Positions 1 to 64,000 of a stretch of DNA of 64,000 nucleotides are shown here, piece by piece (the stretch's first letter is position 1; every line of letters starts with the position of its first letter). This stretch comes from Sulfurospirillum halorespirans DSM 13726 (GTDB lineage Bacteria; Campylobacterota; Campylobacteria; Campylobacterales; Sulfurospirillaceae): contig NZ_CP017111.1 of the NCBI RefSeq assembly GCF_001723605.1, positions 2,604,001-2,668,000 of the forward strand, in the 5' to 3' direction. Both the position numbers and the translations under genes were made by a program. The notes under the pieces were generated by a model. The model was not told the origin of the DNA and searched no databases. It saw only the letters and a list, made by a program, of their open reading frames with translations.

Positions 1-554
1 TTATTTTTATTGACTTCGACTGCCATACTCCCGTAGGCAACACTGAAATAAGCATCAATAACTTTGGATATTTCCTCTTCGAGTGTCCCTTTTAAGCGCT
101 CTTCTTGTTCTTTGCGTGTAATTTTTGTTTTTGCAACCGTTTCACTGTGCATACCGGATGAAAAAAGATTGTAGGTTGTTGTCAAATCACCTCTGGCTTG
201 TTCGTATTTTTGCTCATCAAATCCTCGGTTATCTTTACGTGTTCCAGTAGATGCAATATCGACTTGGGGCAAAAAGTCGGCATACGCTTCTTGCGTCGAA
301 TAATCAGCCTGCACAATACGCTCTTGTGCTTGCCTAATGCGATAATTTGATTTAATTGCCGTCACAACCGCTTGCTTTAGCGTAACATTGTTGGTGTCGA
401 TGGAAGAAGAGTCTTTTTGCGTTAAAAAATTATTTAATTTTGCAATCATATCTTTTTGAGATTCATCCTCTTGTGAATCAAGTGCCAAAAGGGACGATAA
501 AGAAAAACTGCAGCATAGACACAGAGCAAAAAAAACGTTTACCTTTTTAACCAT
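1..554 (-). CDS. TolC-family outer-membrane efflux/secretion protein, 3' part outside window
   Basis: I translated this directly: it begins MVKKVNVFFALCLCCSF, a signal peptide ending near LLALDSQ, followed by a segment (LKQAVVTAIKSN, then QAQERIVQADYSTQEAYADFLPQ) typical of the helical repeat of TolC-family outer-membrane factors. It would form the outer-membrane channel of a type I secretion or efflux system. The start is ATG at 554, 12 bases after the stop of the MotB-like gene, so it is very likely the third gene of that operon. The window cuts it after about 184 codons, so about half or more of a usual TolC protein lies outside. The link to the proton-channel pair suggests secretion of a large adhesin, which is inference. 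Confidence 0.8.
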   Translation of the reverse strand, partial: MVKKVNVFFALCLCCSFSLSSLLALDSQEDESQKDMIAKLNNFLTQKDSSSIDTNNVTLKQAVVTAIKSNYRIRQAQERIVQADYSTQEAYADFLPQVDIASTGTRKDNRGFDEQKYEQARGDLTTTYNLFSSGMHSETVAKTKITRKEQEERLKGTLEEEISKVIDAYFSVAYGSMAVEVNKN

Positions 555-566
555 CACTTCTATTCC

Positions 567-1199
567 TCACTTAACATCTATTTTCAAATACCCAAAGTCA
601 TAATTATTGGTGCTTTGTTGCTTATAACTCACGTGGATTTTATTTTTAAATTCGTCCATACTCTCAAGTTTATTTTTTAAACTCAAAATTCTGCCTATGG
701 AAACTTGTTTTGCTTGTGTTGAACTTATCAGTTTTTTTGTATCCCCTACGCTAATAACAAATTGGGCATTCGGTTTTGCTTTTGCTATTTTTCCCATGGT
801 TTTAACCAATTGACTCAGTGCATTTTGCTGTGGGAAATAGTCGTTGTTTTTAAAGACAATTAAAAGATCGGACTCTTTTACCTCAACAACACTTGATGTG
901 TCCTTTTGCTTACTCAATGTATTTTCACCCACATCGGTACTACTTTGCACCGTTGGGTCTTTTTGATTTATTTTGGCAGATGAAAAGATTATTTTTGGAG
1001 ATTCTTTAGGCACAACCATATTCTGCGTCATCTCTTGAGGAACGTCTTGTTTGGCATTTTTTGAGGTAAACTGCATGTAGTAACCAACATTAACAAACAT
1101 GATCAATACAAAAAGGAGTAAAACCAATATAACAGAAGAGAAGAGATCAACATATGAAATATAGGGATTCATCTCTCCATCTTCAGAACTAGCAGCCAT
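567..1199 (-). CDS. MotB/SiiA-like membrane protein with OmpA-like C-terminus
   Basis: The 210-residue protein has one N-terminal membrane helix (about residues 16-40) that starts with an acidic residue in the context SYVDLFSSVILVLLL, the position of the ion-carrying Asp in MotB-type stator subunits. A low-complexity linker follows, then a periplasmic domain of about 100 residues resembling the OmpA/MotB peptidoglycan-binding fold. The length equals that recalled for Salmonella SiiA, which with SiiB forms a proton channel energising a type I secretion system. It sits 30 bases downstream of a MotA-like gene and just upstream of a TolC-family gene, which supports the SiiA-like reading. A ZorB-like role is the main alternative. 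Confidence 0.6.
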   Translation of the reverse strand: MAASSEDGEMNPYISYVDLFSSVILVLLLFVLIMFVNVGYYMQFTSKNAKQDVPQEMTQNMVVPKESPKIIFSSAKINQKDPTVQSSTDVGENTLSKQKDTSSVVEVKESDLLIVFKNNDYFPQQNALSQLVKTMGKIAKAKPNAQFVISVGDTKKLISSTQAKQVSIGRILSLKNKLESMDEFKNKIHVSYKQQSTNNYDFGYLKIDVK

Positions 1200-1229
1200 T
1201 TACTTTCCTACGTTTTTTATTTGTTTTAT

Positions 1230-3335
1230 TTACTGATTTTTCGTAAACAAAGAGCCAAAAAAGCCTTTGATTTCGTCCGCAACGCTGGGGCCATGAAGTG
1301 TATTTTGTTGATCAAGGCGCGCTATAATATCTTCAATATTTTTAAGTGACTGCTCCATAAGAACCACGTGATGTTGTGTACTCTCAATTTTCTGGCTCAG
1401 TTGAGCAATCATGTTACGCGCACTTTCAGCACTTTGAATAAAATAGGTCTCTTCAAATGCCTTATTTTGAGCTAACGAGAGCTGCGCTGTTTGTTCTAGT
1501 GCTAAAAGATTGGATACGACCGTATCAAGAAGCTCCTTCTCTTGCACCATACTATTTTTTTGTGTCTCATGGCTCTCTTTTTGAGTCTCTACATAGCTGG
1601 CATGAAAAGCTTCGTGTGCCACCAAAAGAGATTCTAACGACTGCTTATTTCGACTAATGGCATGTTCAACCTCTCCAATCGCTCCACGAAGATCACTCGA
1701 AGCGTTCAATGATTCGAGTTTAAATGTCTCTTGTATTTCACCCACACGAGCAAGTGTCTGCTGTGTTTGCTCGATTGAGCTATGTATCCCTTCAAAAAGA
1801 TGATAGGCATTTTCTTGGTTAAGGATCATTTGATGGCTATCTTCACGTGATTGATGCGTGAAAAGCTCTACATATTTTATCTCTTCATGGAGCGTTACAT
1901 CCAGCGTATCAAGCTGGTGTTGCATTTGAGCATACGCGCGGACACTCTCATCAAACTGACTATTTTGGGTTGTCGCGATTAAGGAGAGTGTTTGAGCACT
2001 CGCACTCACGTGTGTAAAGATTTCTGATAATTGATGGTTTGTCTCCACAACCCGTTCAATCATCTGACCTAATTTACTTTCGTTTTGAGTTAACGTCTGA
2101 ATCACTTTTTCACTCTCATGCGACATACTGTCTTTAAGCTCTGCAACCGCTACGAAGGATCGTTGATGGGTTTCTTCGTTTACATGTAAGATTTGCTCAT
2201 TCAGGGTTACCAAGGATTGCGTCGTGGTTTGCTGAACATCTATTTTATGGCTGGTATCTTCGAGTGTACGGCTAATGGTTTGAAGGGATGACGCATGCTG
2301 TGTTAAAAGCTCTGTTTGCTGGGTGTTTATAACGACTTCTTGATCATAGTGTACCTCTAATGTCTTATCTCTTTGGATAATATGCGTCACAAGATGATCA
2401 AATTTTTCTTCATACCCTCTTTGCTGATGGGTAATGGTTTGCAATGTCTGATGCTGTTCTTCCATCACATTTTTGATAGAAGAGAGCGTTTGCGCCATTA
2501 CATGAAAGTTTTCATTTGATTGTGTCAGTTTTGAAACTTCCTGTGTAAAGCTCGTCATCTGCTCAAGGAAAAGGTCAATGAAACTTCTACGTTGTTCAGG
2601 CAAAGCAACGGTTGAACCAGTCGTCGCTTGACCTAACGCTTCAGGTGCTATATCAATAATTCTGTTTTTTAACCAATCCTCAACGCCACTAATCAAGGTA
2701 TCTTGTGATCGAAACAGAATGTAACCATTGATGCCTAAAATAACAGCAGAAACAACACCAAAAAGGGAAGCACCAAATCCAATAGCCATACCCGAAAGTG
2801 GTCCTGAAAAATCTTGCATAATCTGCTTGATATCAATATCGCCATTGAGCCCTAAAATAATTTGCCCCATATTATCAATCGCTTCAACCAGTCCCACAAA
2901 GGTACCAAGCAAACCAATCAACATAGACGTATTGATAAAAAAGTTAATATACGATTTTTGTTTGCGAAATTTACTATCAAGCCAATCAATAATATTACGA
3001 GATTCGTCTTGGGTAAAAAGCATCTGCTGTTGGCTCTTTCGAGTGATCAGCATATGGGCAATATTCGCAGGCAAAAGAGAATCGATACTTTTAATGTAAA
3101 ATTCATACCCTGTTTTTTTATACGCAAGTGCGCCAAACGTTCCACCCAACATCATGATGCCATAGCCGCTCACTATTTGATAGAGGGTTCCAACAATGAG
3201 CAAACCTAAAATTGAGGTACTAAAAATAACCGTTGCCATGAAGAAAACAGTGAGGAGTTCAGCATTTGTATAAACAATGTAAAGAATGAAGAGCCAGATA
3301 ATCAAATAAGCTTTGAGGACTTTAATACGTTTCAT
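1230..3335 (-). CDS. MotA/TolQ/ExbB-type proton channel subunit with long coiled-coil tail
   Basis: The 701-residue protein has hydrophobic segments at about residues 8-27, 28-60, 132-152 and 182-207. The last two (SMLIGLLGTFVGLVEAI and SGMAIGFGASLFGVVSAV) match the MotA/TolQ/ExbB channel core. After residue 250 the protein is almost entirely Gln/Glu/His-rich heptad-like sequence, a predicted long cytoplasmic coiled coil. With the MotB-like partner it should form a proton-driven stator. Long tails of this kind are known in ZorA and in channel proteins of adhesin secretion systems. It is first in the minus-strand operon and carries an in-frame copy of the TTACATGTAA repeat (read as LHVN) at about 2180. 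Confidence 0.65.
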   Translation of the reverse strand: MKRIKVLKAYLIIWLFILYIVYTNAELLTVFFMATVIFSTSILGLLIVGTLYQIVSGYGIMMLGGTFGALAYKKTGYEFYIKSIDSLLPANIAHMLITRKSQQQMLFTQDESRNIIDWLDSKFRKQKSYINFFINTSMLIGLLGTFVGLVEAIDNMGQIILGLNGDIDIKQIMQDFSGPLSGMAIGFGASLFGVVSAVILGINGYILFRSQDTLISGVEDWLKNRIIDIAPEALGQATTGSTVALPEQRRSFIDLFLEQMTSFTQEVSKLTQSNENFHVMAQTLSSIKNVMEEQHQTLQTITHQQRGYEEKFDHLVTHIIQRDKTLEVHYDQEVVINTQQTELLTQHASSLQTISRTLEDTSHKIDVQQTTTQSLVTLNEQILHVNEETHQRSFVAVAELKDSMSHESEKVIQTLTQNESKLGQMIERVVETNHQLSEIFTHVSASAQTLSLIATTQNSQFDESVRAYAQMQHQLDTLDVTLHEEIKYVELFTHQSREDSHQMILNQENAYHLFEGIHSSIEQTQQTLARVGEIQETFKLESLNASSDLRGAIGEVEHAISRNKQSLESLLVAHEAFHASYVETQKESHETQKNSMVQEKELLDTVVSNLLALEQTAQLSLAQNKAFEETYFIQSAESARNMIAQLSQKIESTQHHVVLMEQSLKNIEDIIARLDQQNTLHGPSVADEIKGFFGSLFTKNQ

Positions 3336-3557
3336 ATGCTTTTTAAATTCTTCCTTTTCTCAAAATAAATTCAAACATTAGGGGGATAGGGATCGAGTGT
3401 ATTAAAATTAGGCTATTTTGACTCTATTATGTACCGATACAGCGCTTATACTTACAATTCTATCAATAGTTATGTACAAGATCCCTTAAAGAAAATAAAA
3501 GTTACATAAAAGTATCACGAAAACAATTTAAGGAAAAATAAATCTTTACATGTAAAG

Positions 3558-4613
3558 CTACCTAAGCAACGTTTTCTCAGCGCCCTCTAAAATCATTTTG
3601 ACTTCCGCATCCGATGCTTCGTAGTGATAAAACGTTTTGTAAAACTGCTTCACCTCCTGCTCCATTGAAATATCGGCAAAGCGTTCAGGGTAAAACATCT
3701 TCCCAAGCCATAAGGGTTGCAGAGCCCCTTCGGCACTACGAACCGACCAAAGATAAACGCCTGTGGGAACGACGTAGACGCGTTTGTTTTTGATCGCACT
3801 CAGTGTTTGAAAAGCGGGATTGCTTACAATGACATCGCGACTGGGGTTGCTGTTCGTGATGATGACATCAGGATTCCAGACCAAAACCTGTTCTGCGTTG
3901 ATGATCTTCACCATCTCTTTTGTGTCAACCGCGTAATCACTCGCAACATTGTTTCCACCTGCGATTTTGATGTACTGCGCGCCAATGTCATTGTCATTGA
4001 TCGTGGAGTAATTGCCTGCTGAAAAGTTCAGCGCTAAGACAGCGAGCTTGTGTGAAACCGTGGACGTGCGTTTTTGCACCTCTTGGAGCATTGTGTCGTA
4101 GTAGCGGTTAAACGCTTGCGCTTTTTGAGGGGCATCCTCACCTAAAATCTCCGCGATAAGACGTATGCTCTCTTTGATCTCTTCTATGGTTGCGAAGCTA
4201 CTGATCTTGACAACCGTGATGCCTGAAGCTTGAAGTTGCGCAACATTGGCTTCACTAAGAAAAAACGATGTTGGGCCAAAGACGACTTGTGTTTTAGAAG
4301 CGATGAGTGCTTCGATACTGGAGGAAAGATTGGTGCTTGCACTATTTTGCTTTACTGAGGGAAAAATGGTGTAAAACATCTCCGAGAGTCTGGGAACACT
4401 GGAGGCTATTTTTCCCTCAGCGCCAAGCATACATGTCACCTGTGCAAATGCGCCAATGAGTGGGGTGACTCTTTTTATATGTAAAGGAACAGCGACCTCT
4501 TTTGCGTCGCTGTCTTTAACCATGCGAAACCCCTCATCGGCGTAACCAGATGAAACCAAAAGTAAACACGCTAAAAAAAGAATAGCGCGAAGTATTACAG
4601 TTTGATTTCGCAT
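3558..4613 (-). CDS. Periplasmic binding protein of an iron/siderophore/cobalamin-type ABC importer
   Basis: I chose ATG at 4613 (MRNQTVILRAILFLACLL...), which follows a purine-rich GGTGGAAA; a GTG four codons upstream is possible. The N-terminus is a signal peptide. The body looks like the BtuF/FecB/FepB class: conserved VTPLIGAFAQVTCMLGAEGKI near the N-terminus, a long central helix region, and VLVWNPDVIITNSNPSRD plus RVYVVPTGVYLW in the second lobe. It should capture a metal chelate after the TonB receptor upstream imports it. The start lies inside the methyltransferase gene, so translation is probably coupled. No permease or ATPase for it is visible in the window. Confidence 0.75.
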   Translation of the reverse strand: MRNQTVILRAILFLACLLLVSSGYADEGFRMVKDSDAKEVAVPLHIKRVTPLIGAFAQVTCMLGAEGKIASSVPRLSEMFYTIFPSVKQNSASTNLSSSIEALIASKTQVVFGPTSFFLSEANVAQLQASGITVVKISSFATIEEIKESIRLIAEILGEDAPQKAQAFNRYYDTMLQEVQKRTSTVSHKLAVLALNFSAGNYSTINDNDIGAQYIKIAGGNNVASDYAVDTKEMVKIINAEQVLVWNPDVIITNSNPSRDVIVSNPAFQTLSAIKNKRVYVVPTGVYLWSVRSAEGALQPLWLGKMFYPERFADISMEQEVKQFYKTFYHYEASDAEVKMILEGAEKTLLR

Positions 4614-5431
4614 GGTTTCCACCACATCACATAGGTTTTGGTTGTGCGAAGCAAATGTATTCGCCCATCTTCTAATACATCTAAATAGCGATCAACATTT
4701 GCACGGTACCGCTCTTCGTGTTCAGGCAAAATCGTTCCTAAAAAGCGTAAATCTTCATACGCGTCTTCTTTGGTGGTGTAAAATCGCTCAAATCCATCGT
4801 CCAACACGACAACACTAGGATTGGCACCCATGTCGTAGATCATATTAAACGTCACGTTATAATCAAACATGCGTGCATCGGGGCGTGGTTTGGGTGCGGG
4901 AATATCGCTAATGCCTTCTAAAAAATCGAGTTGAATTTCCCTCAGGCTTGGTGCATTGGCAAAACTCATCACAAAGACGTATTTGGTTGCGAGTTGGTTG
5001 AGTTTAATCAGATCAAACATGCCCACGGAGCGCGAAGCTATGGCGATGTCGTGCTTGCCAATTTTTGAGACCGCATCCTCATCAAGCCAGCTTTGAAACA
5101 GAGGCGTGACATTATCAAGCCCCTCATGTTTAGCATTGTGCATGCAACGCTCTAGCATCTTTTCATACGCGTCCACACACGTCACCGATTTGGCTTTTTT
5201 TGCCATCGGAACAGTTAAACGTCCAGGGCCGCAGCCAATGTCCACAACCGTGTCATCTTTGGTAATCATCATAGCATCCACCTGTTTTTGGGTAAAAGCC
5301 TTTTCAAGTTTTGCCATGCCATCGTACATCTCTGTAATAGTGTTCCAGTCAATTCCTGGCGTTTTAGGATCTCCTTGCATTGCAAAACGATTGCGATGGA
5401 GGAGTTCCCAGTTTACTAACCCTTTCATCAT
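4595..5431 (-). CDS. SAM-dependent class I methyltransferase in iron-uptake operon
   Basis: The 278-residue protein has the glycine-rich SAM-binding motif VVDIGCGPG at about residues 62-70, an acidic residue at the end of strand 2 (VTCVDAYEKM), and a Rossmann-type pattern. The substrate cannot be told from sequence. It lies between a TonB-dependent receptor and a binding protein, 5 bases from the former and overlapping the latter, so it may modify a chelator or the imported ligand. Tandem ATG codons occur at 5431 and 5428, and AAGGAA upstream fits the second slightly better. Confidence 0.7.
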   Translation of the reverse strand: MMKGLVNWELLHRNRFAMQGDPKTPGIDWNTITEMYDGMAKLEKAFTQKQVDAMMITKDDTVVDIGCGPGRLTVPMAKKAKSVTCVDAYEKMLERCMHNAKHEGLDNVTPLFQSWLDEDAVSKIGKHDIAIASRSVGMFDLIKLNQLATKYVFVMSFANAPSLREIQLDFLEGISDIPAPKPRPDARMFDYNVTFNMIYDMGANPSVVVLDDGFERFYTTKEDAYEDLRFLGTILPEHEERYRANVDRYLDVLEDGRIHLLRTTKTYVMWWKPCEIKL

Positions 5432-5436
5432 TTTCC

Positions 5437-7554
5437 TTAAAATCTAACTTCAACTGAAGCGGTAATATTGCGTGGTTCACCTAGGAAAAGGCTGGTTGAA
5501 CCTGCAACGCTATTACCATCCAATCCATTACTTGCAAAGATGCCTCCCCAATATTTTTCATCAGTAATGTTATTGACAGAGAGTCTAAAAATTGTTCGAT
5601 CGCCTAAAAGTTTTTTAGTGGCATAGCGAGCTCCTAAATCAATCGTGAAATACTCATCCGCCCATTGCGTATTAGCAGGGTCAATCGCTCGCTCGCCTGT
5701 GTAGTGAAAATTGCTACTTAGCACGAGTTCTTCAAAGCTTGGAATGGTGTATTCAACCAAAAGATTCGCTTGCCACTCTGGCATACCAAGGGCTTGTTTG
5801 TTATTGATATTGGCTATTTTTGCACCGTTAATTTCGGTATCCATAAAGGTTACGCCTCCAAAAAGAGCCACTGAATTGGTCAGCTTTCCTGAAGCCATAA
5901 ATTCAATACCCTTGTTCGTTTGTTCACCTTGTTCTTCAAACACACCATCATAGCCGGTATACGCAGTCGGTCGCTCAATTTGGAAAAGTGCGGTGGAAAG
6001 ATCAACATATTCAAGGGCAAGTTTGGCACCCACTTCATACTGCTTGCTTCGGTAAGGATCAAGTGTTCGCGTCACACCATTAATATCTGTTCCAGATTCA
6101 CCTGGTTGGATACTGTCTGCATACGTAATGTACACGCTTAAATTTTCAATCGGTTGATAAATTACACTAGCAGCATAGCTGTACCCACTCTTAGAGACAT
6201 CCGAAGTCGTTGCACCTGATGTGTTGTACGCTTCCGTGCCAATCCAACTTTTATTGGTCGAAAGAAGTACCTGCCATTGGTCATTGAGTTTGATCGTATC
6301 GCCCAAGGTTAAAGTTTTGACATCGGTTGTAGAGGAGACATAGCGCTTACCATTGGTATTATTTGTACTGTAAATATCCCAAATATAGCCGTTACCACCC
6401 ATTGCAATGTCATTTTCAAAACCTAAAAAGTCTTGTTTTGTTTTGATATAGCCCATGTAACTGTCAAGCTCAAATCGCCCTGCAGCAGTCGAAGGATTGA
6501 CCGTTGAGCTGGTATAAGTTCCATTGTTAGAATTAAAGGTATTGGTTAATCCATACAGTGCTCTATCGGCTCTTTGTGTGAGGTAACCGCCTTCTGCGTA
6601 CCAATGATCGGCTATATCGTATTTGAGTTTCCCGCTGTAGGTTGTTGTGGTAAGCTCTCTTCCCGCATTTTTTTGCGCATACTTCTCATCAGCAGCGTCA
6701 TACGCATCAGGAAGCGTGTACCTAGCAACACCCAGTGCAGTATAAGGCATGTTAAACTGTCCTGTATAGCCTTCTTTTATGTATTTATAGTAACTAAAAT
6801 TCGTCTCCAATGTCAGCCTATCTGTAAGGTAAAAATCAAGCCCTGTTGAGATGAGTTGTCGTCTAAGATTACTTCCCTCAACATACCCTTCGCCATCGCC
6901 TCCAACAAAAACGCCTCTGTAGCCTATTTTGTCATTAAACCTACCACCCACATCCATTTCAGCTTCGCCATGCCCACTTTCACCATATGTTAAAAGTAAA
7001 GAGTTCTCATACTCTTTGGTTGGACGTTTTCGTTCAAAATTATAAATACCCGAAGGATTGGCAGCACCGTAAAGAGAGCCTGCCAATCCATTTTGAATTT
7101 GAAGGCTATCAAACATCGCCATTGGTGTTGCGGTCGTAGAGACAACATGCAGACCATCCCAATAACTATTGGCAACCACGTCACCCCGCATACCTCTGGT
7201 TTGAGGGCGACCCACATCGGCACCTCCGCGCCACTCAATTTGGGCAGAAGGAATGTATTTGATAACATCTTCTAACCCTTGAGAACGTTGATTTTTAATG
7301 ATTTCTTTCGGAATGGTATTGACCTGATACGGCACATCAAACGCTCTTTTATCACCAAGAGCTCCCATCGCAACATCTTTGGTTAGAAAACCATCGGCGA
7401 TGCCACCTTCTAACTCCTGAAAACGTTGCGTCGAGACAACAACACTTTCAAGCGTTACACTGGTTTTCTCTCCACTCTCTTCGCACAAAGCACTTGTAGC
7501 ACATAAAGCGGTCACAAGTACAACGCTCAACCCCTTCAAACAGTTATTTTTCAC
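5437..7554 (-). CDS. TonB-dependent siderophore-type receptor
   Basis: A 705-residue outer-membrane receptor. It starts with GTG at 7554, five bases after AAGGAG; a signal peptide ends near ALCEESG. The plug domain shows DVPYQVNTIPKEIIKNQ and PQTRGMRGD, and the protein ends in aromatic-rich beta strands finishing ITASVEVRF, the usual C-terminal phenylalanine. The plug sequence is of the ferric-siderophore group rather than the copper group seen at 42.5-44.5 kb. It is the first gene of a three-gene operon with a methyltransferase and a binding protein. The ligand is unknown; iron chelate is the best guess. Confidence 0.85.
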   Translation of the reverse strand: MKNNCLKGLSVVLVTALCATSALCEESGEKTSVTLESVVVSTQRFQELEGGIADGFLTKDVAMGALGDKRAFDVPYQVNTIPKEIIKNQRSQGLEDVIKYIPSAQIEWRGGADVGRPQTRGMRGDVVANSYWDGLHVVSTTATPMAMFDSLQIQNGLAGSLYGAANPSGIYNFERKRPTKEYENSLLLTYGESGHGEAEMDVGGRFNDKIGYRGVFVGGDGEGYVEGSNLRRQLISTGLDFYLTDRLTLETNFSYYKYIKEGYTGQFNMPYTALGVARYTLPDAYDAADEKYAQKNAGRELTTTTYSGKLKYDIADHWYAEGGYLTQRADRALYGLTNTFNSNNGTYTSSTVNPSTAAGRFELDSYMGYIKTKQDFLGFENDIAMGGNGYIWDIYSTNNTNGKRYVSSTTDVKTLTLGDTIKLNDQWQVLLSTNKSWIGTEAYNTSGATTSDVSKSGYSYAASVIYQPIENLSVYITYADSIQPGESGTDINGVTRTLDPYRSKQYEVGAKLALEYVDLSTALFQIERPTAYTGYDGVFEEQGEQTNKGIEFMASGKLTNSVALFGGVTFMDTEINGAKIANINNKQALGMPEWQANLLVEYTIPSFEELVLSSNFHYTGERAIDPANTQWADEYFTIDLGARYATKKLLGDRTIFRLSVNNITDEKYWGGIFASNGLDGNSVAGSTSLFLGEPRNITASVEVRF

Positions 7555-7909
7555 CCTATCTCCTTAATGGTATTGTTTTATGGTATAAATTAATATATAA
7601 CGTATATTGCTACTTTACACGTTCATAAAATGAATAAAATCCCTTATAAAAGGAAATAAAACTGTAAATAAACTCTCTTATATCGATATTAAAAAAAAGT
7701 ATAACGATTATTTAACTCTAAAACTTCTTAATATCGCGTTAAAGAAATATTAAATGTCTATAAAAAAATCACAAAAATGAATAAAATTTAACCACTCTCT
7801 TTTAAAGGAAATTAGCCTAAAAAGTAATCTTTACATGTAAAGATTTTGTAGCCCTTGAATGCTATAATGTACCCACACAACGAGACTTAAAAATGCAAGG
7901 AGCTAAAGC
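7555..7909. promoter_or_regulatory. Divergent intergenic region between receptor operon and aspA
   Basis: This 355-base AT-rich stretch separates the divergent TonB receptor and aspA genes and must hold both promoters. I see no gene. Near aspA are TATAAT-like sequence (GCTATAATG at about 7861) as a plausible -10, and a perfect 20-bp palindrome centred on TTTACATGTAAA at 7826-7845. The stretch GTATAACGATTATTTA at about 7697 weakly resembles a Fur site but is not convincing. Confidence 0.5.
7826..7845. repeat. Longest copy of the iterated palindrome TTTACATGTAAA
   Basis: AATCTTTACATGTAAAGATT is a perfect 20-bp palindrome. Its 10-bp core TTACATGTAA occurs exactly 35 times by eye, starting at 2180, 3546, 7831, 9373, 12497, 14532, 16958, 17868, 20234, 21529, 22360, 22807, 24844, 25838, 26696, 27546, 28924, 30476, 31900, 38163, 38560, 41150, 42197, 42515, 46102, 47505, 51204, 52976, 55684, 55734, 56332, 57265, 58780, 59891 and 59958. 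Near copies lie at 13619, 18692 and 35864. About 20 are intergenic, the rest inside genes, where they read LHVK-like, FTCK-like or, at the end of selD, YM-stop. Function unknown. Confidence 0.9.
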
Positions 7910-9340
7910 GTGCGTACTCGAATCGAACATGATCTTATCGGCGATAAAGAGATTTCTAATGCGTGTTATTACGGTGTTCAAACGGCGCGAGCTATGGAGA
8001 ACTTTCACATCACGGGGGTGACACTGGGAAGCTTTCCTACTTTCATTGAGTCCATCGCCAAAGTTAAAAAAGCGGCAGCGCTTGCCAATTTTGAGTTAGA
8101 ACTTTTAGCAGAGAACAAGAAAAATGCGATCGTGCAGGCGTGCGAAGCCATTATCGCGGGTAAATTCCATGACCAGTTTGTGGTCGATATGATCCAAGGA
8201 GGGGCTGGAACTTCGACCAATATGAACGCGAATGAAGTGATCGCCAACATTGGTTTAGAGATTTTGGGGCACCAAAAAGGCGAATACATCTACCTGCATC
8301 CCAACAACGACGTCAACCTTTCGCAATCCACCAATGATGCTTACCCAACCGCCCTTCGCGTCGCACTGTATGAAAAACTAGGTGAGCTTGGCGAGTCGAT
8401 GGCAATCATTAAAAACTCGTTTGCTAAAAAAGCGAGTGAGTTCAAAGATGTCATCAAGATGGGGCGAACCCAACTCCAAGACGCGGTTCCTATGACGTTA
8501 GAGCAAGAGTTTCGAACTTACGCCGTGATGATCGGCGAGGACATCCAACGTGTGCATGAAGCAAGACAGTTAGTACGTGAGATCAATATGGGAGCTACCG
8601 CGATTGGAACGGGCATCAACGCGCATCCTGATTATGCTAAAACCGTGGAAGATAAACTGCAAGAGGTGACGGGGCGTCCGTTTATCACCGCGGGTGATTT
8701 GATCGAAGCGACGCAAGATACGGGCGCTTACGTGCAAATATCGGGTGTTTTGAAACGCGTCGCGACTAAAATGTCCAAAATCTGCAATGATCTTCGTCTT
8801 TTAAGTTCAGGCCCAAGGACGGGTTTTGGCGAGATCAATTTACCTGCGATGCAACCAGGTAGCTCCATTATGCCTGGCAAAGTCAACCCTGTTATTCCCG
8901 AAGTCGTGAACCAAGTCTGTTTCCAAGTCATCGGCACTGACATCGCCGTGACGATGGCGTGTGAAGCGGGACAACTGCAACTCAATGTTTTTGAGCCACT
9001 CATCGCTTACAATCTTTTCAACTCGGTCAATATGATGAAAAACGCCTTTGAAGCACTCGCGTATACCTGCGTGGATGGCATCACGGCAAACAAAGAGCAC
9101 TGCAAAAATTTGGTGCTCAACAGCATCGGTCTTGTCACGGCACTCAATCCTTACTTAGGCTACGAAAACTCCACCATCGTTGCCAAAGAGGCGTTAGAAA
9201 CTGGCGGTTCGGTGTATGACATCGTTTTAGCCAAAGGGTTGCTCGCCAAAGAAGAGTTGGATGAGATCATCAAGCCAGAAAACATGATCCAACCCCACAA
9301 TTTCGGTCTTTCCGAGAAAAATAAGTTCGAAAAACTCTAA
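7910..9340 (+). CDS. aspA: Aspartate ammonia-lyase (aspartase), copy 1
   Basis: The 476-residue protein matches aspartase end to end. The family signature GSSIMPGKVNP sits in the last third, and it has GGAGTSTNMNANEV, STNDAYPTALR and GATAIGTG substrate-site loops. It converts L-aspartate to fumarate and ammonia, feeding fumarate respiration. The start is GTG at 7910 after AAGGAGC. A rho-independent terminator follows at 9344. A second aspartase gene follows in the same direction with about nine in ten residues the same by eye. This copy uses GCG/GGC-rich, less biased codons than its neighbour. Confidence 0.93.
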   Translation: MRTRIEHDLIGDKEISNACYYGVQTARAMENFHITGVTLGSFPTFIESIAKVKKAAALANFELELLAENKKNAIVQACEAIIAGKFHDQFVVDMIQGGAGTSTNMNANEVIANIGLEILGHQKGEYIYLHPNNDVNLSQSTNDAYPTALRVALYEKLGELGESMAIIKNSFAKKASEFKDVIKMGRTQLQDAVPMTLEQEFRTYAVMIGEDIQRVHEARQLVREINMGATAIGTGINAHPDYAKTVEDKLQEVTGRPFITAGDLIEATQDTGAYVQISGVLKRVATKMSKICNDLRLLSSGPRTGFGEINLPAMQPGSSIMPGKVNPVIPEVVNQVCFQVIGTDIAVTMACEAGQLQLNVFEPLIAYNLFNSVNMMKNAFEALAYTCVDGITANKEHCKNLVLNSIGLVTALNPYLGYENSTIVAKEALETGGSVYDIVLAKGLLAKEELDEIIKPENMIQPHNFGLSEKNKFEKL

Positions 9341-9343
9341 CTA

Positions 9344-9374
9344 AACAGGGGCTTTGGCTCCTGTTCTTTCCTTT
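9344..9374 (+). terminator. Rho-independent terminator after aspA copy 1
   Basis: AACAGGGGC, loop TTTG, GCTCCTGTT (one G-T wobble) followed by CTTTCCTTT. It separates the two aspartase genes into distinct units. The palindrome repeat at 9372 begins in its T tract. Confidence 0.8.
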
Positions 9375-9521
9375 ACATGTAACCGCCAGTATCACTTAAA
9401 TTTTATATATACACATTAATTTCATTCTTTCAATCTTTTTTTAAAATCTTTTCCAAAAAGTCATTTTCAAGTCTCTTTGGAGGTTTAAACTTCCACTACC
9501 TTTAAATCTTAAGGAGACACA

Positions 9522-10928
9522 ATGTCAACTAGAATAGAACACGATCTAATCGGCGATAAAGAAATATCGAACGAATGTTATTATGGCGTGCAAACAGCGC
9601 GCGCAGCGGAAAACTTCCACATTACAGGTATCACACTTGCAAAATTCCCAACCTTCATCACTTCCCTTGCTAAAGTAAAAAAAGCGGCAGCTCTTGCCAA
9701 CTTTGAACTAGGACTTCTTGCAGAGAACAAAAAAAATGTGATTTGTGAAGCGTGCGATGAGATCATCGGCGGTCAATACCATGACCAATTTGTGGTCGAC
9801 ATGTTCCAAGGCGGAGCAGGTACCTCCACTAACATGAATGCGAACGAAGTCATCGCAAACATCGGACTTGAAAAAATGGGTCACAAAAAAGGTGACTACA
9901 AATACCTTCACCCAAACAATGACGTCAACTTGTCTCAATCCACCAACGATGCGTACCCAACCGCACTTCGTGTAGCTCTTTTTGAAAAACTTGGCGAACT
10001 TACCGTTTCGATGAGTATCATCAAAAATTCATTTGCTAAAAAAGCATTAGAGTTTAAAGACATCATCAAAATGGGTCGTACCCAACTTCAAGATGCCGTT
10101 CCTATGACACTTGAACAAGAATTCAGAACCTATTCCGTTATGATCGGTGAAGACATTCAACGTGTGATTGAAGCGCAACAATTGATGCGTGAAATGAACC
10201 TTGGTGCCACAGCGATTGGTACAGGAATTAACGCTCACCCTGATTATGCAAAAACCGTTGAAGGCAAACTTCAAGAAGTAACAGGACGCCCTTTTGTAAC
10301 GGCAGGTGATCTTGTTGAAGCAACACAAGATACAGGTGCTTATGTACAAATCTCTGGTGTTCTTAAACGTGTAGCAACAAAAATGTCAAAAATTTGTAAT
10401 GACCTTCGTTTATTAAGCTCAGGCCCAAGAACAGGTTTTGGCGAAATCAATCTTCCAGCAATGCAACCAGGTAGTTCAATTATGCCAGGTAAAGTTAACC
10501 CAGTTATGCCTGAGGTTGTGAACCAAGTATGTTTCCAAGTTATCGGTACAGACGTTGCGGTTACTATGGCATGCGAAGGTGGTCAACTACAACTTAACGT
10601 CTTTGAGCCTGTTATCGCGTTCAACCTTTTCAACTCTGTAAACATGATGAAAAACGCATTTGAGGCATTGGCTTACACCTGCGTTGATGGCATCACAGCA
10701 AACAAAGAGCACTGCAAAAATTTGGTCCTTAACAGCATCGGTCTTGTGACAGCGCTTAATCCTTTCATCGGGTATGAAAACTCAACTTCGGTTGCCAAAG
10801 AAGCGCTTGAGACAGGCGGTTCAGTCTATGACATCGTTCTTGCGCGTGGTCTTTTAGCAAAAGCAGAGCTTGATGACATCATCAAACCCGAAAATATGAT
10901 CAAGCCTCGTACCTACGACAAAAAGTAA
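9522..10928 (+). CDS. aspA: Aspartate ammonia-lyase (aspartase), copy 2
   Basis: A 468-residue paralogue of the preceding gene, starting with ATG after TAAGGAGACACA. It has the same signature GSSIMPGKVNP and the same active-site loops, so it should be catalytically competent. Differences concentrate at surface positions and the C-terminus (ends RTYDKK). Codon use is strongly shifted to CTT, GGT, AAC and CAA, as in highly expressed genes, which suggests this is the main aspartase. It has its own upstream region and is followed by a structured repeat and a dicarboxylate antiporter. Confidence 0.93.
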   Translation: MSTRIEHDLIGDKEISNECYYGVQTARAAENFHITGITLAKFPTFITSLAKVKKAAALANFELGLLAENKKNVICEACDEIIGGQYHDQFVVDMFQGGAGTSTNMNANEVIANIGLEKMGHKKGDYKYLHPNNDVNLSQSTNDAYPTALRVALFEKLGELTVSMSIIKNSFAKKALEFKDIIKMGRTQLQDAVPMTLEQEFRTYSVMIGEDIQRVIEAQQLMREMNLGATAIGTGINAHPDYAKTVEGKLQEVTGRPFVTAGDLVEATQDTGAYVQISGVLKRVATKMSKICNDLRLLSSGPRTGFGEINLPAMQPGSSIMPGKVNPVMPEVVNQVCFQVIGTDVAVTMACEGGQLQLNVFEPVIAFNLFNSVNMMKNAFEALAYTCVDGITANKEHCKNLVLNSIGLVTALNPFIGYENSTSVAKEALETGGSVYDIVLARGLLAKAELDDIIKPENMIKPRTYDKK

Positions 10929-10953
10929 TAACAAAAACCGCTATTGCTAAAAC

Positions 10954-11025
10954 TTCTGCCGACTTGTTCGGCTAGCTTTAGCACCACAGCGGTTAGCGTA
11001 GCACCAAGAGCTTTGCTCTTGGTGC
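10954..11025 (-). repeat. Structured intergenic repeat, copy A
   Basis: Read on the minus strand it has: hairpin 1 with 11-bp arms GCACCAAGAGC/GCTCTTGGTGC and loop AAA; junction CTACGCTA; hairpin 2 (ACC, loop GCTGT, GGT); a spacer; hairpin 3 (GCCGA/TCGGC); and the end box GGCAGAA. Outer complementarity with flanking bases (GCTAAA/TTTAGC, ACCGCT/AGCGGT) adds further pairing. Three relatives occur at 12381, 39042 and 59973 with different arm sequences that still pair. Lying between aspA and dcu, it may set their relative expression. Confidence 0.75.
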
Positions 11026-11051
11026 GTTATGAAAATAAAAAAGGAGTTTCC

Positions 11052-12353
11052 ATGTTATGGTTAGAAGTCATCGTTGTTCTTGGCGCCATCTTTTTTGGTG
11101 CAAGACTAGGTAGTATTGGTATCGGGTATGCGGGTGGCGTAGGCGTTTTGGTTTTAACGCTGGGAATGGGACTTAAACTAGGTTCAATGCCTATTGATGT
11201 AATCCTTATCATCATGTCCGTTATTGCAGCCATTGGCGCAATGCAAGTGGCAGGTGGACTTGATTATATGGTCAGTATTGCGGAGAAGATTTTACGTAAA
11301 AATCCTAAACAGATCACGTTTCTAGCACCTGTTGTCACCTATGTGATGACATTTTTTGCAGGAACGGGGCATACGGCGTTTGCAACCTTGCCGGTTATTG
11401 CCGAAGTGGCGAAAGAGCAAGGCATTCGTCCTTCTCGTCCTTTAAGCATCGCGGTTGTTGCGTCTCAAATTGCGATCACCGCATCTCCTATTTCAGCGGC
11501 CGTTGTTTTTGTGAGTGGCGCATTGGAGAAACAAGGCATTGGGTACTTAGAGCTTTTAGCGGTCTGTATCCCTTCTTCGTTTCTGGCATGTATGTGTGCA
11601 GCCGTTGTGGCAAACTTCTTGGGAAAAGATCTTAAAGATGATGAAGTCTACCAAGACAGACTCGCTAAAGGTCTTGTTAAAACCAGAGGTACGACCAAGA
11701 TCGAGATCAAACCAGGGGCAAAACTCTCTGTTGTGATCTTCCTTGTCGCGATTTTGTGTGTTATCACCTATGCAACACTGATCAGCGGTAAAGTGGGCTT
11801 GATTAAAAACCCTGTGCTGGGTCGTGACGCGGCGATTATGCTCTTTATGTTTGCGGCGGCTACGTTTATCTCTGCCTTTACACGCATTGACACGGCGCAA
11901 GTGTTGAACTCTTCTACGTTTAAATCCGGTATGAGTGCATGTATTTGTGTACTGGGTGTCGCATGGCTTGGTGATACGTTTGTTGCAAATCACATCAACG
12001 AAATCAAAGCGTTTGCAGGCGATCTTCTTAACGTCTATCCATGGATGCTAGCAGTCGTTCTTTTCTTTGCAAGTACCCTGCTCTACTCTCAAGCGGCAAC
12101 AGCGAAGGCGCTGATTCCAAGTGCATTATTACTAGGTGTTTCACCCCTTACCATCGTAGCTTCGTTTGCAGCGGTGAGTGCACTGTTTGTTCTTCCAACC
12201 TACCCAACACTGATTGCAGCGGTGGAGATGGACGATACGGGCTCAACACGCATTGGTAAATTTGTCTTCAACCATCCTTTCATTGTTCCTGGTGTTGTGG
12301 CGATTGCACTCTCGGTTGCTTTTGCCTTCGTCATCGGCGGTATGATCTTATAA
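11052..12353 (+). CDS. dcuA: Anaerobic C4-dicarboxylate antiporter, Dcu family
   Basis: The product is 433 residues from ATG at 11052, which follows AAAAAAGGAG and gives the DcuA-like N-terminus MLWLEVIVVLGAIFFGARLG. The open frame continues upstream but lacks support. It has about ten to twelve membrane helices with conserved AMQVAGGLDYMV, FAGTGHTAFATLPVIAEVAKEQG and ITASPISAAVVF. It exchanges fumarate or aspartate for succinate in anaerobic respiration. Position after two aspartases and before asparaginase supports aspartate uptake coupled to succinate export. DcuA and DcuB cannot be separated with certainty by eye. Confidence 0.9.
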   Translation: MLWLEVIVVLGAIFFGARLGSIGIGYAGGVGVLVLTLGMGLKLGSMPIDVILIIMSVIAAIGAMQVAGGLDYMVSIAEKILRKNPKQITFLAPVVTYVMTFFAGTGHTAFATLPVIAEVAKEQGIRPSRPLSIAVVASQIAITASPISAAVVFVSGALEKQGIGYLELLAVCIPSSFLACMCAAVVANFLGKDLKDDEVYQDRLAKGLVKTRGTTKIEIKPGAKLSVVIFLVAILCVITYATLISGKVGLIKNPVLGRDAAIMLFMFAAATFISAFTRIDTAQVLNSSTFKSGMSACICVLGVAWLGDTFVANHINEIKAFAGDLLNVYPWMLAVVLFFASTLLYSQAATAKALIPSALLLGVSPLTIVASFAAVSALFVLPTYPTLIAAVEMDDTGSTRIGKFVFNHPFIVPGVVAIALSVAFAFVIGGMIL

Positions 12354-12375
12354 AAGAGTCCGCAAGGACTCTTTT
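12352..12375 (+). terminator. Rho-independent terminator after dcuA
   Basis: AAAAGAGTCC, loop GCAA, GGACTCTTTT. The stem starts within the stop codon of the antiporter gene. Its A-rich and T-rich ends would also terminate from the other side. Confidence 0.8.
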
Positions 12376-12380
12376 GACAC

Positions 12381-12449
12381 GGCTTTGGGGCAAAGCTCCA
12401 AAGCCTACGCTAGCCGCTTGGCGCTGAAGCTTGCCTCTTCGAGGCAGAA
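12381..12449 (+). repeat. Structured intergenic repeat, copy B
   Basis: Plus-strand orientation. Hairpin 1 arms GGCTTTGGGGC/GCTCCAAAGCC (one G-T pair) with loop AAA; junction CTACGCTA; hairpin 2 GCC, loop GCTT, GGC; spacer GCTGAAGCT; hairpin 3 TGCCTC/GAGGCA; end box GGCAGAA. Same architecture as the copies at 10954, 39042 and 59973. The spacer and hairpin 3 are nearly identical to those of the 59973 copy. Confidence 0.75.
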
Positions 12450-12462
12450 TAATATAAAGTAG

Positions 12463-13578
<1,116 letters not shown>

Positions 13579-13585
13579 AAAAACA

Positions 13586-13613
13586 CTCCATCTCTCTTGG
13601 CGGGGAGATGGAG
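13586..13613 (+). terminator. Terminator-like hairpin after ansB
   Basis: CTCCATCTC pairs with GAGATGGAG across an 10-base loop, directly after the asparaginase stop. There is no strong T run, so it may be a processing or Rho-linked structure. Confidence 0.5.
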
Positions 13614-13661
13614 AACCCTTTACATGTATGCTATAATAGATGTAAAAAAGAGACCATTTCA

Positions 13662-15512
13662 ATGAAAAAATTCGTGTTGTTTTTAATGGTTTTTAGCTTT
13701 TTTTATACCCCCTCTCTCTTTGCCCATGACAAAAAAATCCTCATTATCAACTCGTATCACCGAGGCTTTCAATGGAGCGATGATGTGCTTGTTGGAATGG
13801 AAGAGGTTTTTTACAACCATCCTGAAATCACCACAAACATTTTATACATGGATTCTAAGCGTATTAGCTCTGAGGAGTACTACGCGAAACTGCGCGAACT
13901 CTACAAACTTCAACTCAGAAACCATCAGTATGACCTTATCGTTGCGGTTGATAAATTCGCGTATGATTTTATTGTCAAATACTACCATGAACTCTTCACA
14001 ACGGAGCCTGTTTTGTTTACAGGGTTGGAACAATTTGAGATCGAAGATATTCAAAAAGAGGGGCTGGAAGATCGAGTTTATGGCATTTTAGAAAGACGTG
14101 CCATTCCTGAGACAATCCCGATGATTGCTAAAATGATGCCCAGCCTTAAAAAACTCTACATCATCAACGATGCGAGTGCCAATGGCGATGACAGTGAACC
14201 TTTTATACGCCAAGCGATGAGTGAGCACAACAGTGAATTTGAGATCGAGTATATCCGCTCTTCCACACTTGAAGAGCTTGAAGAGCGCTTTTCCAAACCG
14301 AACAAAGAAGAAGCGGTCTTTTTCATCCGCTTTTACAACGACAAATACGGCAATCTGTATAAAAACAGTCAAATCGCTTCCATGATCAACAAAAGCGCTT
14401 TGCCCGTTTTTATCACTGACACACTTTTCATCGAAAAAGGTGCGTTTGGCGGTAAACTGGTTCCTGTCAAAAGCGTGGGACGAATCACGGGTGAGATGGT
14501 CATCGATGTGCTCGATAAAAAACTTCAACCTTTACATGTAAAGACACTCATTGAGTACCACTACCAATTTGATGTGCAAAAAATCCAACAGTTTGGGCTC
14601 TATCCCAACGCCAGTGTTAAAGCGTTTGAGCTTGTGAATGCGCCGCTAACGTTTTTTGACAAGCACCGAAAATTCGTCGATGCCGTCTTTTTGATCTCAC
14701 CTTTTTTACTCTTTTTGGTTTTGGGGATTATTCATAACATCTACATGCGTATTCGCAGCGAAAAGGAACTGAAGGCGATTGAGCTGCAAAAAAATAAACA
14801 CCAGCAGTTCATCATCCAACAGTCCAAGCTCGCCGAAATTGGCGAAATCTTCTCTTCCATCGCGCATCAGTGGAAAAATCCTTTGGTCGAGATCGCAACC
14901 ATCGCACAAGAGCATGTTTACAGCTCCGCCGACCAAGGCGATGAACAGAGTAATGAGTATGTGAACGCCATCATGGTGCAAGTGCGCTACATGACCGACA
15001 CGATCAACGACTTTCAAAAATTCATTATGCCTTCCACGCAACGAACGGTTTTTGATGTCAATGAGGCGATTGAGACGATGATGAAAATCATCAGTCATAA
15101 CATCAAATACAACTACATTGACGTCAGCATCGATGTAAGCCATGCCACAAACGTAATGGTCAGCGGCTATAAAAATGAGTTTATGCAAACCCTGCTCAAC
15201 ATCGTCAACAACGCCAAAGATCAGATCAAAGAGACGCGCGAGAACAAACAGATCAAGCGAGGGATCATCTCCATTCGCATTTACAATCATTCCAAAAAAG
15301 TCATTATCGACATCAAAGATAACGGCGGAGGCATCCCCATCGATAAACTCCCCAATATTTTTGATGCCTACTACACCACCAAAGAGAGTGGTCATGGGAT
15401 CGGTCTTTACATGTCAAAGCTCATCATCGAAGATAAAATGGGCGGAAAAATACGCGTAAGCAACACCTTAGAGGGCGCTTGCTTTTCGATTACACTAGGA
15501 AATATATCATGA
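13662..15512 (+). CDS. Membrane sensor histidine kinase with periplasmic substrate-binding-like domain
   Basis: The start is set at ATG 13662 (MKKFVLFLMVFSFFY, a signal peptide/anchor), giving 616 residues. The periplasmic part (about 25-330, beginning KKILIINSYHRGFQW) resembles ABC substrate-binding-like sensor domains. A membrane helix follows (AVFLISPFLLFLVLGII), then a kinase core: H box SIAHQWKNPL, N box NIVNNAKDQI, glycine boxes DNGGGIP and GHGIGLYMSKL. It overlaps the regulator gene by four bases. Downstream of aspartase, dcu and asparaginase genes, it probably senses an amino acid or dicarboxylate; that is inference. Confidence 0.85.
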   Translation: MKKFVLFLMVFSFFYTPSLFAHDKKILIINSYHRGFQWSDDVLVGMEEVFYNHPEITTNILYMDSKRISSEEYYAKLRELYKLQLRNHQYDLIVAVDKFAYDFIVKYYHELFTTEPVLFTGLEQFEIEDIQKEGLEDRVYGILERRAIPETIPMIAKMMPSLKKLYIINDASANGDDSEPFIRQAMSEHNSEFEIEYIRSSTLEELEERFSKPNKEEAVFFIRFYNDKYGNLYKNSQIASMINKSALPVFITDTLFIEKGAFGGKLVPVKSVGRITGEMVIDVLDKKLQPLHVKTLIEYHYQFDVQKIQQFGLYPNASVKAFELVNAPLTFFDKHRKFVDAVFLISPFLLFLVLGIIHNIYMRIRSEKELKAIELQKNKHQQFIIQQSKLAEIGEIFSSIAHQWKNPLVEIATIAQEHVYSSADQGDEQSNEYVNAIMVQVRYMTDTINDFQKFIMPSTQRTVFDVNEAIETMMKIISHNIKYNYIDVSIDVSHATNVMVSGYKNEFMQTLLNIVNNAKDQIKETRENKQIKRGIISIRIYNHSKKVIIDIKDNGGGIPIDKLPNIFDAYYTTKESGHGIGLYMSKLIIEDKMGGKIRVSNTLEGACFSITLGNIS

Positions 15513-16156
15513 AAATTTTGGTTTTAGAAGACAACGAACGCCTTGCCAATGTCATCAAAAGTGTCCTCACCAAAGAGGGATACACGGTCGATCTGTTTAT
15601 GGACGGCGAAAAAGCACTGGACGCACTCAACCGTGGGTATCACTGCTTTATTTTAGACATCAACGTCCCATCCATCGATGGACTCTCTATTTTAGAGACG
15701 ATTCGCATCTACCATAAAGAGATTCCTGCCATCATCATCAGCTCTAACCATGATCTGGAAAAGATCCAAGCGTCGTACGAGATCGGCTGTGATGACTACC
15801 TCAAAAAGCCTTTTTTCATCTATGAACTCGTCCAAAAAGTGAAAAAACTCTGTCATAAGCCAACATCGACGATTTCTTTGTGGATCGGCTACACGTATGA
15901 CTATGCCAACCATCGCTTGTTTGATCCGAACATGGAAGAGATCAAACTCGCCAAAAAAGAGGGGATGTTTTTAGACCTTTTTATCAAAGATCGTCACCGC
16001 GTGATCACTTTTAGTGAACTTGAAGAGTATGTCTGGGAGGGCGAAGAGACGAGTGTTTTAAATATGCGCGCACTCATTAAGCGTTTGCGTAAAAAACTCC
16101 CTGAAGGTGCCATAGAGATGATCAAAGAGGTAGGCTACCGCTTGGGCGAACTATGA
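15509..16156 (+). CDS. OmpR-family response regulator
   Basis: The 215-residue protein starts at the ATG overlapping the kinase stop (ATGA). The receiver has acidic residues E7/D8, phosphoacceptor D50 in FILDINVPSIDG, and conserved YLKKPF. The C-terminal half is a winged-helix DNA-binding domain ending in EVGYRLGEL. It forms a pair with the preceding kinase. Its 3' end overlaps the convergent transglycosylase gene by six bases. Confidence 0.9.
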   Translation: MKILVLEDNERLANVIKSVLTKEGYTVDLFMDGEKALDALNRGYHCFILDINVPSIDGLSILETIRIYHKEIPAIIISSNHDLEKIQASYEIGCDDYLKKPFFIYELVQKVKKLCHKPTSTISLWIGYTYDYANHRLFDPNMEEIKLAKKEGMFLDLFIKDRHRVITFSELEEYVWEGEETSVLNMRALIKRLRKKLPEGAIEMIKEVGYRLGEL

Positions 16157-16771
16157 TGGATCGCGGTAATAGAGCTTAGTTTTATCTTTTTGGTACGAAC
16201 TGTAGAGTTTTTGAAACTCTTTGAAGACTTTTGCAGAGTAAGGATTGTCATTGATCTTGCCATTGTACGCGTTGATGGCATCTTTGTTGTTTTTGTGTCT
16301 CGCAAAACAGGTCGCTAAGATGTAGGCTCCGACTTGAATGTTGATCTTTGGCTCGAAAAGGTCGTACAACGAAATATTGGCTTTATCAAGAAGTGGCTTA
16401 TGAATCGAGTTGATCTGCATGATGCCCATGTCAAAACGCGGATAGTTGTTGGTGTAGAGAAAATGCACCACATGGCTGGCTTCATACTTGTTTTTGCTCC
16501 TGATCGCAATGACCTTCGTGTGTTGCTTGCTCTCAATCCCTTTTTGCTTTAAAAACGCACTCAGTCTTTGCGCTTGCTCTGGCGTCATCCTATCGGCGCT
16601 AAACGCCACCACATAGCGGTCAAGATCACTCTCAACCTTGGCGATAGAGTACAAAAGGCGCGGCTCAATGCCGTAAATCTGCCCTACTTTGACCCAAATA
16701 TTTTCACCTTGATTTGCCTGCGCCGCCCACATCAAAAGAGGAAAAAATAGGAGTATAAGTATGCGAAACAT
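16151..16771 (-). CDS. Periplasmic lytic transglycosylase (SLT domain)
   Basis: The 206-residue protein has a signal peptide (to about WAAQA) and a goose-lysozyme/SLT fold: IYGIEPRLLYSIAKVESDL with the catalytic glutamate at about residue 47, then FDMGIMQINS and AYNGK motifs. An insert of about 40 residues separates the first and second motifs, which is common in VirB1-like enzymes. It cleaves peptidoglycan glycan strands. The neighbours give no specific partner. Confidence 0.8.
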   Translation of the reverse strand: MFRILILLFFPLLMWAAQANQGENIWVKVGQIYGIEPRLLYSIAKVESDLDRYVVAFSADRMTPEQAQRLSAFLKQKGIESKQHTKVIAIRSKNKYEASHVVHFLYTNNYPRFDMGIMQINSIHKPLLDKANISLYDLFEPKINIQVGAYILATCFARHKNNKDAINAYNGKINDNPYSAKVFKEFQKLYSSYQKDKTKLYYRDPS

Positions 16772-17069
16772 CTATGATTTTCCCCCTTTTCTTAAATTGA
16801 CTTCATTATAAATGAAGCAAACTTTATTCTCTATAAAGCTCTTTTTTTTGCATTTTTATTGATCCAAATAAAGCATATCGTGGTTAGAACATTTCTCCTT
16901 TTCTGTTTTTAAAAATACAAGGTTCTGAGAATTGGGACTATGCGTACCCTAAGATCTTTACATGTAAAAAGTCAAACGTGTACCCTGACATTTTTTTGCT
17001 TTGACTTCCTAACCAATCCCTAAGAAAACTCTGAATACAATAAAGAAATCTCTTCAAAAAGGAAAGCGG

Positions 17070-17855
17070 ATGTTCAAGCAACTTATCAACATTTTCATTG
17101 GGCTTAGTCTTTTTACAACGCTTGTAAATTCAGCCGAAAAACCACTCATCGTTGGTATGGAGTTACAATACCCTCCTTTTGAAATGAGTGATAAAAATGG
17201 AACGCCCACAGGTGTGAGTGTGGACGTGGCAATGGCTCTTGGAAAATACCTAGGGCGCGAAGTGCAAATCGAAAATATTGCGTGGGATGGGCTGATCCCC
17301 TCTTTGAAAACTGGGAAAATCGACCTCGTTATCTCGTCGATGACGATTACAGATGAGCGCCAAAAAACGATCGATTTTTCGATACCCTACGCACAATCAA
17401 ACTTGGCAATTTTGGCGAATAAAACCAGTAACATTCAAGACATAGAAGCGTTAAATCAAAAAGGCAAAAAGATTGCTGTGAAAAAAGGGACAACGGGGCA
17501 TCTTTATGCAAACCAGTACCTTAAAAATGCTGAGCTTTTAGTCTTCGATAAAGAAAATGCCGCCGTGCTAGAAGTGATACAGGGCAAGGCAGATGGCTTT
17601 TTGTATGACCAACTCACCATCTATAAAAACTGGACAAATCATAGAAGCACAACCGTTGCACTGTTGAAGCCGTTTCAAGAAAAGCCTGAATACTGGGGCA
17701 TGGCTATCAAAAAAGGCAATGATGAACTACGAGAGCACGTCAATGCGTTTATCAAACAGGCTAAAAGCGACGGCACGTTTGACGCATTGTCTAAAAAGTA
17801 CCTTGCAGAAGCCAGAGCTACGTTTGATAAGCTTGGTATTGCATTTTTCTTTTAA
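17070..17855 (+). CDS. Amino-acid ABC transporter substrate-binding protein
   Basis: The 261-residue protein has a signal peptide (to about VNSAEKP) and the polar amino-acid binding-protein fold: VGMELQYPPFEMSDKNG, VDVAMALGKYLGREV, DLVISSMTIT and EYWGMAIKKGN. It delivers an amino acid, type unknown, to the permease encoded next. The start ATG follows AAAAGGAAAGCG. It is followed within ten bases by the probable true start of the permease. Confidence 0.88.
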   Translation: MFKQLINIFIGLSLFTTLVNSAEKPLIVGMELQYPPFEMSDKNGTPTGVSVDVAMALGKYLGREVQIENIAWDGLIPSLKTGKIDLVISSMTITDERQKTIDFSIPYAQSNLAILANKTSNIQDIEALNQKGKKIAVKKGTTGHLYANQYLKNAELLVFDKENAAVLEVIQGKADGFLYDQLTIYKNWTNHRSTTVALLKPFQEKPEYWGMAIKKGNDELREHVNAFIKQAKSDGTFDALSKKYLAEARATFDKLGIAFFF

Positions 17856-17864
17856 GGAAAAACC

Positions 17865-18659
17865 ATTTTACATGTAAACGATTTTTTCATACAAATCATT
17901 GACCAAAAAGAGAGTGTAAAAACCAAAAAAAGCGTTTATATTTTTAACTTTTTACTTCTTACGTGTATCATCACCACCATCGTTTATAGCATGTTTACGG
18001 CTATCTCGTATGAGTTTCACTGGGATACGATCTACGCGTACAAACAGAAGTTTATCGATGGCTTTTTCATGACGATCGTTATCTCCTTTTTTGCCTTGAT
18101 CTTAAGCCTTATCATCGGGGTTCTTTTTGCTTATGGGCAAAATTCCAAGGTGATTCTTTTGCGGTTTTTTTCGCGGTTTTATATCGAGCTCATTAGAGGA
18201 ACGCCTCTTTTGGTGCAAATCTTGATATTTTTTTATGTCTTTGCCAACAACCTTGGCTTTAACAATCGCTACATCGTGGGAACGGTGATTCTTGCTCTGT
18301 TTTCAGGGGCATACGTGAGTGAGATTATCAGAGCTGGCTTACGAAGCATCCACAAAAGTCAGTACGAATCCGCACAATCACTGGGCTTCACCCCATTTCA
18401 AACCTATCGCTATATCATCTTTCCCCAAGCTTATAAAAGAATTATCCCTCCGCTGACGGGTCAATTTGCCTCCATCATCAAAGACTCATCCTTGCTTTCC
18501 ATCATCTCAATCAGTGAGTTTACGATGAATGCCCAAGAGGTCAATGCCTACACTTACTCGACCTTAGAGAGTTACATACCCCTTGGCATTGGGTACCTCA
18601 TGCTCACCTACCCTATCTCTTTTTGGGCAAAAAAGCTTGAAGAACGGATGAAAGATTAG
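17865..18659 (+). CDS. Amino-acid ABC transporter permease, start uncertain (AUU?)
   Basis: The core (from ATG 17991) is a HisM/GlnP-type permease with GTPLLVQILIFFYVFAN and the EAA-like loop EIIRAGLRSIHKSQYESAQSLG. The frame is open without a stop back to 17856 and encodes a further charged stretch plus a membrane helix (SVYIFNFLLLTCIITTIVYS), which families of this type normally have. No ATG/GTG/TTG exists there; ATT at 17865, six bases after AAGGA, is the best-placed codon. A copy of the palindrome repeat sits at this point and its internal ATG is followed at once by TAA. No ATPase gene is nearby. Confidence 0.7.
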   Translation: MLHVNDFFIQIIDQKESVKTKKSVYIFNFLLLTCIITTIVYSMFTAISYEFHWDTIYAYKQKFIDGFFMTIVISFFALILSLIIGVLFAYGQNSKVILLRFFSRFYIELIRGTPLLVQILIFFYVFANNLGFNNRYIVGTVILALFSGAYVSEIIRAGLRSIHKSQYESAQSLGFTPFQTYRYIIFPQAYKRIIPPLTGQFASIIKDSSLLSIISISEFTMNAQEVNAYTYSTLESYIPLGIGYLMLTYPISFWAKKLEERMKD

Positions 18660-18867
18660 GCGGGTCATTCTTTTTTGATCGCATCTCACTCTTTACATAT
18701 AAACTAAAACAGCCACACGAAGCGTAACCGTTTATCAAAAATCACCAAAACCATCTCCACTCGTGCTTTTCAGACACGCGTGCGGTTCGATACAGAGAGA
18801 AGCTGCACCAATAGACCCTCCATAAAGCTCTTTTTTACGTTGACTTGGTTAAAATATTTCTCCTTTT
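18660..18867. promoter_or_regulatory. Intergenic stretch upstream of tRNA-Sec
   Basis: No gene is seen. It holds an imperfect palindrome copy (TTTACATATAAA, 18692) and, just before the tRNA, TAAAAT at about 18850 as a possible -10. The last 45 bases resemble 16849-16912, upstream of the ABC genes: both have ATAAAGCTCTTTTTT and a GGTTA-ATTTCTCCTTTT end. Confidence 0.4.
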
Positions 18868-18868
18868 G

Positions 18869-18968
18869 CGGGGGGTATGTGACTCTGGTGTGCACCACGG
18901 CCTTCAAAGCCGATTGGAGGGGCAGTTGACTGTCTCTTGGTAAGTTCGATTCTTACACCCTCTCGCCA
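18869..18968 (+). tRNA. selC: Selenocysteine tRNA (anticodon TCA), CCA encoded
   Basis: The anticodon loop CTTCAAA (TCA at 18904-18906) lies on stem CGGC/GCCG. A very long variable arm pairs GAGGGGCAG with CTGTCTCTT (9 bp with wobbles) around TTGA. The T arm is GTAAG, TTCGATT, CTTAC. The acceptor is the 8-bp form typical of tRNA-Sec: 3' strand ACCCTCTC, then G and encoded CCA. The first acceptor pair is C-C as I read it, so the 5' end may be off by one. It decodes UGA in fdhA and needs SelD, also in this window. Confidence 0.9.
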
Positions 18969-19288
18969 ACTTTCAAATCATCAAAAATATACTACTTTAA
19001 GTGCCTGATTCTTAAAGATTTACAGTCATTAGAGCCACACTTAAAGGGTTCCTCGGGAATGAGCCCACAAAAATCTCTATAGATAATCAAAGAATACTTA
19101 AAGAAGAATAATTATTAGTGTGTCTTATAAAACAGACTAATAACTAACTTACTAAAGGAGTAACTTATGGCTCTAACTAGGAGGATTCTATCATTGAATT
19201 AAAGTTACAAGGCTTTCTCAATAGTATTTCATATATTTGATTTATGCTAAAATCTCACATTTATTATTTTGCATATAAAAGGTGTTTA
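18969..19288. other. AT-rich region after tRNA-Sec with mini-ORF
   Basis: A 320-base, markedly AT-rich stretch with no normal gene. It contains an 11-codon ORF (MALTRRILSLN, ATG at 19167 or 19168) with an excellent site AAAGGAGTAACTT, as if a gene start were truncated or a leader peptide were made. It includes AGAGCCAC...GGCTCTAA, partially complementary elements about 130 bases apart. This looks like debris of an element inserted beside a tRNA gene. Confidence 0.4.
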
Positions 19289-19954
19289 ATGTCAAAAATA
19301 AGAGAATTGATTAATATTATAGGTGGTATTTCTTTTCAAATCATTTTTGCTTGTTTTTTGTATATAAGTACAGGCTTGTTTATCATGTCAATGTATGAGT
19401 GGTATCAAAAAGGTATGGATTTTAGCTTATTTAATCCTTATTATGCAGTACTTCTAGCGTCTTTAATAGCTGGGTATGCTGTCCTTGTTAATATAATAGA
19501 GAAAGAAAGTGATAAAAGAGCAAATGATAAGAAAGAACTAGAAAGGTTGAAGAAGTTTTTTAATGCTCATGTAAGACACTTACTTAGTATTGTTATTAAT
19601 ACAAAACAAAGTTTAGAAAACAAGTTAGAAGCTATCAGTTCTCAAGATTTTCCATCTTATAATGCAAACGATATGAATAAGTTCTTTTTCCCAAATCAAA
19701 CACAGTCAATACTACTGGAAGTAATAGAGCATTTATTAAGCACTGAATATGGTAAGTTGTTAATCGAAGAGGAACTAATCTTACTACTTAAAATGAAACA
19801 TCTTCTTGTTGAGGCAATACATGGGTCTTCTTCTCTTATTACAAATTCAATATTAACACCCGATGATTTTATTAGTTACAAGATGCTAGTCAATAAATCA
19901 ATACTAATGCTCAAAAACCTTGAAGATACTATACCAATGCTAATCCGTAACTAG
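19289..19954 (+). CDS. Unrecognised two-helix membrane protein in AT-rich island
   Basis: I do not recognise this family. Start set at ATG 19289 after AAAAGG, giving about 221 residues. Two hydrophobic segments (IIFACFLYISTGLFIMS and YYAVLLASLIAGYAVLV) are followed by a charged helical cytoplasmic region with repeated Leu/Lys/Glu. Base composition and codon use (AGA, AAT, TTA) are clearly more AT-rich than in flanking genes, and it lies just after tRNA-Sec. Recent acquisition is likely. Phage-defence or regulatory roles are possible but not shown. Confidence 0.65.
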   Translation: MSKIRELINIIGGISFQIIFACFLYISTGLFIMSMYEWYQKGMDFSLFNPYYAVLLASLIAGYAVLVNIIEKESDKRANDKKELERLKKFFNAHVRHLLSIVINTKQSLENKLEAISSQDFPSYNANDMNKFFFPNQTQSILLEVIEHLLSTEYGKLLIEEELILLLKMKHLLVEAIHGSSSLITNSILTPDDFISYKMLVNKSILMLKNLEDTIPMLIRN

Positions 19955-20146
19955 GATATCATTTGAAAGTACTTTATATATAGGAGAGAAGGAAGGCTGT
20001 AAAATTCTGACAAAAATACTAAAAATCTCTGAAAGGTCATATCTACGTCTTACGAAAGCAAAAGTCCCCCCGTAGCCCTTCCCTCTGTTCAAAAGTAAGT
20101 GCGTACGAGGACGATAGAGACACTTTATCACGTTAGACTGACTCAT
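19940..20146 (-). CDS. Possible small basic protein, doubtful
   Basis: A 68-codon frame starting MSQSNVIKCLYRPRTHLLL, rich in Arg/Lys, with AAGGTG six bases before its ATG. It overlaps the 3' end of the convergent membrane-protein gene by 15 bases. No family recognised. It may be a real small gene of the island or chance. Confidence 0.3.
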   Translation of the reverse strand: MSQSNVIKCLYRPRTHLLLNRGKGYGGTFAFVRRRYDLSEIFSIFVRILQPSFSPIYKVLSNDILVTD

Positions 20147-20419
20147 AGCACACCTTCAAGTCTTCCACACACTCACAATACATTTTACTTCATTAGATCA
20201 CTCATCTTGTTAACTCTTGACCATGAAAAATGCTTACATGTAAGGTATCAACTCGAACAAACCCAGCAGTTTTAAAAGCACTTTTGCAACCGATATTTGT
20301 GTAAAAAATCAAAAAAATGACTCATTTCCAAAATACTTGGGTAAAATAATGAAAAAATTACTCATATTTATAATACATGGGTAATTTGCTACAAAAATGA
20401 CGCATATCAAAGGGGTTTC
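20147..20419. promoter_or_regulatory. Upstream region of Fic gene
   Basis: No gene. It holds a palindrome repeat (20234) and, before the Fic start, two 27-bp near-palindromic repeats and a half-repeat spaced exactly 40 bp apart (separate entry). Confidence 0.5.
20318..20408 (+). promoter_or_regulatory. 40-bp phased operator-like repeats before Fic gene
   Basis: Unit 1 (20318-20344) reads TGACTCATTTCC...ACTTGGGTAA; unit 2 (20358-20384) reads TTACTCATATTT...ACATGGGTAA, a near palindrome (TTACTCAT/ATGGGTAA). A third left half, TGACGCATATC, starts at 20398, abutting the ribosome site AAAGGGG. Starts are exactly 40 bases apart, about four helical turns, as expected for cooperative repressor binding, possibly by the Fic protein's own C-terminal winged helix. 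Confidence 0.65.
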
Positions 20420-21499
20420 ATGGCTGATGAGTACATTCCCGCACCGCTTCCGCTTTCCATCGACTTAGAGACAAAAGAAATTCTTAAAAAAGTCATCAGT
20501 GCCAATCGTGCCTTAGCCGAACTCAAAGGCGTGGCGAACTCCATCCCCAATCAGCACATCTTGATCAATGCCCTCTCTTTGCAAGAAGCCAAAGACTCTT
20601 CGGAGATTGAAAATATCATCACAACGCACGATGAATTGTACCGTGCGAGTGTGAGCAGTGCCGCTATCTCCCAACAAGCCAAAGAGGTACAACGCTACCG
20701 TGAGGCGCTTTATACTGGGTTTTCATTGATTGGGGAGCATCGTTTATTGCTCAAAAAGCATATCATCGAGATTCAAAAAGTGCTAGAGGGCAATGATGCG
20801 GGTATGCGTTCCCAAAGCGGAACGGTACTCAAAAATGAACAGAGCGGCGAAGTCGTTTTTATGCCACCGCAACATCCACAAACCATCCAAGCTTTGATGG
20901 ATAATTTGGAGCAGTACATCAACGCGCCCAAGCTTGATGACCTTGATGCGCTCATCAAAATGGCGATTGTGCATTATCAATTTGAAGCCATTCACCCTTT
21001 TTACGATGGCAACGGCAGAACGGGGCGCATCGTCAATATCCTTTTCCTGATGCTCAGTGGGCTTTTAGAAATACCCATTTTGTATCTTAGCTCTTACATC
21101 ATCAAAAACAAGTCGGAGTATTACCGTCTTTTAAGAGCCGTGAGTAGCGAGGGCGCATGGCAAGAATGGGTGCTTTATATGCTTGAGGGCGTTGAACAAA
21201 CAGCACAAAAGAGCATCGTGCTTATCAATGCTATCAATGCAACGATGCAAGAGAGCAAAGAGATTATTTTAAAAGCCTTGCCAAAACTCTACTCTAAAGC
21301 GTTGTTGGAGTTGCTTTTCAAACACCCCTACACCAAAATCAACTTTTTAGTCGAAGAGCTTGGCATCACACGCAAAACTGCTGCAAACTACCTCAAAGCG
21401 TTGGAAGAAATAGGCATATTGGCGAGTGAGAAAAAAGGAAGAGAAGTCTATTTTATCAATAAGCGTTTGTTTGAACTGCTTAAAAATAGCCATATTTGA
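20420..21499 (+). CDS. Fic-domain protein with inhibitory motif and C-terminal winged helix
   Basis: The 359-residue protein has the full Fic catalytic motif HPFYDGNGRTGR at about residues 191-202, so AMPylation (or related transfer) should be possible. The N-terminal segment has SSEIEN at about 60-65, matching the (S/T)xxxE(G/N) inhibitory helix, here in cis (class II). The C-terminal 60 residues (VEELGITRKTAANYLKALEEIGIL) form a winged helix-turn-helix. Start ATG follows AAAGGGG. The phased repeats immediately upstream suggest autoregulation. It lies at the edge of the tRNA-Sec island. Confidence 0.88.
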   Translation: MADEYIPAPLPLSIDLETKEILKKVISANRALAELKGVANSIPNQHILINALSLQEAKDSSEIENIITTHDELYRASVSSAAISQQAKEVQRYREALYTGFSLIGEHRLLLKKHIIEIQKVLEGNDAGMRSQSGTVLKNEQSGEVVFMPPQHPQTIQALMDNLEQYINAPKLDDLDALIKMAIVHYQFEAIHPFYDGNGRTGRIVNILFLMLSGLLEIPILYLSSYIIKNKSEYYRLLRAVSSEGAWQEWVLYMLEGVEQTAQKSIVLINAINATMQESKEIILKALPKLYSKALLELLFKHPYTKINFLVEELGITRKTAANYLKALEEIGILASEKKGREVYFINKRLFELLKNSHI

Positions 21500-21546
21500 G
21501 CATTAAGCTTTTTACGATGCAAGACTTTTTACATGTAAAAAGTTAC

Positions 21547-22056
21547 TTAGAGTTTATTGCTCATTAAAAGCGCATTGACCATCGGATGCAACAAGGTTTC
21601 GCCACGCAGTGCAAAGAGCTGTACTTCGTTGAAGTAGTAGTCAGAGGTTCCATAAAGGCGAAACTCGTACGCTCCAAAGCCATACCCCATTGGGGTGATT
21701 TCGACGCGCGAGTACCATGCGTCTTTGGCTAAAACATAGCGCTCGGTATCTTGCGCGTAAACCCACACGACGATCTTTTCTGGTTCTTTTTGACGCCCTA
21801 ACCATAAGAGCACATTGCCGACATCATTAAAAAAGTAGGTGTCTCCGTTTGGTAAAATGGCTTGAGCAGAGTTAAACAACTCTACGATGGGCACGCGGCT
21901 CTCGATGCAGATGTACTGATCTAAAACAATCTCCAATGGCTCTTTTTGCGTATTGCCATGACGTACCAACACACGGCTTTCGCTGATGTCCATGGTGACA
22001 ATAAGCAAGGCAAGCACACTTAAAAGAAGCACCGTGGCAAAGGAGGATTTCATCAT
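21547..22056 (-). CDS. Small membrane-anchored periplasmic protein, last gene of mcc operon
   Basis: Family not recognised. 169 residues with an N-terminal membrane anchor/signal (SSFATVLLLSVLALLIV), then a periplasmic domain with one cysteine (YICIES). It ends the long minus-strand operon that begins with mccA. Its start overlaps the stop of the preceding gene by four bases, so it is translationally coupled to the ABC-transporter genes. A role in metal or haem maturation of the sulfite reductase is inferred only from context. Confidence 0.7.
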   Translation of the reverse strand: MMKSSFATVLLLSVLALLIVTMDISESRVLVRHGNTQKEPLEIVLDQYICIESRVPIVELFNSAQAILPNGDTYFFNDVGNVLLWLGRQKEPEKIVVWVYAQDTERYVLAKDAWYSRVEITPMGYGFGAYEFRLYGTSDYYFNEVQLFALRGETLLHPMVNALLMSNKL

Positions 22057-23006
22057 AGAAAAACCCCTGTCATGAGGTAGTAGCGCACCACGTAAATGCT
22101 ACAGATCAGTGCGGTGATGGCAAGGCAGATGGAAGAGTATTTGAGCAGATAAACGTACGATTTTTGCGTGATTCGCTCGATCAAAAAAGGCATAATACCA
22201 AAGAAAATGCCTAAAAAAAGTGAACCCCAAATGAGATACCCGATGTAATAATACTCCTTTTGAAGCATGCAGTACGGGCATTTGTGGTTGGGCATTTCGT
22301 AGACGTAAAGTCCGAAAAAATAGGTGATGGCATAGTAGGCGATGAATAAAAACAGAAGATTACATGTAAAGCTTGCCATCGTCTGTTTGAGCGTGTTGAA
22401 AAGTACAATGACCCCAAAGAGCGTGTAAAAAAAGAGCACCAAAAGCGTTTGCGTGTAACCAAAAGGAAGCTTGGGCGCTTGAAAAACAACGCTGCAACAA
22501 AAGACGGGAACGGTTAAAGGAATGTTAGAAAAGTAGAGAATTTCTAGTACAAATTCACCTAAAACACCGACAAAGAGCAAGGTAAAAAGAAGGTATTTGC
22601 GTTTCAAATAGGGGAAGATGATGGAAGCAAGATCGAGTTTATTGACAATCAGCCAGAGTCCAAATCCAAAAATCAGCAGTAATTTTAAAAGAAGAAGCGC
22701 GTTGCCATAATGATTCGCGCCCACAACGCCTGCGGAGCACATGGCGCCTGGGACGATGCCCGCTAAGGAATTGAGCGATTGGATAAAAAAGAGGAACAAA
22801 ATCACTTTACATGTAAGCGTAAAATAGAGAATCGTATTGACCAGATAGTTCTTTTTCTCCAGCGCATATTGCAACGGTGTCGTCGCGTCAAAATCCCAAT
22901 GGCGCACAATGCTTACGATGTTCACCTGTGAAATCGCCATCAAAACAATGAGGATCAGCTCAATGAGTAAAAAAACGATGATCTCATTGGAGAGAAAGAT
23001 ACTCAT
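22053..23006 (-). CDS. Polytopic membrane protein with CPYC motif, mcc operon
   Basis: A 317-residue protein with about eight hydrophobic segments. Between helices, near residue 240, is NHKCPYCMLQKEYY: a CxxC next to methionine and histidine, a typical soft-metal or thiol-redox site. A second cysteine pair (VFCCSV) is near residue 165. The family is unknown to me. It overlaps the ATPase gene by four bases at one end and the 169-residue protein by four at the other. Copper handling or disulfide exchange for MccA assembly is a reasonable inference. It contains two in-frame palindrome copies (FTCN, LTCK). Confidence 0.7.
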   Translation of the reverse strand: MSIFLSNEIIVFLLIELILIVLMAISQVNIVSIVRHWDFDATTPLQYALEKKNYLVNTILYFTLTCKVILFLFFIQSLNSLAGIVPGAMCSAGVVGANHYGNALLLLKLLLIFGFGLWLIVNKLDLASIIFPYLKRKYLLFTLLFVGVLGEFVLEILYFSNIPLTVPVFCCSVVFQAPKLPFGYTQTLLVLFFYTLFGVIVLFNTLKQTMASFTCNLLFLFIAYYAITYFFGLYVYEMPNHKCPYCMLQKEYYYIGYLIWGSLFLGIFFGIMPFLIERITQKSYVYLLKYSSICLAITALICSIYVVRYYLMTGVFL

Positions 23007-23680
23007 TGCAAAAGCTCACCATCGCGCATATGTACGCATCGATCGATGCACGAAAGATCATCAAACAGCGTATCGTGCGTGGCAATGACGACTGTTTTAT
23101 GAAGTAGCTTGAATTTTTTCAAAATTTCAATGAAGATTAACGAATTCTCTTTGTCCAAATTGGCGGTTGGCTCATCGGCTAAGATGATCTCAGGCTCCAT
23201 TACCACGGCTCGTGCGATCGCGCAACGTTGTCTCTCGCCACCGCTTAAACTGCCCACCTTTTGATCTTTCTTATGCTCGATGTTGGCAAGTTCCATCGCC
23301 AGACTTACTTTTTCGTGCATCACCTCTTTGCCAAGCGATGTCAAAGACAAGGGCGCTAAAATGTTCTGATAGACATTTAAGCCTTCCAAAAGATTGAACG
23401 ACTGAAAGATGAAGCCTATCTCCGTGTGACGAAAAGCAGAACTCATGATGTCAGGCAGTTTGGCGATGTTTTGCGCATCAACCAAAATCTCGCCAGAGCT
23501 TGGTTTACTCAGTCCTCCTATAAGAGAGAGCAGTGTACTTTTGCCACTGCCACTCACCCCTTTTAAGATCACGATTTGCCCATCTTCAATGCTAAGATTG
23601 ATATTTTTAAGCGCGTAAAAGGCATTGGGTTTATTGGGGTTGTAAAGCTTATTGAGATTTTGAATGATAATGTTACTCAT
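23003..23680 (-). CDS. ABC transporter ATP-binding protein, LolD/MacB type
   Basis: Start chosen at ATG 23680 (MSNIIIQNLNKLY), overlapping the permease stop by four bases; 225 residues. Walker A GVSGSGKST at 41-49, signature LSGGERQRCAIARA and Walker B IILADEPTAN are intact. It matches the small ATPases that pair with FtsX/MacB permeases, here the gene just upstream. In the context of a NosL-like protein this resembles accessory ABC systems found with copper reductases such as NosDFYL. Confidence 0.88.
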   Translation of the reverse strand: MSNIIIQNLNKLYNPNKPNAFYALKNINLSIEDGQIVILKGVSGSGKSTLLSLIGGLSKPSSGEILVDAQNIAKLPDIMSSAFRHTEIGFIFQSFNLLEGLNVYQNILAPLSLTSLGKEVMHEKVSLAMELANIEHKKDQKVGSLSGGERQRCAIARAVVMEPEIILADEPTANLDKENSLIFIEILKKFKLLHKTVVIATHDTLFDDLSCIDRCVHMRDGELLQ

Positions 23681-24789
23681 GATTTTACCGCCTCGCTCAT
23701 GTCGCTGATCGCGATTTTCCATGCGGGTAAAATGACAAAGGCTAAGAACGGAATGACGCCAAAGAGGAAGATCAAAAAGAGCAGATTGAGATCTACCACA
23801 GGGGTGAGGGAGATGCTGTTTTCAAGTTCATTGCCTAAGAAAATATTGCGCAGATAAGGCGCGTTGAAGACAAACACATAAACGTAAGCCAACGCCACAC
23901 CTAAAAGATACGCACTCACGGAAACCACCGTGTTTTGAATGAATTTAAGCGCGATGATGTCTTTGATGCAAAAGCCAAGACTTCGCAAAATTGCGATCTC
24001 TTTTTTCTTTTCGCCATACACCAAACTGATCTGGTTTTTAAGCAGAATGAAAAACGAAACCAGCGCAATCACGTACAAAATCATGAAAATGCCCCCTTTG
24101 TAGTAGTACAGATGGCGCACCGCGCTCATAGCATCTTCTTGCGTGGTTGCTTTGGCACTGGGGTAAATCTCGACAATTTTAAGCGCAACATTGCCCACTT
24201 CATTGGGGTTTGGAACGCTCACATAGAGCTTTGAGTACTCATCCATCTCCATGCCGAGCACTGCGCGTGCCGTGTTGGGATTGAGAAAGATCGCATCGTT
24301 GGAGAGGATGTTCGTTCCCTTAGGGGCGATTTTGTTGATTTTAACTTTAATGAGGCGCTCTTCGGTGAGGAAGTGAAACTCATCTTCGTAGTAAAGCTCT
24401 GCCATCGCTTTTTGAACACCCTGACCTATGATCATCTCATCTTTTGCCAAACTTGCATCGCCGATGATGTGAAACCACAGACGCTTTTGCGCGAAATAAT
24501 GGTAACCATCCACCACGCCTTCGACACTGCTCACGCCTGTAATTTGAGAAGCGTCATACACATGCCCCTCGTGCATCTGATACGCGCGCCCTGCCCTTGT
24601 GTTCTCGACGACAATGGAAGGCTGAGCGTTGATGCTTTGGATCAAATCGTACTGCAACGAGTCCGAGATAAAAAGCACCGAGCTTAAGATAAAGACGATA
24701 AACGAGAAGATCAAAAAGCTAAAAAGATGGTCATTTCGATCTTTAAAGAGCAGTAAAATCGCATACTCGACAAAGTTTTTACGGAACAT
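23677..24789 (-). CDS. FtsX/MacB-type ABC permease, mcc operon
   Basis: About 370 residues (MFRKNFVEYAILLLFKDR; an ATG two codons upstream is possible). One N-terminal membrane helix, a periplasmic domain of about 190 residues, and three C-terminal helices (FMILYVIALVSFFILLKN, then two more) give the MacB/LolC topology. Such permeases usually act mechanically on periplasmic clients rather than moving small solutes. Its partner ATPase follows with a four-base overlap. Client unknown; MccA copper or haem maturation is inferred. Confidence 0.83.
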   Translation of the reverse strand: MFRKNFVEYAILLLFKDRNDHLFSFLIFSFIVFILSSVLFISDSLQYDLIQSINAQPSIVVENTRAGRAYQMHEGHVYDASQITGVSSVEGVVDGYHYFAQKRLWFHIIGDASLAKDEMIIGQGVQKAMAELYYEDEFHFLTEERLIKVKINKIAPKGTNILSNDAIFLNPNTARAVLGMEMDEYSKLYVSVPNPNEVGNVALKIVEIYPSAKATTQEDAMSAVRHLYYYKGGIFMILYVIALVSFFILLKNQISLVYGEKKKEIAILRSLGFCIKDIIALKFIQNTVVSVSAYLLGVALAYVYVFVFNAPYLRNIFLGNELENSISLTPVVDLNLLFLIFLFGVIPFLAFVILPAWKIAISDMSEAVKS

Positions 24790-24967
24790 ACACAAACCTT
24801 TTGTATTCGTGTGTTGGGAAGCTCAAAGAGGGTTTGGCATCTTTTACATGTAAAGAGAGTGCGGTGAGCTCTTCGGCTTTTTTTTGAGTAGGAAAACTAA
24901 ATGCATGCACCACTAATACAAGGTAAATCATCGAAAATGAGGCGGCAAGCATGGCTAAAAATTTCAT
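24779..24967 (-). CDS. Small secreted or anchored protein, mcc operon
   Basis: 62 residues: an N-terminal hydrophobic segment (MKFLAMLAASFSMIYLVLVVHA) and a short polar tail. It overlaps both neighbours (by 4 bases with the NosL-like gene and 11 with the permease), which argues that it is real. No family recognised. The tail includes a palindrome-repeat copy read as LHVK. Confidence 0.6.
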   Translation of the reverse strand: MKFLAMLAASFSMIYLVLVVHAFSFPTQKKAEELTALSLHVKDAKPSLSFPTHEYKRFVYVP

Positions 24968-25830
24968 AGACTTTTGACCAACGCTTCGGTGATTTCATCA
25001 AAAGCGATGACTTTTTGACCATTATGGTCGCGTGCAAAATTTTGTGCTTCTTCTTGCGTCGCAAACGGGATGAGTTCACTGCCCATCGGTCCATACACGT
25101 TAGAGCCAATGACATAAAACGCTTTGGAAGCTTCTAGTTTTAAGAGCTTGTAATAATCACTGACATAGAGTTTATCGCTGCTTAATTTTCTGGCATATGC
25201 GTACTTCATCATGTCTTTGACACCATCAAAATAGAACTTTTTTTCTCCATCGTACAGCGCGACCCATTGCGGGTATTTGGCGACAAACATGCCACAAATG
25301 GGGCATTTTGCATCTTTAGGAACCTCTATTTTTGCTACAGGAACTACCGTTGAAAGCGTGGCTTTTTTTCCAAAATCGTTAGGAAAATCTTCCGCCGCTA
25401 CGGCAAACGCCGCTTCAAAATTCATGATTTTACCACCGTTATCCGAGACAAAAAGAAGCGCATCTTTTTCATTGCCAAACGCGTAACTGCTCGTGCGTGA
25501 CATCGTTCCTCGCACTTTACTTCCCACAACATAATAGGCTTTTTTCACATCAATGAGCTCTAACGTGATCGTATCCACCACTTTGGCATCCTGTGGAATC
25601 ACGCCCTGTGTTGATTCATAAAGGCAGTGAATGGAGCAATACTGATGGTTCTCATGCGTATGACTCGTTTTGTAAAACTTCACTAAGTGCATCCCGCAGT
25701 TGGGACACGCGTACTTCTCCTTGCCTGATTGAATGAGCGTGGCATTCGCTTCGGGAACGCTTTGAAACATCTGTGCATACGCAGAATTGAGCAAAATAAA
25801 TAGAATTAAAACCGCCCGTAAAACCATCAT
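24964..25830 (-). CDS. Double NosL-like copper-binding protein (MccL-type)
   Basis: 288 residues with a signal peptide (LILFILLNSAYA) and two NosL-like modules, each led by a CxxCGM site: CPNCGMHLVKF near residue 38 and CPICGMFVAKY near residue 187. NosL is the Cu(I) chaperone of nitrous oxide reductase. MccA also needs Cu(I), so this is probably its copper donor. No lipobox cysteine is evident. The start is ATGATG at 25830, with AAAGGAG supplied by the flank of a palindrome repeat. It is followed by ABC-transporter genes in the same operon. Confidence 0.8.
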   Translation of the reverse strand: MMVLRAVLILFILLNSAYAQMFQSVPEANATLIQSGKEKYACPNCGMHLVKFYKTSHTHENHQYCSIHCLYESTQGVIPQDAKVVDTITLELIDVKKAYYVVGSKVRGTMSRTSSYAFGNEKDALLFVSDNGGKIMNFEAAFAVAAEDFPNDFGKKATLSTVVPVAKIEVPKDAKCPICGMFVAKYPQWVALYDGEKKFYFDGVKDMMKYAYARKLSSDKLYVSDYYKLLKLEASKAFYVIGSNVYGPMGSELIPFATQEEAQNFARDHNGQKVIAFDEITEALVKSL

Positions 25831-25851
25831 TTCTCCTTTACATGTAAACCA

Positions 25852-26685
25852 TTATTTCGTAATTGTCTCTAACAGCGTGACGTTCTCACAACCCTCTTTC
25901 AGCCCTTTGTCGCAACTGCTTTTGAAAAGCTCTTTGGCTTTGGTGTTATCGGCACTCACACCTTTGCCTTCTGCGTATAAAATGCCAAGGTTGTTGCAGC
26001 TTTTCTCAAAGCCACTTTTGCACGCTTTGTCGTAAAATTGGCTCGATTTTTTATAATCCTGCGCAACCCCTTTACCAACGGCGTACAAAAGCCCTAGATT
26101 GTCGCACCCAATGGCAAGATCGCCATCGCAGGCTTTTTGGTAGTATTCACTCGCTTTTTTATAGTCTTGTGGCACTCCACGTCCCTGTGCTAGAAGAAAC
26201 CCTAGGTTGTTACAGCCCATTAAGTCCTCATTTTTGCACGCTTTTTTGTAAAACTCAGCCGCTTTGGCATAATCTTGTGTTACACCCGCACCATTCGCAT
26301 ACAAAAGCCCCAAGTTGGTACACCCTTCATCCTGCGCGCAGGATTTTTCGTAGAACTCTTTTGCTTTAGCAAAATCTTGCTTAACACTAAGTCCACCTGC
26401 ATACGCCACGCCCAAGTTATAGCATGCAGACGCAAAGTCAGCAGAACACGCTTTTTCATAGAGCTGAATCGCTTTTGCGGTATCTTTGGCAACATTGCCT
26501 GTGCCCTCTGAATATAAAACACCCAAGTTATAGCACCCAGAAGCTTTGCCTTCGTTGCACGCTTTGTCGTAAATCTCAACGAGTTTTTGATGGTCACCAC
26601 TCTCTTTGGCATCCATCCCCTCTTTGATAAATCCAGCATTTGCCATGACGGCGCAGGCTATTAAAATAAGAAGTTCTTTTTTCAT
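25852..26685 (-). CDS. Sel1-repeat, cysteine-rich (Hcp-like) secreted protein
   Basis: Start set at ATG 26685 (MKKELLILIACAVMANAG), preceded by AAAGGAAAA; 277 residues. A signal peptide is followed by about seven Sel1-type repeats of 36 residues with the pattern ..YxKACxxG...CxNLGxLYxxGxGV..D..KA, each carrying a cysteine pair as in Helicobacter cysteine-rich proteins. These form disulfide-stabilised superhelices that bind proteins in the periplasm. In this operon it may act as an assembly factor for the sulfite reductase; that is inference. Confidence 0.8.
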   Translation of the reverse strand: MKKELLILIACAVMANAGFIKEGMDAKESGDHQKLVEIYDKACNEGKASGCYNLGVLYSEGTGNVAKDTAKAIQLYEKACSADFASACYNLGVAYAGGLSVKQDFAKAKEFYEKSCAQDEGCTNLGLLYANGAGVTQDYAKAAEFYKKACKNEDLMGCNNLGFLLAQGRGVPQDYKKASEYYQKACDGDLAIGCDNLGLLYAVGKGVAQDYKKSSQFYDKACKSGFEKSCNNLGILYAEGKGVSADNTKAKELFKSSCDKGLKEGCENVTLLETITK

Positions 26686-26707
26686 TGTTTTTCCTTTACA
26701 TGTAAAT

Positions 26708-29401
26708 CTAAATCGTTTTAACATCTCGACCCTTGTACGCCAAGGCACACAGACCAAATACGCATAATAGTGTGTAATAGACAAAGCTAGGAACAGCAGG
26801 ACTCGCCCCCGTTGCGGCGTAGGAGTGCATGCCTGTGAGGTAAAAATTGACCCCAAAATAGGTCATCATAATCGAGCTATACCCCAAAAGTGAGGTGATC
26901 GAAAAAATATACACTGAGTTCAATTTGGGAATAAATCGAAGGTGTAAGATAAGCGCATAAACGATGATCGAGACAAACGACCATGTCTCTTTTGGATCCC
27001 AACCCCAGTAACGTCCCCACGACTCATTCGCCCAGATACCTCCAAAAAAGTTGCCGATGGTGAGCATACAAAGCCCGATAATGAGGCTGATCTCATTGAT
27101 CGCGACCAAATGCCTGATCTGCTCGTTCATAAGAGATTCATTCTTTTTGTTTTTCAGCATCATCAACACCAACGTAATCAACCCAAGCAAAGCGCCCATA
27201 CCCAAAAAGCCGTAACTTGCCGTAATGACCGAAACATGGATGGTGAGCCAGTACGATTTTAACACAGGTACCAGATTGGTGATTTGAGGATTAACAAAAC
27301 TCATATGTGCGACGAGCATCACAATCGCCGCTAAAATCGCCGCGGCGGCTAGGGAGAGAATGGATTTGCGAAAAACCATCACACCTGCAAAGCTTGCAGA
27401 CCAACCGATGTACACCATCGACTCGTACGAATCACTCCATGGGGCATGCCCTGAGATGTACCACCTCAGAGCCAACCCAAAACTGTGTACGATAAACCCT
27501 GCGATAAAAAGGTACAAAACGCCCTTTTCAAGGGATGAGTAACGTTTACATGTAAAGATGGAAAAGACCGCTAGAGCGAACGCGCCAAAGCCCAGTAAGA
27601 AGTAAAACCCAACGAGTTTTTGAAACAATCCCATGTGGTTGTAGAGCACTTCAGCACGGATGCGTGTCTCGCTTGGAAGGATCTCACTGCTTTGGATGCG
27701 TTGGTTCTCTTTAAGCGCTGCGAGTGCCTTATTAGCGTTCTCCCAGTGGTTGTTTGAAACACCCTCTTGAAGCGCTACAAAGTAGTCATTAAGGGTGCTT
27801 TTGACTTCACGACTCACTATTGGGTTGCTAAACGCATCGTTAGGAGCGATCCACGTGTGCGTTGCATCGTTTGGAATCGGAACAAATTTAAAAAAGACCC
27901 CTTTGAGGGTAAGGTACGCGATGTTGAGCTTTTCATCGAATTTAATCACGTCATTATCAAAGGTATCGCGTTTGGACCCAGCTTTTTGATTGGCGGCACT
28001 GACCTGTTTTGCCAGTTTATAGTAGCCCTCGTCATCGAACATCGAGGCAAAACTCACATACTCAGTTTCAGGTGGTAAACTGAGCACTTTTTTAATGTTT
28101 GCGTTGGAGAGCTTGATGATGGGAAGCTCCTGCCACAGTGCAGCGTTGGAACTCATACCCAAGATCATCTGCTCAGGTGTGAGCCCAAAAAGGGAACTTT
28201 TACCAGCTATTTTATGGACAATTTCAACGGCTTCGGTACTAATAGGCTTGATGCGCCCTGCATAATCTTGCACCAACAAAGCACTAAACGCGCCATTGGC
28301 GTGTTCATAAGAGTTTTTACGAAAGAGTTCAAGCGCATCTGGAGAGTCCGCTTTTAACGGTAAAGAGGTACCAAGCAAAAGAGGCAAAAGAAGGGCTAAA
28401 GCGCTTTTTTGCAAAAAGGCACGAAGTTTTAGAAACCTGCTTCCTTTGGTAAAAAAGTTGCCGATAAAGCCAACACAGAGCAGAAAATACCCAAAATAAG
28501 TCGGCCATTTGCCGGGGTCTTTGTTCACTTCCAAAATCGTTCCTTTCTCGTCCGTATCGTAGGAAGATTGGAAAAATGTGTACCCTTTGTAGTGCAAAGG
28601 GTGGTTCATAAAAATTCGGTATGGTAAGACACTCTTCTCCGCTTTGTCGATCACTTCGATCTCACTGGCGTACGAAGAGGGACTTTTGGAACCGGGGTAA
28701 CGCTCTAGTTCAAAACGAATCAGTTTAAACGCAAAGGGCAATTCAACCACTTTTGAACCCCATGAAAGGGCTATTTCGACATCATCAAAGCGAAGCAGGG
28801 TTGGAGGCTCAATCCAGCCAGCACCGCCTTCGATTTTAACCGTTTTGATTTTACTATCGTAGGTTGCTTCCACCATCAATGAACTCAGCTCGCCTTTGGA
28901 GCCAGCATGGAAGCTTTTGTAGTTTACATGTAAAACTTTTCCATCGATCATTTCGCTGTACGAAAAGGCATTGTTACCCAGTTGTGCTAAAGCAAGTGGG
29001 TACTCAAAAAGCTCTTTTTCGGTTCTAATTTGAAAATAAGGCTGAACGCTGAGCATCTCATGCTCGCTTAACCCTTCTCTGATATGAATCACACCCTCAT
29101 ACCCAAAATAACGCGTCAATGCCGCACCGATAAGAATTGCAACAAAGGCTACGTGAAGCACACAAGCACCAAACTTTTTCCACATTTTGTTTTTATAGAT
29201 AATGCCAAGCAAAGAGAGGGTGAGCAGAAGCATCACCCCTTCGTACCATAAGGCATCATAGACCACGGCTTTAGCGCTTTGGGTGTCGTAAGCACTTTCA
29301 ATGAACGTCGCAACACCCGCACCCAAGCCTAAGAGAAACAACATGAAGAGGATAAACGGATACGAAAAAAAGTGTTTTCCTAAAAGTGTTATAATCTTCA
29401 T
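26708..29401 (-). CDS. ccsA1: CcsBA-type cytochrome c synthase, probably dedicated to MccA
   Basis: 897 residues. The first ~440 are ResB/CcsB-like (four helices around a large periplasmic domain), the last ~300 CcsA-like with the WWD haem-handling loop WANESWGRYWGWDPKETW and flanking histidines. It attaches haem to CxxCH and related sites. In Wolinella a special CcsA1 next to mcc genes is needed for the CX15CH haem of MccA; the same gene order here supports that role. Two in-frame palindrome copies occur (FTCK, LHVN). Confidence 0.9.
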   Translation of the reverse strand: MKIITLLGKHFFSYPFILFMLFLLGLGAGVATFIESAYDTQSAKAVVYDALWYEGVMLLLTLSLLGIIYKNKMWKKFGACVLHVAFVAILIGAALTRYFGYEGVIHIREGLSEHEMLSVQPYFQIRTEKELFEYPLALAQLGNNAFSYSEMIDGKVLHVNYKSFHAGSKGELSSLMVEATYDSKIKTVKIEGGAGWIEPPTLLRFDDVEIALSWGSKVVELPFAFKLIRFELERYPGSKSPSSYASEIEVIDKAEKSVLPYRIFMNHPLHYKGYTFFQSSYDTDEKGTILEVNKDPGKWPTYFGYFLLCVGFIGNFFTKGSRFLKLRAFLQKSALALLLPLLLGTSLPLKADSPDALELFRKNSYEHANGAFSALLVQDYAGRIKPISTEAVEIVHKIAGKSSLFGLTPEQMILGMSSNAALWQELPIIKLSNANIKKVLSLPPETEYVSFASMFDDEGYYKLAKQVSAANQKAGSKRDTFDNDVIKFDEKLNIAYLTLKGVFFKFVPIPNDATHTWIAPNDAFSNPIVSREVKSTLNDYFVALQEGVSNNHWENANKALAALKENQRIQSSEILPSETRIRAEVLYNHMGLFQKLVGFYFLLGFGAFALAVFSIFTCKRYSSLEKGVLYLFIAGFIVHSFGLALRWYISGHAPWSDSYESMVYIGWSASFAGVMVFRKSILSLAAAAILAAIVMLVAHMSFVNPQITNLVPVLKSYWLTIHVSVITASYGFLGMGALLGLITLVLMMLKNKKNESLMNEQIRHLVAINEISLIIGLCMLTIGNFFGGIWANESWGRYWGWDPKETWSFVSIIVYALILHLRFIPKLNSVYIFSITSLLGYSSIMMTYFGVNFYLTGMHSYAATGASPAVPSFVYYTLLCVFGLCALAYKGRDVKTI

Positions 29402-29431
29402 ATTAAACCTTTAAAATCAAATCTATACGTC

Positions 29432-30394
29432 TTAAACGCCAAACGTTTGCCCTGCGTAAATAATGAACATCCGAAGGCATAAAACGCCTGTCACACTCGC
29501 CATTCCAGAGAGGTAAAAAGCCGTATGCGAATTCGCCACGTGTTTGCCCAACGCAAAGTTAAGCACCAATGGAAGCCCAAAACCTACACCCATCACACCA
29601 AACCAAAAGAGGTTGGCATACACGCCACTTTGAAATGCAACCGTCGTGGTTTGTTGAAACTCATTGCCCACTAAAAGCGAGACAAACAACATCGCAATGA
29701 GCATGATCTCAACCGCCATAATCGGCCATTCGATGACATGCAAGGTTTTCATATCAGACGAATGGGCATCTTCTTTAAAGAACCACGTAGCCACCATACT
29801 CGCAGACGCTGTACCTGCTGAAAGTCCAGAGACCACAAAAAGAGCGGGTAAAATGGCGGTATTTAAAATCGGAAAACGTACCAAAACAGAGATCAAAAAG
29901 CCCGTATAGGCACAAATCACGACGGCAAAAATGACACTCAAAACTTCAATCAATGGACGGATTTTTTTCAAAAGCACCATGACCATCTCAAAATAACCCA
30001 AAATCTGAATTTTTTTCGCAAGGATCGTTGATATCTCTTTTTCAAACAGATACAAACACATCATCACGGTCAAAGGGATATAGACCGAAATCGCCATAAC
30101 ACCAATCGACATGACCGAAGTAAAGTTATAATGAATCAAAATCTTCCAAAAATAGAGTGGCTTTTCCAAATCACCCACCAAAAAGACCATACCCAAAGCA
30201 ATCGTCACAAATGACACTAAAGAGGCAGCTTTCAAAAGTGGTGTATCCTCGTGTTGTTTTTTATAAAAACACACCAACAAAGCAACAATCAGCGCTCCAC
30301 CTGAAATACCCGCAAGCAGCAGATACACCGCGATCGGCCAGCCCCACTCAACACCATGTGAAAACCCGTATGTAAAATTAATGGCTCCATTCAT
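29432..30394 (-). CDS. mccD: NrfD/PsrC-like quinol-oxidising membrane subunit MccD
   Basis: 320 residues with about eight to nine membrane helices, beginning FTYGFSHGVEWGWPIAVYLLLAGISGGA, typical of the NrfD/PsrC family. It should oxidise menaquinol and pass electrons to the Fe-S subunit MccC. It is separated from mccC by one base and from ccsA by 30. Family membership is clear; the sulfite-specific role rests on operon position. Confidence 0.88.
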   Translation of the reverse strand: MNGAINFTYGFSHGVEWGWPIAVYLLLAGISGGALIVALLVCFYKKQHEDTPLLKAASLVSFVTIALGMVFLVGDLEKPLYFWKILIHYNFTSVMSIGVMAISVYIPLTVMMCLYLFEKEISTILAKKIQILGYFEMVMVLLKKIRPLIEVLSVIFAVVICAYTGFLISVLVRFPILNTAILPALFVVSGLSAGTASASMVATWFFKEDAHSSDMKTLHVIEWPIMAVEIMLIAMLFVSLLVGNEFQQTTTVAFQSGVYANLFWFGVMGVGFGLPLVLNFALGKHVANSHTAFYLSGMASVTGVLCLRMFIIYAGQTFGV

Positions 30395-30395
30395 A

Positions 30396-31067
30396 TCACA
30401 CCCCCACCTTTACAACTGGTATGTAGCGAAGACTCGGCTTCGTTCCATAGGTTGGTTTCATGCGCACGGAATCTTTTACATGTAAGATCTGATTGATGTA
30501 CGCATTTTCATCGTTCAAATCCCCAAACACAAGCGCTTTGTATTTACACGACTCCACACACGCGGGCTCTTTGCCTTTGGCCAAATTCGTATTAAGACAA
30601 AAATTACAGTTTTCAGCCGCTTTGGTTTTATGGTTAATAAAACGCACATCGTACGGACACGCCACGATGCAGTATTTACAGGCGATGCAGTCATCAGGAT
30701 TCATGGTAACAATGCCCGTTTTACCATCTCTATGACACGCTTTACTCGGACATACCGCAACACACGGAGCGTCTTCACACTGCTGACAGGAAACTCGCAC
30801 ATAGCGCTTCTCCATCGGTGTTGCAGGATCGGTTTTGTTTTCAAGATAAAGGCGTACTTGACCTTCAGGTACTTCATTCACTTTTCGACACGCTACTTCA
30901 CAATCGGTACATCCCACGCATTTATTTTGATCAAAAATCATCCCATAATGCGGTTTTTTTTCTACTTTTTCTGCTGCCATTGCAACACTGTAACCCGCAG
31001 TGCCCAATGTCACAGAACCAAGACCTAAAACTTTTAGAAAAGCTCTTCTTTTCCCGTCATTTTCCAT
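30396..31067 (-). CDS. mccC: Periplasmic four-cluster ferredoxin-type subunit MccC
   Basis: Start chosen at ATG 31067 after GGAGGAGAAG, giving 223 residues with a twin-arginine-like leader (KRRAFLKVLGLGSVTLG). Four cysteine groups bind four [4Fe-4S] clusters: CVGCTDCEVAC, CQQCEDAPCVAVCP, CIACKYCIVACP and a CNFC...CVESC group. It should carry electrons from MccD to MccA. A palindrome copy is read in frame as LHVK. Confidence 0.9.
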   Translation of the reverse strand: MENDGKRRAFLKVLGLGSVTLGTAGYSVAMAAEKVEKKPHYGMIFDQNKCVGCTDCEVACRKVNEVPEGQVRLYLENKTDPATPMEKRYVRVSCQQCEDAPCVAVCPSKACHRDGKTGIVTMNPDDCIACKYCIVACPYDVRFINHKTKAAENCNFCLNTNLAKGKEPACVESCKYKALVFGDLNDENAYINQILHVKDSVRMKPTYGTKPSLRYIPVVKVGV

Positions 31068-31103
31068 CTTCTCCTCCAATTCGTGTAGATGAATACACAA
31101 GAC

Positions 31104-31889
31104 CTACAGTTTCTTTTTCTCGATACCGTGGGCTTGTTTTATTTCCTCATCGCTCAGTGGTTTTGCACTATTCGCAAGCTCCCCTGGCTTTAACACTTTG
31201 ACTAACTCAACCTCAAAAATCACCGTTGAACCTGCAGGAATCTCTTGCATATCGGCATTGCCATACGCTAATTCGCTTGGAATCACTAACTTATATTTAG
31301 ATCCTTCATTCATCAGCATCAAACCCTCTTGCAACCCATCGACGATGTTGATCATGGAGAGATGCGAAGGTGTTTTGCGCGCATAGGTGTCATCAAAGAC
31401 CATACCATTGACCAAATACGCTTTATAGTTCATCATCACAATGCTCTCTTTTTTAGGCTTTTCACCCGCACCTAAGGAGAGCACTTCGTATTGCAGTCCT
31501 GATTTAGTTGTTTTAACATTTTTGTTTTTGGCATTGGTTGCAAGGTATTTTTTACCCTCGGCAATGTTTTGATCAAGAGCTTGTTTGAATTTTTCTTGAC
31601 TCACTTTATTGAGCGTCTCTGCTCGATCATTCAAGTACGTAACAATCTCTTCATCTTTGAGCTTTTGCTGTTTCTTCAAGGCATCAATAAAGCCATCAAT
31701 CACCGCATTGACATCCGATTTTGCACCCATTTCAGACTGCTCAAAAAGTTGATTGGAGATATAGCTTCCTGTGGATACACCAATACTGTATGACTCTTTT
31801 TGTACTTGTGTTTTTAGCTCACCAGCAGACGCCCCAGAAACCAAACAAATAAATACAAATAATCCTGTTGTGAGTTGTTTACGCATCAT
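31104..31889 (-). CDS. mccB: Periplasmic FKBP-type peptidyl-prolyl isomerase MccB
   Basis: A signal peptide (QLTTGLFVFICLVSGASA) is followed by an FkpA/Mip-type helical dimerisation region and an FKBP domain (GLQEGLMLMNEGSKYKLVIP, LAYGNADMQEIPAGSTVIFEVELV). Start chosen at ATG 31889, seven bases after AAAGG; ATG 31895 is possible but too close. The site is formed by the flank of a palindrome repeat. It probably assists folding of MccA, whose gene precedes it. Confidence 0.87.
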   Translation of the reverse strand: MMRKQLTTGLFVFICLVSGASAGELKTQVQKESYSIGVSTGSYISNQLFEQSEMGAKSDVNAVIDGFIDALKKQQKLKDEEIVTYLNDRAETLNKVSQEKFKQALDQNIAEGKKYLATNAKNKNVKTTKSGLQYEVLSLGAGEKPKKESIVMMNYKAYLVNGMVFDDTYARKTPSHLSMINIVDGLQEGLMLMNEGSKYKLVIPSELAYGNADMQEIPAGSTVIFEVELVKVLKPGELANSAKPLSDEEIKQAHGIEKKKL

Positions 31890-31898
31890 CTTCATACC

Positions 31899-31910
31899 TT
31901 TACATGTAAA
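31899..31910. repeat. Palindrome copy forming the mccB ribosome-binding site
   Basis: On the minus strand TTTACATGTAAA runs straight into GG, so the palindrome's right arm plus GG forms the Shine-Dalgarno AAAGG for mccB. The same arrangement occurs before the Sel1, NosL-like, Y-polymerase and 52995 genes. Confidence 0.7.
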
Positions 31911-31913
31911 ATG

Positions 31914-31942
31914 AAGTGAGCTATGAAATTCATAGCTCACTT
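31914..31942 (-). other. Strong intercistronic hairpin between mccA and mccB
   Basis: AAGTGAGCTATGA and its exact complement, 13 bp, with loop AAT, lie between the mccA stop and mccB. There is no T run on the transcribed side, so this is more likely a 3' protective or partial-termination structure that raises mccA mRNA above the assembly genes. Confidence 0.7.
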
Positions 31943-31967
31943 TAACGTCGCACGACGTGTGCAACAC

Positions 31968-34037
31968 CTATTTTGTATTTTTATTGATTACTCTTTGCGC
32001 TTCATTAACATACTCAACAGCAGCATCTAGTCGTTGTTTTGTATATTTAAATCCGTGCATACCCCATGAACCATCTTTTTCAAGAAGGTCTACGGTCTCT
32101 TGTGCTTTTTCAATCAACTCATACACTCTGGTTTTATCCGATGGCGAGAGTTTTTTGACTTCAAGCACGCCATAGAGTCCTTGGATGCTTACTTTGACCT
32201 GTGTAAATTTCTCTTTCACAGGTGTTTGCCATCCCATAACTTCATCGTACGCTTGTTTTTGATCTTTGAAGTGAAGTGTCTCTTTGAGTTCTGAAACAAT
32301 CGGACTGTGACACCCTTTTGCCTCTACTTGCTCTTTATCTGCCCATGTTGTACGTGCACATGACCACATAAGATCAATAAAGTTACGACCCTCTTCATTA
32401 CGCTCAAAATGCCAATCTTTCGCATCTCTTGGACCCGTTGCTGCTGAGCCTGGTACCAAAGATTTACGTTTTGGATCCACATCAATTTTCCAGATATGAG
32501 ACCTTCGTTGCGTATCAAATCCCGCTTGATCTTGGAACTGAACCGCATAGAAGTTTTCACAACTCATCATAAATGGCATGTGACATGTTTGACATGAATT
32601 TTTGCTGTGCGTATCCGATTTTGACTGGATGTACGCTTGCTCTTTGTGACAATCTTTACACTCTTTTTTGAGTTTTGGTTTAGTATAAAGGGAACTTAAA
32701 TAACCTTGGTTAGGGTTATAGTTCATACCTTTAATCTCTTTATCGCCCGTAACAGGTCCTGTGACATCGTGTGGATCATGGCAGGTTGCACAACGCATCC
32801 CTTTTTCATAGTGTGCAGTAAAGTACGTTTGAGCACCTTCCGTTCCACATCCAGGTCCCATAGATTTGAATTTTGAACTGAGTGCAAGGTCTGGCTTACC
32901 GACATTCGCTGGGTTTTTAGCCAAATCAGGACTGTAATCAAATCGTTGGTGACAGCGTTCACAATTTGAGATCAAAAGACCCGAACCACCTTCTAAGTGA
33001 CCGCCCGCTCCATGACACTCTTCACAGGAGACACCTTTAGAGATGGTGTGTTTTTGAAGCTCTTTCGCATTACCGAGTGCTGAGAAGAACTCGTTTTGGT
33101 TTTTAAAATCAAACTTCCAAGGGTGGCATACTTCACAATACGAAGTCGATGCTTGGAACGCCATTGATTTTTTGTATTTGGCTGCATACGACGCTAAGCC
33201 TCTTACATAACCACCATTTTCGCCATACTCTTCTAACGTTACAGGAAAATCTGGGACCCATTTTTTGATTTTCTTTGCAACTTCAGGGGTGAGGTTAAGC
33301 GCCCATGTTCTTTGCCATTGGTTTGCACCCGCGACAATTTGACCGGTACCATTTTTAAGAAGACCGCCTTCAACATGGTACGTTCCACGAAGCAACCACG
33401 CATCGAAGAAACCTAATTTTGTTCTAACATGACCTACGGTACAATAGATGATATCAGGGGTAATTCCTTTAGGGAGAATTGACGCTGTATCTTTGTCAAA
33501 CACAGGATCGGTCAAGTTGTTGTTAAACTCTGGATGTTCTCCTGGGAACCTGATTGTGGTGGCGTGTCGCGACCTGCTCCAAGTCTCATATTGCGCAGGG
33601 TGACACTCACCGCATTTCTCTGGCCCAATGAATTTATTGGGGTATTGAAGCGTTGAACCACGTGCGACCCTGTACATCATAGAACTGATGCCTTCGCCGT
33701 CACTTCGTTTAGAAGCTTTGGACATCGCTTTACCATGACCCTCAGCCACCCACTCATGCCCACGATCACCTACAGACATTTTACCAACCGTTTTTCCACC
33801 GTATTTGGTGAAGATAGGATGGTTTTTAAAGAGCCAGTCATACATAACCTGCTCTTCGACAATATAGTCTTGCAACGAGATAACGCCTCTGCTTTCCTTT
33901 GTCCCTTTCGGATTAGCAATGACATCTCTTGCTTCCTTAGTCATTTGCATCCCCTCCATTCCTTCGGCGTTTAGACCAACGGAAAAGAGATTGATGCACA
34001 TGAATAAACCAAGTAACACTTTGTCCCAATTTTTCAT
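31968..34037 (-). CDS. mccA: Octahaem copper sulfite reductase MccA
   Basis: 689 residues with signal peptide (to about LNAEG). Seven CxxCH haem sites begin at C142, C301, C338, C359, C416, C460 and C482. The eighth is the rare CX15CH, C560 to C576-H577. Two free cysteines, C397 (GPGCGTE) and C493 (MMSCENF), fall where Wolinella MccA binds Cu(I) (Cys399/Cys495 as I recall). It reduces sulfite to sulfide by six electrons in the periplasm. It is first in the operon with mccBCD and ccsA; a sensor-regulator pair lies upstream on the same strand. Function is assigned by motif and synteny. Confidence 0.95.
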   Translation of the reverse strand: MKNWDKVLLGLFMCINLFSVGLNAEGMEGMQMTKEARDVIANPKGTKESRGVISLQDYIVEEQVMYDWLFKNHPIFTKYGGKTVGKMSVGDRGHEWVAEGHGKAMSKASKRSDGEGISSMMYRVARGSTLQYPNKFIGPEKCGECHPAQYETWSRSRHATTIRFPGEHPEFNNNLTDPVFDKDTASILPKGITPDIIYCTVGHVRTKLGFFDAWLLRGTYHVEGGLLKNGTGQIVAGANQWQRTWALNLTPEVAKKIKKWVPDFPVTLEEYGENGGYVRGLASYAAKYKKSMAFQASTSYCEVCHPWKFDFKNQNEFFSALGNAKELQKHTISKGVSCEECHGAGGHLEGGSGLLISNCERCHQRFDYSPDLAKNPANVGKPDLALSSKFKSMGPGCGTEGAQTYFTAHYEKGMRCATCHDPHDVTGPVTGDKEIKGMNYNPNQGYLSSLYTKPKLKKECKDCHKEQAYIQSKSDTHSKNSCQTCHMPFMMSCENFYAVQFQDQAGFDTQRRSHIWKIDVDPKRKSLVPGSAATGPRDAKDWHFERNEEGRNFIDLMWSCARTTWADKEQVEAKGCHSPIVSELKETLHFKDQKQAYDEVMGWQTPVKEKFTQVKVSIQGLYGVLEVKKLSPSDKTRVYELIEKAQETVDLLEKDGSWGMHGFKYTKQRLDAAVEYVNEAQRVINKNTK

Positions 34038-34203
34038 GTTTCCTCCTTTGAAAAATTGAATCTCTCATCACCTTTACCTTTTCATAACCATGAAAAAATG
34101 TCAATGAATTCAAGATCAACCAGCACGAATGCCTCATTGGAAATACTATCAGGAAAAAAGGGGAGAAAAGGGGGAAGTATTAAATTTGTATTAAATATAA
34201 AAA
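34038..34203 (-). promoter_or_regulatory. Upstream region of the mcc operon
   Basis: 166 bases between the sensor kinase stop and mccA. It contains a G-rich stretch (AAAAAGGGGAGAAAAGGGGG at about 34156), AT-rich sequence and AGGAGGAAAC as ribosome site for mccA. A promoter for the operon must lie here or upstream; I cannot define the regulator site. Confidence 0.5.
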
Positions 34204-35619
34204 CTAAAAGATAATTGTAAACATAACGCCGTCATCAACATTTTCAACGCGCAGTGTGGCACCATTTTTTTCGATGATCATCTGACTCATGTAAAGCCCA
34301 AGCCCACTGCTGGACTCTTTGGTCGTAAAGTAAGGGTCAAAGATTTTCTCAATGATCGCATCTTCAATGCGTCCTGCATTGTTTTGAAGCGTGATGACAG
34401 GAATGTCATTGTCTAAAAAAGCGGTAATTTCAATGATTCGCTCTTTGATTTCACGCGCCAAAAACGCCTCTTTGGCATTATTCATGATGTTAATGAGCAC
34501 TTGAACAATCTCATTGGCATGTCCTAAGCGTGTAAAGTTGCTTTGAATGTCGATGTGCACGGCAATGGCATACTTTTCCAACGAAGCACTGAGGAGCTTT
34601 TGAGCTCGGTAAATCACCTCTTGCGCACTAAACTCTTTGTTGGAAGTGTCAGGCACAAAAAAGTTTTTAAAATCATCAATCGTGCTTGACATAAAGCAAA
34701 GTTGTTCATTCGCCTCTTTGATCTTTTGCGTCAGTTTCTCTTTGGTGAGTTTGTCTTTGTCGCTGTGCAGTTCAAGATTGATCAAAATGGTTCCTACTTG
34801 TGCGAGGGGTTGGCGCCACTGGTGCGAGATATTACCGATCATTTCACCCATCGAAGCGAGGCGGTTTTGACTCATCATCAGCATATTGGTCTTCTCTTTG
34901 AGACGCTGTTCGTTTCGGTAAATTTTGTAGATAAACAGAATAAAAACAATAAAAACGATCAACATAACCGTTCCACCCACCACAAACTCTTTCACATGGT
35001 AGGTCAAAATGCTGTAGACGGGGATTTTTAAAGAGAGCATCGCTATGACATCGCCTACTTTGCTCTCAAAGGTTGGAATATGATGGTACTGCTCGATCAT
35101 CGCCTTAGGGGCGCTGTTGGTCGTGTGGCATTGCAGACAGGACTCTTGAGAGTTATGAATCGGAAGGCTCACGTAAAAATAGCGCGTTCCTTTTTCATTG
35201 ATGATGCTAGAGTACTCTTTGCTTTTACCCTCTTTGAAAGTCTCTAAAATCTCATTTTCAAACGCATTGCCCTCGTGGTCAGGGTTGAGCGGATCGGTTG
35301 CGACCAGTTTGTAGTCATAATTGATGTTCTTTTTCTCTTTTTGAATGTTGTAAATTTCACGCGTAATGTACGAAGAAGAGAGCAGCCTCGGATCGAAAAA
35401 ATCCTCCACCAACAGCTTCTTCTCTTTTAACTCTTCAATCAAGGGGCGTTGCACCAACGAGATGTAATCGCGAATCGCGTTCATCGTATCTAACACAAAA
35501 AAGGCCTCTTGCCTGGCATCTTTCATCGCAAGTTCGCGATAAAAATTGAAAAAAAGCAACGTAATGATCGCGTAAAGCACCACAAAAAGCGCTACGATGA
35601 CTTTGAAACTATATTTCAC
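34204..35619 (-). CDS. Haem-binding periplasmic sensor histidine kinase (MccS-like)
   Basis: The likely start is GTG at 35619 (MKYSFKVIVALFVVLY), overlapping the regulator stop by 11 bases; 471 residues. Helix 8-27, a periplasmic sensor of the DUF3365/Tll0287-like type with a single c-haem motif CLQCH at 161-165, then a second helix (GTVMLIVFIVFILFIYKIY) and a kinase core: H box ISHQWRQPLAQ, N box NIMNNAKEAF, GLGLYMSQM. The haem could sense sulfite, NO or redox state. It lies directly upstream of mccA, matching the MccRS pair recalled next to mcc in Wolinella. Confidence 0.85.
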   Translation of the reverse strand: MKYSFKVIVALFVVLYAIITLLFFNFYRELAMKDARQEAFFVLDTMNAIRDYISLVQRPLIEELKEKKLLVEDFFDPRLLSSSYITREIYNIQKEKKNINYDYKLVATDPLNPDHEGNAFENEILETFKEGKSKEYSSIINEKGTRYFYVSLPIHNSQESCLQCHTTNSAPKAMIEQYHHIPTFESKVGDVIAMLSLKIPVYSILTYHVKEFVVGGTVMLIVFIVFILFIYKIYRNEQRLKEKTNMLMMSQNRLASMGEMIGNISHQWRQPLAQVGTILINLELHSDKDKLTKEKLTQKIKEANEQLCFMSSTIDDFKNFFVPDTSNKEFSAQEVIYRAQKLLSASLEKYAIAVHIDIQSNFTRLGHANEIVQVLINIMNNAKEAFLAREIKERIIEITAFLDNDIPVITLQNNAGRIEDAIIEKIFDPYFTTKESSSGLGLYMSQMIIEKNGATLRVENVDDGVMFTIIF

Positions 35620-36298
35620 ACACGTACCCCACGCCGTAAAGATTTTTGATGAAATTGTTGTCGATTTTTTTACGAAGCTCTTTGACGATCGACTTGAGTG
35701 CTTCTTTACTCGGCTGTTCAAACTCCCACATATAATCAAAAAGCTGCTCATACGTCACCGTTTGGTTGAGGCGTTTGAGAAAGTACTCTAAAAGCCTGCT
35801 CTCACTTTTGGAGAGGTGCACAAGTTCATCTTTGTGAAAGACCGTTTTTTTGCAAAAGTCGTATTTACATGTAGGATTGATTTGAAACATCGGCGTGTGC
35901 CCAATAAGCTCCAACGCCACGTCTTCCAAGGCTTTAATAAGTGCGTCTTTATCGTAAGGCTTGACTAAATAGCGGGTAATTTTAAGCTCCACAGCACGCC
36001 AGAGATACTCTTGTTCGGTGTGCGCCGAAAGAAGGATGATAGGAATTTTTTTATCAAATTCACGGATTTTTTTCACCACTTCCAACCCATCCATGTGAGG
36101 AATGGAGATGTCGAGCATGATGACATCGTACAGATTGCTTTTGGCTTCATCAAGCGCTTCAATGCCATCTCGAACCCCGACCACTTTGCCAAAAAAGAGC
36201 TCTAAAGACTCCATGATGTTGTTCAAAATACAGGCTTCATCTTCCACACAAAGCACTTTTTTATTCGAAAGAACATCTAAAAGATTGCAGTCACTCAT
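35609..36298 (-). CDS. Response regulator with winged helix (MccR-like)
   Basis: 229 residues. Receiver with E19/D20/E21, phosphoacceptor D63 (MLDISIPHMDG) and YLVKPYDKD; the C-terminal half is an OmpR-type DNA-binding domain ending GVGYVCEI. It precedes and overlaps the haem sensor kinase. It probably activates the mcc operon on sulfite; regulation is inferred from position. A near copy of the palindrome (TTTACATGTA) is read in frame as PTCKY. Confidence 0.87.
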   Translation of the reverse strand: MSDCNLLDVLSNKKVLCVEDEACILNNIMESLELFFGKVVGVRDGIEALDEAKSNLYDVIMLDISIPHMDGLEVVKKIREFDKKIPIILLSAHTEQEYLWRAVELKITRYLVKPYDKDALIKALEDVALELIGHTPMFQINPTCKYDFCKKTVFHKDELVHLSKSESRLLEYFLKRLNQTVTYEQLFDYMWEFEQPSKEALKSIVKELRKKIDNNFIKNLYGVGYVCEI

Positions 36299-36420
36299 GG
36301 TGTTTATACCCTATTTTACTAAATTTAACGCTTCTGTGAGGATAGGATAACGCATCGAAGCTTATAAAATTATTTTCTAAGTAATTCATAAGCTTCTTAA
36401 ACAAGGGAGATTTTACGCAC

Positions 36421-38049
36421 TTAGGTTCTAAATTGACTTAACCCTTTGTTTAACTCTTCGGTCAATCGGAACAGATGCTCTGACGCGCCTGCAATCTCTT
36501 CAACACTGCGTGCATTTTTCGTACTGATCTCGTTTATATTGTCCATCTGCGACACAACCGTGGCAATGCTTTCGTTGATACTTTGTGAACTTTTCATCGA
36601 GTGTTCCGTAGCTTCAACAGCCTTGTGCATGACCGTTGTTACATCCACAATAGAATGGCTCACATCTTCGGCATTGTGCGTCATCTCTTTGAAAGATTCT
36701 GAATTTTTGTTCATCTCATCGGAGCTTTGATTGATGGACTGCACGACAATATTGATCGTCGCATTGATGTCAACCAGCGCTTTTTGCGTACGTTCCGCCA
36801 AATTTCGAACCTCATCCGCAACAACGGCAAATCCTCGCCCATGTTCCCCCGCGCGTGCCGCTTCAATCGCTGCATTGAGCGCCAAAAGATTGGTTTGATC
36901 TGCAATGTCGGCGATAATCGTTAAAACGCTTTTGACTTGCTCGGTATCTTGGCTTAACGCATTGAGTTTTTGCGCCAAATTCATCTCTTTTTCGCTGTTG
37001 GTGACAATGGTATCTGCCAGCGCTAAGACGATTTTTTTTGCCTCTTCTAGCTTGGTATTTGCCATCTCGATTTCAGCCCCAACCCCTTGTGTCGCGGTAT
37101 AATTCTCTTTCACAATGGCGTGAATATGATTGGTCGTAGTGACTGCTTTTTGAATCGTTGCCACCTCTTCTTCCACTCTTTTTCCGATTTCAACTGCCGT
37201 CGTGCTCAACTGCTCAGAAACCGCTACATTTTCACTGCTCGATGTTTTTCCCATCGAAATGAGTTTTTGCAATACTTCGATAAACGAATCAAAATTGCGC
37301 GATACCGCGCCAATTTCATCGTTGGCTTGAATGTTGATACGCTTGGTCAGATCGCCATTGCCTCGTGCCAAATCTTCGGTGACATTTTGAAGCGCCAAAA
37401 TAGCCCCCAAAATAGAACGTGCCAAGATAAACCCACCACCCAAGACAAATAAAATCATAAAAAGAGTCACACCTACAATAGCGCTATCGCTTGTATTGGC
37501 AGACTCTTTTGCCTTTGTAGCCGCCTCTTTCGCCTCATTTAAAACAGATTCATACATTTTTTCAAGAGTTTGGCTCATCGTATCACCTGCCGTATCGAGT
37601 GCATCATCTAAGGCGCTAAAGTCTGATGCCGTATCTGCACCACTAAGCCCTTTATCAATGGCGCTGACCAGATCTTTTGTCACCAACTTTTCCAAAACGC
37701 CACTCTCCTGCGCAAGCTTCGATGCCAACGCCTTCTCTTCAGATGTATCACTCAGCGTTTCAATTGATGATTGCAAACGTTTCATCTCGCTAAACGTTGC
37801 TTTCATCTCACTGTGACGCTCTTTGGAGATTCCCTCTTTTTGATCAACGATAATATCCATCGCTAAAAGTGTTGCTTGTGTGACACTGTGTTGATAGCGT
37901 TGAATGTCCATTAATTGGTTATTGCGCAACTGTGCAAGGTCACTGTGTTCAATTAAACTCCCAATCGTCCTGCTTGCAAAAATATTACTCCCAATCACGA
38001 TAGCAAGAAGCACACTTGCTCCAACAATTAACTTTTTCCTGATTGTCAT
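36421..38049 (-). CDS. Methyl-accepting chemotaxis protein
   Basis: 542 residues: helix at about 5-27, a four-helix-bundle periplasmic sensor domain (~160 residues), second helix ([21 protein letters not shown]), HAMP domain ([21 protein letters not shown]) and a complete signalling hairpin ([32 protein letters not shown]). Ligand unknown. It is a single-gene unit on the minus strand. Confidence 0.93.
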
Positions 38050-38254
38050 ACATCTTCTCCTGAGTGAAATCGTTTAAATTTTGAATGGAAGTCGAGATTT
38101 AAATAATGACCTATTATAACAATTTATTTTCGTTTTTATGAAAAGCGTTTTCATTTTGATCGTTACATGTAAACATTTAGACCACGTTTTATGCAACGCC
38201 AATATAACAATCACGTTTTATAATGTCTTTAATATTACTACTAAGGAGTCGAAA

Positions 38255-38479
38255 ATGACATCTGCAACCTTAAGCTGTTCCCAAGAGACATGCAAACAAA
38301 AACGCTACCACCTTGAACGCCTCTCCTACCAAGCCCTCTGCGCACAACTTGAAAAATGCGAAACCTGTGAAAATGGTCTCTTCAAAACCAACCTCGTCGC
38401 CACACGAACCCACCAAATCATCGCACTCTACTGGGCACAAATCCACAACACCTTCACAGGCAAAGCCATCGGGAATTAA
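38255..38479 (+). CDS. Small cysteine-containing hypothetical protein
   Basis: 74 residues from ATG 38255, preceded by CTAAGGAGTCGAAA, a strong site. Sequence contains CSQETCKQK and CEKCETCE-type spacing (KCETCENG), so it may bind a metal, and HQIIALYWAQIHNTF near the end. Family not recognised. It stands alone between a chemoreceptor and an HxlR regulator. Confidence 0.65.
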   Translation: MTSATLSCSQETCKQKRYHLERLSYQALCAQLEKCETCENGLFKTNLVATRTHQIIALYWAQIHNTFTGKAIGN

Positions 38480-38619
38480 GGAAGGTTTCCCTTTTTCCCC
38501 ACGTGCATTTTTGCTACAATATAACTCAAACAATCATAGAAAATTTTATAATCCTAGCTTTACATGTAAAGCTATTGATACACTAAAAAACAGTAGTGGA
38601 CGAAAGGAGAATAGTAAAC

Positions 38620-38970
38620 GTGAATACTAAAGATAGCACGTGTGTTCCAGAAGGAATCAACATCAAAGATACAGGTTTTGGATATACGTTATCTTTAATT
38701 AGTGGTAAATACAAAATGATCATCATGTATTATTTATCGGAGCATAAAATCATGCGCCACAATGCACTCAAGCGTAGCATTGGAACGATTTCATTTAAAA
38801 CGCTTAGTATGATGCTAAAAGACTTGGAAGAAAATGGACTTATTTTACGTAAAGAATATCCTCAAATTCCACCTAAAGTTGAATATTCGTTAACGCCAAG
38901 AGGACTTTCATTAATTCCAATATTAGACGCAATGTGTCAATGGGGAAATGCCAATAAAGAACCTAACTAG
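38620..38970 (+). CDS. HxlR-family transcriptional regulator
   Basis: Start chosen at GTG 38620, ten bases after AAAGGAG; about 116 residues. Typical HxlR winged-helix: GYTLSLISGKYKMIIMYYLSEHK, ALKRSIGTISFKTLSMMLKDLEENGLI, then the wing PPKVEYSLTPRG. HxlR proteins often sense electrophiles and control flavin reductases. The convergent neighbour is such a reductase, a plausible target. Confidence 0.85.
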   Translation: MNTKDSTCVPEGINIKDTGFGYTLSLISGKYKMIIMYYLSEHKIMRHNALKRSIGTISFKTLSMMLKDLEENGLILRKEYPQIPPKVEYSLTPRGLSLIPILDAMCQWGNANKEPN

Positions 38971-39041
38971 AAAATAAACTATGTTTTTGAAAGAGAGAAA
39001 GGGATTCTCCCTCTTTAGAGTTCTTACAAAACTCTTGACAC

Positions 39042-39096
39042 GCTTTTAAAGCAAAGCTTTAAAAACTACGTTAACACTAGGTTTTCTTCGGCAGAA
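39042..39096 (+). repeat. Structured intergenic repeat, copy C (shorter, diverged)
   Basis: Hairpin 1 arms GCTTTTAAAGC/GCTTTAAAAAC (10 of 11 pairs) with loop AAA; junction CTACGTTA; hairpin 2 AAC, loop ACTAG, GTT; end box GGCAGAA. Hairpin 3 is missing in the usual form; GGTTTTC/GAAAGCC pair instead around the end box. It lies between convergent genes. Confidence 0.65.
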
Positions 39097-39120
39097 AGCC
39101 CACGCACTTTTGGTGCTTTT

Positions 39121-39155
39121 ACTTCTTGCAAAACCAGTTTTGCAAGAAGTCTTTT
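39121..39155. terminator. Bidirectional terminator between HxlR and reductase genes
   Basis: A perfect 13-bp stem ACTTCTTGCAAAA/TTTTGCAAGAAGT with loop CCAG and flanking T or A runs on each side, between convergent genes. Confidence 0.85.
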
Positions 39156-39174
39156 CAATTAAAAAAGGTAAAGC

Positions 39175-39705
39175 TCAAATCGTGTTTAAAAATGCAATAT
39201 ATTCTTGCGCATTTTTTTCGACTACTGCTGCGGGTGTCTCATCTTCTGCCCCATAAAAAGCAAAAAATGATTTATAATCTGCATTAATATAAAAAAATGT
39301 AACTTCAAAAGGCGATAGCAACTGTTTTAGCGTTATGTGATATTTACCGTTATCCGTATAATCGTCTTCTTTGATTCCAGCAGTAACTGCCAAAGCCACT
39401 TTTTTATTTTTTAATTTATCGCCACTTTTTCCATAGGCCCATCCATAGGTCAATACATCATCCAACCATTTTTTTAACAATGGCGGGCAATTAAACCAAT
39501 ACAATGGAAATTGGAAAACAAGATTTTCATGAGACTCGACTAATGTTTGCTCCTTCGCAACATCAATAGTGCCATCTGGATAAACCAAATGTAAATTATG
39601 AATGGTAAAACGTTCTGGATATTTTTCCAACTCTTCAACCCAACGTTTATTGATGACAGACTTTTCAATATCTGGATGTGTGAGTATCACCAGTGTCTTT
39701 TTCAT
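39175..39705 (-). CDS. Flavodoxin-fold NAD(P)H oxidoreductase
   Basis: 176 residues of the NQO1/KefF-like family: N-terminal LVILTHPDIEKSVINKRW, substrate-side loop VFQFPLYWFNCPPLLKKWLDDVLTYGWAYG and VALAVTAGIKEDDYT. It uses FMN/FAD to reduce quinones or similar electrophiles with NAD(P)H. The convergent HxlR gene may regulate it. Confidence 0.85.
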   Translation of the reverse strand: MKKTLVILTHPDIEKSVINKRWVEELEKYPERFTIHNLHLVYPDGTIDVAKEQTLVESHENLVFQFPLYWFNCPPLLKKWLDDVLTYGWAYGKSGDKLKNKKVALAVTAGIKEDDYTDNGKYHITLKQLLSPFEVTFFYINADYKSFFAFYGAEDETPAAVVEKNAQEYIAFLNTI

Positions 39706-39842
39706 ATATATCCTCCTATTTTTTTATAAAACTTACATTTCGGAGTATATGAAAATTGCTATTTTTAATCAAGTATTATCATTTATGTATCATACTTACC
39801 TAAAAGATAGTGTAACTATGAAAAAGTCTCATTGGCTTAGTT

Positions 39843-41138
39843 TTAGCCATTTTCCTGCTTCTCCGCCCCGCTTCGGATGATATCTGCGCCGTATTTATCG
39901 CGTAGTTTGGTGAGCTTTTCAGATAAGCGTTTTGACTTTTCATCCGCCTGTGCATACAAAAGCGAAAAGGTTTTGGTTTGTGTGGGCGTGATGAAGTTTG
40001 AAAGCGCAAGCCCTAGATGAAGCACGCCATAATGCGGATGGGTGTCGAGCGATGAGAGCATCTGCACAACCCATTCGCGGTACATTCCCTCACTAAACGA
40101 GCGATCAAGCGTTTGAGAGCTTTTCGATGAAATGCCATTTTCATAGCGCAAATACAAATAATAGGTCGTTGGATGCAGATCAAGTTTAGCAATCGTATAG
40201 GAGAGATGACGCGAGAGGATGATCGCACGGCGCAACACCTCTTCTCGGTTATGAATCACATGAAAATTGCGCGAAATGCCGATGGAGCGACGATCTCTCT
40301 TGGTCACGACAGGTTCGTTATCGACTCCGCTAATGCGCGCAATAAGATCTTTGCCGATGGTTCCCCATGTTAAGACGAGTTTAGCGTGCTCCAACACCTC
40401 GCCCAAGGTTGCGATGCCGTAACTTTCAAACTTCTTTTGAAGCACACGCCCGATGCCAGGAAACGTGGCAATGGGCATCAAAGAGACAAACGAAGCGATC
40501 TCGTTTTTAGGAACCAACGTCAAACCGTAGGGTTTTCTAAAATCCGTCGCAAGCTTTGCGATCCACTTAGAACTCGACGCGCCAATCGAGATGGGCAGAT
40601 TAAATTTCTCTAAAATCTCTTGCTGCAACGATGCCATAAAGGCGTGTGTCTCCTCCTCTTTGACCCAACCTTTGAGATCACCCCAAAACTCATCGATGCT
40701 GTACTGCTCCAAAATGGGAATTTTTGTCTCTAAAAAAGCGCGAAGCTTCGTGGAGAGCAGTTGGTAAAAGAGATGATCGCTGGGGATGATGAGGAGCTTC
40801 GGGCACATGGCAAGGGCGTCATGAAGCGATGTGCCTGTTTTGATACCGTATTTTTTCGCCTCGTAACTTTTGGCAATCACGATACCATGCACCCTGCCTT
40901 TTTCATCCAAAAACTCGCTTTTCCATGCGTTTTTATCAAATCCATTGAACGCTTTTTTGTGCTGCATCAGCCCATTAAAACCGCCCACCGATTCGGTCAT
41001 GACGCTTTCGCTGTCTTGCGTGCTGAAGATTTTGGTATCGCCGCTTTTGCACACCACGACGGGTTTTCCCTTTAGTTCTGGCGTTCTCGTGCGCTCAGCA
41101 GAGACAAAAAAACAGTCCAAATCCAGATGAATAATCAC
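39843..41138 (-). CDS. Y-family DNA polymerase (DinB/UmuC type)
   Basis: 431 residues, GTG start at 41138 after AAAAGGG that abuts a palindrome repeat. Catalytic carboxylates are in LDLDCFFVSAE (D6/D8 region) and YSIDEFWGDL (D, E at about 146-147), where the family usually has SIDEAYLD. An insertion of about 40 residues (FSTQDSESVMTESVGGFNG...) separates the first motifs, longer than in DinB of E. coli. Helix-hairpin-helix LMPIATFPGIGRVLQKK is present. It should be a translesion polymerase; no UmuD-like partner is adjacent. Confidence 0.85.
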   Translation of the reverse strand: MIIHLDLDCFFVSAERTRTPELKGKPVVVCKSGDTKIFSTQDSESVMTESVGGFNGLMQHKKAFNGFDKNAWKSEFLDEKGRVHGIVIAKSYEAKKYGIKTGTSLHDALAMCPKLLIIPSDHLFYQLLSTKLRAFLETKIPILEQYSIDEFWGDLKGWVKEEETHAFMASLQQEILEKFNLPISIGASSSKWIAKLATDFRKPYGLTLVPKNEIASFVSLMPIATFPGIGRVLQKKFESYGIATLGEVLEHAKLVLTWGTIGKDLIARISGVDNEPVVTKRDRRSIGISRNFHVIHNREEVLRRAIILSRHLSYTIAKLDLHPTTYYLYLRYENGISSKSSQTLDRSFSEGMYREWVVQMLSSLDTHPHYGVLHLGLALSNFITPTQTKTFSLLYAQADEKSKRLSEKLTKLRDKYGADIIRSGAEKQENG

Positions 41139-41160
41139 ACAAAACCCTTTTACATGTAAA

Positions 41161-41469
41161 GATAAAAAGAGTATAGCGCCATTTCAAAAAAAGGGTTCAA
41201 AGTATTGCATTATGAAATTATTTTGCCATTGTTTTTCTATTTACTTTAGGTTAACACCGCGTTTAATCTATTCGCCTATACTTTCTTTACCAAGACAATT
41301 ACCTCCTTTTTGTGTATCACTCAATCACTTTAAAAGATGCACTCAGATTGCCCGGTCTGAGTGCAATTCTTTGCCCTTCCCCCTTTTTTTCAACGCTTCA
41401 ACCTTTGTAATCAAAAAAAGTCTTACTTTTAAGTAGAATACGATACTTTAAATCAACGAAACGGCACTT
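41161..41469. other. Intergenic region with one hairpin
   Basis: About 310 bases between divergent genes without a convincing gene. It contains the hairpin GCACTCAGA/TCTGAGTGC (41339-41364, loop TTGCCCGG), possibly the end of a small RNA, and presumably the promoter for the DedA gene. Confidence 0.4.
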
Positions 41470-42042
41470 ATGGAAGAATTTTTACTATCAAGCATGCGAG
41501 AGTATGGGTACATCATCCTTTTTTTCTGGAGTATTTTAGAGGGCGAAAGCGGTTTGGTGATGGCAGGACTTTTAAGCCACACAGGCGATATGAACCTCTT
41601 TTTAGCGATTTTTATTGCAGGATTGGGTGGTTTTGCGGGCGATCAGCTCTATTTTTACATCGGACGGTTTAACAAAAGTTATGTGCATCGCACACTTAAA
41701 CAGCAACGACGCAAATTTGCCTTAGCGCATCTGTTGCTGAAAAAACATGGCTGGCCCATCATTTTTGTGCAGCGTTACCTCTACGGACTTCGCACCATCA
41801 TTCCCATCGCCATCGGACTTACAGGCTATAGCGCTCAAAAATATGCCTTCATTAACCTTATCGCAGCGTGGTGTTGGGCAGCGTTGATCATCCTTCCTGT
41901 GTGGTTTTTTGGCGATGTCATTTTGGGTGCCATTACGTGGGCGAAAACGCACTGGTACTTTGCACTTCCTTTTGTTTTTATCGTTGTTGGAATACTTTTT
42001 TTCTACTTTAAAAACATCTCACACAAAACGCTTCGGGCTTAA
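41470..42042 (+). CDS. DedA-family membrane protein
   Basis: 190 residues with four to five hydrophobic segments and DedA features: EGESGLVMAGLLSHTGDMN, GGFAGDQLYFYIGR and the FVQRYLYGLRTIIPIAIG re-entrant region. DedA proteins act as lipid-carrier or phospholipid flippases driven by the proton gradient. Its 3' end overlaps the convergent zinc-ribbon gene by four bases. Confidence 0.88.
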   Translation: MEEFLLSSMREYGYIILFFWSILEGESGLVMAGLLSHTGDMNLFLAIFIAGLGGFAGDQLYFYIGRFNKSYVHRTLKQQRRKFALAHLLLKKHGWPIIFVQRYLYGLRTIIPIAIGLTGYSAQKYAFINLIAAWCWAALIILPVWFFGDVILGAITWAKTHWYFALPFVFIVVGILFFYFKNISHKTLRA

Positions 42043-42389
42043 ACCACTTTTTTCAAAAAGGCACTTCCACATTTTGGGCAGTTGCCATCCCACTCAAGCA
42101 GATGCGCACTATGGCACTTGTGACAGGAAGGTTTTTGCAACATTTTGGGCAAAAGAGCAGAGGCGTTGTGTTTACGTCCTTTTGAGACAAAATGCTTTAC
42201 ATGTAACCATAACACTTTAACCGTTTGAAAAAAAAGGCGTTTGGGGTGAGGCTTCTCTTGGAGATGACGACAGTCAAGACAGACCATCCATTTTTTTTGT
42301 AGTCGCATGTGACGGGATATTCGAGCCAGAGAGATGTGTTCTGTTTCATAACTGCAAAGCGGGCATAAGAGATAATATTTTGCTTCCAT
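42039..42389 (-). CDS. Double zinc-ribbon protein
   Basis: Start chosen at ATG 42389 after GAAGGAGAC; 116 residues. Two ribbons are visible: CPLC...CLDC in the N-terminal half and CHKC...CPKC at the C-terminus, each with paired CxxC. No catalytic domain. Family unknown; perhaps a nucleic-acid or protein adaptor. A palindrome copy is read in frame as LHVK. Confidence 0.65.
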   Translation of the reverse strand: MEAKYYLLCPLCSYETEHISLARISRHMRLQKKWMVCLDCRHLQEKPHPKRLFFQTVKVLWLHVKHFVSKGRKHNASALLPKMLQKPSCHKCHSAHLLEWDGNCPKCGSAFLKKVV

Positions 42390-42528
42390 AAAGTCTCCTT
42401 CACAAGCCATCCCTGCTTCTACTAAGAAGTGTAGCACAAAAAGGTTAAAGGATTTTAAATTTTCAAAGAGGGCATTGACTCAAGATGAGGCACCCATATA
42501 AGGTACCTCATCTCTTTACATGTAACGC

Positions 42529-44535
42529 TTAAAACGTGTAGCGAAGGTTCGCATAGAGGTAACGACCTGGCTCATTGATCAGCATAACCGTATCATCCGA
42601 ACCAGAATAGCTCAGAAGCGTCAGATCTTTATAGGTATTGGATGTGGCATAGGTTTTATCGAAGAGATTGTCAACGCCTAGGGTGACATCAAAGTGTTTG
42701 GTCACTTTGTAGTTGTATTTGACATTAAAGACAGCGTAACCGCTTAGGGCTTGCTCGCCGTTTTCGCTATCAACATCGCTCCAACGTTTCGCCGCTACCA
42801 TCTCTGTTTTTAAAGCATGATCCCCCGTATGATAGGTCACAGACGTAACCGCGCGAAGCGGTACAATATCGGCTAAATCTTTGTCACTTTGTCCCGCCAA
42901 AGGCTCATCTTTTTGACCTTTGAGGTAACTCATTCCATAATTAAGCGTTAACGTATCGCTTATATCATAGTACGCATCAAGTTCTGCACCGTAAATGGTC
43001 GCATCAATATTGACATATTTTTTCGCATCTGCATTATAGTAGATGTAATCCTCCAAAGAGGAGTAGAACACTTTTCCTTTCACGCCAAAACCATCATAAT
43101 GCGTTTTAAACCCAAGATCCGCTTCATAGTTTGTGACTTGATCTAAAATAGCGGTTGAATTTGCAGGATGGTACAGCTCTCTCGCATCTGGCACACGAGA
43201 CGCTTTACCAAGTCCGATGAAATAATCCACATTATCGGTCGCTTTGTAGGTCAAAATGGCATTGGCAGAGAGCGCATCATAGTCGTTTTCATAGCGTTGA
43301 ACCAGCGATTGCCCTGCACGATGTGCTTTGATGGTCGTGTCATCGTAACGCGTACCCATCTGAATATTGAAACGGTCAATATTTTTCTCATAATGGGCAA
43401 AAAAGGCTTTATTGGTTGTATCAACATCGGGAATAGTGTTGGAAAGTGTTGGCGTTGTACTAGCTCCTGTTGCAACAGTGGTCATGTAACTTTCGCCATC
43501 CCAATTTCGCTTACTTACATCAATACCGTATGTAAGTTCACCGCCACCTAAATTGACAACATTTTTAAGTTTTGCACCTTCCATCTCCGTGTCCATTTTA
43601 GCCGTCATGTACATCATCGCACCCGCAACTCGGTTTTTTGTAGACATTGGATGTTCAACTTTGGATTTGTACGTTTCAAGACTCAGCTCTTTAGAGTAAG
43701 TGCCTAAATCATAAAAACTATAGCCCAATGTATAAATATCGCTATCATCACGATCTGCATCCATCGTACGCGAAGGATAGAGCACATTATCGCTACGATT
43801 GAGTGTGTAGCCTAGGCGAATCTCTTGATTCTCAACAGGATTGATAAAGATTTTGCCCATAAAAGTTTTTTTCTCATACGCCTCTAGATCACTTTTGCTG
43901 TAACGGTTCCCAGCAACACCCATGCCCTGCGCAATTGCATTGTTGATCTGGTCGGAGAAATTATCGCCATTGCCATCTTTGTACTGATCACTCTCTTCGG
44001 TAGAAGCGCTAAAAAGGGCGCGAATGTACTCGTTGCCACCGCTTGCACTCGCACTGGCTTTTTTATAGCCATAACTGCCAATGCCTAGATTGACTTCGCC
44101 ACTGGGCTCTTTGGAAGGTGTTTTGGTCTCAGCCACCACTAAACCGCTCAATGTTCCAAAATGTTCAACATCGTAAGGACCTTCAACGATTTTCACGTTT
44201 TCAATGTTATCGGCGTTGATGTGCGTAATGGCAGGATCCATCCTGTTCGGACAACCACCATACACTTTAGATTCATCGATTAAGATGTTGATATTATCTC
44301 TTTTTTGCCCACGCAAAATAATATCATTGGCAATGCCACTGCCTCGAATCAATGTAATCGATGAACTTTGACGCGAAAGCGCTTCTGCAAGATCGGCCGA
44401 TTTTAACTCTTCACCGCTAATGTCTTTCACCTCTTTTGAGAAGGTTTCACCTTCAACGGTAATGGTTTCTAAAATACCCGTTTCTGCCATTAAAAACGTC
44501 GATACGACCAACGAAATACCCAAAGCTCTTTTCAT
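42529..44535 (-). CDS. OprC/NosA-like TonB-dependent copper receptor
   Basis: 668 residues with signal peptide, plug domain and a beta-barrel ending YLYANLRYTF. In the plug, NILIDESKVYGGCPNRMDP carries C95 and M99, matching the CxxxM copper site of OprC (C143xxxM147 as I recall) and the NosA family's CPNRMDP signature. It would import copper across the outer membrane. tonB-exbD-exbB lie just upstream on the same strand. 11-bp phased repeats and a TATACT -10 element precede it, so it has its own regulated promoter. Confidence 0.82.
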   Translation of the reverse strand: MKRALGISLVVSTFLMAETGILETITVEGETFSKEVKDISGEELKSADLAEALSRQSSSITLIRGSGIANDIILRGQKRDNINILIDESKVYGGCPNRMDPAITHINADNIENVKIVEGPYDVEHFGTLSGLVVAETKTPSKEPSGEVNLGIGSYGYKKASASASGGNEYIRALFSASTEESDQYKDGNGDNFSDQINNAIAQGMGVAGNRYSKSDLEAYEKKTFMGKIFINPVENQEIRLGYTLNRSDNVLYPSRTMDADRDDSDIYTLGYSFYDLGTYSKELSLETYKSKVEHPMSTKNRVAGAMMYMTAKMDTEMEGAKLKNVVNLGGGELTYGIDVSKRNWDGESYMTTVATGASTTPTLSNTIPDVDTTNKAFFAHYEKNIDRFNIQMGTRYDDTTIKAHRAGQSLVQRYENDYDALSANAILTYKATDNVDYFIGLGKASRVPDARELYHPANSTAILDQVTNYEADLGFKTHYDGFGVKGKVFYSSLEDYIYYNADAKKYVNIDATIYGAELDAYYDISDTLTLNYGMSYLKGQKDEPLAGQSDKDLADIVPLRAVTSVTYHTGDHALKTEMVAAKRWSDVDSENGEQALSGYAVFNVKYNYKVTKHFDVTLGVDNLFDKTYATSNTYKDLTLLSYSGSDDTVMLINEPGRYLYANLRYTF

Positions 44536-44564
44536 ATTACCTCCCGTGATTTTACGAATTTTGG

Positions 44565-44624
44565 AGTATAAAAAGTCTTTGTTAAATCACTGTTAAATTA
44601 GTGTCAAATTTGTGTTAAAAATTA
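44565..44624 (-). promoter_or_regulatory. Phased 11-bp repeats and -10 element before copper receptor
   Basis: Four consecutive units on the plus strand: GTTAAATCACT, GTTAAATTAGT, GTCAAATTTGT, GTTAAAAATTA (44581-44624), spaced exactly 11 bases. On the transcribed strand they lead ten bases later to TATACT (44570 to 44565). This is the usual site for an OmpR/PhoB-type activator. Two near-identical units precede exbB. Confidence 0.75.
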
Positions 44625-45263
44625 TTTTAGGCGGTAAACAATTGGCACTTTAATCGTCACATTTTCCAAAGGAATCGGAAAATAACCTTTGGCTTTGTGC
44701 ACACTCTCGATGGCAGCGCTGCTTAAAAGCTGACTTTGAGAGGTAGCTTCCACTTCTTCGACTTCGCCCGTGGGTTTGATGGTAAAACTCACTTCCACCA
44801 CACCTTCAATGGAGCGTCTTCGCGCAAGTTCGGGGTAGGATTTGGCACGTTGAAGCGCTTGGGCAATTTCATTTTTATGCAGGTCTAAATACGTTGGTGT
44901 CTCTATGGAAGATGCGCTTATTTGCGGTGTTGTAGGTGGAAGCGGTGAGGCGTCCGCTACAGGCGATGAGGCGTTATTTTCGAGAACCGTGCTTGCCATG
45001 TGATGTGAAACGGGCTTTATGGGTTTCTCTTTTTGAGGAAGTTTTTTTAAAGATGCTGATTCGTGCGGTGGCAGTGTCTCTTCTTGCGGACTTACCTCGT
45101 GTTTTGGTGCTTCACTTTGTGATATGACCGTACTGATTCGCAAGGAAACAGGCGCACTTTGAGCGAAAGTTTTTGGCTTTTCAAACGTAAATATCGTTAA
45201 GAACAGAAGCAATGCAAGATGCAAACCCAAAGAGAGCAGTAAGGCAAAACTCAGGCGTCTCAT
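44622..45263 (-). CDS. tonB: TonB protein
   Basis: 213 residues: N-terminal membrane helix (SFALLLSLGLHLALLLFLTIF), a Pro/Ser/Lys-rich spacer, and a C-terminal TonB domain (YPELARRRSIEGVVEVSFTIKPTGEVEEV, ending VPIVYRLK). It spans the periplasm to energise the receptor encoded next. It overlaps exbD by four bases. The spacer is shorter than in E. coli TonB. Confidence 0.9.
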   Translation of the reverse strand: MRRLSFALLLSLGLHLALLLFLTIFTFEKPKTFAQSAPVSLRISTVISQSEAPKHEVSPQEETLPPHESASLKKLPQKEKPIKPVSHHMASTVLENNASSPVADASPLPPTTPQISASSIETPTYLDLHKNEIAQALQRAKSYPELARRRSIEGVVEVSFTIKPTGEVEEVEATSQSQLLSSAAIESVHKAKGYFPIPLENVTIKVPIVYRLK

Positions 45264-45628
45264 TTTTCAATTACAATATCAATCGATTTAAAATGATGCG
45301 CATTGAGCATATCCAAAAGAGCTACAAAAAACTCAAACGGAGCTTGTTTAGCACAGTTGATCGAAAAGCGTGTTTCGCTGGCGAGCGTTTCAAGATGGCT
45401 TTGGAGTGCTTCATGAGAAATAGGAGATTTTTCTAAAAAGAGCGCACCCTGCTCATCGATGCTTAAAACCACACTGGAAGGCTCTAGCGTCTGGGTTGAA
45501 GCCGATTTTGGCACATCGATGGGCAAAATCCCTTTGGCGATAAACGTCGATGTCATCAGCACAATTGTCAATAAAACGAGCAAAATATCGACAAAAGGAA
45601 TGACGTTGATGCTATCAAATTTCTTCAT
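45260..45628 (-). CDS. exbD: ExbD-type proton channel subunit
   Basis: 122 residues: one membrane helix with the essential aspartate in VIPFVDILLVLLTIVLM, then a small periplasmic domain with IDVPKS. It forms the motor with ExbB and TonB. It overlaps both neighbours, indicating tight coupling. Confidence 0.92.
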   Translation of the reverse strand: MKKFDSINVIPFVDILLVLLTIVLMTSTFIAKGILPIDVPKSASTQTLEPSSVVLSIDEQGALFLEKSPISHEALQSHLETLASETRFSINCAKQAPFEFFVALLDMLNAHHFKSIDIVIEK

Positions 45629-46031
45629 CGAACACTGCTAAAAATCGCTCAGAGTAACGCACTAAAATGTTATTAAACACCATCGATAAAATGGCGACAA
45701 CAAGCCCAACCGCCGTCGTTTTAAGCGCTAAAGCAAGAGAGCTCATAATTTTGGAAGTCTCAATGCTCTGTTCTGACATATTCGTAAAAGTGAGCATAAT
45801 CGCAAGAACCGTGCCTAAAAGCCCGATGTAAGGCGCATTGGAGGTAATGGTGGCGATGGTGGTGAGGTGATTGCTCAGCGCAATTTCAAGTGATTTTTTA
45901 GTTTTATACGACGTTACATTCAAGGCTTTATAGAAAACAATACGCTCGACAAAAAGCCCACACGAGATGATACTCATCGCAAAAAGCAGTCCCATAACGC
46001 CATAATCAATCGCAAATTTAAGATACTCCAC
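45615..46031 (-). CDS. exbB: ExbB-type proton channel subunit
   Basis: 138 residues with three membrane helices and the core TSNAPYIGLLGTVLAIMLTF and ALALKTTAVGLVVAILSMV, the short ExbB form common in this phylum. Start is GTG at 46031 after GAGGAGC. First gene of exbB-exbD-tonB; phased 11-bp repeats lie upstream. Confidence 0.92.
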   Translation of the reverse strand: MEYLKFAIDYGVMGLLFAMSIISCGLFVERIVFYKALNVTSYKTKKSLEIALSNHLTTIATITSNAPYIGLLGTVLAIMLTFTNMSEQSIETSKIMSSLALALKTTAVGLVVAILSMVFNNILVRYSERFLAVFDEEI

Positions 46032-46039
46032 ACGTGCTC

Positions 46040-46066
46040 CTCACCCCTATTTTCCTAAGGGGTGAG
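46040..46066 (-). terminator. Hairpin between selD and exbB
   Basis: CTCACCCC pairs with GGGGTGAG over an 11-base loop, ten bases ahead of the exbB start. It lies inside the exbB leader if transcription starts at the phased repeats, so it could be a selD terminator, an attenuator, or both; the exbB ribosome site directly follows the stem. Confidence 0.55.
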
Positions 46067-46080
46067 TTTATAAAGCAAGT

Positions 46081-46102
46081 GTTAAATTAGTGTTAAATTG
46101 TT
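46081..46102 (-). promoter_or_regulatory. Phased 11-bp repeats before exbB
   Basis: GTTAAATTAGT followed by GTTAAATTGTT, same unit and same 11-base spacing as in front of the copper receptor. On the transcribed strand TTATAAA follows within about ten bases. The repeats overlap the selD stop codon and a palindrome copy. Confidence 0.7.
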
Positions 46103-47133
46103 TACATGTAAAGCAGTGTTTTTTCGCCAAGAGGCAGAATTTCTGCAATAATCGAACTATACGTTAGCCCTTCATCAAGCAAATGTTTCAAGAGTTTAGG
46201 CGCATCATCTTGCGATACCGCGATCAAAAGTCCGCCCGAAGTTTGGGCATCATACAAGATGATCTCATCTTTGTGAGGCACTTTGGCATGTACTTTGGAG
46301 CTTAAATAACTTTTGTTATTGTACGCACCTGCGGGAATAATGCCCATATCGGCTAGTGCTCTGGCTTCGTCTAAAATGGGAATATTTCGCATCTCAAACG
46401 CGATGGTCACTTGATTGAAACTCATCTCTGAAGCATGTCCAAAAAGTCCAAAACCCGTCACATCGGTACATGCACTTACATCGTACTTTCTCATTATTTG
46501 TGAGGCTTTGTGATTCAGAGTTGCCAAGATAGCCGCTACTTTTTCAATCACAGAATTTTCCAGCATATCTGCTTTAATCGCCGTCGTTAAAATGCCCATT
46601 CCAAGAGGCTTGGTCAAAATCAGCACATCACCAATACGCGGTGTGTTGTTGCGGTAAATTTTCTTAGGATGCACAAAGCCTGTCACACTCATGCCATAGG
46701 TCATCTCAGGGGCTTCGATGGTATGCCCACCGATGATGATGCCACCGCACTCTACAACCTTGCTTTGTCCACCGGCTAGGATCTCTCTGAGAACAAAGCG
46801 CGGTTGATGACAACCATCAAATCCTACGATGTTCATAGCCGTAGCGACTTCGCCACCCATCGCAAACACATCGCTGAGCGAGTTCGCCGCCGCAATCTGT
46901 CCGTACACAAACGGGTCATCCACCACAGGCGTGATGATGTCTACCGTTTGCACGAGGGCGCGTTCTTCATCCAGATAATAAACACTCGCGTCATCACTCG
47001 TATCCATGCCGACCAAAACATTTTCATGTGCGCAAGAGAGCCCTCCCAATGCTTCTGTGAGGTCTCCCGGACCCAGCTTGGCAGCGCAACCCGCAGCTTT
47101 GACGTATTTGGTCAATTTTGCTTCGTTGTTCAT
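46102..47133 (-). CDS. selD: Selenophosphate synthase
   Basis: Start chosen at ATG 47133 (MNNEAKLTKYVKAAGCAAKLG) after AGGAACACA; 343 residues. The catalytic position is cysteine (C16) rather than selenocysteine, with K19 nearby, followed by GMDTSDDASVYYLDEERALVQTVDIITP of the ATP/Mg site. It makes selenophosphate for Sec-tRNA synthesis, required by the UGA codon of fdhA. The gene ends TAC ATG TAA within a palindrome copy. It lies seven bases downstream of yedF. Confidence 0.95.
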   Translation of the reverse strand: MNNEAKLTKYVKAAGCAAKLGPGDLTEALGGLSCAHENVLVGMDTSDDASVYYLDEERALVQTVDIITPVVDDPFVYGQIAAANSLSDVFAMGGEVATAMNIVGFDGCHQPRFVLREILAGGQSKVVECGGIIIGGHTIEAPEMTYGMSVTGFVHPKKIYRNNTPRIGDVLILTKPLGMGILTTAIKADMLENSVIEKVAAILATLNHKASQIMRKYDVSACTDVTGFGLFGHASEMSFNQVTIAFEMRNIPILDEARALADMGIIPAGAYNNKSYLSSKVHAKVPHKDEIILYDAQTSGGLLIAVSQDDAPKLLKHLLDEGLTYSSIIAEILPLGEKTLLYM

Positions 47134-47140
47134 TGTGTTC

Positions 47141-47728
47141 CTATAGACTAATTGTACCCTCTCCACCAAAAAGCATTTCAATTGTGCCAAAAGCGTTGCC
47201 GATTTTACCCACTTTGAGCTTGTCGCTCACGCCAAAAAACTCTAAGCAAACACCGCATGAGTAGATCTCAACACCTTTGGCTTCAAGCGCTTTAAGCACT
47301 TCCATAATAGGCGCACTTTCATCTGCTGTAGTCAGTAAAACGGCTTGATTGACACACACAATACGACGAGGTAATTTTGGAAGCTCTAACGTGGATTTCA
47401 AAAAGCCGACGATCAGCTTGGCACCGAGTTCGCCCTCGCCTACTTTGTCGCTTTTGAGAAACAAGGTTTTGTCTAAAAACTCATCTTTGGCATCGATAAC
47501 GGTTTTACATGTAAAGCCTTTGACGATGGTGATGAGGCTTTTGCCTTCCTCTAAATCTTGTGCACGCGCGTCAAATCCACCATTTTGTGCAAAACGCATC
47601 ACATTTTCTCTGGATGCCAATGAACTAACGGTTACTTCAAGAACAGAGTCATTGGGGAGTTCTTCTAACGCTTTTTTGGTTTGTAAAACGGGCTCGGGGC
47701 ATGCCAAACCACTGCAATCTAATTTCAT
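47141..47728 (-). CDS. yedF: Selenium-metabolism protein YedF (TusA-like plus DsrE-like)
   Basis: 195 residues: an N-terminal TusA-like domain with the CPxP site (LDCSGLACPEPVLQTKKAL, C10) and a C-terminal DsrE-like domain with CVNQAVLL and YSCGVCLEFF. This two-domain form is commonly encoded beside selD and is thought to handle selenium or sulfur. A palindrome copy is read in frame as FTCK. Confidence 0.87.
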   Translation of the reverse strand: MKLDCSGLACPEPVLQTKKALEELPNDSVLEVTVSSLASRENVMRFAQNGGFDARAQDLEEGKSLITIVKGFTCKTVIDAKDEFLDKTLFLKSDKVGEGELGAKLIVGFLKSTLELPKLPRRIVCVNQAVLLTTADESAPIMEVLKALEAKGVEIYSCGVCLEFFGVSDKLKVGKIGNAFGTIEMLFGGEGTISL

Positions 47729-47805
47729 GATTTTTTCTCCGTATGGTAAATGTGTTGTGTCTACGCCGTAGACCTAAAAAGGGGAAGAGAGGATTGCTCC
47801 TCGTC

Positions 47806-47994
47806 TTATTTTTGGTTCATGGTTTTTTCAACCCACGCACTTGCTTTTTCAACGCTATCAAACTTATGGCTTTTTGCCACTTGATTTTGTCCTTCGTAAA
47901 AACGCACGCGAATCCCATCTTGCACTTCATCAATCTTGATACGTGTAATACGGTCTGCATTGAGGTAAACTCTATCATTTAACTTAACAAACAT
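47806..47994 (-). CDS. Small protein upstream of yedF
   Basis: 62 residues (MFVKLNDRVYLNADRITRIK..., ending KTMNQK), preceded by AAAGGAG. It reads as a compact beta-rich protein with a C-terminal helix (VEKASAWVEKTM). No family recognised. Same strand and 77 bases upstream of yedF, so possibly in the selenium operon. Confidence 0.65.
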   Translation of the reverse strand: MFVKLNDRVYLNADRITRIKIDEVQDGIRVRFYEGQNQVAKSHKFDSVEKASAWVEKTMNQK

Positions 47995-48116
47995 TGTAAA
48001 CTCCTTTCGCTTTGTTGGCTTTATTCTAGCACGATTTAAGTAAATTATGAATTTAGAGAATCATTTTGTGTTATACTACGAATCCTAATATTTGCGTTTA
48101 TGAAAGGTTTTCGCAC

Positions 48117-48899
48117 ATGGCACATCTCCTTTTAATCGTTACGATGCTCACCACCTTGAGCGTTTCCCTATCTGCTGATGTGCTCTCTTCTATCTTGGAA
48201 ACTCGAAAAATTCGCGTCTGCATCTGGCCTGAATATTATGGTATTTCGTATGTCAATCCTAGGACGCAAGAGCTTGTGGGCATCGATGTGGATCTTGCCA
48301 AAGAGTTTGCCAAGGAACTGGGCGTAACCCTTGCCTTTAAAGAGAGCTCCTTTGCGACGCTGATTCAAGACATTACGACTCAAAAATGCGATATTGCGAT
48401 GTTTGCCATCGGACACACATCCGAACGCAAAGAGCATCTTTATCTTACCTCCCCACATCTTGCAAGCGATGTTTACGCCGTCACATCCAAAAGCAACAAA
48501 CGCATTCAAACATGGAATGACATCGACCAAGAAGGCGTCGTGGTTGCCGTGGCAAAAGGAACGTACCATGTAGCGCTGATGCAAAAAAATCTGCAAAAAG
48601 CCCAACTGCTCATTGTGGATTCTCTGCATGCAAGAGAACAAGAGGTCGAAGCGGGACGGGCGGATGTGTTTATGACCGATTATCCTTTTGGGATTCGTAT
48701 GGTCGAAGAGCGTGAGTGGGCAAAACTGATTACACCAACGCAAGCATTTCATGTGGTTCCGTATGGTTGGGCAATGGCTCAAAATGAACCTGCATTGAAA
48801 GAAAAAGTTGAAGCATTTATCGTGGCAATCAAACACGATGGAAGGCTTTTAGAAGCGGCTAAACGTCACCATTTAGAGCCGATTGTTCTTTCCAAGTAG
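48117..48899 (+). CDS. Amino-acid-type periplasmic binding protein
   Basis: Start chosen at ATG 48117 after GAAAGG; 260 residues with signal peptide (LTTLSVSLSADV). SBP family 3 features: IRVCIWPEYYGISYVNPRT, GIDVDLAKEFAKELGV and DVFMTDYPFG. No transporter genes adjoin; nine bases downstream begins a diguanylate cyclase, so the protein may serve signalling rather than transport. Confidence 0.85.
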   Translation: MAHLLLIVTMLTTLSVSLSADVLSSILETRKIRVCIWPEYYGISYVNPRTQELVGIDVDLAKEFAKELGVTLAFKESSFATLIQDITTQKCDIAMFAIGHTSERKEHLYLTSPHLASDVYAVTSKSNKRIQTWNDIDQEGVVVAVAKGTYHVALMQKNLQKAQLLIVDSLHAREQEVEAGRADVFMTDYPFGIRMVEEREWAKLITPTQAFHVVPYGWAMAQNEPALKEKVEAFIVAIKHDGRLLEAAKRHHLEPIVLSK

Positions 48900-48908
48900 G
48901 AGAACCTT

Positions 48909-51161
48909 ATGCAGACGTTCCTAAGAAGAGAGAAAAAAATCGTACGCTATTTGATAGCAGGGTTTATCATCGTTGCTCTTCTGATCGGACTCATTTTTAT
49001 AGCGCTTTCCAACTTACGACAAGAGGCGATTCAAACCCACCGCCACATTGCCAATCTTCATGCCTATACGCTTGAAGAGCACTTTTCACAAACGCTTCAA
49101 CACATCAGCCTCACGATGGATCGTCTAGCCCCTCTTAGCCATGAAGAACCTTCGCAAGAGGGGCTCTCTTCCATTTTTAGCGAGCTTTTGCATAATGCAC
49201 CTTATCTCAGATCACTTTCACTTTTAGATGAAAAAGGGGTGATTATCGCTAGTTCTCACGAGCCAAATATCGGGGGGAAAATTTCTTTAGAGCATTTTTT
49301 ACCCATTCCTTTTGGAGAGACACCGCTACTGCGCATTGGTCTGCCGTGGGAAGGAAGGGATTTTGATGCGGCGCGTGAGAGTAGCATCCAAAACCCCGTT
49401 CGAGCAGATGCCATTAGCTTTTTGCCTTGACTGAAAAAAGTCTCTTTTGAAAAACGCCCTTATTTTGTCATCGCCAACCTCAACATGGATTACCTCAGTA
49501 ACCGCTACACCTATACCCTTCCTCTTGAGCAAGGCTCCCTCACGTTATGGCGCATTGATGGGATTTTACTTTTCAGCAGTGACCCAAACACCCTGCTTGG
49601 AAGTTCGCATTACAGCAAAGAGCATCCCAAAGATAATGACGATTTTTTCACCCATATAGGCATGTACGAGCAACCAGCGCTCAATGTTTTTCGTTTGGCA
49701 AAGTTTCTCCCTTTCGTGGTTGAGATACACACCAATGAAGCCAATGCACTGGATTACTGGGATAAAGAGCGCCAAAAAGTGCTTGGGATCACCACGCTAC
49801 TGATCGTCTTCTCAGGTGCTCTTGCGCTGGCATTGATTGTGCGCTACTACAAAGAGAACGAGCGCCAAAGAGCTCAACTCTCGTATGAAAAACAGTTCCG
49901 TGTGGCGATGGAAGCAACCCAAACAGGACTTTGGACATGGGATTTTAAAATCAATCGTATCGCGTGGGATCCACAATGCTTTCTTCTTCTAGGATTAGAA
50001 CCGGGCGTATTTGAGCCTTCATGGGATAAAATTGTTGCCCTAACGCATCCTGAAGATGCCCTCAACATGCGTTCCTCCATCCAAGAGCAGATCAGGGCGC
50101 ACTCAAGTTTTTTGATTGAGCGGCGCATGAAGACAGCGAATGAACTGTGGGTATGGATTCAGGTGCGCGGTAAAGTCATCGAATGGTCAAAAGAGCATGA
50201 ACCTTCGCTTTTTACAGGTGTTTACATCAATATCGATGCACAAAAAAGAGCCGAGCAGCTTCACCTCTCCGCCGTTGCATTTGAGACCCAAGAGGCGATT
50301 TTGATCACCGATGCTAAAGAGAGAGTCGTGAAAGTCAATGAAGCGTTTACGCGCATTACGGGCTACCGTGAACAGGAGATGATTGGCAAAACGCCACGCA
50401 TTCTCAAATCAGATAAACACGACAACACTTTTTACGAGTCGATGTGGAAAGGGCTGTTGGAACATGGTTATTGGCAAGGGGAACTGTGGAATAAGCGCAA
50501 AAATGGCGAAATCTACGCTGAATCCATCACAATCACCGCGATTCGCGATGCGAAAGGCAAAACAACGCATTATATCGCCAATTTTAACGACATAACAACC
50601 CACAAAGCAGCGCAACAACAGATACAAGCGCTCGCCTACTACGATCCGCTCACCCATCTTGCCAACCGACGCTTACTCGATGAAACCCTTGAGCAGACCA
50701 TTCGCCACAGCATTGAAGAGAGACATTTTGGAGCACTTCTGTTTATCGATTTGGATCATTTTAAAGAGCTCAACGACACCTACGGACATGACGCTGGCGA
50801 TATGCTCTTGGTTCAAACCGCTTCAAGACTCAAAGAGAGTATTCGCGAAAGCGATATGGTCGCACGCCTTGGAGGCGATGAGTTTATCGTTTTACTTAAA
50901 AATTTGGGCACGCAAAAAGGCATTGCGGAGCATCTCACCCAAAGCATTGCCAAAAAGATTCTAGCCCTCTTATACGAACCCTACGCCCTCGCCCACGGTA
51001 ATTATCTCCTTGGTGCTAGCATCGGCTGTACCATTTTTGGAACGCATGCAAACATCGATGGTGCAATGCTCATCAAAGAAGCCGACATCGCGATGTACCA
51101 AGTCAAAGAGAGTGGACGCGGCCAAGTCTATTTTTACGATCAAAAGAATCCAATGGAGTAA
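48909..51161 (+). pseudogene. PAS-GGDEF diguanylate cyclase interrupted by an in-frame UGA
   Basis: The frame from ATG 48909 and the downstream frame (to 51161) are the same, separated only by TGA at 49428-49430 (codon 174). Joined, they give about 750 codons: helix, periplasmic Cache-like domain split by the stop (SFLP, stop, LKKVSFEKRPYFV), second helix (VLGITTLLIVFSGALALALIV), two PAS domains, and GGDEF with LLFIDLDHFKELND and ARLGGDEF. No EAL domain. The break may be a nonsense mutation, a sequencing error, or recoding; no convincing SECIS hairpin follows. The downstream part could restart at 49485. Confidence 0.75.
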
Positions 51162-51315
51162 TTTTTGCTTTTTTTTGACGTAATGACTCTCACTACGTAC
51201 ACTTTACATGTAAACGAAATACTTGCTTAAATCAATAAACAGACTACTTCAATCTTTTTAAATCTCTATAAGCTTGTATACGCAATAATTGCATATGCAA
51301 ATATTTGGAGTTCTC

Positions 51316-51729
51316 ATGAAAGAAGCGGTTCACAACAGTGTCGGTTTTCGAATAGCTCGCACCGCCAATCGAATCAATCAAGCCATTACTACCCTTCTCA
51401 ATGAAGAAGGCATTGCCCCCGAACAGCGCATTTTGCTTGAAATCTTAAGCTCTTGCGAAAAAGCGAACCAAACCACACTCGCTGCCATGCTCAACAAAAG
51501 TCCAACAACAGTCAGTCGCACGCTTGATTCATTGGAAAAAAAGGCGTTGATCATCAAAAAAGAGGTTTTAGGCGATAAACGTGCCAACCTCATCGAAGTC
51601 ACAGCTGAGGGAAAAGCGATGTTAGAGCGCACCGAAGCCATCGTCAATGCTTTTCGCCAAAACTTATCAAACCTTTTTACCCCCGAAGAGAAACAAACCC
51701 TCTTTGCTCTTTTAGAAAAAATATCCTAA
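51316..51729 (+). CDS. MarR-family transcriptional regulator
   Basis: Start chosen at ATG 51316 after TTTGGAG; 137 residues. Winged helix with ANQTTLAAMLNKSPTTVSRTLDSLEKKGL-like arrangement (KKALIIKKEV) and wing LGDKRANLIEVTAEGKAM. Eight bases before an MFS transporter gene in the same direction; a classic MarR-efflux pair, so it probably represses the two-gene operon. Confidence 0.9.
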   Translation: MKEAVHNSVGFRIARTANRINQAITTLLNEEGIAPEQRILLEILSSCEKANQTTLAAMLNKSPTTVSRTLDSLEKKALIIKKEVLGDKRANLIEVTAEGKAMLERTEAIVNAFRQNLSNLFTPEEKQTLFALLEKIS

Positions 51730-51737
51730 GGTCTCCC

Positions 51738-52880
51738 ATGTTTTCACAGCACAAAAATGCGCTCGCGCAAAAGATAACCGCTTTTGCAACCTTTCTCGCG
51801 TTTATGGGAATGGGCGTCGTTGACCCCATTTTGCCTGATATTGCCAAACAACTCGGTGCTACGAATTGGCAAGTTGAACTTCTCTTTACCGCCTACATCA
51901 TGATGATGGCGGTGATTATGATTCCTGCTGGTATGTTAGCCAGTCGTTTTGGCGATAAAAACGTTATGGCATTTGGACTCTTGGTTGTGGCGATTTCTGC
52001 CATGTTATGCTCCACGTCTGAGACTATTACTTCTTTAGCGCTCTTTCGCGCCGCATGGGGATACGGCAATGCGCACTTTTTTGCTACCGCACTCATTTTG
52101 CTGATTGCACTCTCGCCTGATTACCACAAAGCCATTGGTCTGTTTGAAGGCGCGATCGGATTTGGCATCGCTTCAGGGCCACTTTTAGGCGGATTTGTCG
52201 GGCAATTTTCATGGCGTTATCCTTTCTTAATCACAGGTTTTTTAAGCATTTTTGCTTTTGTATTAGTCCTCTTTTTTGTCAAAGAGCCTGCGGAGAAAAA
52301 AGCACATACACCAGCAGGTCTGGGTGCACTCAAAGCCCTCTTTTGCGATGCTAAATTTTTAAAAATCGCCATTGGAGCGATGTTTTACTACTACGCTTTT
52401 TTCGTTGTTTTAGCCTATTCGCCACTTGTGGTGCATATGACTCCGATTGAAATTGGACTGCTTTTTTTTGGGTGGGGATTGGCACTGGCATTGGGTTCCA
52501 TTGTGCTCAGTACCCGTTTGGAGCGCCATTGGCGTGCGCAGAAAATTATTCCTGTCGTGCTTTTGTGTTTCAGTGCTGTTTTGATAGGACTTATGAGCGT
52601 TCATGCCCTCTGGATGATGGTTGTTCTCATCGTGCTGAGTGGTCTGCTCTCAGGCATCAATAACTCCTTGTTTACGACCTACGTGATGCAAAGTCGTTTT
52701 GAGCGAAACATTGTCTCGGGTGGATACAACTTTCTGCGTTGGGGAGGAGCGGCGATTGCGCCTATTGCTTCGGGATTGATTGGGGAGCATTTGGGAATGA
52801 GCGTACCTTATCTCGTTGCCGCACTGTGTACGCTCATTGCTTGTGCGCTCATTACCCATACAGGGGGAAAATACGTCTAA
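51738..52880 (+). CDS. MFS drug/solute exporter
   Basis: 380 residues with about twelve membrane helices; the first half has MGMGVVDPILPDIAKQLGA and GMLASRFGDKNVM, typical of drug:H+ antiporters. The substrate cannot be predicted. Co-transcribed with the MarR regulator. Confidence 0.88.
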   Translation: MFSQHKNALAQKITAFATFLAFMGMGVVDPILPDIAKQLGATNWQVELLFTAYIMMMAVIMIPAGMLASRFGDKNVMAFGLLVVAISAMLCSTSETITSLALFRAAWGYGNAHFFATALILLIALSPDYHKAIGLFEGAIGFGIASGPLLGGFVGQFSWRYPFLITGFLSIFAFVLVLFFVKEPAEKKAHTPAGLGALKALFCDAKFLKIAIGAMFYYYAFFVVLAYSPLVVHMTPIEIGLLFFGWGLALALGSIVLSTRLERHWRAQKIIPVVLLCFSAVLIGLMSVHALWMMVVLIVLSGLLSGINNSLFTTYVMQSRFERNIVSGGYNFLRWGGAAIAPIASGLIGEHLGMSVPYLVAALCTLIACALITHTGGKYV

Positions 52881-52994
52881 TTGTGGATTGAAAATTGCTT
52901 AGCTTTAAAATAAAACGTGAATGGAACACACCATTGTCCGTTTTGCAGTGTCAATCAACCAAAGTCTCCACATCTTTACATGTAAGGAAAATAG

Positions 52995-53618
52995 ATGCGT
53001 ATTTATGGGATTTTAGTCATGTTTTTTGCTCTGTATTTGAACGCTGATATGAGCTATTTTGAGCGCGATGTCAATACCACACAACTGGAACAATGCAAAG
53101 CCTTTTTCACGCAAAAAAATGATCTCACGATCGTTCACCTTCAGAACGGGCAAACCCTAGCGCTTCAAGACGAATACGTGAACAGCGATCCCAAATTCAA
53201 AACGCTCCTCTACACACTCAAAGGCTGTTTTGCGAAAGAAAAATACCTTATTTACAGTGATTTTATGCCTGACATGGAGTCTTATTATGCGATTGATTTA
53301 CGCGATGGCAAAGAGACACCGCTGAGTGGCATGCCCTATCTCTCTCCTTCGCGAACCTTCTTTGTCACCGAAGCCGAAGCCTCCCATCGCATCAGCGTTT
53401 ATACGTTTGGCGATGAGCGAATTCTCAAAGTTTTTTCACACCGCTACCCCGATCAATGCGTGACACAAAACACGGTGTGGCTGGATGATCAAACCATCCG
53501 TTTTGAGCTGGAATGCGACGAAATGTTCGACACCGACACCAATACCACTAAAGCAGGTGCCAAAGAGAGTCTCAAGCTGATTTACAAAGACGGAAAATGG
53601 GAGATAACACAGCCTTAA
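52995..53618 (+). CDS. Secreted hypothetical protein
   Basis: 207 residues with a signal peptide (IYGILVMFFALYLNA) and a soluble domain with four cysteines (QCKAF, GCFAK, QCVTQ, ECDEM). Family not recognised. The start ATG follows TAAGGAAAATAG, formed by the right arm of a palindrome copy. Not obviously linked to neighbours. Confidence 0.7.
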   Translation: MRIYGILVMFFALYLNADMSYFERDVNTTQLEQCKAFFTQKNDLTIVHLQNGQTLALQDEYVNSDPKFKTLLYTLKGCFAKEKYLIYSDFMPDMESYYAIDLRDGKETPLSGMPYLSPSRTFFVTEAEASHRISVYTFGDERILKVFSHRYPDQCVTQNTVWLDDQTIRFELECDEMFDTDTNTTKAGAKESLKLIYKDGKWEITQP

Positions 53619-53686
53619 GGCTTAAATTCTAAAACCAAGCTGTAACGTTCATAAAGAAGAGTATAATGGATACGAAAGGCTCTTAA

Positions 53687-54340
53687 ATGAATGATCAGCA
53701 GCTTCTCACCCTTTTTATAGGGATTATCATGGTGTGCATGGTTATTATCGTCGCCGCTATTGTTTTTCTTACACTTAAACATATCACTGCCATGCACAAA
53801 GCAACCGCGTTTATCGCTCTAGGTCAAAATGAATTAAGCGGACTTTGCCAAAAAGCCACATTCATGCTAGACGATGTCAGCGACCTCACAGCGACGCTCG
53901 AAGAAAAAAGTCGTTTTTTAGCACAGAAAGCATCGGGAAGTATCGCTCAATTTTCCCATGTCACAACTGCCATCACACTCTTTTCACAGCTGTTTAGCAA
54001 AAATAAAAACTCAAAAGAGGACACAATGAATCAAAATCACTTACTCAGTTTCGCACTCGGTGCGACCATTACAGGAATTAGCGCGTATTATGTTTATAAA
54101 AACAAAGATGAGATCAGCAGTAAACTCAGTGATCTCGAAGAGACATTAGCGGATGATTACGAAATCTTGGTCGAGAAAGCAAAAGCAAAATTTGAAGCAC
54201 TCAGCCAAGCCTTTAAAGAGACAACCCAAAACGTTATTAACACCGATATGGACGATGTCATGAAAGGGAGCGAAATCAAACACCTGATGAAAAAACTTGA
54301 AAAACTTCAAAAAGAGATCCAAGTACTCACCAAAAACTAA
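53687..54340 (+). CDS. Two-part membrane/coiled-coil protein (DUF948-like plus YtxH-like)
   Basis: 217 residues. The first ~113 (membrane helix LFIGIIMVCMVIIVAAIVFL and DUF948-like helices) and the last ~104 (MNQNHLLSFALGATITGISAYYVYK, then helices) look like two proteins that are separate genes elsewhere. The junction has an internal ATG at 54026 with its own site AGAGGACACA, so a second product may also be made. Function unknown; envelope-associated. Confidence 0.65.
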   Translation: MNDQQLLTLFIGIIMVCMVIIVAAIVFLTLKHITAMHKATAFIALGQNELSGLCQKATFMLDDVSDLTATLEEKSRFLAQKASGSIAQFSHVTTAITLFSQLFSKNKNSKEDTMNQNHLLSFALGATITGISAYYVYKNKDEISSKLSDLEETLADDYEILVEKAKAKFEALSQAFKETTQNVINTDMDDVMKGSEIKHLMKKLEKLQKEIQVLTKN

Positions 54341-54355
54341 GCTTTTAATGCAGTC

Positions 54356-55429
54356 CTACGCATGACCAAGATGTGAGCGGTTGGCTTTGCGTAAGGCTCT
54401 TAGCGTCGTAATGGCGAGTGCGATAATCGCAGGTCCTAAGATAAATCCCCAAAATCCAAATGTAGCAAGTCCACCCACAATCGCAAAAAAAATGATAAAT
54501 TCATTGACCCGTTTTTTACCGTTACTGAGTGTTTTATTCACAAAATTAAGCAGCACCAGTTTGACAATATTGTCAATAAAAAATGCCAACATCGCCCACG
54601 AATACGCCGCTATAATGATGGCATTGATCGTATTGCCTTGAAAGTATTCATTCGCCGCAATCGGTATCCACACCAGCGCTGTTCCTGCAATCGGAATAAT
54701 CGACGCAATCCCTGCAAGAAACCCTAACAACAGAGCATTGTAGCCATCAAAAAAGGCAATAAAAACACCAAAAGCAATCCCTTGCGCAACCATCACGCCC
54801 GTAAGAGAGTAAAACACCACCGCCATCGTCGTTGTCATCTCCTCTAAAAAATCGCGCTTGGTAGAGCGACCCAAGGGAATAATCGGAAAGAGAAACAGAA
54901 TGATTTTGCGCCCGTAGAGGGTAAGAAAAAAGAAAAATACAATGACTATCGCCATATCCACCAGCATCGCCATAAACGTTTTCAGTCCATTACCCAGCCA
55001 ACTGGCTAACGTAGCGGTAATCTCGTCTTTGTGCAGTTTCGACATCTCGATCAGACTCTCGATGGGGGAGACAATCCATGTCAAATAACTCGGCAGATGC
55101 TTACTTTGCGCCTCAATTTGATCGCCAATGGAGCGAATCATATCGAGCGTATCGGAAGGGTGACTGAGCAGGTTGAATAAAAAAAGTGTGATCGGCACAA
55201 AAATAATCAACGAAAACGCCAAAGTCACAATGCTCGCCGAAAGTATCGGCGCACTCTTTTGAAGCAGAGGTTGTTTGATAAGAAAACGCTGCAAAAAATG
55301 ATGCAAAGGCGAAACGGCCAATGCCATCAAAAGTGCGACAAAAAAACTTTTCAAAAACGGAAAAAAAAGCCAAATAATCAGTGCTAAAATGCCAAGCCCA
55401 AGCCAGCGTAAAAAAGAGTTTTGTATCAT
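54356..55429 (-). CDS. AI-2E/PerM-family permease
   Basis: Start chosen at ATG 55429 (MIQNSFLRWLGLGILALII); 357 residues with about seven to eight helices and the family's GFLAGIASIIPIAGTALVWIP motif. Members export autoinducer or act as Na+/H+ antiporters; substrate here unknown. Convergent with the preceding gene. Confidence 0.85.
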   Translation of the reverse strand: MIQNSFLRWLGLGILALIIWLFFPFLKSFFVALLMALAVSPLHHFLQRFLIKQPLLQKSAPILSASIVTLAFSLIIFVPITLFLFNLLSHPSDTLDMIRSIGDQIEAQSKHLPSYLTWIVSPIESLIEMSKLHKDEITATLASWLGNGLKTFMAMLVDMAIVIVFFFFLTLYGRKIILFLFPIIPLGRSTKRDFLEEMTTTMAVVFYSLTGVMVAQGIAFGVFIAFFDGYNALLLGFLAGIASIIPIAGTALVWIPIAANEYFQGNTINAIIIAAYSWAMLAFFIDNIVKLVLLNFVNKTLSNGKKRVNEFIIFFAIVGGLATFGFWGFILGPAIIALAITTLRALRKANRSHLGHA

Positions 55430-55522
55430 GGAATCTACCTTTGAAGTACTGAATAACATCCGTTAGGTCACAGTATACCCAAATACCCTCTCCTTCAAGA
55501 TTTGACTTTTAAGCAGACGTTT

Positions 55523-56551
55523 TCACGCCTCTTTCGAAGGCACTTTTATCGCTGATTTGGCAAAGCTTACATACACATTTTGCGATGGATAGAAGTGGTA
55601 GCGCTCGAAATATTCAAAGCTTTCGATGCACTCTAGGACGTGATTGCCGATGACGATTTTAAGGGAAATCTCATTGGTTTTGGTTACATGTAAAACGTCG
55701 CGAATGATACCTGTTAGACAGACAGTATCGTCTTTACATGTAAACGGTTCGATGGCGATAGAGATGTCGCGTGGGTTGATCGCCACGCCTCGTTTTTCGC
55801 CGATGCGATAGCTTTTTGGAAGCGACATGCTTTGGGTTTCATCGAAGTCGAAAAAGCGCTCATCCCCACTTTCGCGCCATTTGCCGACGATGAGATTGGT
55901 CGTTGAGAAGTCCATCAAACGTCCAAAGTGAAGCCCGACTTTGCGCGTGGCTATTTCACTCAGCCATAAAAGATCATGACTGGCGATGACGATGGTCGTT
56001 CCCCATTCACGGTTGGCGTGTAAAATGGCGTCGGTAAATTGCGGAACACCGCTGTAATCAAGGCTGTTCGTTGGCTCATCAAGTAGAAGCATTTTAGGGC
56101 GAAGCACGAGTCTGGACGCCAGAGCCACGCGTTGGGTTTCGCCACTGGAGAGCTCATGCCACGCGCGGTGCAGAAACTTTTTGGGCAACAGACCGACCAA
56201 TTCTAACGCTTCGTTCATGCGACTTTGGGCATCTTCGAGCGTGCCCCGAATCTTCAGTCCAAAGAGAAGATTTTCCCGCACGGTACGTTTGAGCAAGTAC
56301 GGCTCAGGCAATAAAATGCCAATTTCACGCCTTACATGTAAAGGGATGGAGTCTGCATCAAACCCACGGTACTTTAGCGTTCCGCTTTGTGCTGCTTCTA
56401 AAAATGCAAGGTGACGCAAAAGGGTACTTTTACCACTGCCATTGGAGCCCACAAGTCCTAAGATTTCGCCCTCTTCAACGTTGAGGGAAGCAATGTCTAA
56501 CACAGGTTTTTCGCCATACAAGGTGCGTATGCGGTTAAGTTCATACATCAT
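55523..56551 (-). CDS. tupC: Tungstate ABC transporter ATP-binding protein
   Basis: 342 residues. Walker A GSNGSGKST (35-43), signature ELSSGETQRVALASRL and Walker B KMLLLDEPTNSLD are intact. A C-terminal TOBE-like domain (LTGIIRDVLHVTKTNEISLKIVIG) could sense oxyanion. Its start overlaps tupB by four bases. It contains three in-frame palindrome copies, the densest cluster in the window. Confidence 0.87.
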   Translation of the reverse strand: MMYELNRIRTLYGEKPVLDIASLNVEEGEILGLVGSNGSGKSTLLRHLAFLEAAQSGTLKYRGFDADSIPLHVRREIGILLPEPYLLKRTVRENLLFGLKIRGTLEDAQSRMNEALELVGLLPKKFLHRAWHELSSGETQRVALASRLVLRPKMLLLDEPTNSLDYSGVPQFTDAILHANREWGTTIVIASHDLLWLSEIATRKVGLHFGRLMDFSTTNLIVGKWRESGDERFFDFDETQSMSLPKSYRIGEKRGVAINPRDISIAIEPFTCKDDTVCLTGIIRDVLHVTKTNEISLKIVIGNHVLECIESFEYFERYHFYPSQNVYVSFAKSAIKVPSKEA

Positions 56552-57249
56552 ACGATGATTCTCGCGCGTTTTTTGAGGAAAAAGAGTAGAAAATTGAGTA
56601 AAAAAGCGATGCTAATGAGCACCAATCCCAGCGAAATGCCCATCGCAAATTCGCCTTTGTTGGTCTCCAACGAGATCGCCGTGGTAATGGTGCGCGTAAA
56701 CCACTTAATGTTTCCACCAATCATCATCGCGATGCCCACTTCCGCCACCACCCGACCATACGCTGCAACGCCCACCGCAATGAGCGCATGACGAAGCTCC
56801 CACACCACACTTTGAATCATCTGCAAAGATGTGAGACCAAAGGAAGCGAGCGTGAGGTAAAGCTTCTTCTCCATCCCCTCAACTGCCGTGGCCGTTAAAG
56901 AGACGATAATGGGCAATGCCAAAAGCGTTTGCCCAATCACAATACCTGATAATGTGTAGAGTAATTCATAACTTCCAAAAGGTCCGCGGTTGGAGATAAA
57001 CGCGTAAACAATGAGTCCGACGACCACAGTGGGAATCGCTAAAAGCGTGTCGGAAAGAAGTTTTAAAAATTTTCGTCCAGGGAATTGAAAAAAGCCCAAG
57101 CAAAAGCCTAAAGGAAGCCCGATAATTATGCTAAAAATTATCGATAATGTCGAGCTTTTTAACGTTATATTGACCGCTGACATCGTCTCAGGGTCAAGGT
57201 TGATCAGCAACCAAATCGCCTCTTTTAAACCCGATAAAATAAAATCCAA
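56548..57249 (-). CDS. tupB: Tungstate ABC transporter permease
   Basis: 233 residues with five to six helices and the permease loop TLASFGLTSLQMIQSVVWELRHALIAVG. Start codon TTG at 57249 after GAGGGA; the nearby ATG is out of frame. Divergent from tupA, with only a 70-85 base shared control region. Confidence 0.85.
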   Translation of the reverse strand: MDFILSGLKEAIWLLINLDPETMSAVNITLKSSTLSIIFSIIIGLPLGFCLGFFQFPGRKFLKLLSDTLLAIPTVVVGLIVYAFISNRGPFGSYELLYTLSGIVIGQTLLALPIIVSLTATAVEGMEKKLYLTLASFGLTSLQMIQSVVWELRHALIAVGVAAYGRVVAEVGIAMMIGGNIKWFTRTITTAISLETNKGEFAMGISLGLVLISIAFLLNFLLFFLKKRARIIV

Positions 57250-57334
57250 AAATCATTCCCTCTTTTACATGTAATTTAAAAAAGATACGCTAAACTACAA
57301 ACATGCTAAATCAACATATTTGGAGGATTATTCA

Positions 57335-58174
57335 ATGTTTTCAGTAAAGAACCGCTTAAAAGGTAAAGTACTCTTTTCCCTTCTTGCCCTCAGTTCACTG
57401 CTTTGCGCGGCTGATCTTAAAATGGCAACCACCACCAGTACTGGCGATACAGGTCTTTTAGATGTCCTTGTACCCAAATACAAAGCCGATACAGGCGTTG
57501 ATCTTAAATGGGTCGCCGTTGGTACGGGCAATGCCCTAAAACTCGGCGAAAACTGCGATGTCAGTGTCCTTTTTGTTCACTCTCCATCGTCTGAGAAAAC
57601 CTACATGGAAAAAGGCTTTGGCGTTGAGCGAACCCCTGTTATGTTCAATGACTTTGTCGTTGTCGGAACACCCGACATGAAAGCTAAATTTGCGGGTAAA
57701 AGCATCTCAGAAGTTTTCAAAATCATCGAAACAGAGCAAATTAAATTCGTCAGCCGTGGCGACAAATCAGGTACCCATGACAAAGAAAAAGGGGTATGGA
57801 ATGCTGCTTTAGGGCATGTGCCTGAAAAACAACCATGGTACCTCGAAGCGGGACAAGGCATGATCGCGACGATTAACATCGCAGCAGAGCAAAAAGGTGT
57901 TACCTTGACGGATCGTGGAACCTACATCAAATACGAAGCGAACCACAAAGGTAACCCGCCACTCGTGATTGTCTATGAAGGTGCAGACGCGCTTAAAAAC
58001 TTCTACTCTGTCATCGCGGTCAACCCACAAAGATGTGCAAACACCAACTATAAAGGTGCTTTACAATTCATCGAATGGATCACCACCGATAAAATCCAAA
58101 CTGAAATCGCTAACTTCAAACTCTTGGATAAACAACTCTTCTATCCAGACTTTAAAACACGCGCTAGAAACTAA
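57335..58174 (+). CDS. tupA: Tungstate-binding protein
   Basis: Start chosen at ATG 57335 after TGGAGGA; 279 residues with signal peptide (LLALSSLLCAA). The oxyanion site motif TTTSTGDTGLLD (from residue 32) is diagnostic for TupA, as are KWVAVGTGNALKLGENCDV and FVSRGDKSGTHDKE. It binds tungstate for the formate dehydrogenase cofactor. Divergent from tupBC, so separate promoters control binding protein and transporter. A hairpin terminator follows. Confidence 0.93.
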   Translation: MFSVKNRLKGKVLFSLLALSSLLCAADLKMATTTSTGDTGLLDVLVPKYKADTGVDLKWVAVGTGNALKLGENCDVSVLFVHSPSSEKTYMEKGFGVERTPVMFNDFVVVGTPDMKAKFAGKSISEVFKIIETEQIKFVSRGDKSGTHDKEKGVWNAALGHVPEKQPWYLEAGQGMIATINIAAEQKGVTLTDRGTYIKYEANHKGNPPLVIVYEGADALKNFYSVIAVNPQRCANTNYKGALQFIEWITTDKIQTEIANFKLLDKQLFYPDFKTRARN

Positions 58175-58182
58175 TAATAGCA

Positions 58183-58206
58183 AGGTTGCCCTTTTCAGGG
58201 CAACCT
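58183..58206 (+). terminator. Terminator-like hairpin after tupA
   Basis: AGGTTGCCC, loop TTTTCA, GGGCAACCT, nine perfect pairs just after the stop. No clear T run. Confidence 0.65.
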
Positions 58207-58295
58207 CTATGAACTGAAAAGAACGCTAAGACTTAAATCTTAATACATAAGACATCTTACATAATTTTCATAGCACCAAAATAGCCTACCGCACT

Positions 58296-59033
58296 TTAGT
58301 CTTCAAACTCTTTTTTATTTCGTGGTTTTAGAAACAACTCTTTAAAGCGCTCATTGGCATAATTCTCGATGTCGGCTTGCAGTTTACGGTAATGGTCCAT
58401 AAATTCACGCGCTACTGGGGTGAGTGTTGTACCCGCATCTTCCCCACCACCTTGTTTGGTTTGCACCATCGTGTCGTTGATGTTTCGTTGCAAAATCTTG
58501 ATGTGCGTCCATGCTTTTTTATAGTTCATGCCGATTTTTTCAGACGCCTTAGAGATAGATCCCTCTTGCTCAATCAGCTCCAATATCTCGGTTTTCCCTT
58601 TTCCAAAAAGAAGCTCACCTTCAGCATTTTCAATCCACGTTTTCGTCTTAACATACAGACGTGGGCGTAGTTTTTCTTTAAAACAGCCTAGTTCACAAAA
58701 GGTTACATCGTAGTTTTTCTCTTTGAGTGTACCACGAATCTTTTTAAGTCCAATTCCTGCAGCTTGGGCACGAGCCGCTTTACATGTAACGCGGTTTTTT
58801 TCATCTAAAAGAGGTTTGAGACGGTTTTCGGCTTCTATGTCGTAGATGCCACCCTCAAGTTTGCCAAACTGTCCTAGTTCACACGAGTCGATGCGTATAT
58901 CCATCGCTTTAGCACAGGCACCTACTTCGAGCGTTGAGCACTTAAGTTTTGCTGCGATTTTAAAGCCATCGGAACAATCTAGTTTGCCTTTTTCATTCAA
59001 ATATTTTTTAATCAGTTCTTCCATCTCAGACAT
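58296..59033 (-). CDS. ModE-like regulator with N-terminal tandem cysteine repeats
   Basis: Start chosen at ATG 59033 (MSEMEELIKKYL), overlapping the fdhD stop. About 245 residues. The C-terminal half is the ModE winged helix (GKTEILELIEQEGSISKASEKIGMNYKKAWTHI, KQGGGEDAGTTLTP). The N-terminal half holds two ~55-residue repeats with pattern L-EK-C...AA...CELG-F, ending SCELGQF and FCELGCF, which I do not know in classic ModE; TOBE molybdate domains are absent. It probably controls tup/fdh genes by metal or redox state. Confidence 0.8.
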   Translation of the reverse strand: MSEMEELIKKYLNEKGKLDCSDGFKIAAKLKCSTLEVGACAKAMDIRIDSCELGQFGKLEGGIYDIEAENRLKPLLDEKNRVTCKAARAQAAGIGLKKIRGTLKEKNYDVTFCELGCFKEKLRPRLYVKTKTWIENAEGELLFGKGKTEILELIEQEGSISKASEKIGMNYKKAWTHIKILQRNINDTMVQTKQGGGEDAGTTLTPVAREFMDHYRKLQADIENYANERFKELFLKPRNKKEFED

Positions 59034-59808
59034 GGATTCTCCTTGGATGGCGGTAAACATTCATCGTATCACCTCGTACAAAACCGATCAGTGTAAGTCC
59101 AAATTTCTCAGCGATCATCAAACCCAAACAGGTTGATGCCGTGCGTGAAGCAAGGATGGGAATCTGGTGCATCACCGCTTTAGCAACCATTTCTGAAGAG
59201 AGACGACCGCTCACCATCAAAAAAGCACTTCGCACATCAATACCTGCCATCTGCGCTTTTCCAACGACTTTATCAATCGTATTGTGTTGGGCAATGTCTT
59301 CACCAATGAAGTAAGTGTTTTCATCGGTAAACAGTTTTGCCGTATGAACACACCCTGTTTGTTCATACAAAGGACACTCAGTGTAAAACTGGCTCATTGC
59401 AGTACTAAGGCGCTCCGCACTAATGCTAAAATCACTCTTGATGACTTTCGCCTCAATCGCTTCAGGGTCGATGTTTGCCGTCATACTTTTACCACAACCG
59501 CTAATCACAACACCCTCGGCATTCAATTTTTTAATATTATCTTCGTTCACTTTGGCTTCGATTTCAACACGCATGCCATCATTGAGGAGTTTGAGAGAAG
59601 TGACATCACTAAATTTTTCGATGATATTTTCACTCATTAAGTAACCAATCGCCAGTGCTTCTTGATCCACAGGTGTTGCCATAACAGCACCCACTTTAGC
59701 GCCATTGACGTAGAGTTCTAACTTGATCTCACGAACAAGTGTATCTTCTCGCTCAAACTTCTCTTTGCCTTTAATCTTGGTGATCGTTGTTTTAAAAACT
59801 GCTTCCAT
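59026..59808 (-). CDS. fdhD: Formate dehydrogenase accessory sulfurtransferase FdhD
   Basis: 260 residues, FdhD family along the whole length (EALAIGYLMSENII, GVVISGCGKSMT, CVHTAKLF, GRLSSEMVAKAVMHQIPI, ASRTASTCLGLMIAEKFGLTLIGFVRG). FdhD moves sulfur to the metal cofactor of formate dehydrogenase. The loop that is CxxC in E. coli has C105 but serine at 108 here. It follows fdhC after 240 bases. Confidence 0.92.
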   Translation of the reverse strand: MEAVFKTTITKIKGKEKFEREDTLVREIKLELYVNGAKVGAVMATPVDQEALAIGYLMSENIIEKFSDVTSLKLLNDGMRVEIEAKVNEDNIKKLNAEGVVISGCGKSMTANIDPEAIEAKVIKSDFSISAERLSTAMSQFYTECPLYEQTGCVHTAKLFTDENTYFIGEDIAQHNTIDKVVGKAQMAGIDVRSAFLMVSGRLSSEMVAKAVMHQIPILASRTASTCLGLMIAEKFGLTLIGFVRGDTMNVYRHPRRIHV

Positions 59809-59972
59809 ACCTTCCCCTTAAACGTGCTTATTACGCATATTGTACCACTAAAAAATAAAGAAAGAGCAAGAGATTTTACGCCCTTGCTCTTTACATGTAA
59901 AAGAATTCTGCTTTGATCGAGTCAAACTTTAATGACCTCTTTCATAGCTTCTCAATCTTACATGTAAAAACA

Positions 59973-60041
59973 TTCTGCCTCGCAAGAGGCAAGCTTCAGT
60001 GCGAAGTCGCAACGTAGCTTTTCAAGCTTGGCTTGGAAAGC
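59973..60041 (-). repeat. Structured intergenic repeat, copy D
   Basis: Minus-strand orientation, just after the fdhC stop. Hairpin 1 arms GCTTTCCAAGC/GCTTGAAAAGC (10 of 11 pairs), loop CAA; junction CTACGTT; hairpin 2 TGCG, loop ACTT, CGCA; spacer CTGAAGCT; hairpin 3 TGCCTC/GAGGCA; end box GGCAGAA. Two palindrome copies lie nearby at 59891 and 59958. Confidence 0.75.
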
Positions 60042-60050
60042 GTGTAAAAA

Positions 60051-60950
60051 TCAAAACTTCCCCTGATCCTTAAGCTTTTTATACCACGTACTGTGAAGGA
60101 TCTTGACTTCTTCTTCTTCAACATACCCTGTGATAATACTATGAACCGCTCCTTTAATAGCAAACATGGACATATAGACATGGGTAATGAAAAGAGCTAA
60201 GACTACAAAGCCCATCACATTATGAAGAATCGCTGCAGCTCTTAGCAGGTCTATTTGACTCATGCCTGTTAAGTTATGCAACATCTCCATTTTAAAGTCT
60301 AGGAAGTACATAAAGGCACCACTTAAGATCATCGTGATTCCGCCGAGTATTGCTACCCAGTACCACATCTTTTGACCGCAGTTAAACTTCCCTGCTAAGA
60401 TGGGTTTTTTCTCTTTGGAGAGGTATCCACCTACGATCATCAACCATTTCACATCATCCCAGTTAAAGATCGCTTCTTTAAGCCACATGAGTGCCATAGG
60501 AATGACCACAATGGTGAAGGGAATGGTAAAGATGCCATGAAGGTTTTTTGCCATTCTTACAAAGGTTCCACCACCAAAGAAGTCACCAAAGACGATGATA
60601 AATCCTGTGGGTATAATCACCAAGAAGCTGACCGCTGCTATTTGGTGGATAATACGGTTATAGAGATTAAAGGCGTAGTATTTCTTTTCACTGTGTGGAA
60701 ACACTTTAGGCCCTATAATCTTATAATGGATAAAGAAGGCTGCTGATACTCCGATTAACACTCCTAGGAAGATCCATGCGAAGTATTTATGCTGAAGCAT
60801 GGTGAACAAGGGTCCTAATTTCCATGACTCTTCTTGTCCGTATCCTAGGATATTTTGGATGCGCATCTCACCCCAGATTTGGCTATCAGCGGCGTACGCC
60901 ACTGATGCCAAGCCAAGGAGTGCAATGAACAGGATAATAGACTTTTTCAT
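60051..60950 (-). CDS. fdhC: Formate dehydrogenase cytochrome b subunit
   Basis: Start chosen at ATG 60950 after AAAGGAGCAGC; 300 residues. Signal-like N-terminus, then four core membrane helices with histidines (FIHYKIIG, YNRIIHQIAAVSFL, MAKNLHGIFTIP, ILHNVMGFVVLALFITHVYMS) that bind the two b haems. It passes electrons from FdhB to menaquinone. Four-gene fdh order with fdhB and fdhA upstream. Confidence 0.9.
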   Translation of the reverse strand: MKKSIILFIALLGLASVAYAADSQIWGEMRIQNILGYGQEESWKLGPLFTMLQHKYFAWIFLGVLIGVSAAFFIHYKIIGPKVFPHSEKKYYAFNLYNRIIHQIAAVSFLVIIPTGFIIVFGDFFGGGTFVRMAKNLHGIFTIPFTIVVIPMALMWLKEAIFNWDDVKWLMIVGGYLSKEKKPILAGKFNCGQKMWYWVAILGGITMILSGAFMYFLDFKMEMLHNLTGMSQIDLLRAAAILHNVMGFVVLALFITHVYMSMFAIKGAVHSIITGYVEEEEVKILHSTWYKKLKDQGKF

Positions 60951-60961
60951 TGCTGCTCCTT

Positions 60962-61564
60962 TCATTGGTTTTTATATGCCTTATCCCATCCATAAGGAGA
61001 GTTTGCGCCTTTTCCACCACGAGCCATCACGCGTGCTCTGTAAACGTTTGATACCGATTCTGCGTCACCAACAAGAAGTGCTTTGGTTGAACACATCGCT
61101 GCACATACAGGTACTTTTCCCTCAGCGATACGGTTTTGACCATAGAGATGTCGCTCTTTTTCTGAGTTCGTCTCTAATGGACCTCCTGCACACATCGTAC
61201 ATTTATCCATTGCTCCCTTAGCGCCGAATGCGCCATCTCTTGGGAACTGTGGAGCTCCAAACGGACATGCGTACAAGCAGTAACCACAACCGATACATTT
61301 ATCTTTATCATGAAGAACGATGCCGTCCTCTCTGATGTAAAAACAATCCACTGGGCATACTTGCTCACACGGAGCGTCGGTACAATGCATACATGCTATA
61401 GACGTACTCATCTCCTTACCTGGAATGCCCTCATTGATCGTCACAACTTTTCGTCTGCTGATACCTGTTGGAAGTTCATGCGCCTCAGCACATGCTATCG
61501 AACAGCCATCGCACTCTATACACCTGCTCTCATCGCAGTAAAATTTCATTCTTGCGTAATCCAT
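60962..61564 (-). CDS. fdhB: Formate dehydrogenase iron-sulfur subunit
   Basis: 200 residues with four [4Fe-4S] groups: CIECDGCSIAC, CMHCTDAPCEQVCP, CIGCGYCLYACP and a CTMC...CAAMC group. It links the FdhA active site to cytochrome b. It lies nine bases after fdhA. Confidence 0.93.
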   Translation of the reverse strand: MDYARMKFYCDESRCIECDGCSIACAEAHELPTGISRRKVVTINEGIPGKEMSTSIACMHCTDAPCEQVCPVDCFYIREDGIVLHDKDKCIGCGYCLYACPFGAPQFPRDGAFGAKGAMDKCTMCAGGPLETNSEKERHLYGQNRIAEGKVPVCAAMCSTKALLVGDAESVSNVYRARVMARGGKGANSPYGWDKAYKNQ

Positions 61565-61573
61565 CTGCTCCCC

Positions 61574-64000
61574 CTACGCTTTTTCGATGCGACACAAGCC
61601 GCCCTTAGTTTCAGGAATCTGAGTAATGATGTCATACCCGTAGTTCGTGACGGTGTTGACACTCTCGCCGCTTGCATACGGTTTCGTTCCTGCTGGGAAA
61701 TTACCCGTTCTATCTGTTCCTTGAAAATATCCTGCAAAGTGGAATGGCATAAAGACCATATCGGGAAGGACACTACGAGAATACTTCGCTTTCACTTTGA
61801 TTTTGGTACCTTCTGGTGAGTGTACCCACATCATCGCACCGTTTTTAATATCATGTTTAAGCGCTAAATCGGGGTGAATATCACAAAACATCTCAGGTGT
61901 TAAGGCTGCAATGTACTTCGACGCTCTATTTTCGATACCCGCACCGTTCATCGTGACCAAACGACCTGTCACCATGTTGATTGGGAAATCTTTCGCATAA
62001 TCTTGCGCACTTTGAACAGAAATATACTTCGTCATAACACGGAAGTGATTTGCTTTATCCGGATACGCTGGGTATTTGAGCGTCAAATCCGTTCGTGGTG
62101 AGTGGAGTGGTTCACGGTGCATTGGGATATGGTCTGGGAAGTTCCAAACAATCGCTCTTGCTTTCGCGTTACCATAAGGACAAACGCCCGCTTCCATACA
62201 CTTTTGAACTAAAATGTTGCTGTTATCAACTTTCCAGTTTGCGCCACATGCCGCTTTTTCTGCATCCGTTAATGTAATCCCAAGCACTTTTTCGATGTTC
62301 TCTTTGCTGATCTCAGGGTAACCCGTCTCAATTTTTGAGCCTTTAGGGAAAGAGCCTTGTTCTGCCAAGAGGTTCACACCGTCTTTTTCCAAACCGAAGT
62401 TATTTCTAAAGCCCATACCGCCTGCACTAACAGGAATGCTGGTATCGTAAAGGTTTGGTGAACCACCGTGCGTTTTCGTCCAACACGGCCATGGAAGTCC
62501 ATAATATTCGCCCTTCATTGGTCCCATTCCCGCACCCGTTACTTCATCAAACATATGCCAGTTGTCAGTATGTTTTTTAACGCGCTCAGCCGTCCAACCG
62601 GTTAATCCGATGGTTTTGATGATACGCGCAATTTCATTGGTCGCATCTTCTGGCCATTGGAATGCTTTTTTCTCAGGAATCATCTCTAACTTACCGTCTG
62701 CTGTCTCTTGCATCAACATACCTTTGGTATATTGCTCATAGAAACCTAAACGCTTTGCAAGTTCAAACATGATGTCTTGATCCGCTTTACTCTCATACAA
62801 TGGTTCAACGACTTTGTAACGCCACTGCGCACTTCTATTGGTTGCAACCACAAGACCACTGGTCTCAAATTGCGTAGCCGCTGGAAGGATAAAGACGTTG
62901 TCTTTTTTATCGGTCAAGATCGCCGCTTCGTTGACGAATGGATCAGCCAAAACGATCATCTCTAAATTATCAAGACCCTCTTTGATTTTTGCTTGTTGAG
63001 CAACAGAGGTGATACCATTTCCCATAACAATGAGGGCTTTTAGGGTTGTGCCTGCATTTTCGATTTTATCATCACTTTTAACACCGGCAACACCTGCCCA
63101 CCAACGTGCCAAAGTAAAGCCATTTTTTTCCATCCATGAAGGATCTTTAAACTGAGAAGCGATGTAGTCATACTCTACGCCCCACTGTTTTGCAAAGTAT
63201 TTCCATGAACCCGCTGCTAGACCATAGTAACCTGGAAGTGAGTCTGCAAGACATCCCATATCAGTCGCACCTTGAACGTTGTCGTGACCTCTTAGAATGT
63301 TTGTACCGCCACCCGCTTTACCCATGTTTCCAAGTGCAAGCTGAAGAATCGGAGCCATACGTGTATTACTCGTACCAATAGTGTGTTGTGTTAGACCCAT
63401 AGCCCAGATTAATGTACCAGGGCGATTTTTTGCATAAATCGTTGTAATTTGAATGAGTTTATCTGCTGCAATTCCAGTGACATCCGCAACAAGTTCTGGT
63501 GTCCACTTGGCAGCTTCTTCTCTAATTTTTTCCATACCAAAAACTCGGTCATGAATATACTCTTTATCTTCCCAACCATTTTTGAAGATGATATTAAGCA
63601 TTCCATACATAAATGGAATGTCAGTACCAGGGCGAATTTGCGCAAAAATATCTGCTTTAGCCGCTGTTTTGGTAAAACGTGGATCAATAACGATTAATTG
63701 AGAGTTATTTCTCTCTTTTGCTTTTAAGAAATGTTGGAAACCAACAGGGTGGTTTACCGCTGGATTTGCGCCAAAAATAATAATTGCTTTAGACTTCTGA
63801 ATATCTCCAAGGGAGTTTGTCATAGCACCATATCCAAATGTGTTCGCCACACCGGCGACTGTGGAAGAGTGTCAGATTCTTGCTTGATGATCTGTGTTAT
63901 TGGTTCCGTAAAATGCAGCGAATTTTCTAAAATAATACGCTTGCTCATTACCCATTTTTGCGGAGCCTAAAAATTGAACAGAATCTGCTCCATCTTTTTT
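61574..64000 (-). CDS. fdhA: Formate dehydrogenase catalytic subunit, selenoprotein, 5' end outside window
   Basis: The open frame appears to start at GTG 63850, but translation continues upstream through TGA at 63874-63872 to the window edge: ...[37 protein letters not shown], the conserved active-site region of FdhA with selenocysteine. So the gene is one selenoprotein; visible part 809 codons including stop. It is a molybdopterin oxidoreductase (bis-MGD with W or Mo) that oxidises formate in the periplasm; the N-terminal Fe-S and signal segments are cut off. tRNA-Sec, SelD, FdhD and tungstate uptake are all in the window. Confidence 0.95.
63847..63874 (-). promoter_or_regulatory. UGA selenocysteine codon with candidate SECIS hairpin
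   Basis: The recoded TGA (63874-63872) is followed seven bases later by CCACA, an eight-base loop GTCGCCGG, and TGTGG, a small stem-loop within the coding sequence at the position where bacterial SECIS elements lie. The hairpin is visible; SelB binding is inferred. Confidence 0.7.

Follow-up and report, generated by a model that had tools for sequence, protein, structure and literature searches.

An 11-bp direct-repeat box before copper-uptake genes of Sulfurospirillum and other Campylobacterota, a probable OmpR-type operator

In Sulfurospirillum halorespirans DSM 13726, a direct-repeat box (core TTAACA-N5-TTAACA, period 11) replaces the -35 element, 9 nt before the -10, at the promoters of a TonB-dependent copper receptor, the TonB/ExbBD genes and a gene with a double NosL domain. 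Comparison of these promoters within the genus and across the phylum suggests that the box is an OmpR/PhoB-family operator which would control copper acquisition throughout Campylobacterota under one type of two-component system (L035), by the mechanism set out below; we consider this reading, as a whole, probable. The kind of operator (OmpR-type) is already known. No description of a phylum-wide copper-acquisition regulon with its likely regulator was found in the open-access literature searched, which is not proof of absence since most subscription papers lie outside that search.

The window, a stretch of 64,000 nt, lies within a closed genome of 3.03 Mb (G000), which was compared with 24 congeneric genomes. 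The relevant features, all on the minus strand, are as follows.

31968..34037, minus: mccA-like multiheme cytochrome of the copper sulfite reductase type (identified from cluster and sequence reading)
34179..34196, minus: degenerate box TTTAATA-CAAA-TTTAATA upstream of mccA (13 of 14 bases in seven related genomes)
42529..44535, minus: OprC/NosA-type TonB-dependent copper receptor, with CxxxM (95-99) and HxM (295-297)
44565..44570, minus: predicted -10 TATACT of the receptor, 9 nt past the last unit (spacing shared by 49 of 61 phylum promoters)
44580..44597, minus: exact box TTTAACA-GTGA-TTTAACA, receptor promoter (kept before 16 of 16 genus orthologs)
44602..44619, minus: two extra in-register units TTTAACA-CAAA-TTTGACA, one mismatch
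44622..45263, minus: tonB (PF03544)
45260..45628, minus: exbD (PF02472)
45615..46031, minus: exbB (PF01618)
46065..46070, minus: predicted -10 TAAACT of exbB, 9 nt past the last unit
46080..46097, minus: exact box TTTAACA-CTAA-TTTAACA, exbB promoter, immediately 3' of the selD stop

The copper ligands of the receptor (C95, M99, H295 and M297) are invariant among 12 ortholog sequences and correspond to the CxxxM-HxM motif described for OprC (PMC8610252), which was also the sole TonB-receptor match in a comparison with solved structures. The best NCBIfam match, TIGR01778, scored 190.9 bits, below the equivalog cut-off of 472.45, so the protein is designated OprC-like and not a certified equivalog. 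NosA and NosL have been tied to the copper supply of N2O reductase, chiefly at low copper (PMC7558416).

The GTTAAAT units before the receptor start at 44581, 44592, 44603 and 44614, in a register of exactly 11 bases, and those before exbB at 46081 and 46092. Since both genes lie on the minus strand, the sense unit is TTTAACA-N4 with a period of 11. Read in the sense direction, the receptor promoter is TTTAACA CAAA TTTGACA CTAA TTTAACA GTGA TTTAACA AAGACTTTT TATACT and the exbB promoter TTTAACA CTAA TTTAACA CTTGCTTTA TAAACT; in both, the last unit and the -10 hexamer are exactly 9 nt apart. The original prediction of four receptor units was right as to the register, with two units exact and two carrying one mismatch (GTCAAAT, the third, and GTTAAAA, the fourth), and the two identical units that it placed before exbB are indeed exact. 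Its -10 at the receptor, TATACT, was recovered; at exbB the hexamer at 9 nt is TAAACT (46070-46065), overlapping the TATAAA originally named. The window contains 2 exact double units, versus 0 in 200 first-order Markov sequences; the repeats are genuine and far above chance expectation. They had been described as unique within the window, which is true of exact copies but not of the element, since the degenerate pair at 34179-34196 before mccA belongs to it. The four-unit receptor box was found only in the nearest relatives, G006, G008 and G012.

A search of G000 for double units at 11-base spacing returned only four exact boxes: at the receptor, at exbB, at a NosL-like protein with two NosL stretches (2969691) and beside nosZ, between nosZ and a histidine-kinase gene. 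The reversed-pattern control gave 0 sites at zero mismatches. With one mismatch there were 16 sites in all versus 9 in the reversed control, and such sites within this genome are mostly uninformative. The 24 congeneric genomes yielded 39 exact boxes versus 5 reversed controls; sorted by neighbouring gene, 10 lie at the receptor, 5 at exbB, 11 at the NosL-like gene, 8 on the nosZ side and 5 elsewhere, placing 34 of 39 at the same genes as in G000. The small regulon and the copper theme originally proposed both survive this search, with boxes at the OprC-type receptor, exbB and the NosL-like gene. The receptor box is kept in 16 of 16 orthologs (12 to 14 of 14 bases) in diverged flanking sequence, and the NosL-like box in 16 of 20, the exceptions (G002, G003, G015 and G016) being genomes without the receptor. 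On one contig (L063, G022:C127), another TonB-dependent receptor has a box before it, and a NosL-domain stretch lies ~3.5 kb further on.

In GTDB genomes, 80 receptor loci were found by scanning, and 77 of them were analysed. At least 12 of 14 box bases were present within 250 nt before the receptor in 61 of the 77 loci (1.45 expected from shuffles), and only period 11 was enriched, other periods reaching at most 7/77 (background). The exact 11-bp-period core TAACA-N6-TAACA occurs in 59 of the 68 loci not labelled Gammaproteobacteria (shuffles, 0.05 of 77), or in 65 of 68 with one mismatch allowed, and in 0 of the 9 loci labelled gammaproteobacterial. The phylum consensus is nTTAACACWWAWnTTAACAC, followed at 9 nt by a TAtAAT-like -10 in 49 of 61 promoters; in at least 98% of phylum boxes both units have C at base 6 and so do not conform to a TTTAAG unit. 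At loci outside Sulfurospirillum, 60 boxes of at least 14/16 were found versus 1 with the reversed consensus, and they precede receptor, tonB and NosL-like genes and once a response regulator; in L346 the box stands before an RR-oprC-exbBD-tonB cluster. The repeats are conserved before orthologous loci (16/16 genus receptors and 59/68 wider loci), as the original proposal required, and the observation is more general than originally supposed; the exclusive enrichment of period 11 together with the -10 at 9 nt agrees with the head-to-tail OmpR/PhoB-type layout that had been predicted. A metagenome bin titled Helicobacter pylori PMSS1 (L292) also has a receptor locus with a box, the title probably being a mislabel. 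In S. cavolei and G009 (L249 and L252), genes read as MsrPQ-like from translated ORFs adjoin the copper receptor.

Boxes in other placements differ in geometry. Before mccA, the conserved copy lies ~158 nt upstream and is immediately followed by CCCCTTTT repeats, which MccR may use; this arrangement implies that sulfite respiration may receive copper input. The nosZ-side box is oriented away from nosZ and is flanked by the nosZ start codon on one side and by a conserved block, TATGGAATTCTATAATAGAGTCAGTTTCTTTTGAGTCGCT (L075:10786-10963; G000:C1:357786-357963), on the other. This block may represent the nosZ promoter, read from the opposite strand, or else the beginning of a small RNA. The latter idea arises from the adjacency of block and box; a small RNA from this box was considered and not established. 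At neither nosZ nor mccA was the 9-nt spacing to a -10, i.e. the activating geometry, found. A box with -10 spacing also precedes a cytochrome-bd-like gene pair (L079:4068-4085; G000:C1:146067-146084) and is kept in six Sulfurospirillum genomes. Since the Pfam match of the first gene of the pair is barely above the cut-off, we treat a switch to a copper-free oxidase as no more than a lead.

The genome of G000 has 49 OmpR-type matches. Neighbourhood, phylogeny and helix similarity point to the L035 type, and the box regulator is probably one two-component system of that type, whose response regulator lies outside the window (G000:C1:167344-168006), followed by its kinase gene. About 20 other Campylobacterota receptor loci carry an L035-type system, 16 recognised by the response regulator and 4 by the kinase only. 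The receptor-adjacent response regulators, except L294 and the HvfA-linked system of S. cavolei and UBA4058, form one clade with support of 91/93, below the strict threshold, which contains just three G000 proteins (L029, L035 and L077-minus); a large Sulfurovum group of them is sister to the L035 orthologs (96/90). Their recognition helices resemble that of L035, and for 17 of 22 receptor-adjacent kinases the best match, out of four G000 kinases compared, is that of L035. L035 is present in 24 of 24 genomes, including genomes without boxes. In Sulfurospirillum the system lies away from copper genes, mostly behind a pyrC-like gene; a box-like element with one core mismatch precedes the L035 gene in G002, G003 and G020, and none was found there in most Sulfurospirillum genomes. 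No recognisable copper-sensing domain was detected in the L035 kinase by family search.

The two OmpR-type regulators encoded in the window, at 15509 and 35609, had been put forward for binding tests, and neither is supported as the best candidate. The MccR-like regulator at 35609 (L036) is an unlikely candidate, having no close ortholog in G018 (86% complete), whose NosL-like box is intact; that at 15509 (L229) is conserved, yet does not belong to the receptor-adjacent clade. The expected profile (absent from G003, present in G010 and G018) is shown by L034 and L045, but these adjoin respiratory or TRAP-transporter genes and fall outside the same clade. The HvfA-side system (L077:14045-14698), which lies near the receptor in S. 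cavolei, was rejected, as it is missing from G001, G004, G006, G007, G008, G012, G017 and G019, all of which carry boxes. In that region (L077:13150-14700; G000:C1:1298150-1299700), genes for an HvfA-like Cys-rich small protein and a DoxX-like protein precede this further two-component system, and TGTCAC repeats at 11 bp lie upstream; the whole has the look of an independent metal or redox operon.

The same operator and regulon might instead be bound by another member of the receptor-linked clade, either L029 (G000:C1:148102-148773) or L077-minus (1294222-1294854). Systems of the L029 type lie next to the receptor in L287, L298, L328 and L330, and L029 is present in 23 of 24 genomes; the L077-minus promoter itself has a conserved box-like element with 9-nt spacing, and none of the six genomes that lack the regulon encodes L077-minus. 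These types, however, have fewer receptor neighbourhoods than the L035 type and recognition helices that differ more, and L077-minus was rejected as sole regulator because it is missing from four well-covered genomes that retain boxes (G001, G005, G017 and G023), so that we rate such an exchange of regulators as fairly unlikely. That the signal is an electron acceptor (N2O or sulfite), with copper genes co-induced with the respiratory enzymes they serve, would agree with the boxes beside nosZ and upstream of mccA and with the anaerobic increase of Pseudomonas OprC with nitrate (PMC7558416). Against this, the activating geometry occurs at the receptor, exbB and NosL-like promoters and is absent at nosZ and mccA, and many box-carrying receptor loci have only uptake genes within the stretch fetched. 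Sulfite respiration, one of the two signals originally suggested, has limited support, a related box being present before mccA but in a different geometry; we hold an electron-acceptor signal to be unlikely and favour copper limitation, the other.

Two known kinds of operator are built on a similar plan. That of CosR/HsrA, an essential orphan regulator (HP1043 type), is TTTAAG-N5-TTTAAG with an 11-bp period just before the -10 (PMC5253667), almost the architecture seen here, and the CosR-like protein L024 is 100% identical among three genomes compared. A box of this kind is nevertheless very unlikely here, as base 6 of the unit is C and not G, and HP1043 binding suffers when the A and G are mutated (PMC5253667). 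In addition, the targets are few and copper-related and are not translation genes, and the receptor-adjacent regulators are phylogenetically not CosR. The Bacillus Pho box consensus is TTAACA-like. Boxes of the PhoB/PhoP family are likewise 11-bp direct repeats (PMC4415409), but no phosphate-uptake genes were recognised among the exact or one-mismatch sites inspected, and all identified box partners are copper-related; we consider a phosphate box very improbable.

Under the L035-type reading, a regulator dimer would bind the box head-to-tail along a single helix face and recruit RNA polymerase, most likely under copper scarcity; activation would increase copper import across the outer membrane, the energization of that import and periplasmic delivery. 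The acting regulator would be the receptor-linked system, with the L035 response regulator and the kinase following it as the local counterpart. If this regulator is a copper-limitation activator, the differently placed boxes at mccA and nosZ could let it tune or restrain copper enzymes, which is the least certain step. More speculatively, we propose a dedicated copper-limitation two-component system whose kinase has no recognisable metal-sensing domain and whose regulon is ancestral to Campylobacterota; it would activate import and delivery through one box and, through boxes placed elsewhere, restrain nosZ and mccA (copper sparing); this extended proposal is tentative and, taken whole, somewhat unlikely.

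Little is known of how Gram-negative bacteria sense and respond to a shortage of copper. MccA, a heme-copper sulfite reductase, and N2O reductase both need a copper supply, and the regulon is relevant to the conditions under which these bacteria can remove N2O. Since the operator is phylum-wide, its targets are defined and the candidate regulators number one or two, the question can be tested directly in cultured Sulfurospirillum.

The box resembles the HP1043/HsrA operator of Helicobacter pylori (PMC5253667), from the same phylum, in having two coding-strand direct repeats at 11 bp which replace the -35 before the -10, but differs from it in the C for G at base 6, in its few copper-related targets and in its inferred regulator. 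With the PHO boxes of PhoB/PhoP (PMC4415409) it shares 11-bp direct-repeat units, bound there head-to-tail by OmpR/PhoB-family regulators as is inferred here, whereas no phosphate genes were recognised at the present sites. The receptor belongs to the same family as Pseudomonas OprC/NosA, with the same CxxxM-HxM site; those proteins are repressed by copper, and P. aeruginosa OprC is reported to be under CueR, whereas the receptor described here has a conserved OmpR-type box instead (PMC8610252, PMC7558416). The CruR-CrtA system of Bordetella (PMC12914433) is likewise a copper-controlled TonB-dependent copper receptor, but of another receptor family and under post-transcriptional control by an upstream ORF. 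H. pylori CrdRS (PMC9449129) is, like the L035 type, a Campylobacterota OmpR-type two-component system, and it has a link to copper, as the L035 type probably does; CrdRS, however, is tied to copper resistance (excess) and not to an OprC-type uptake locus.
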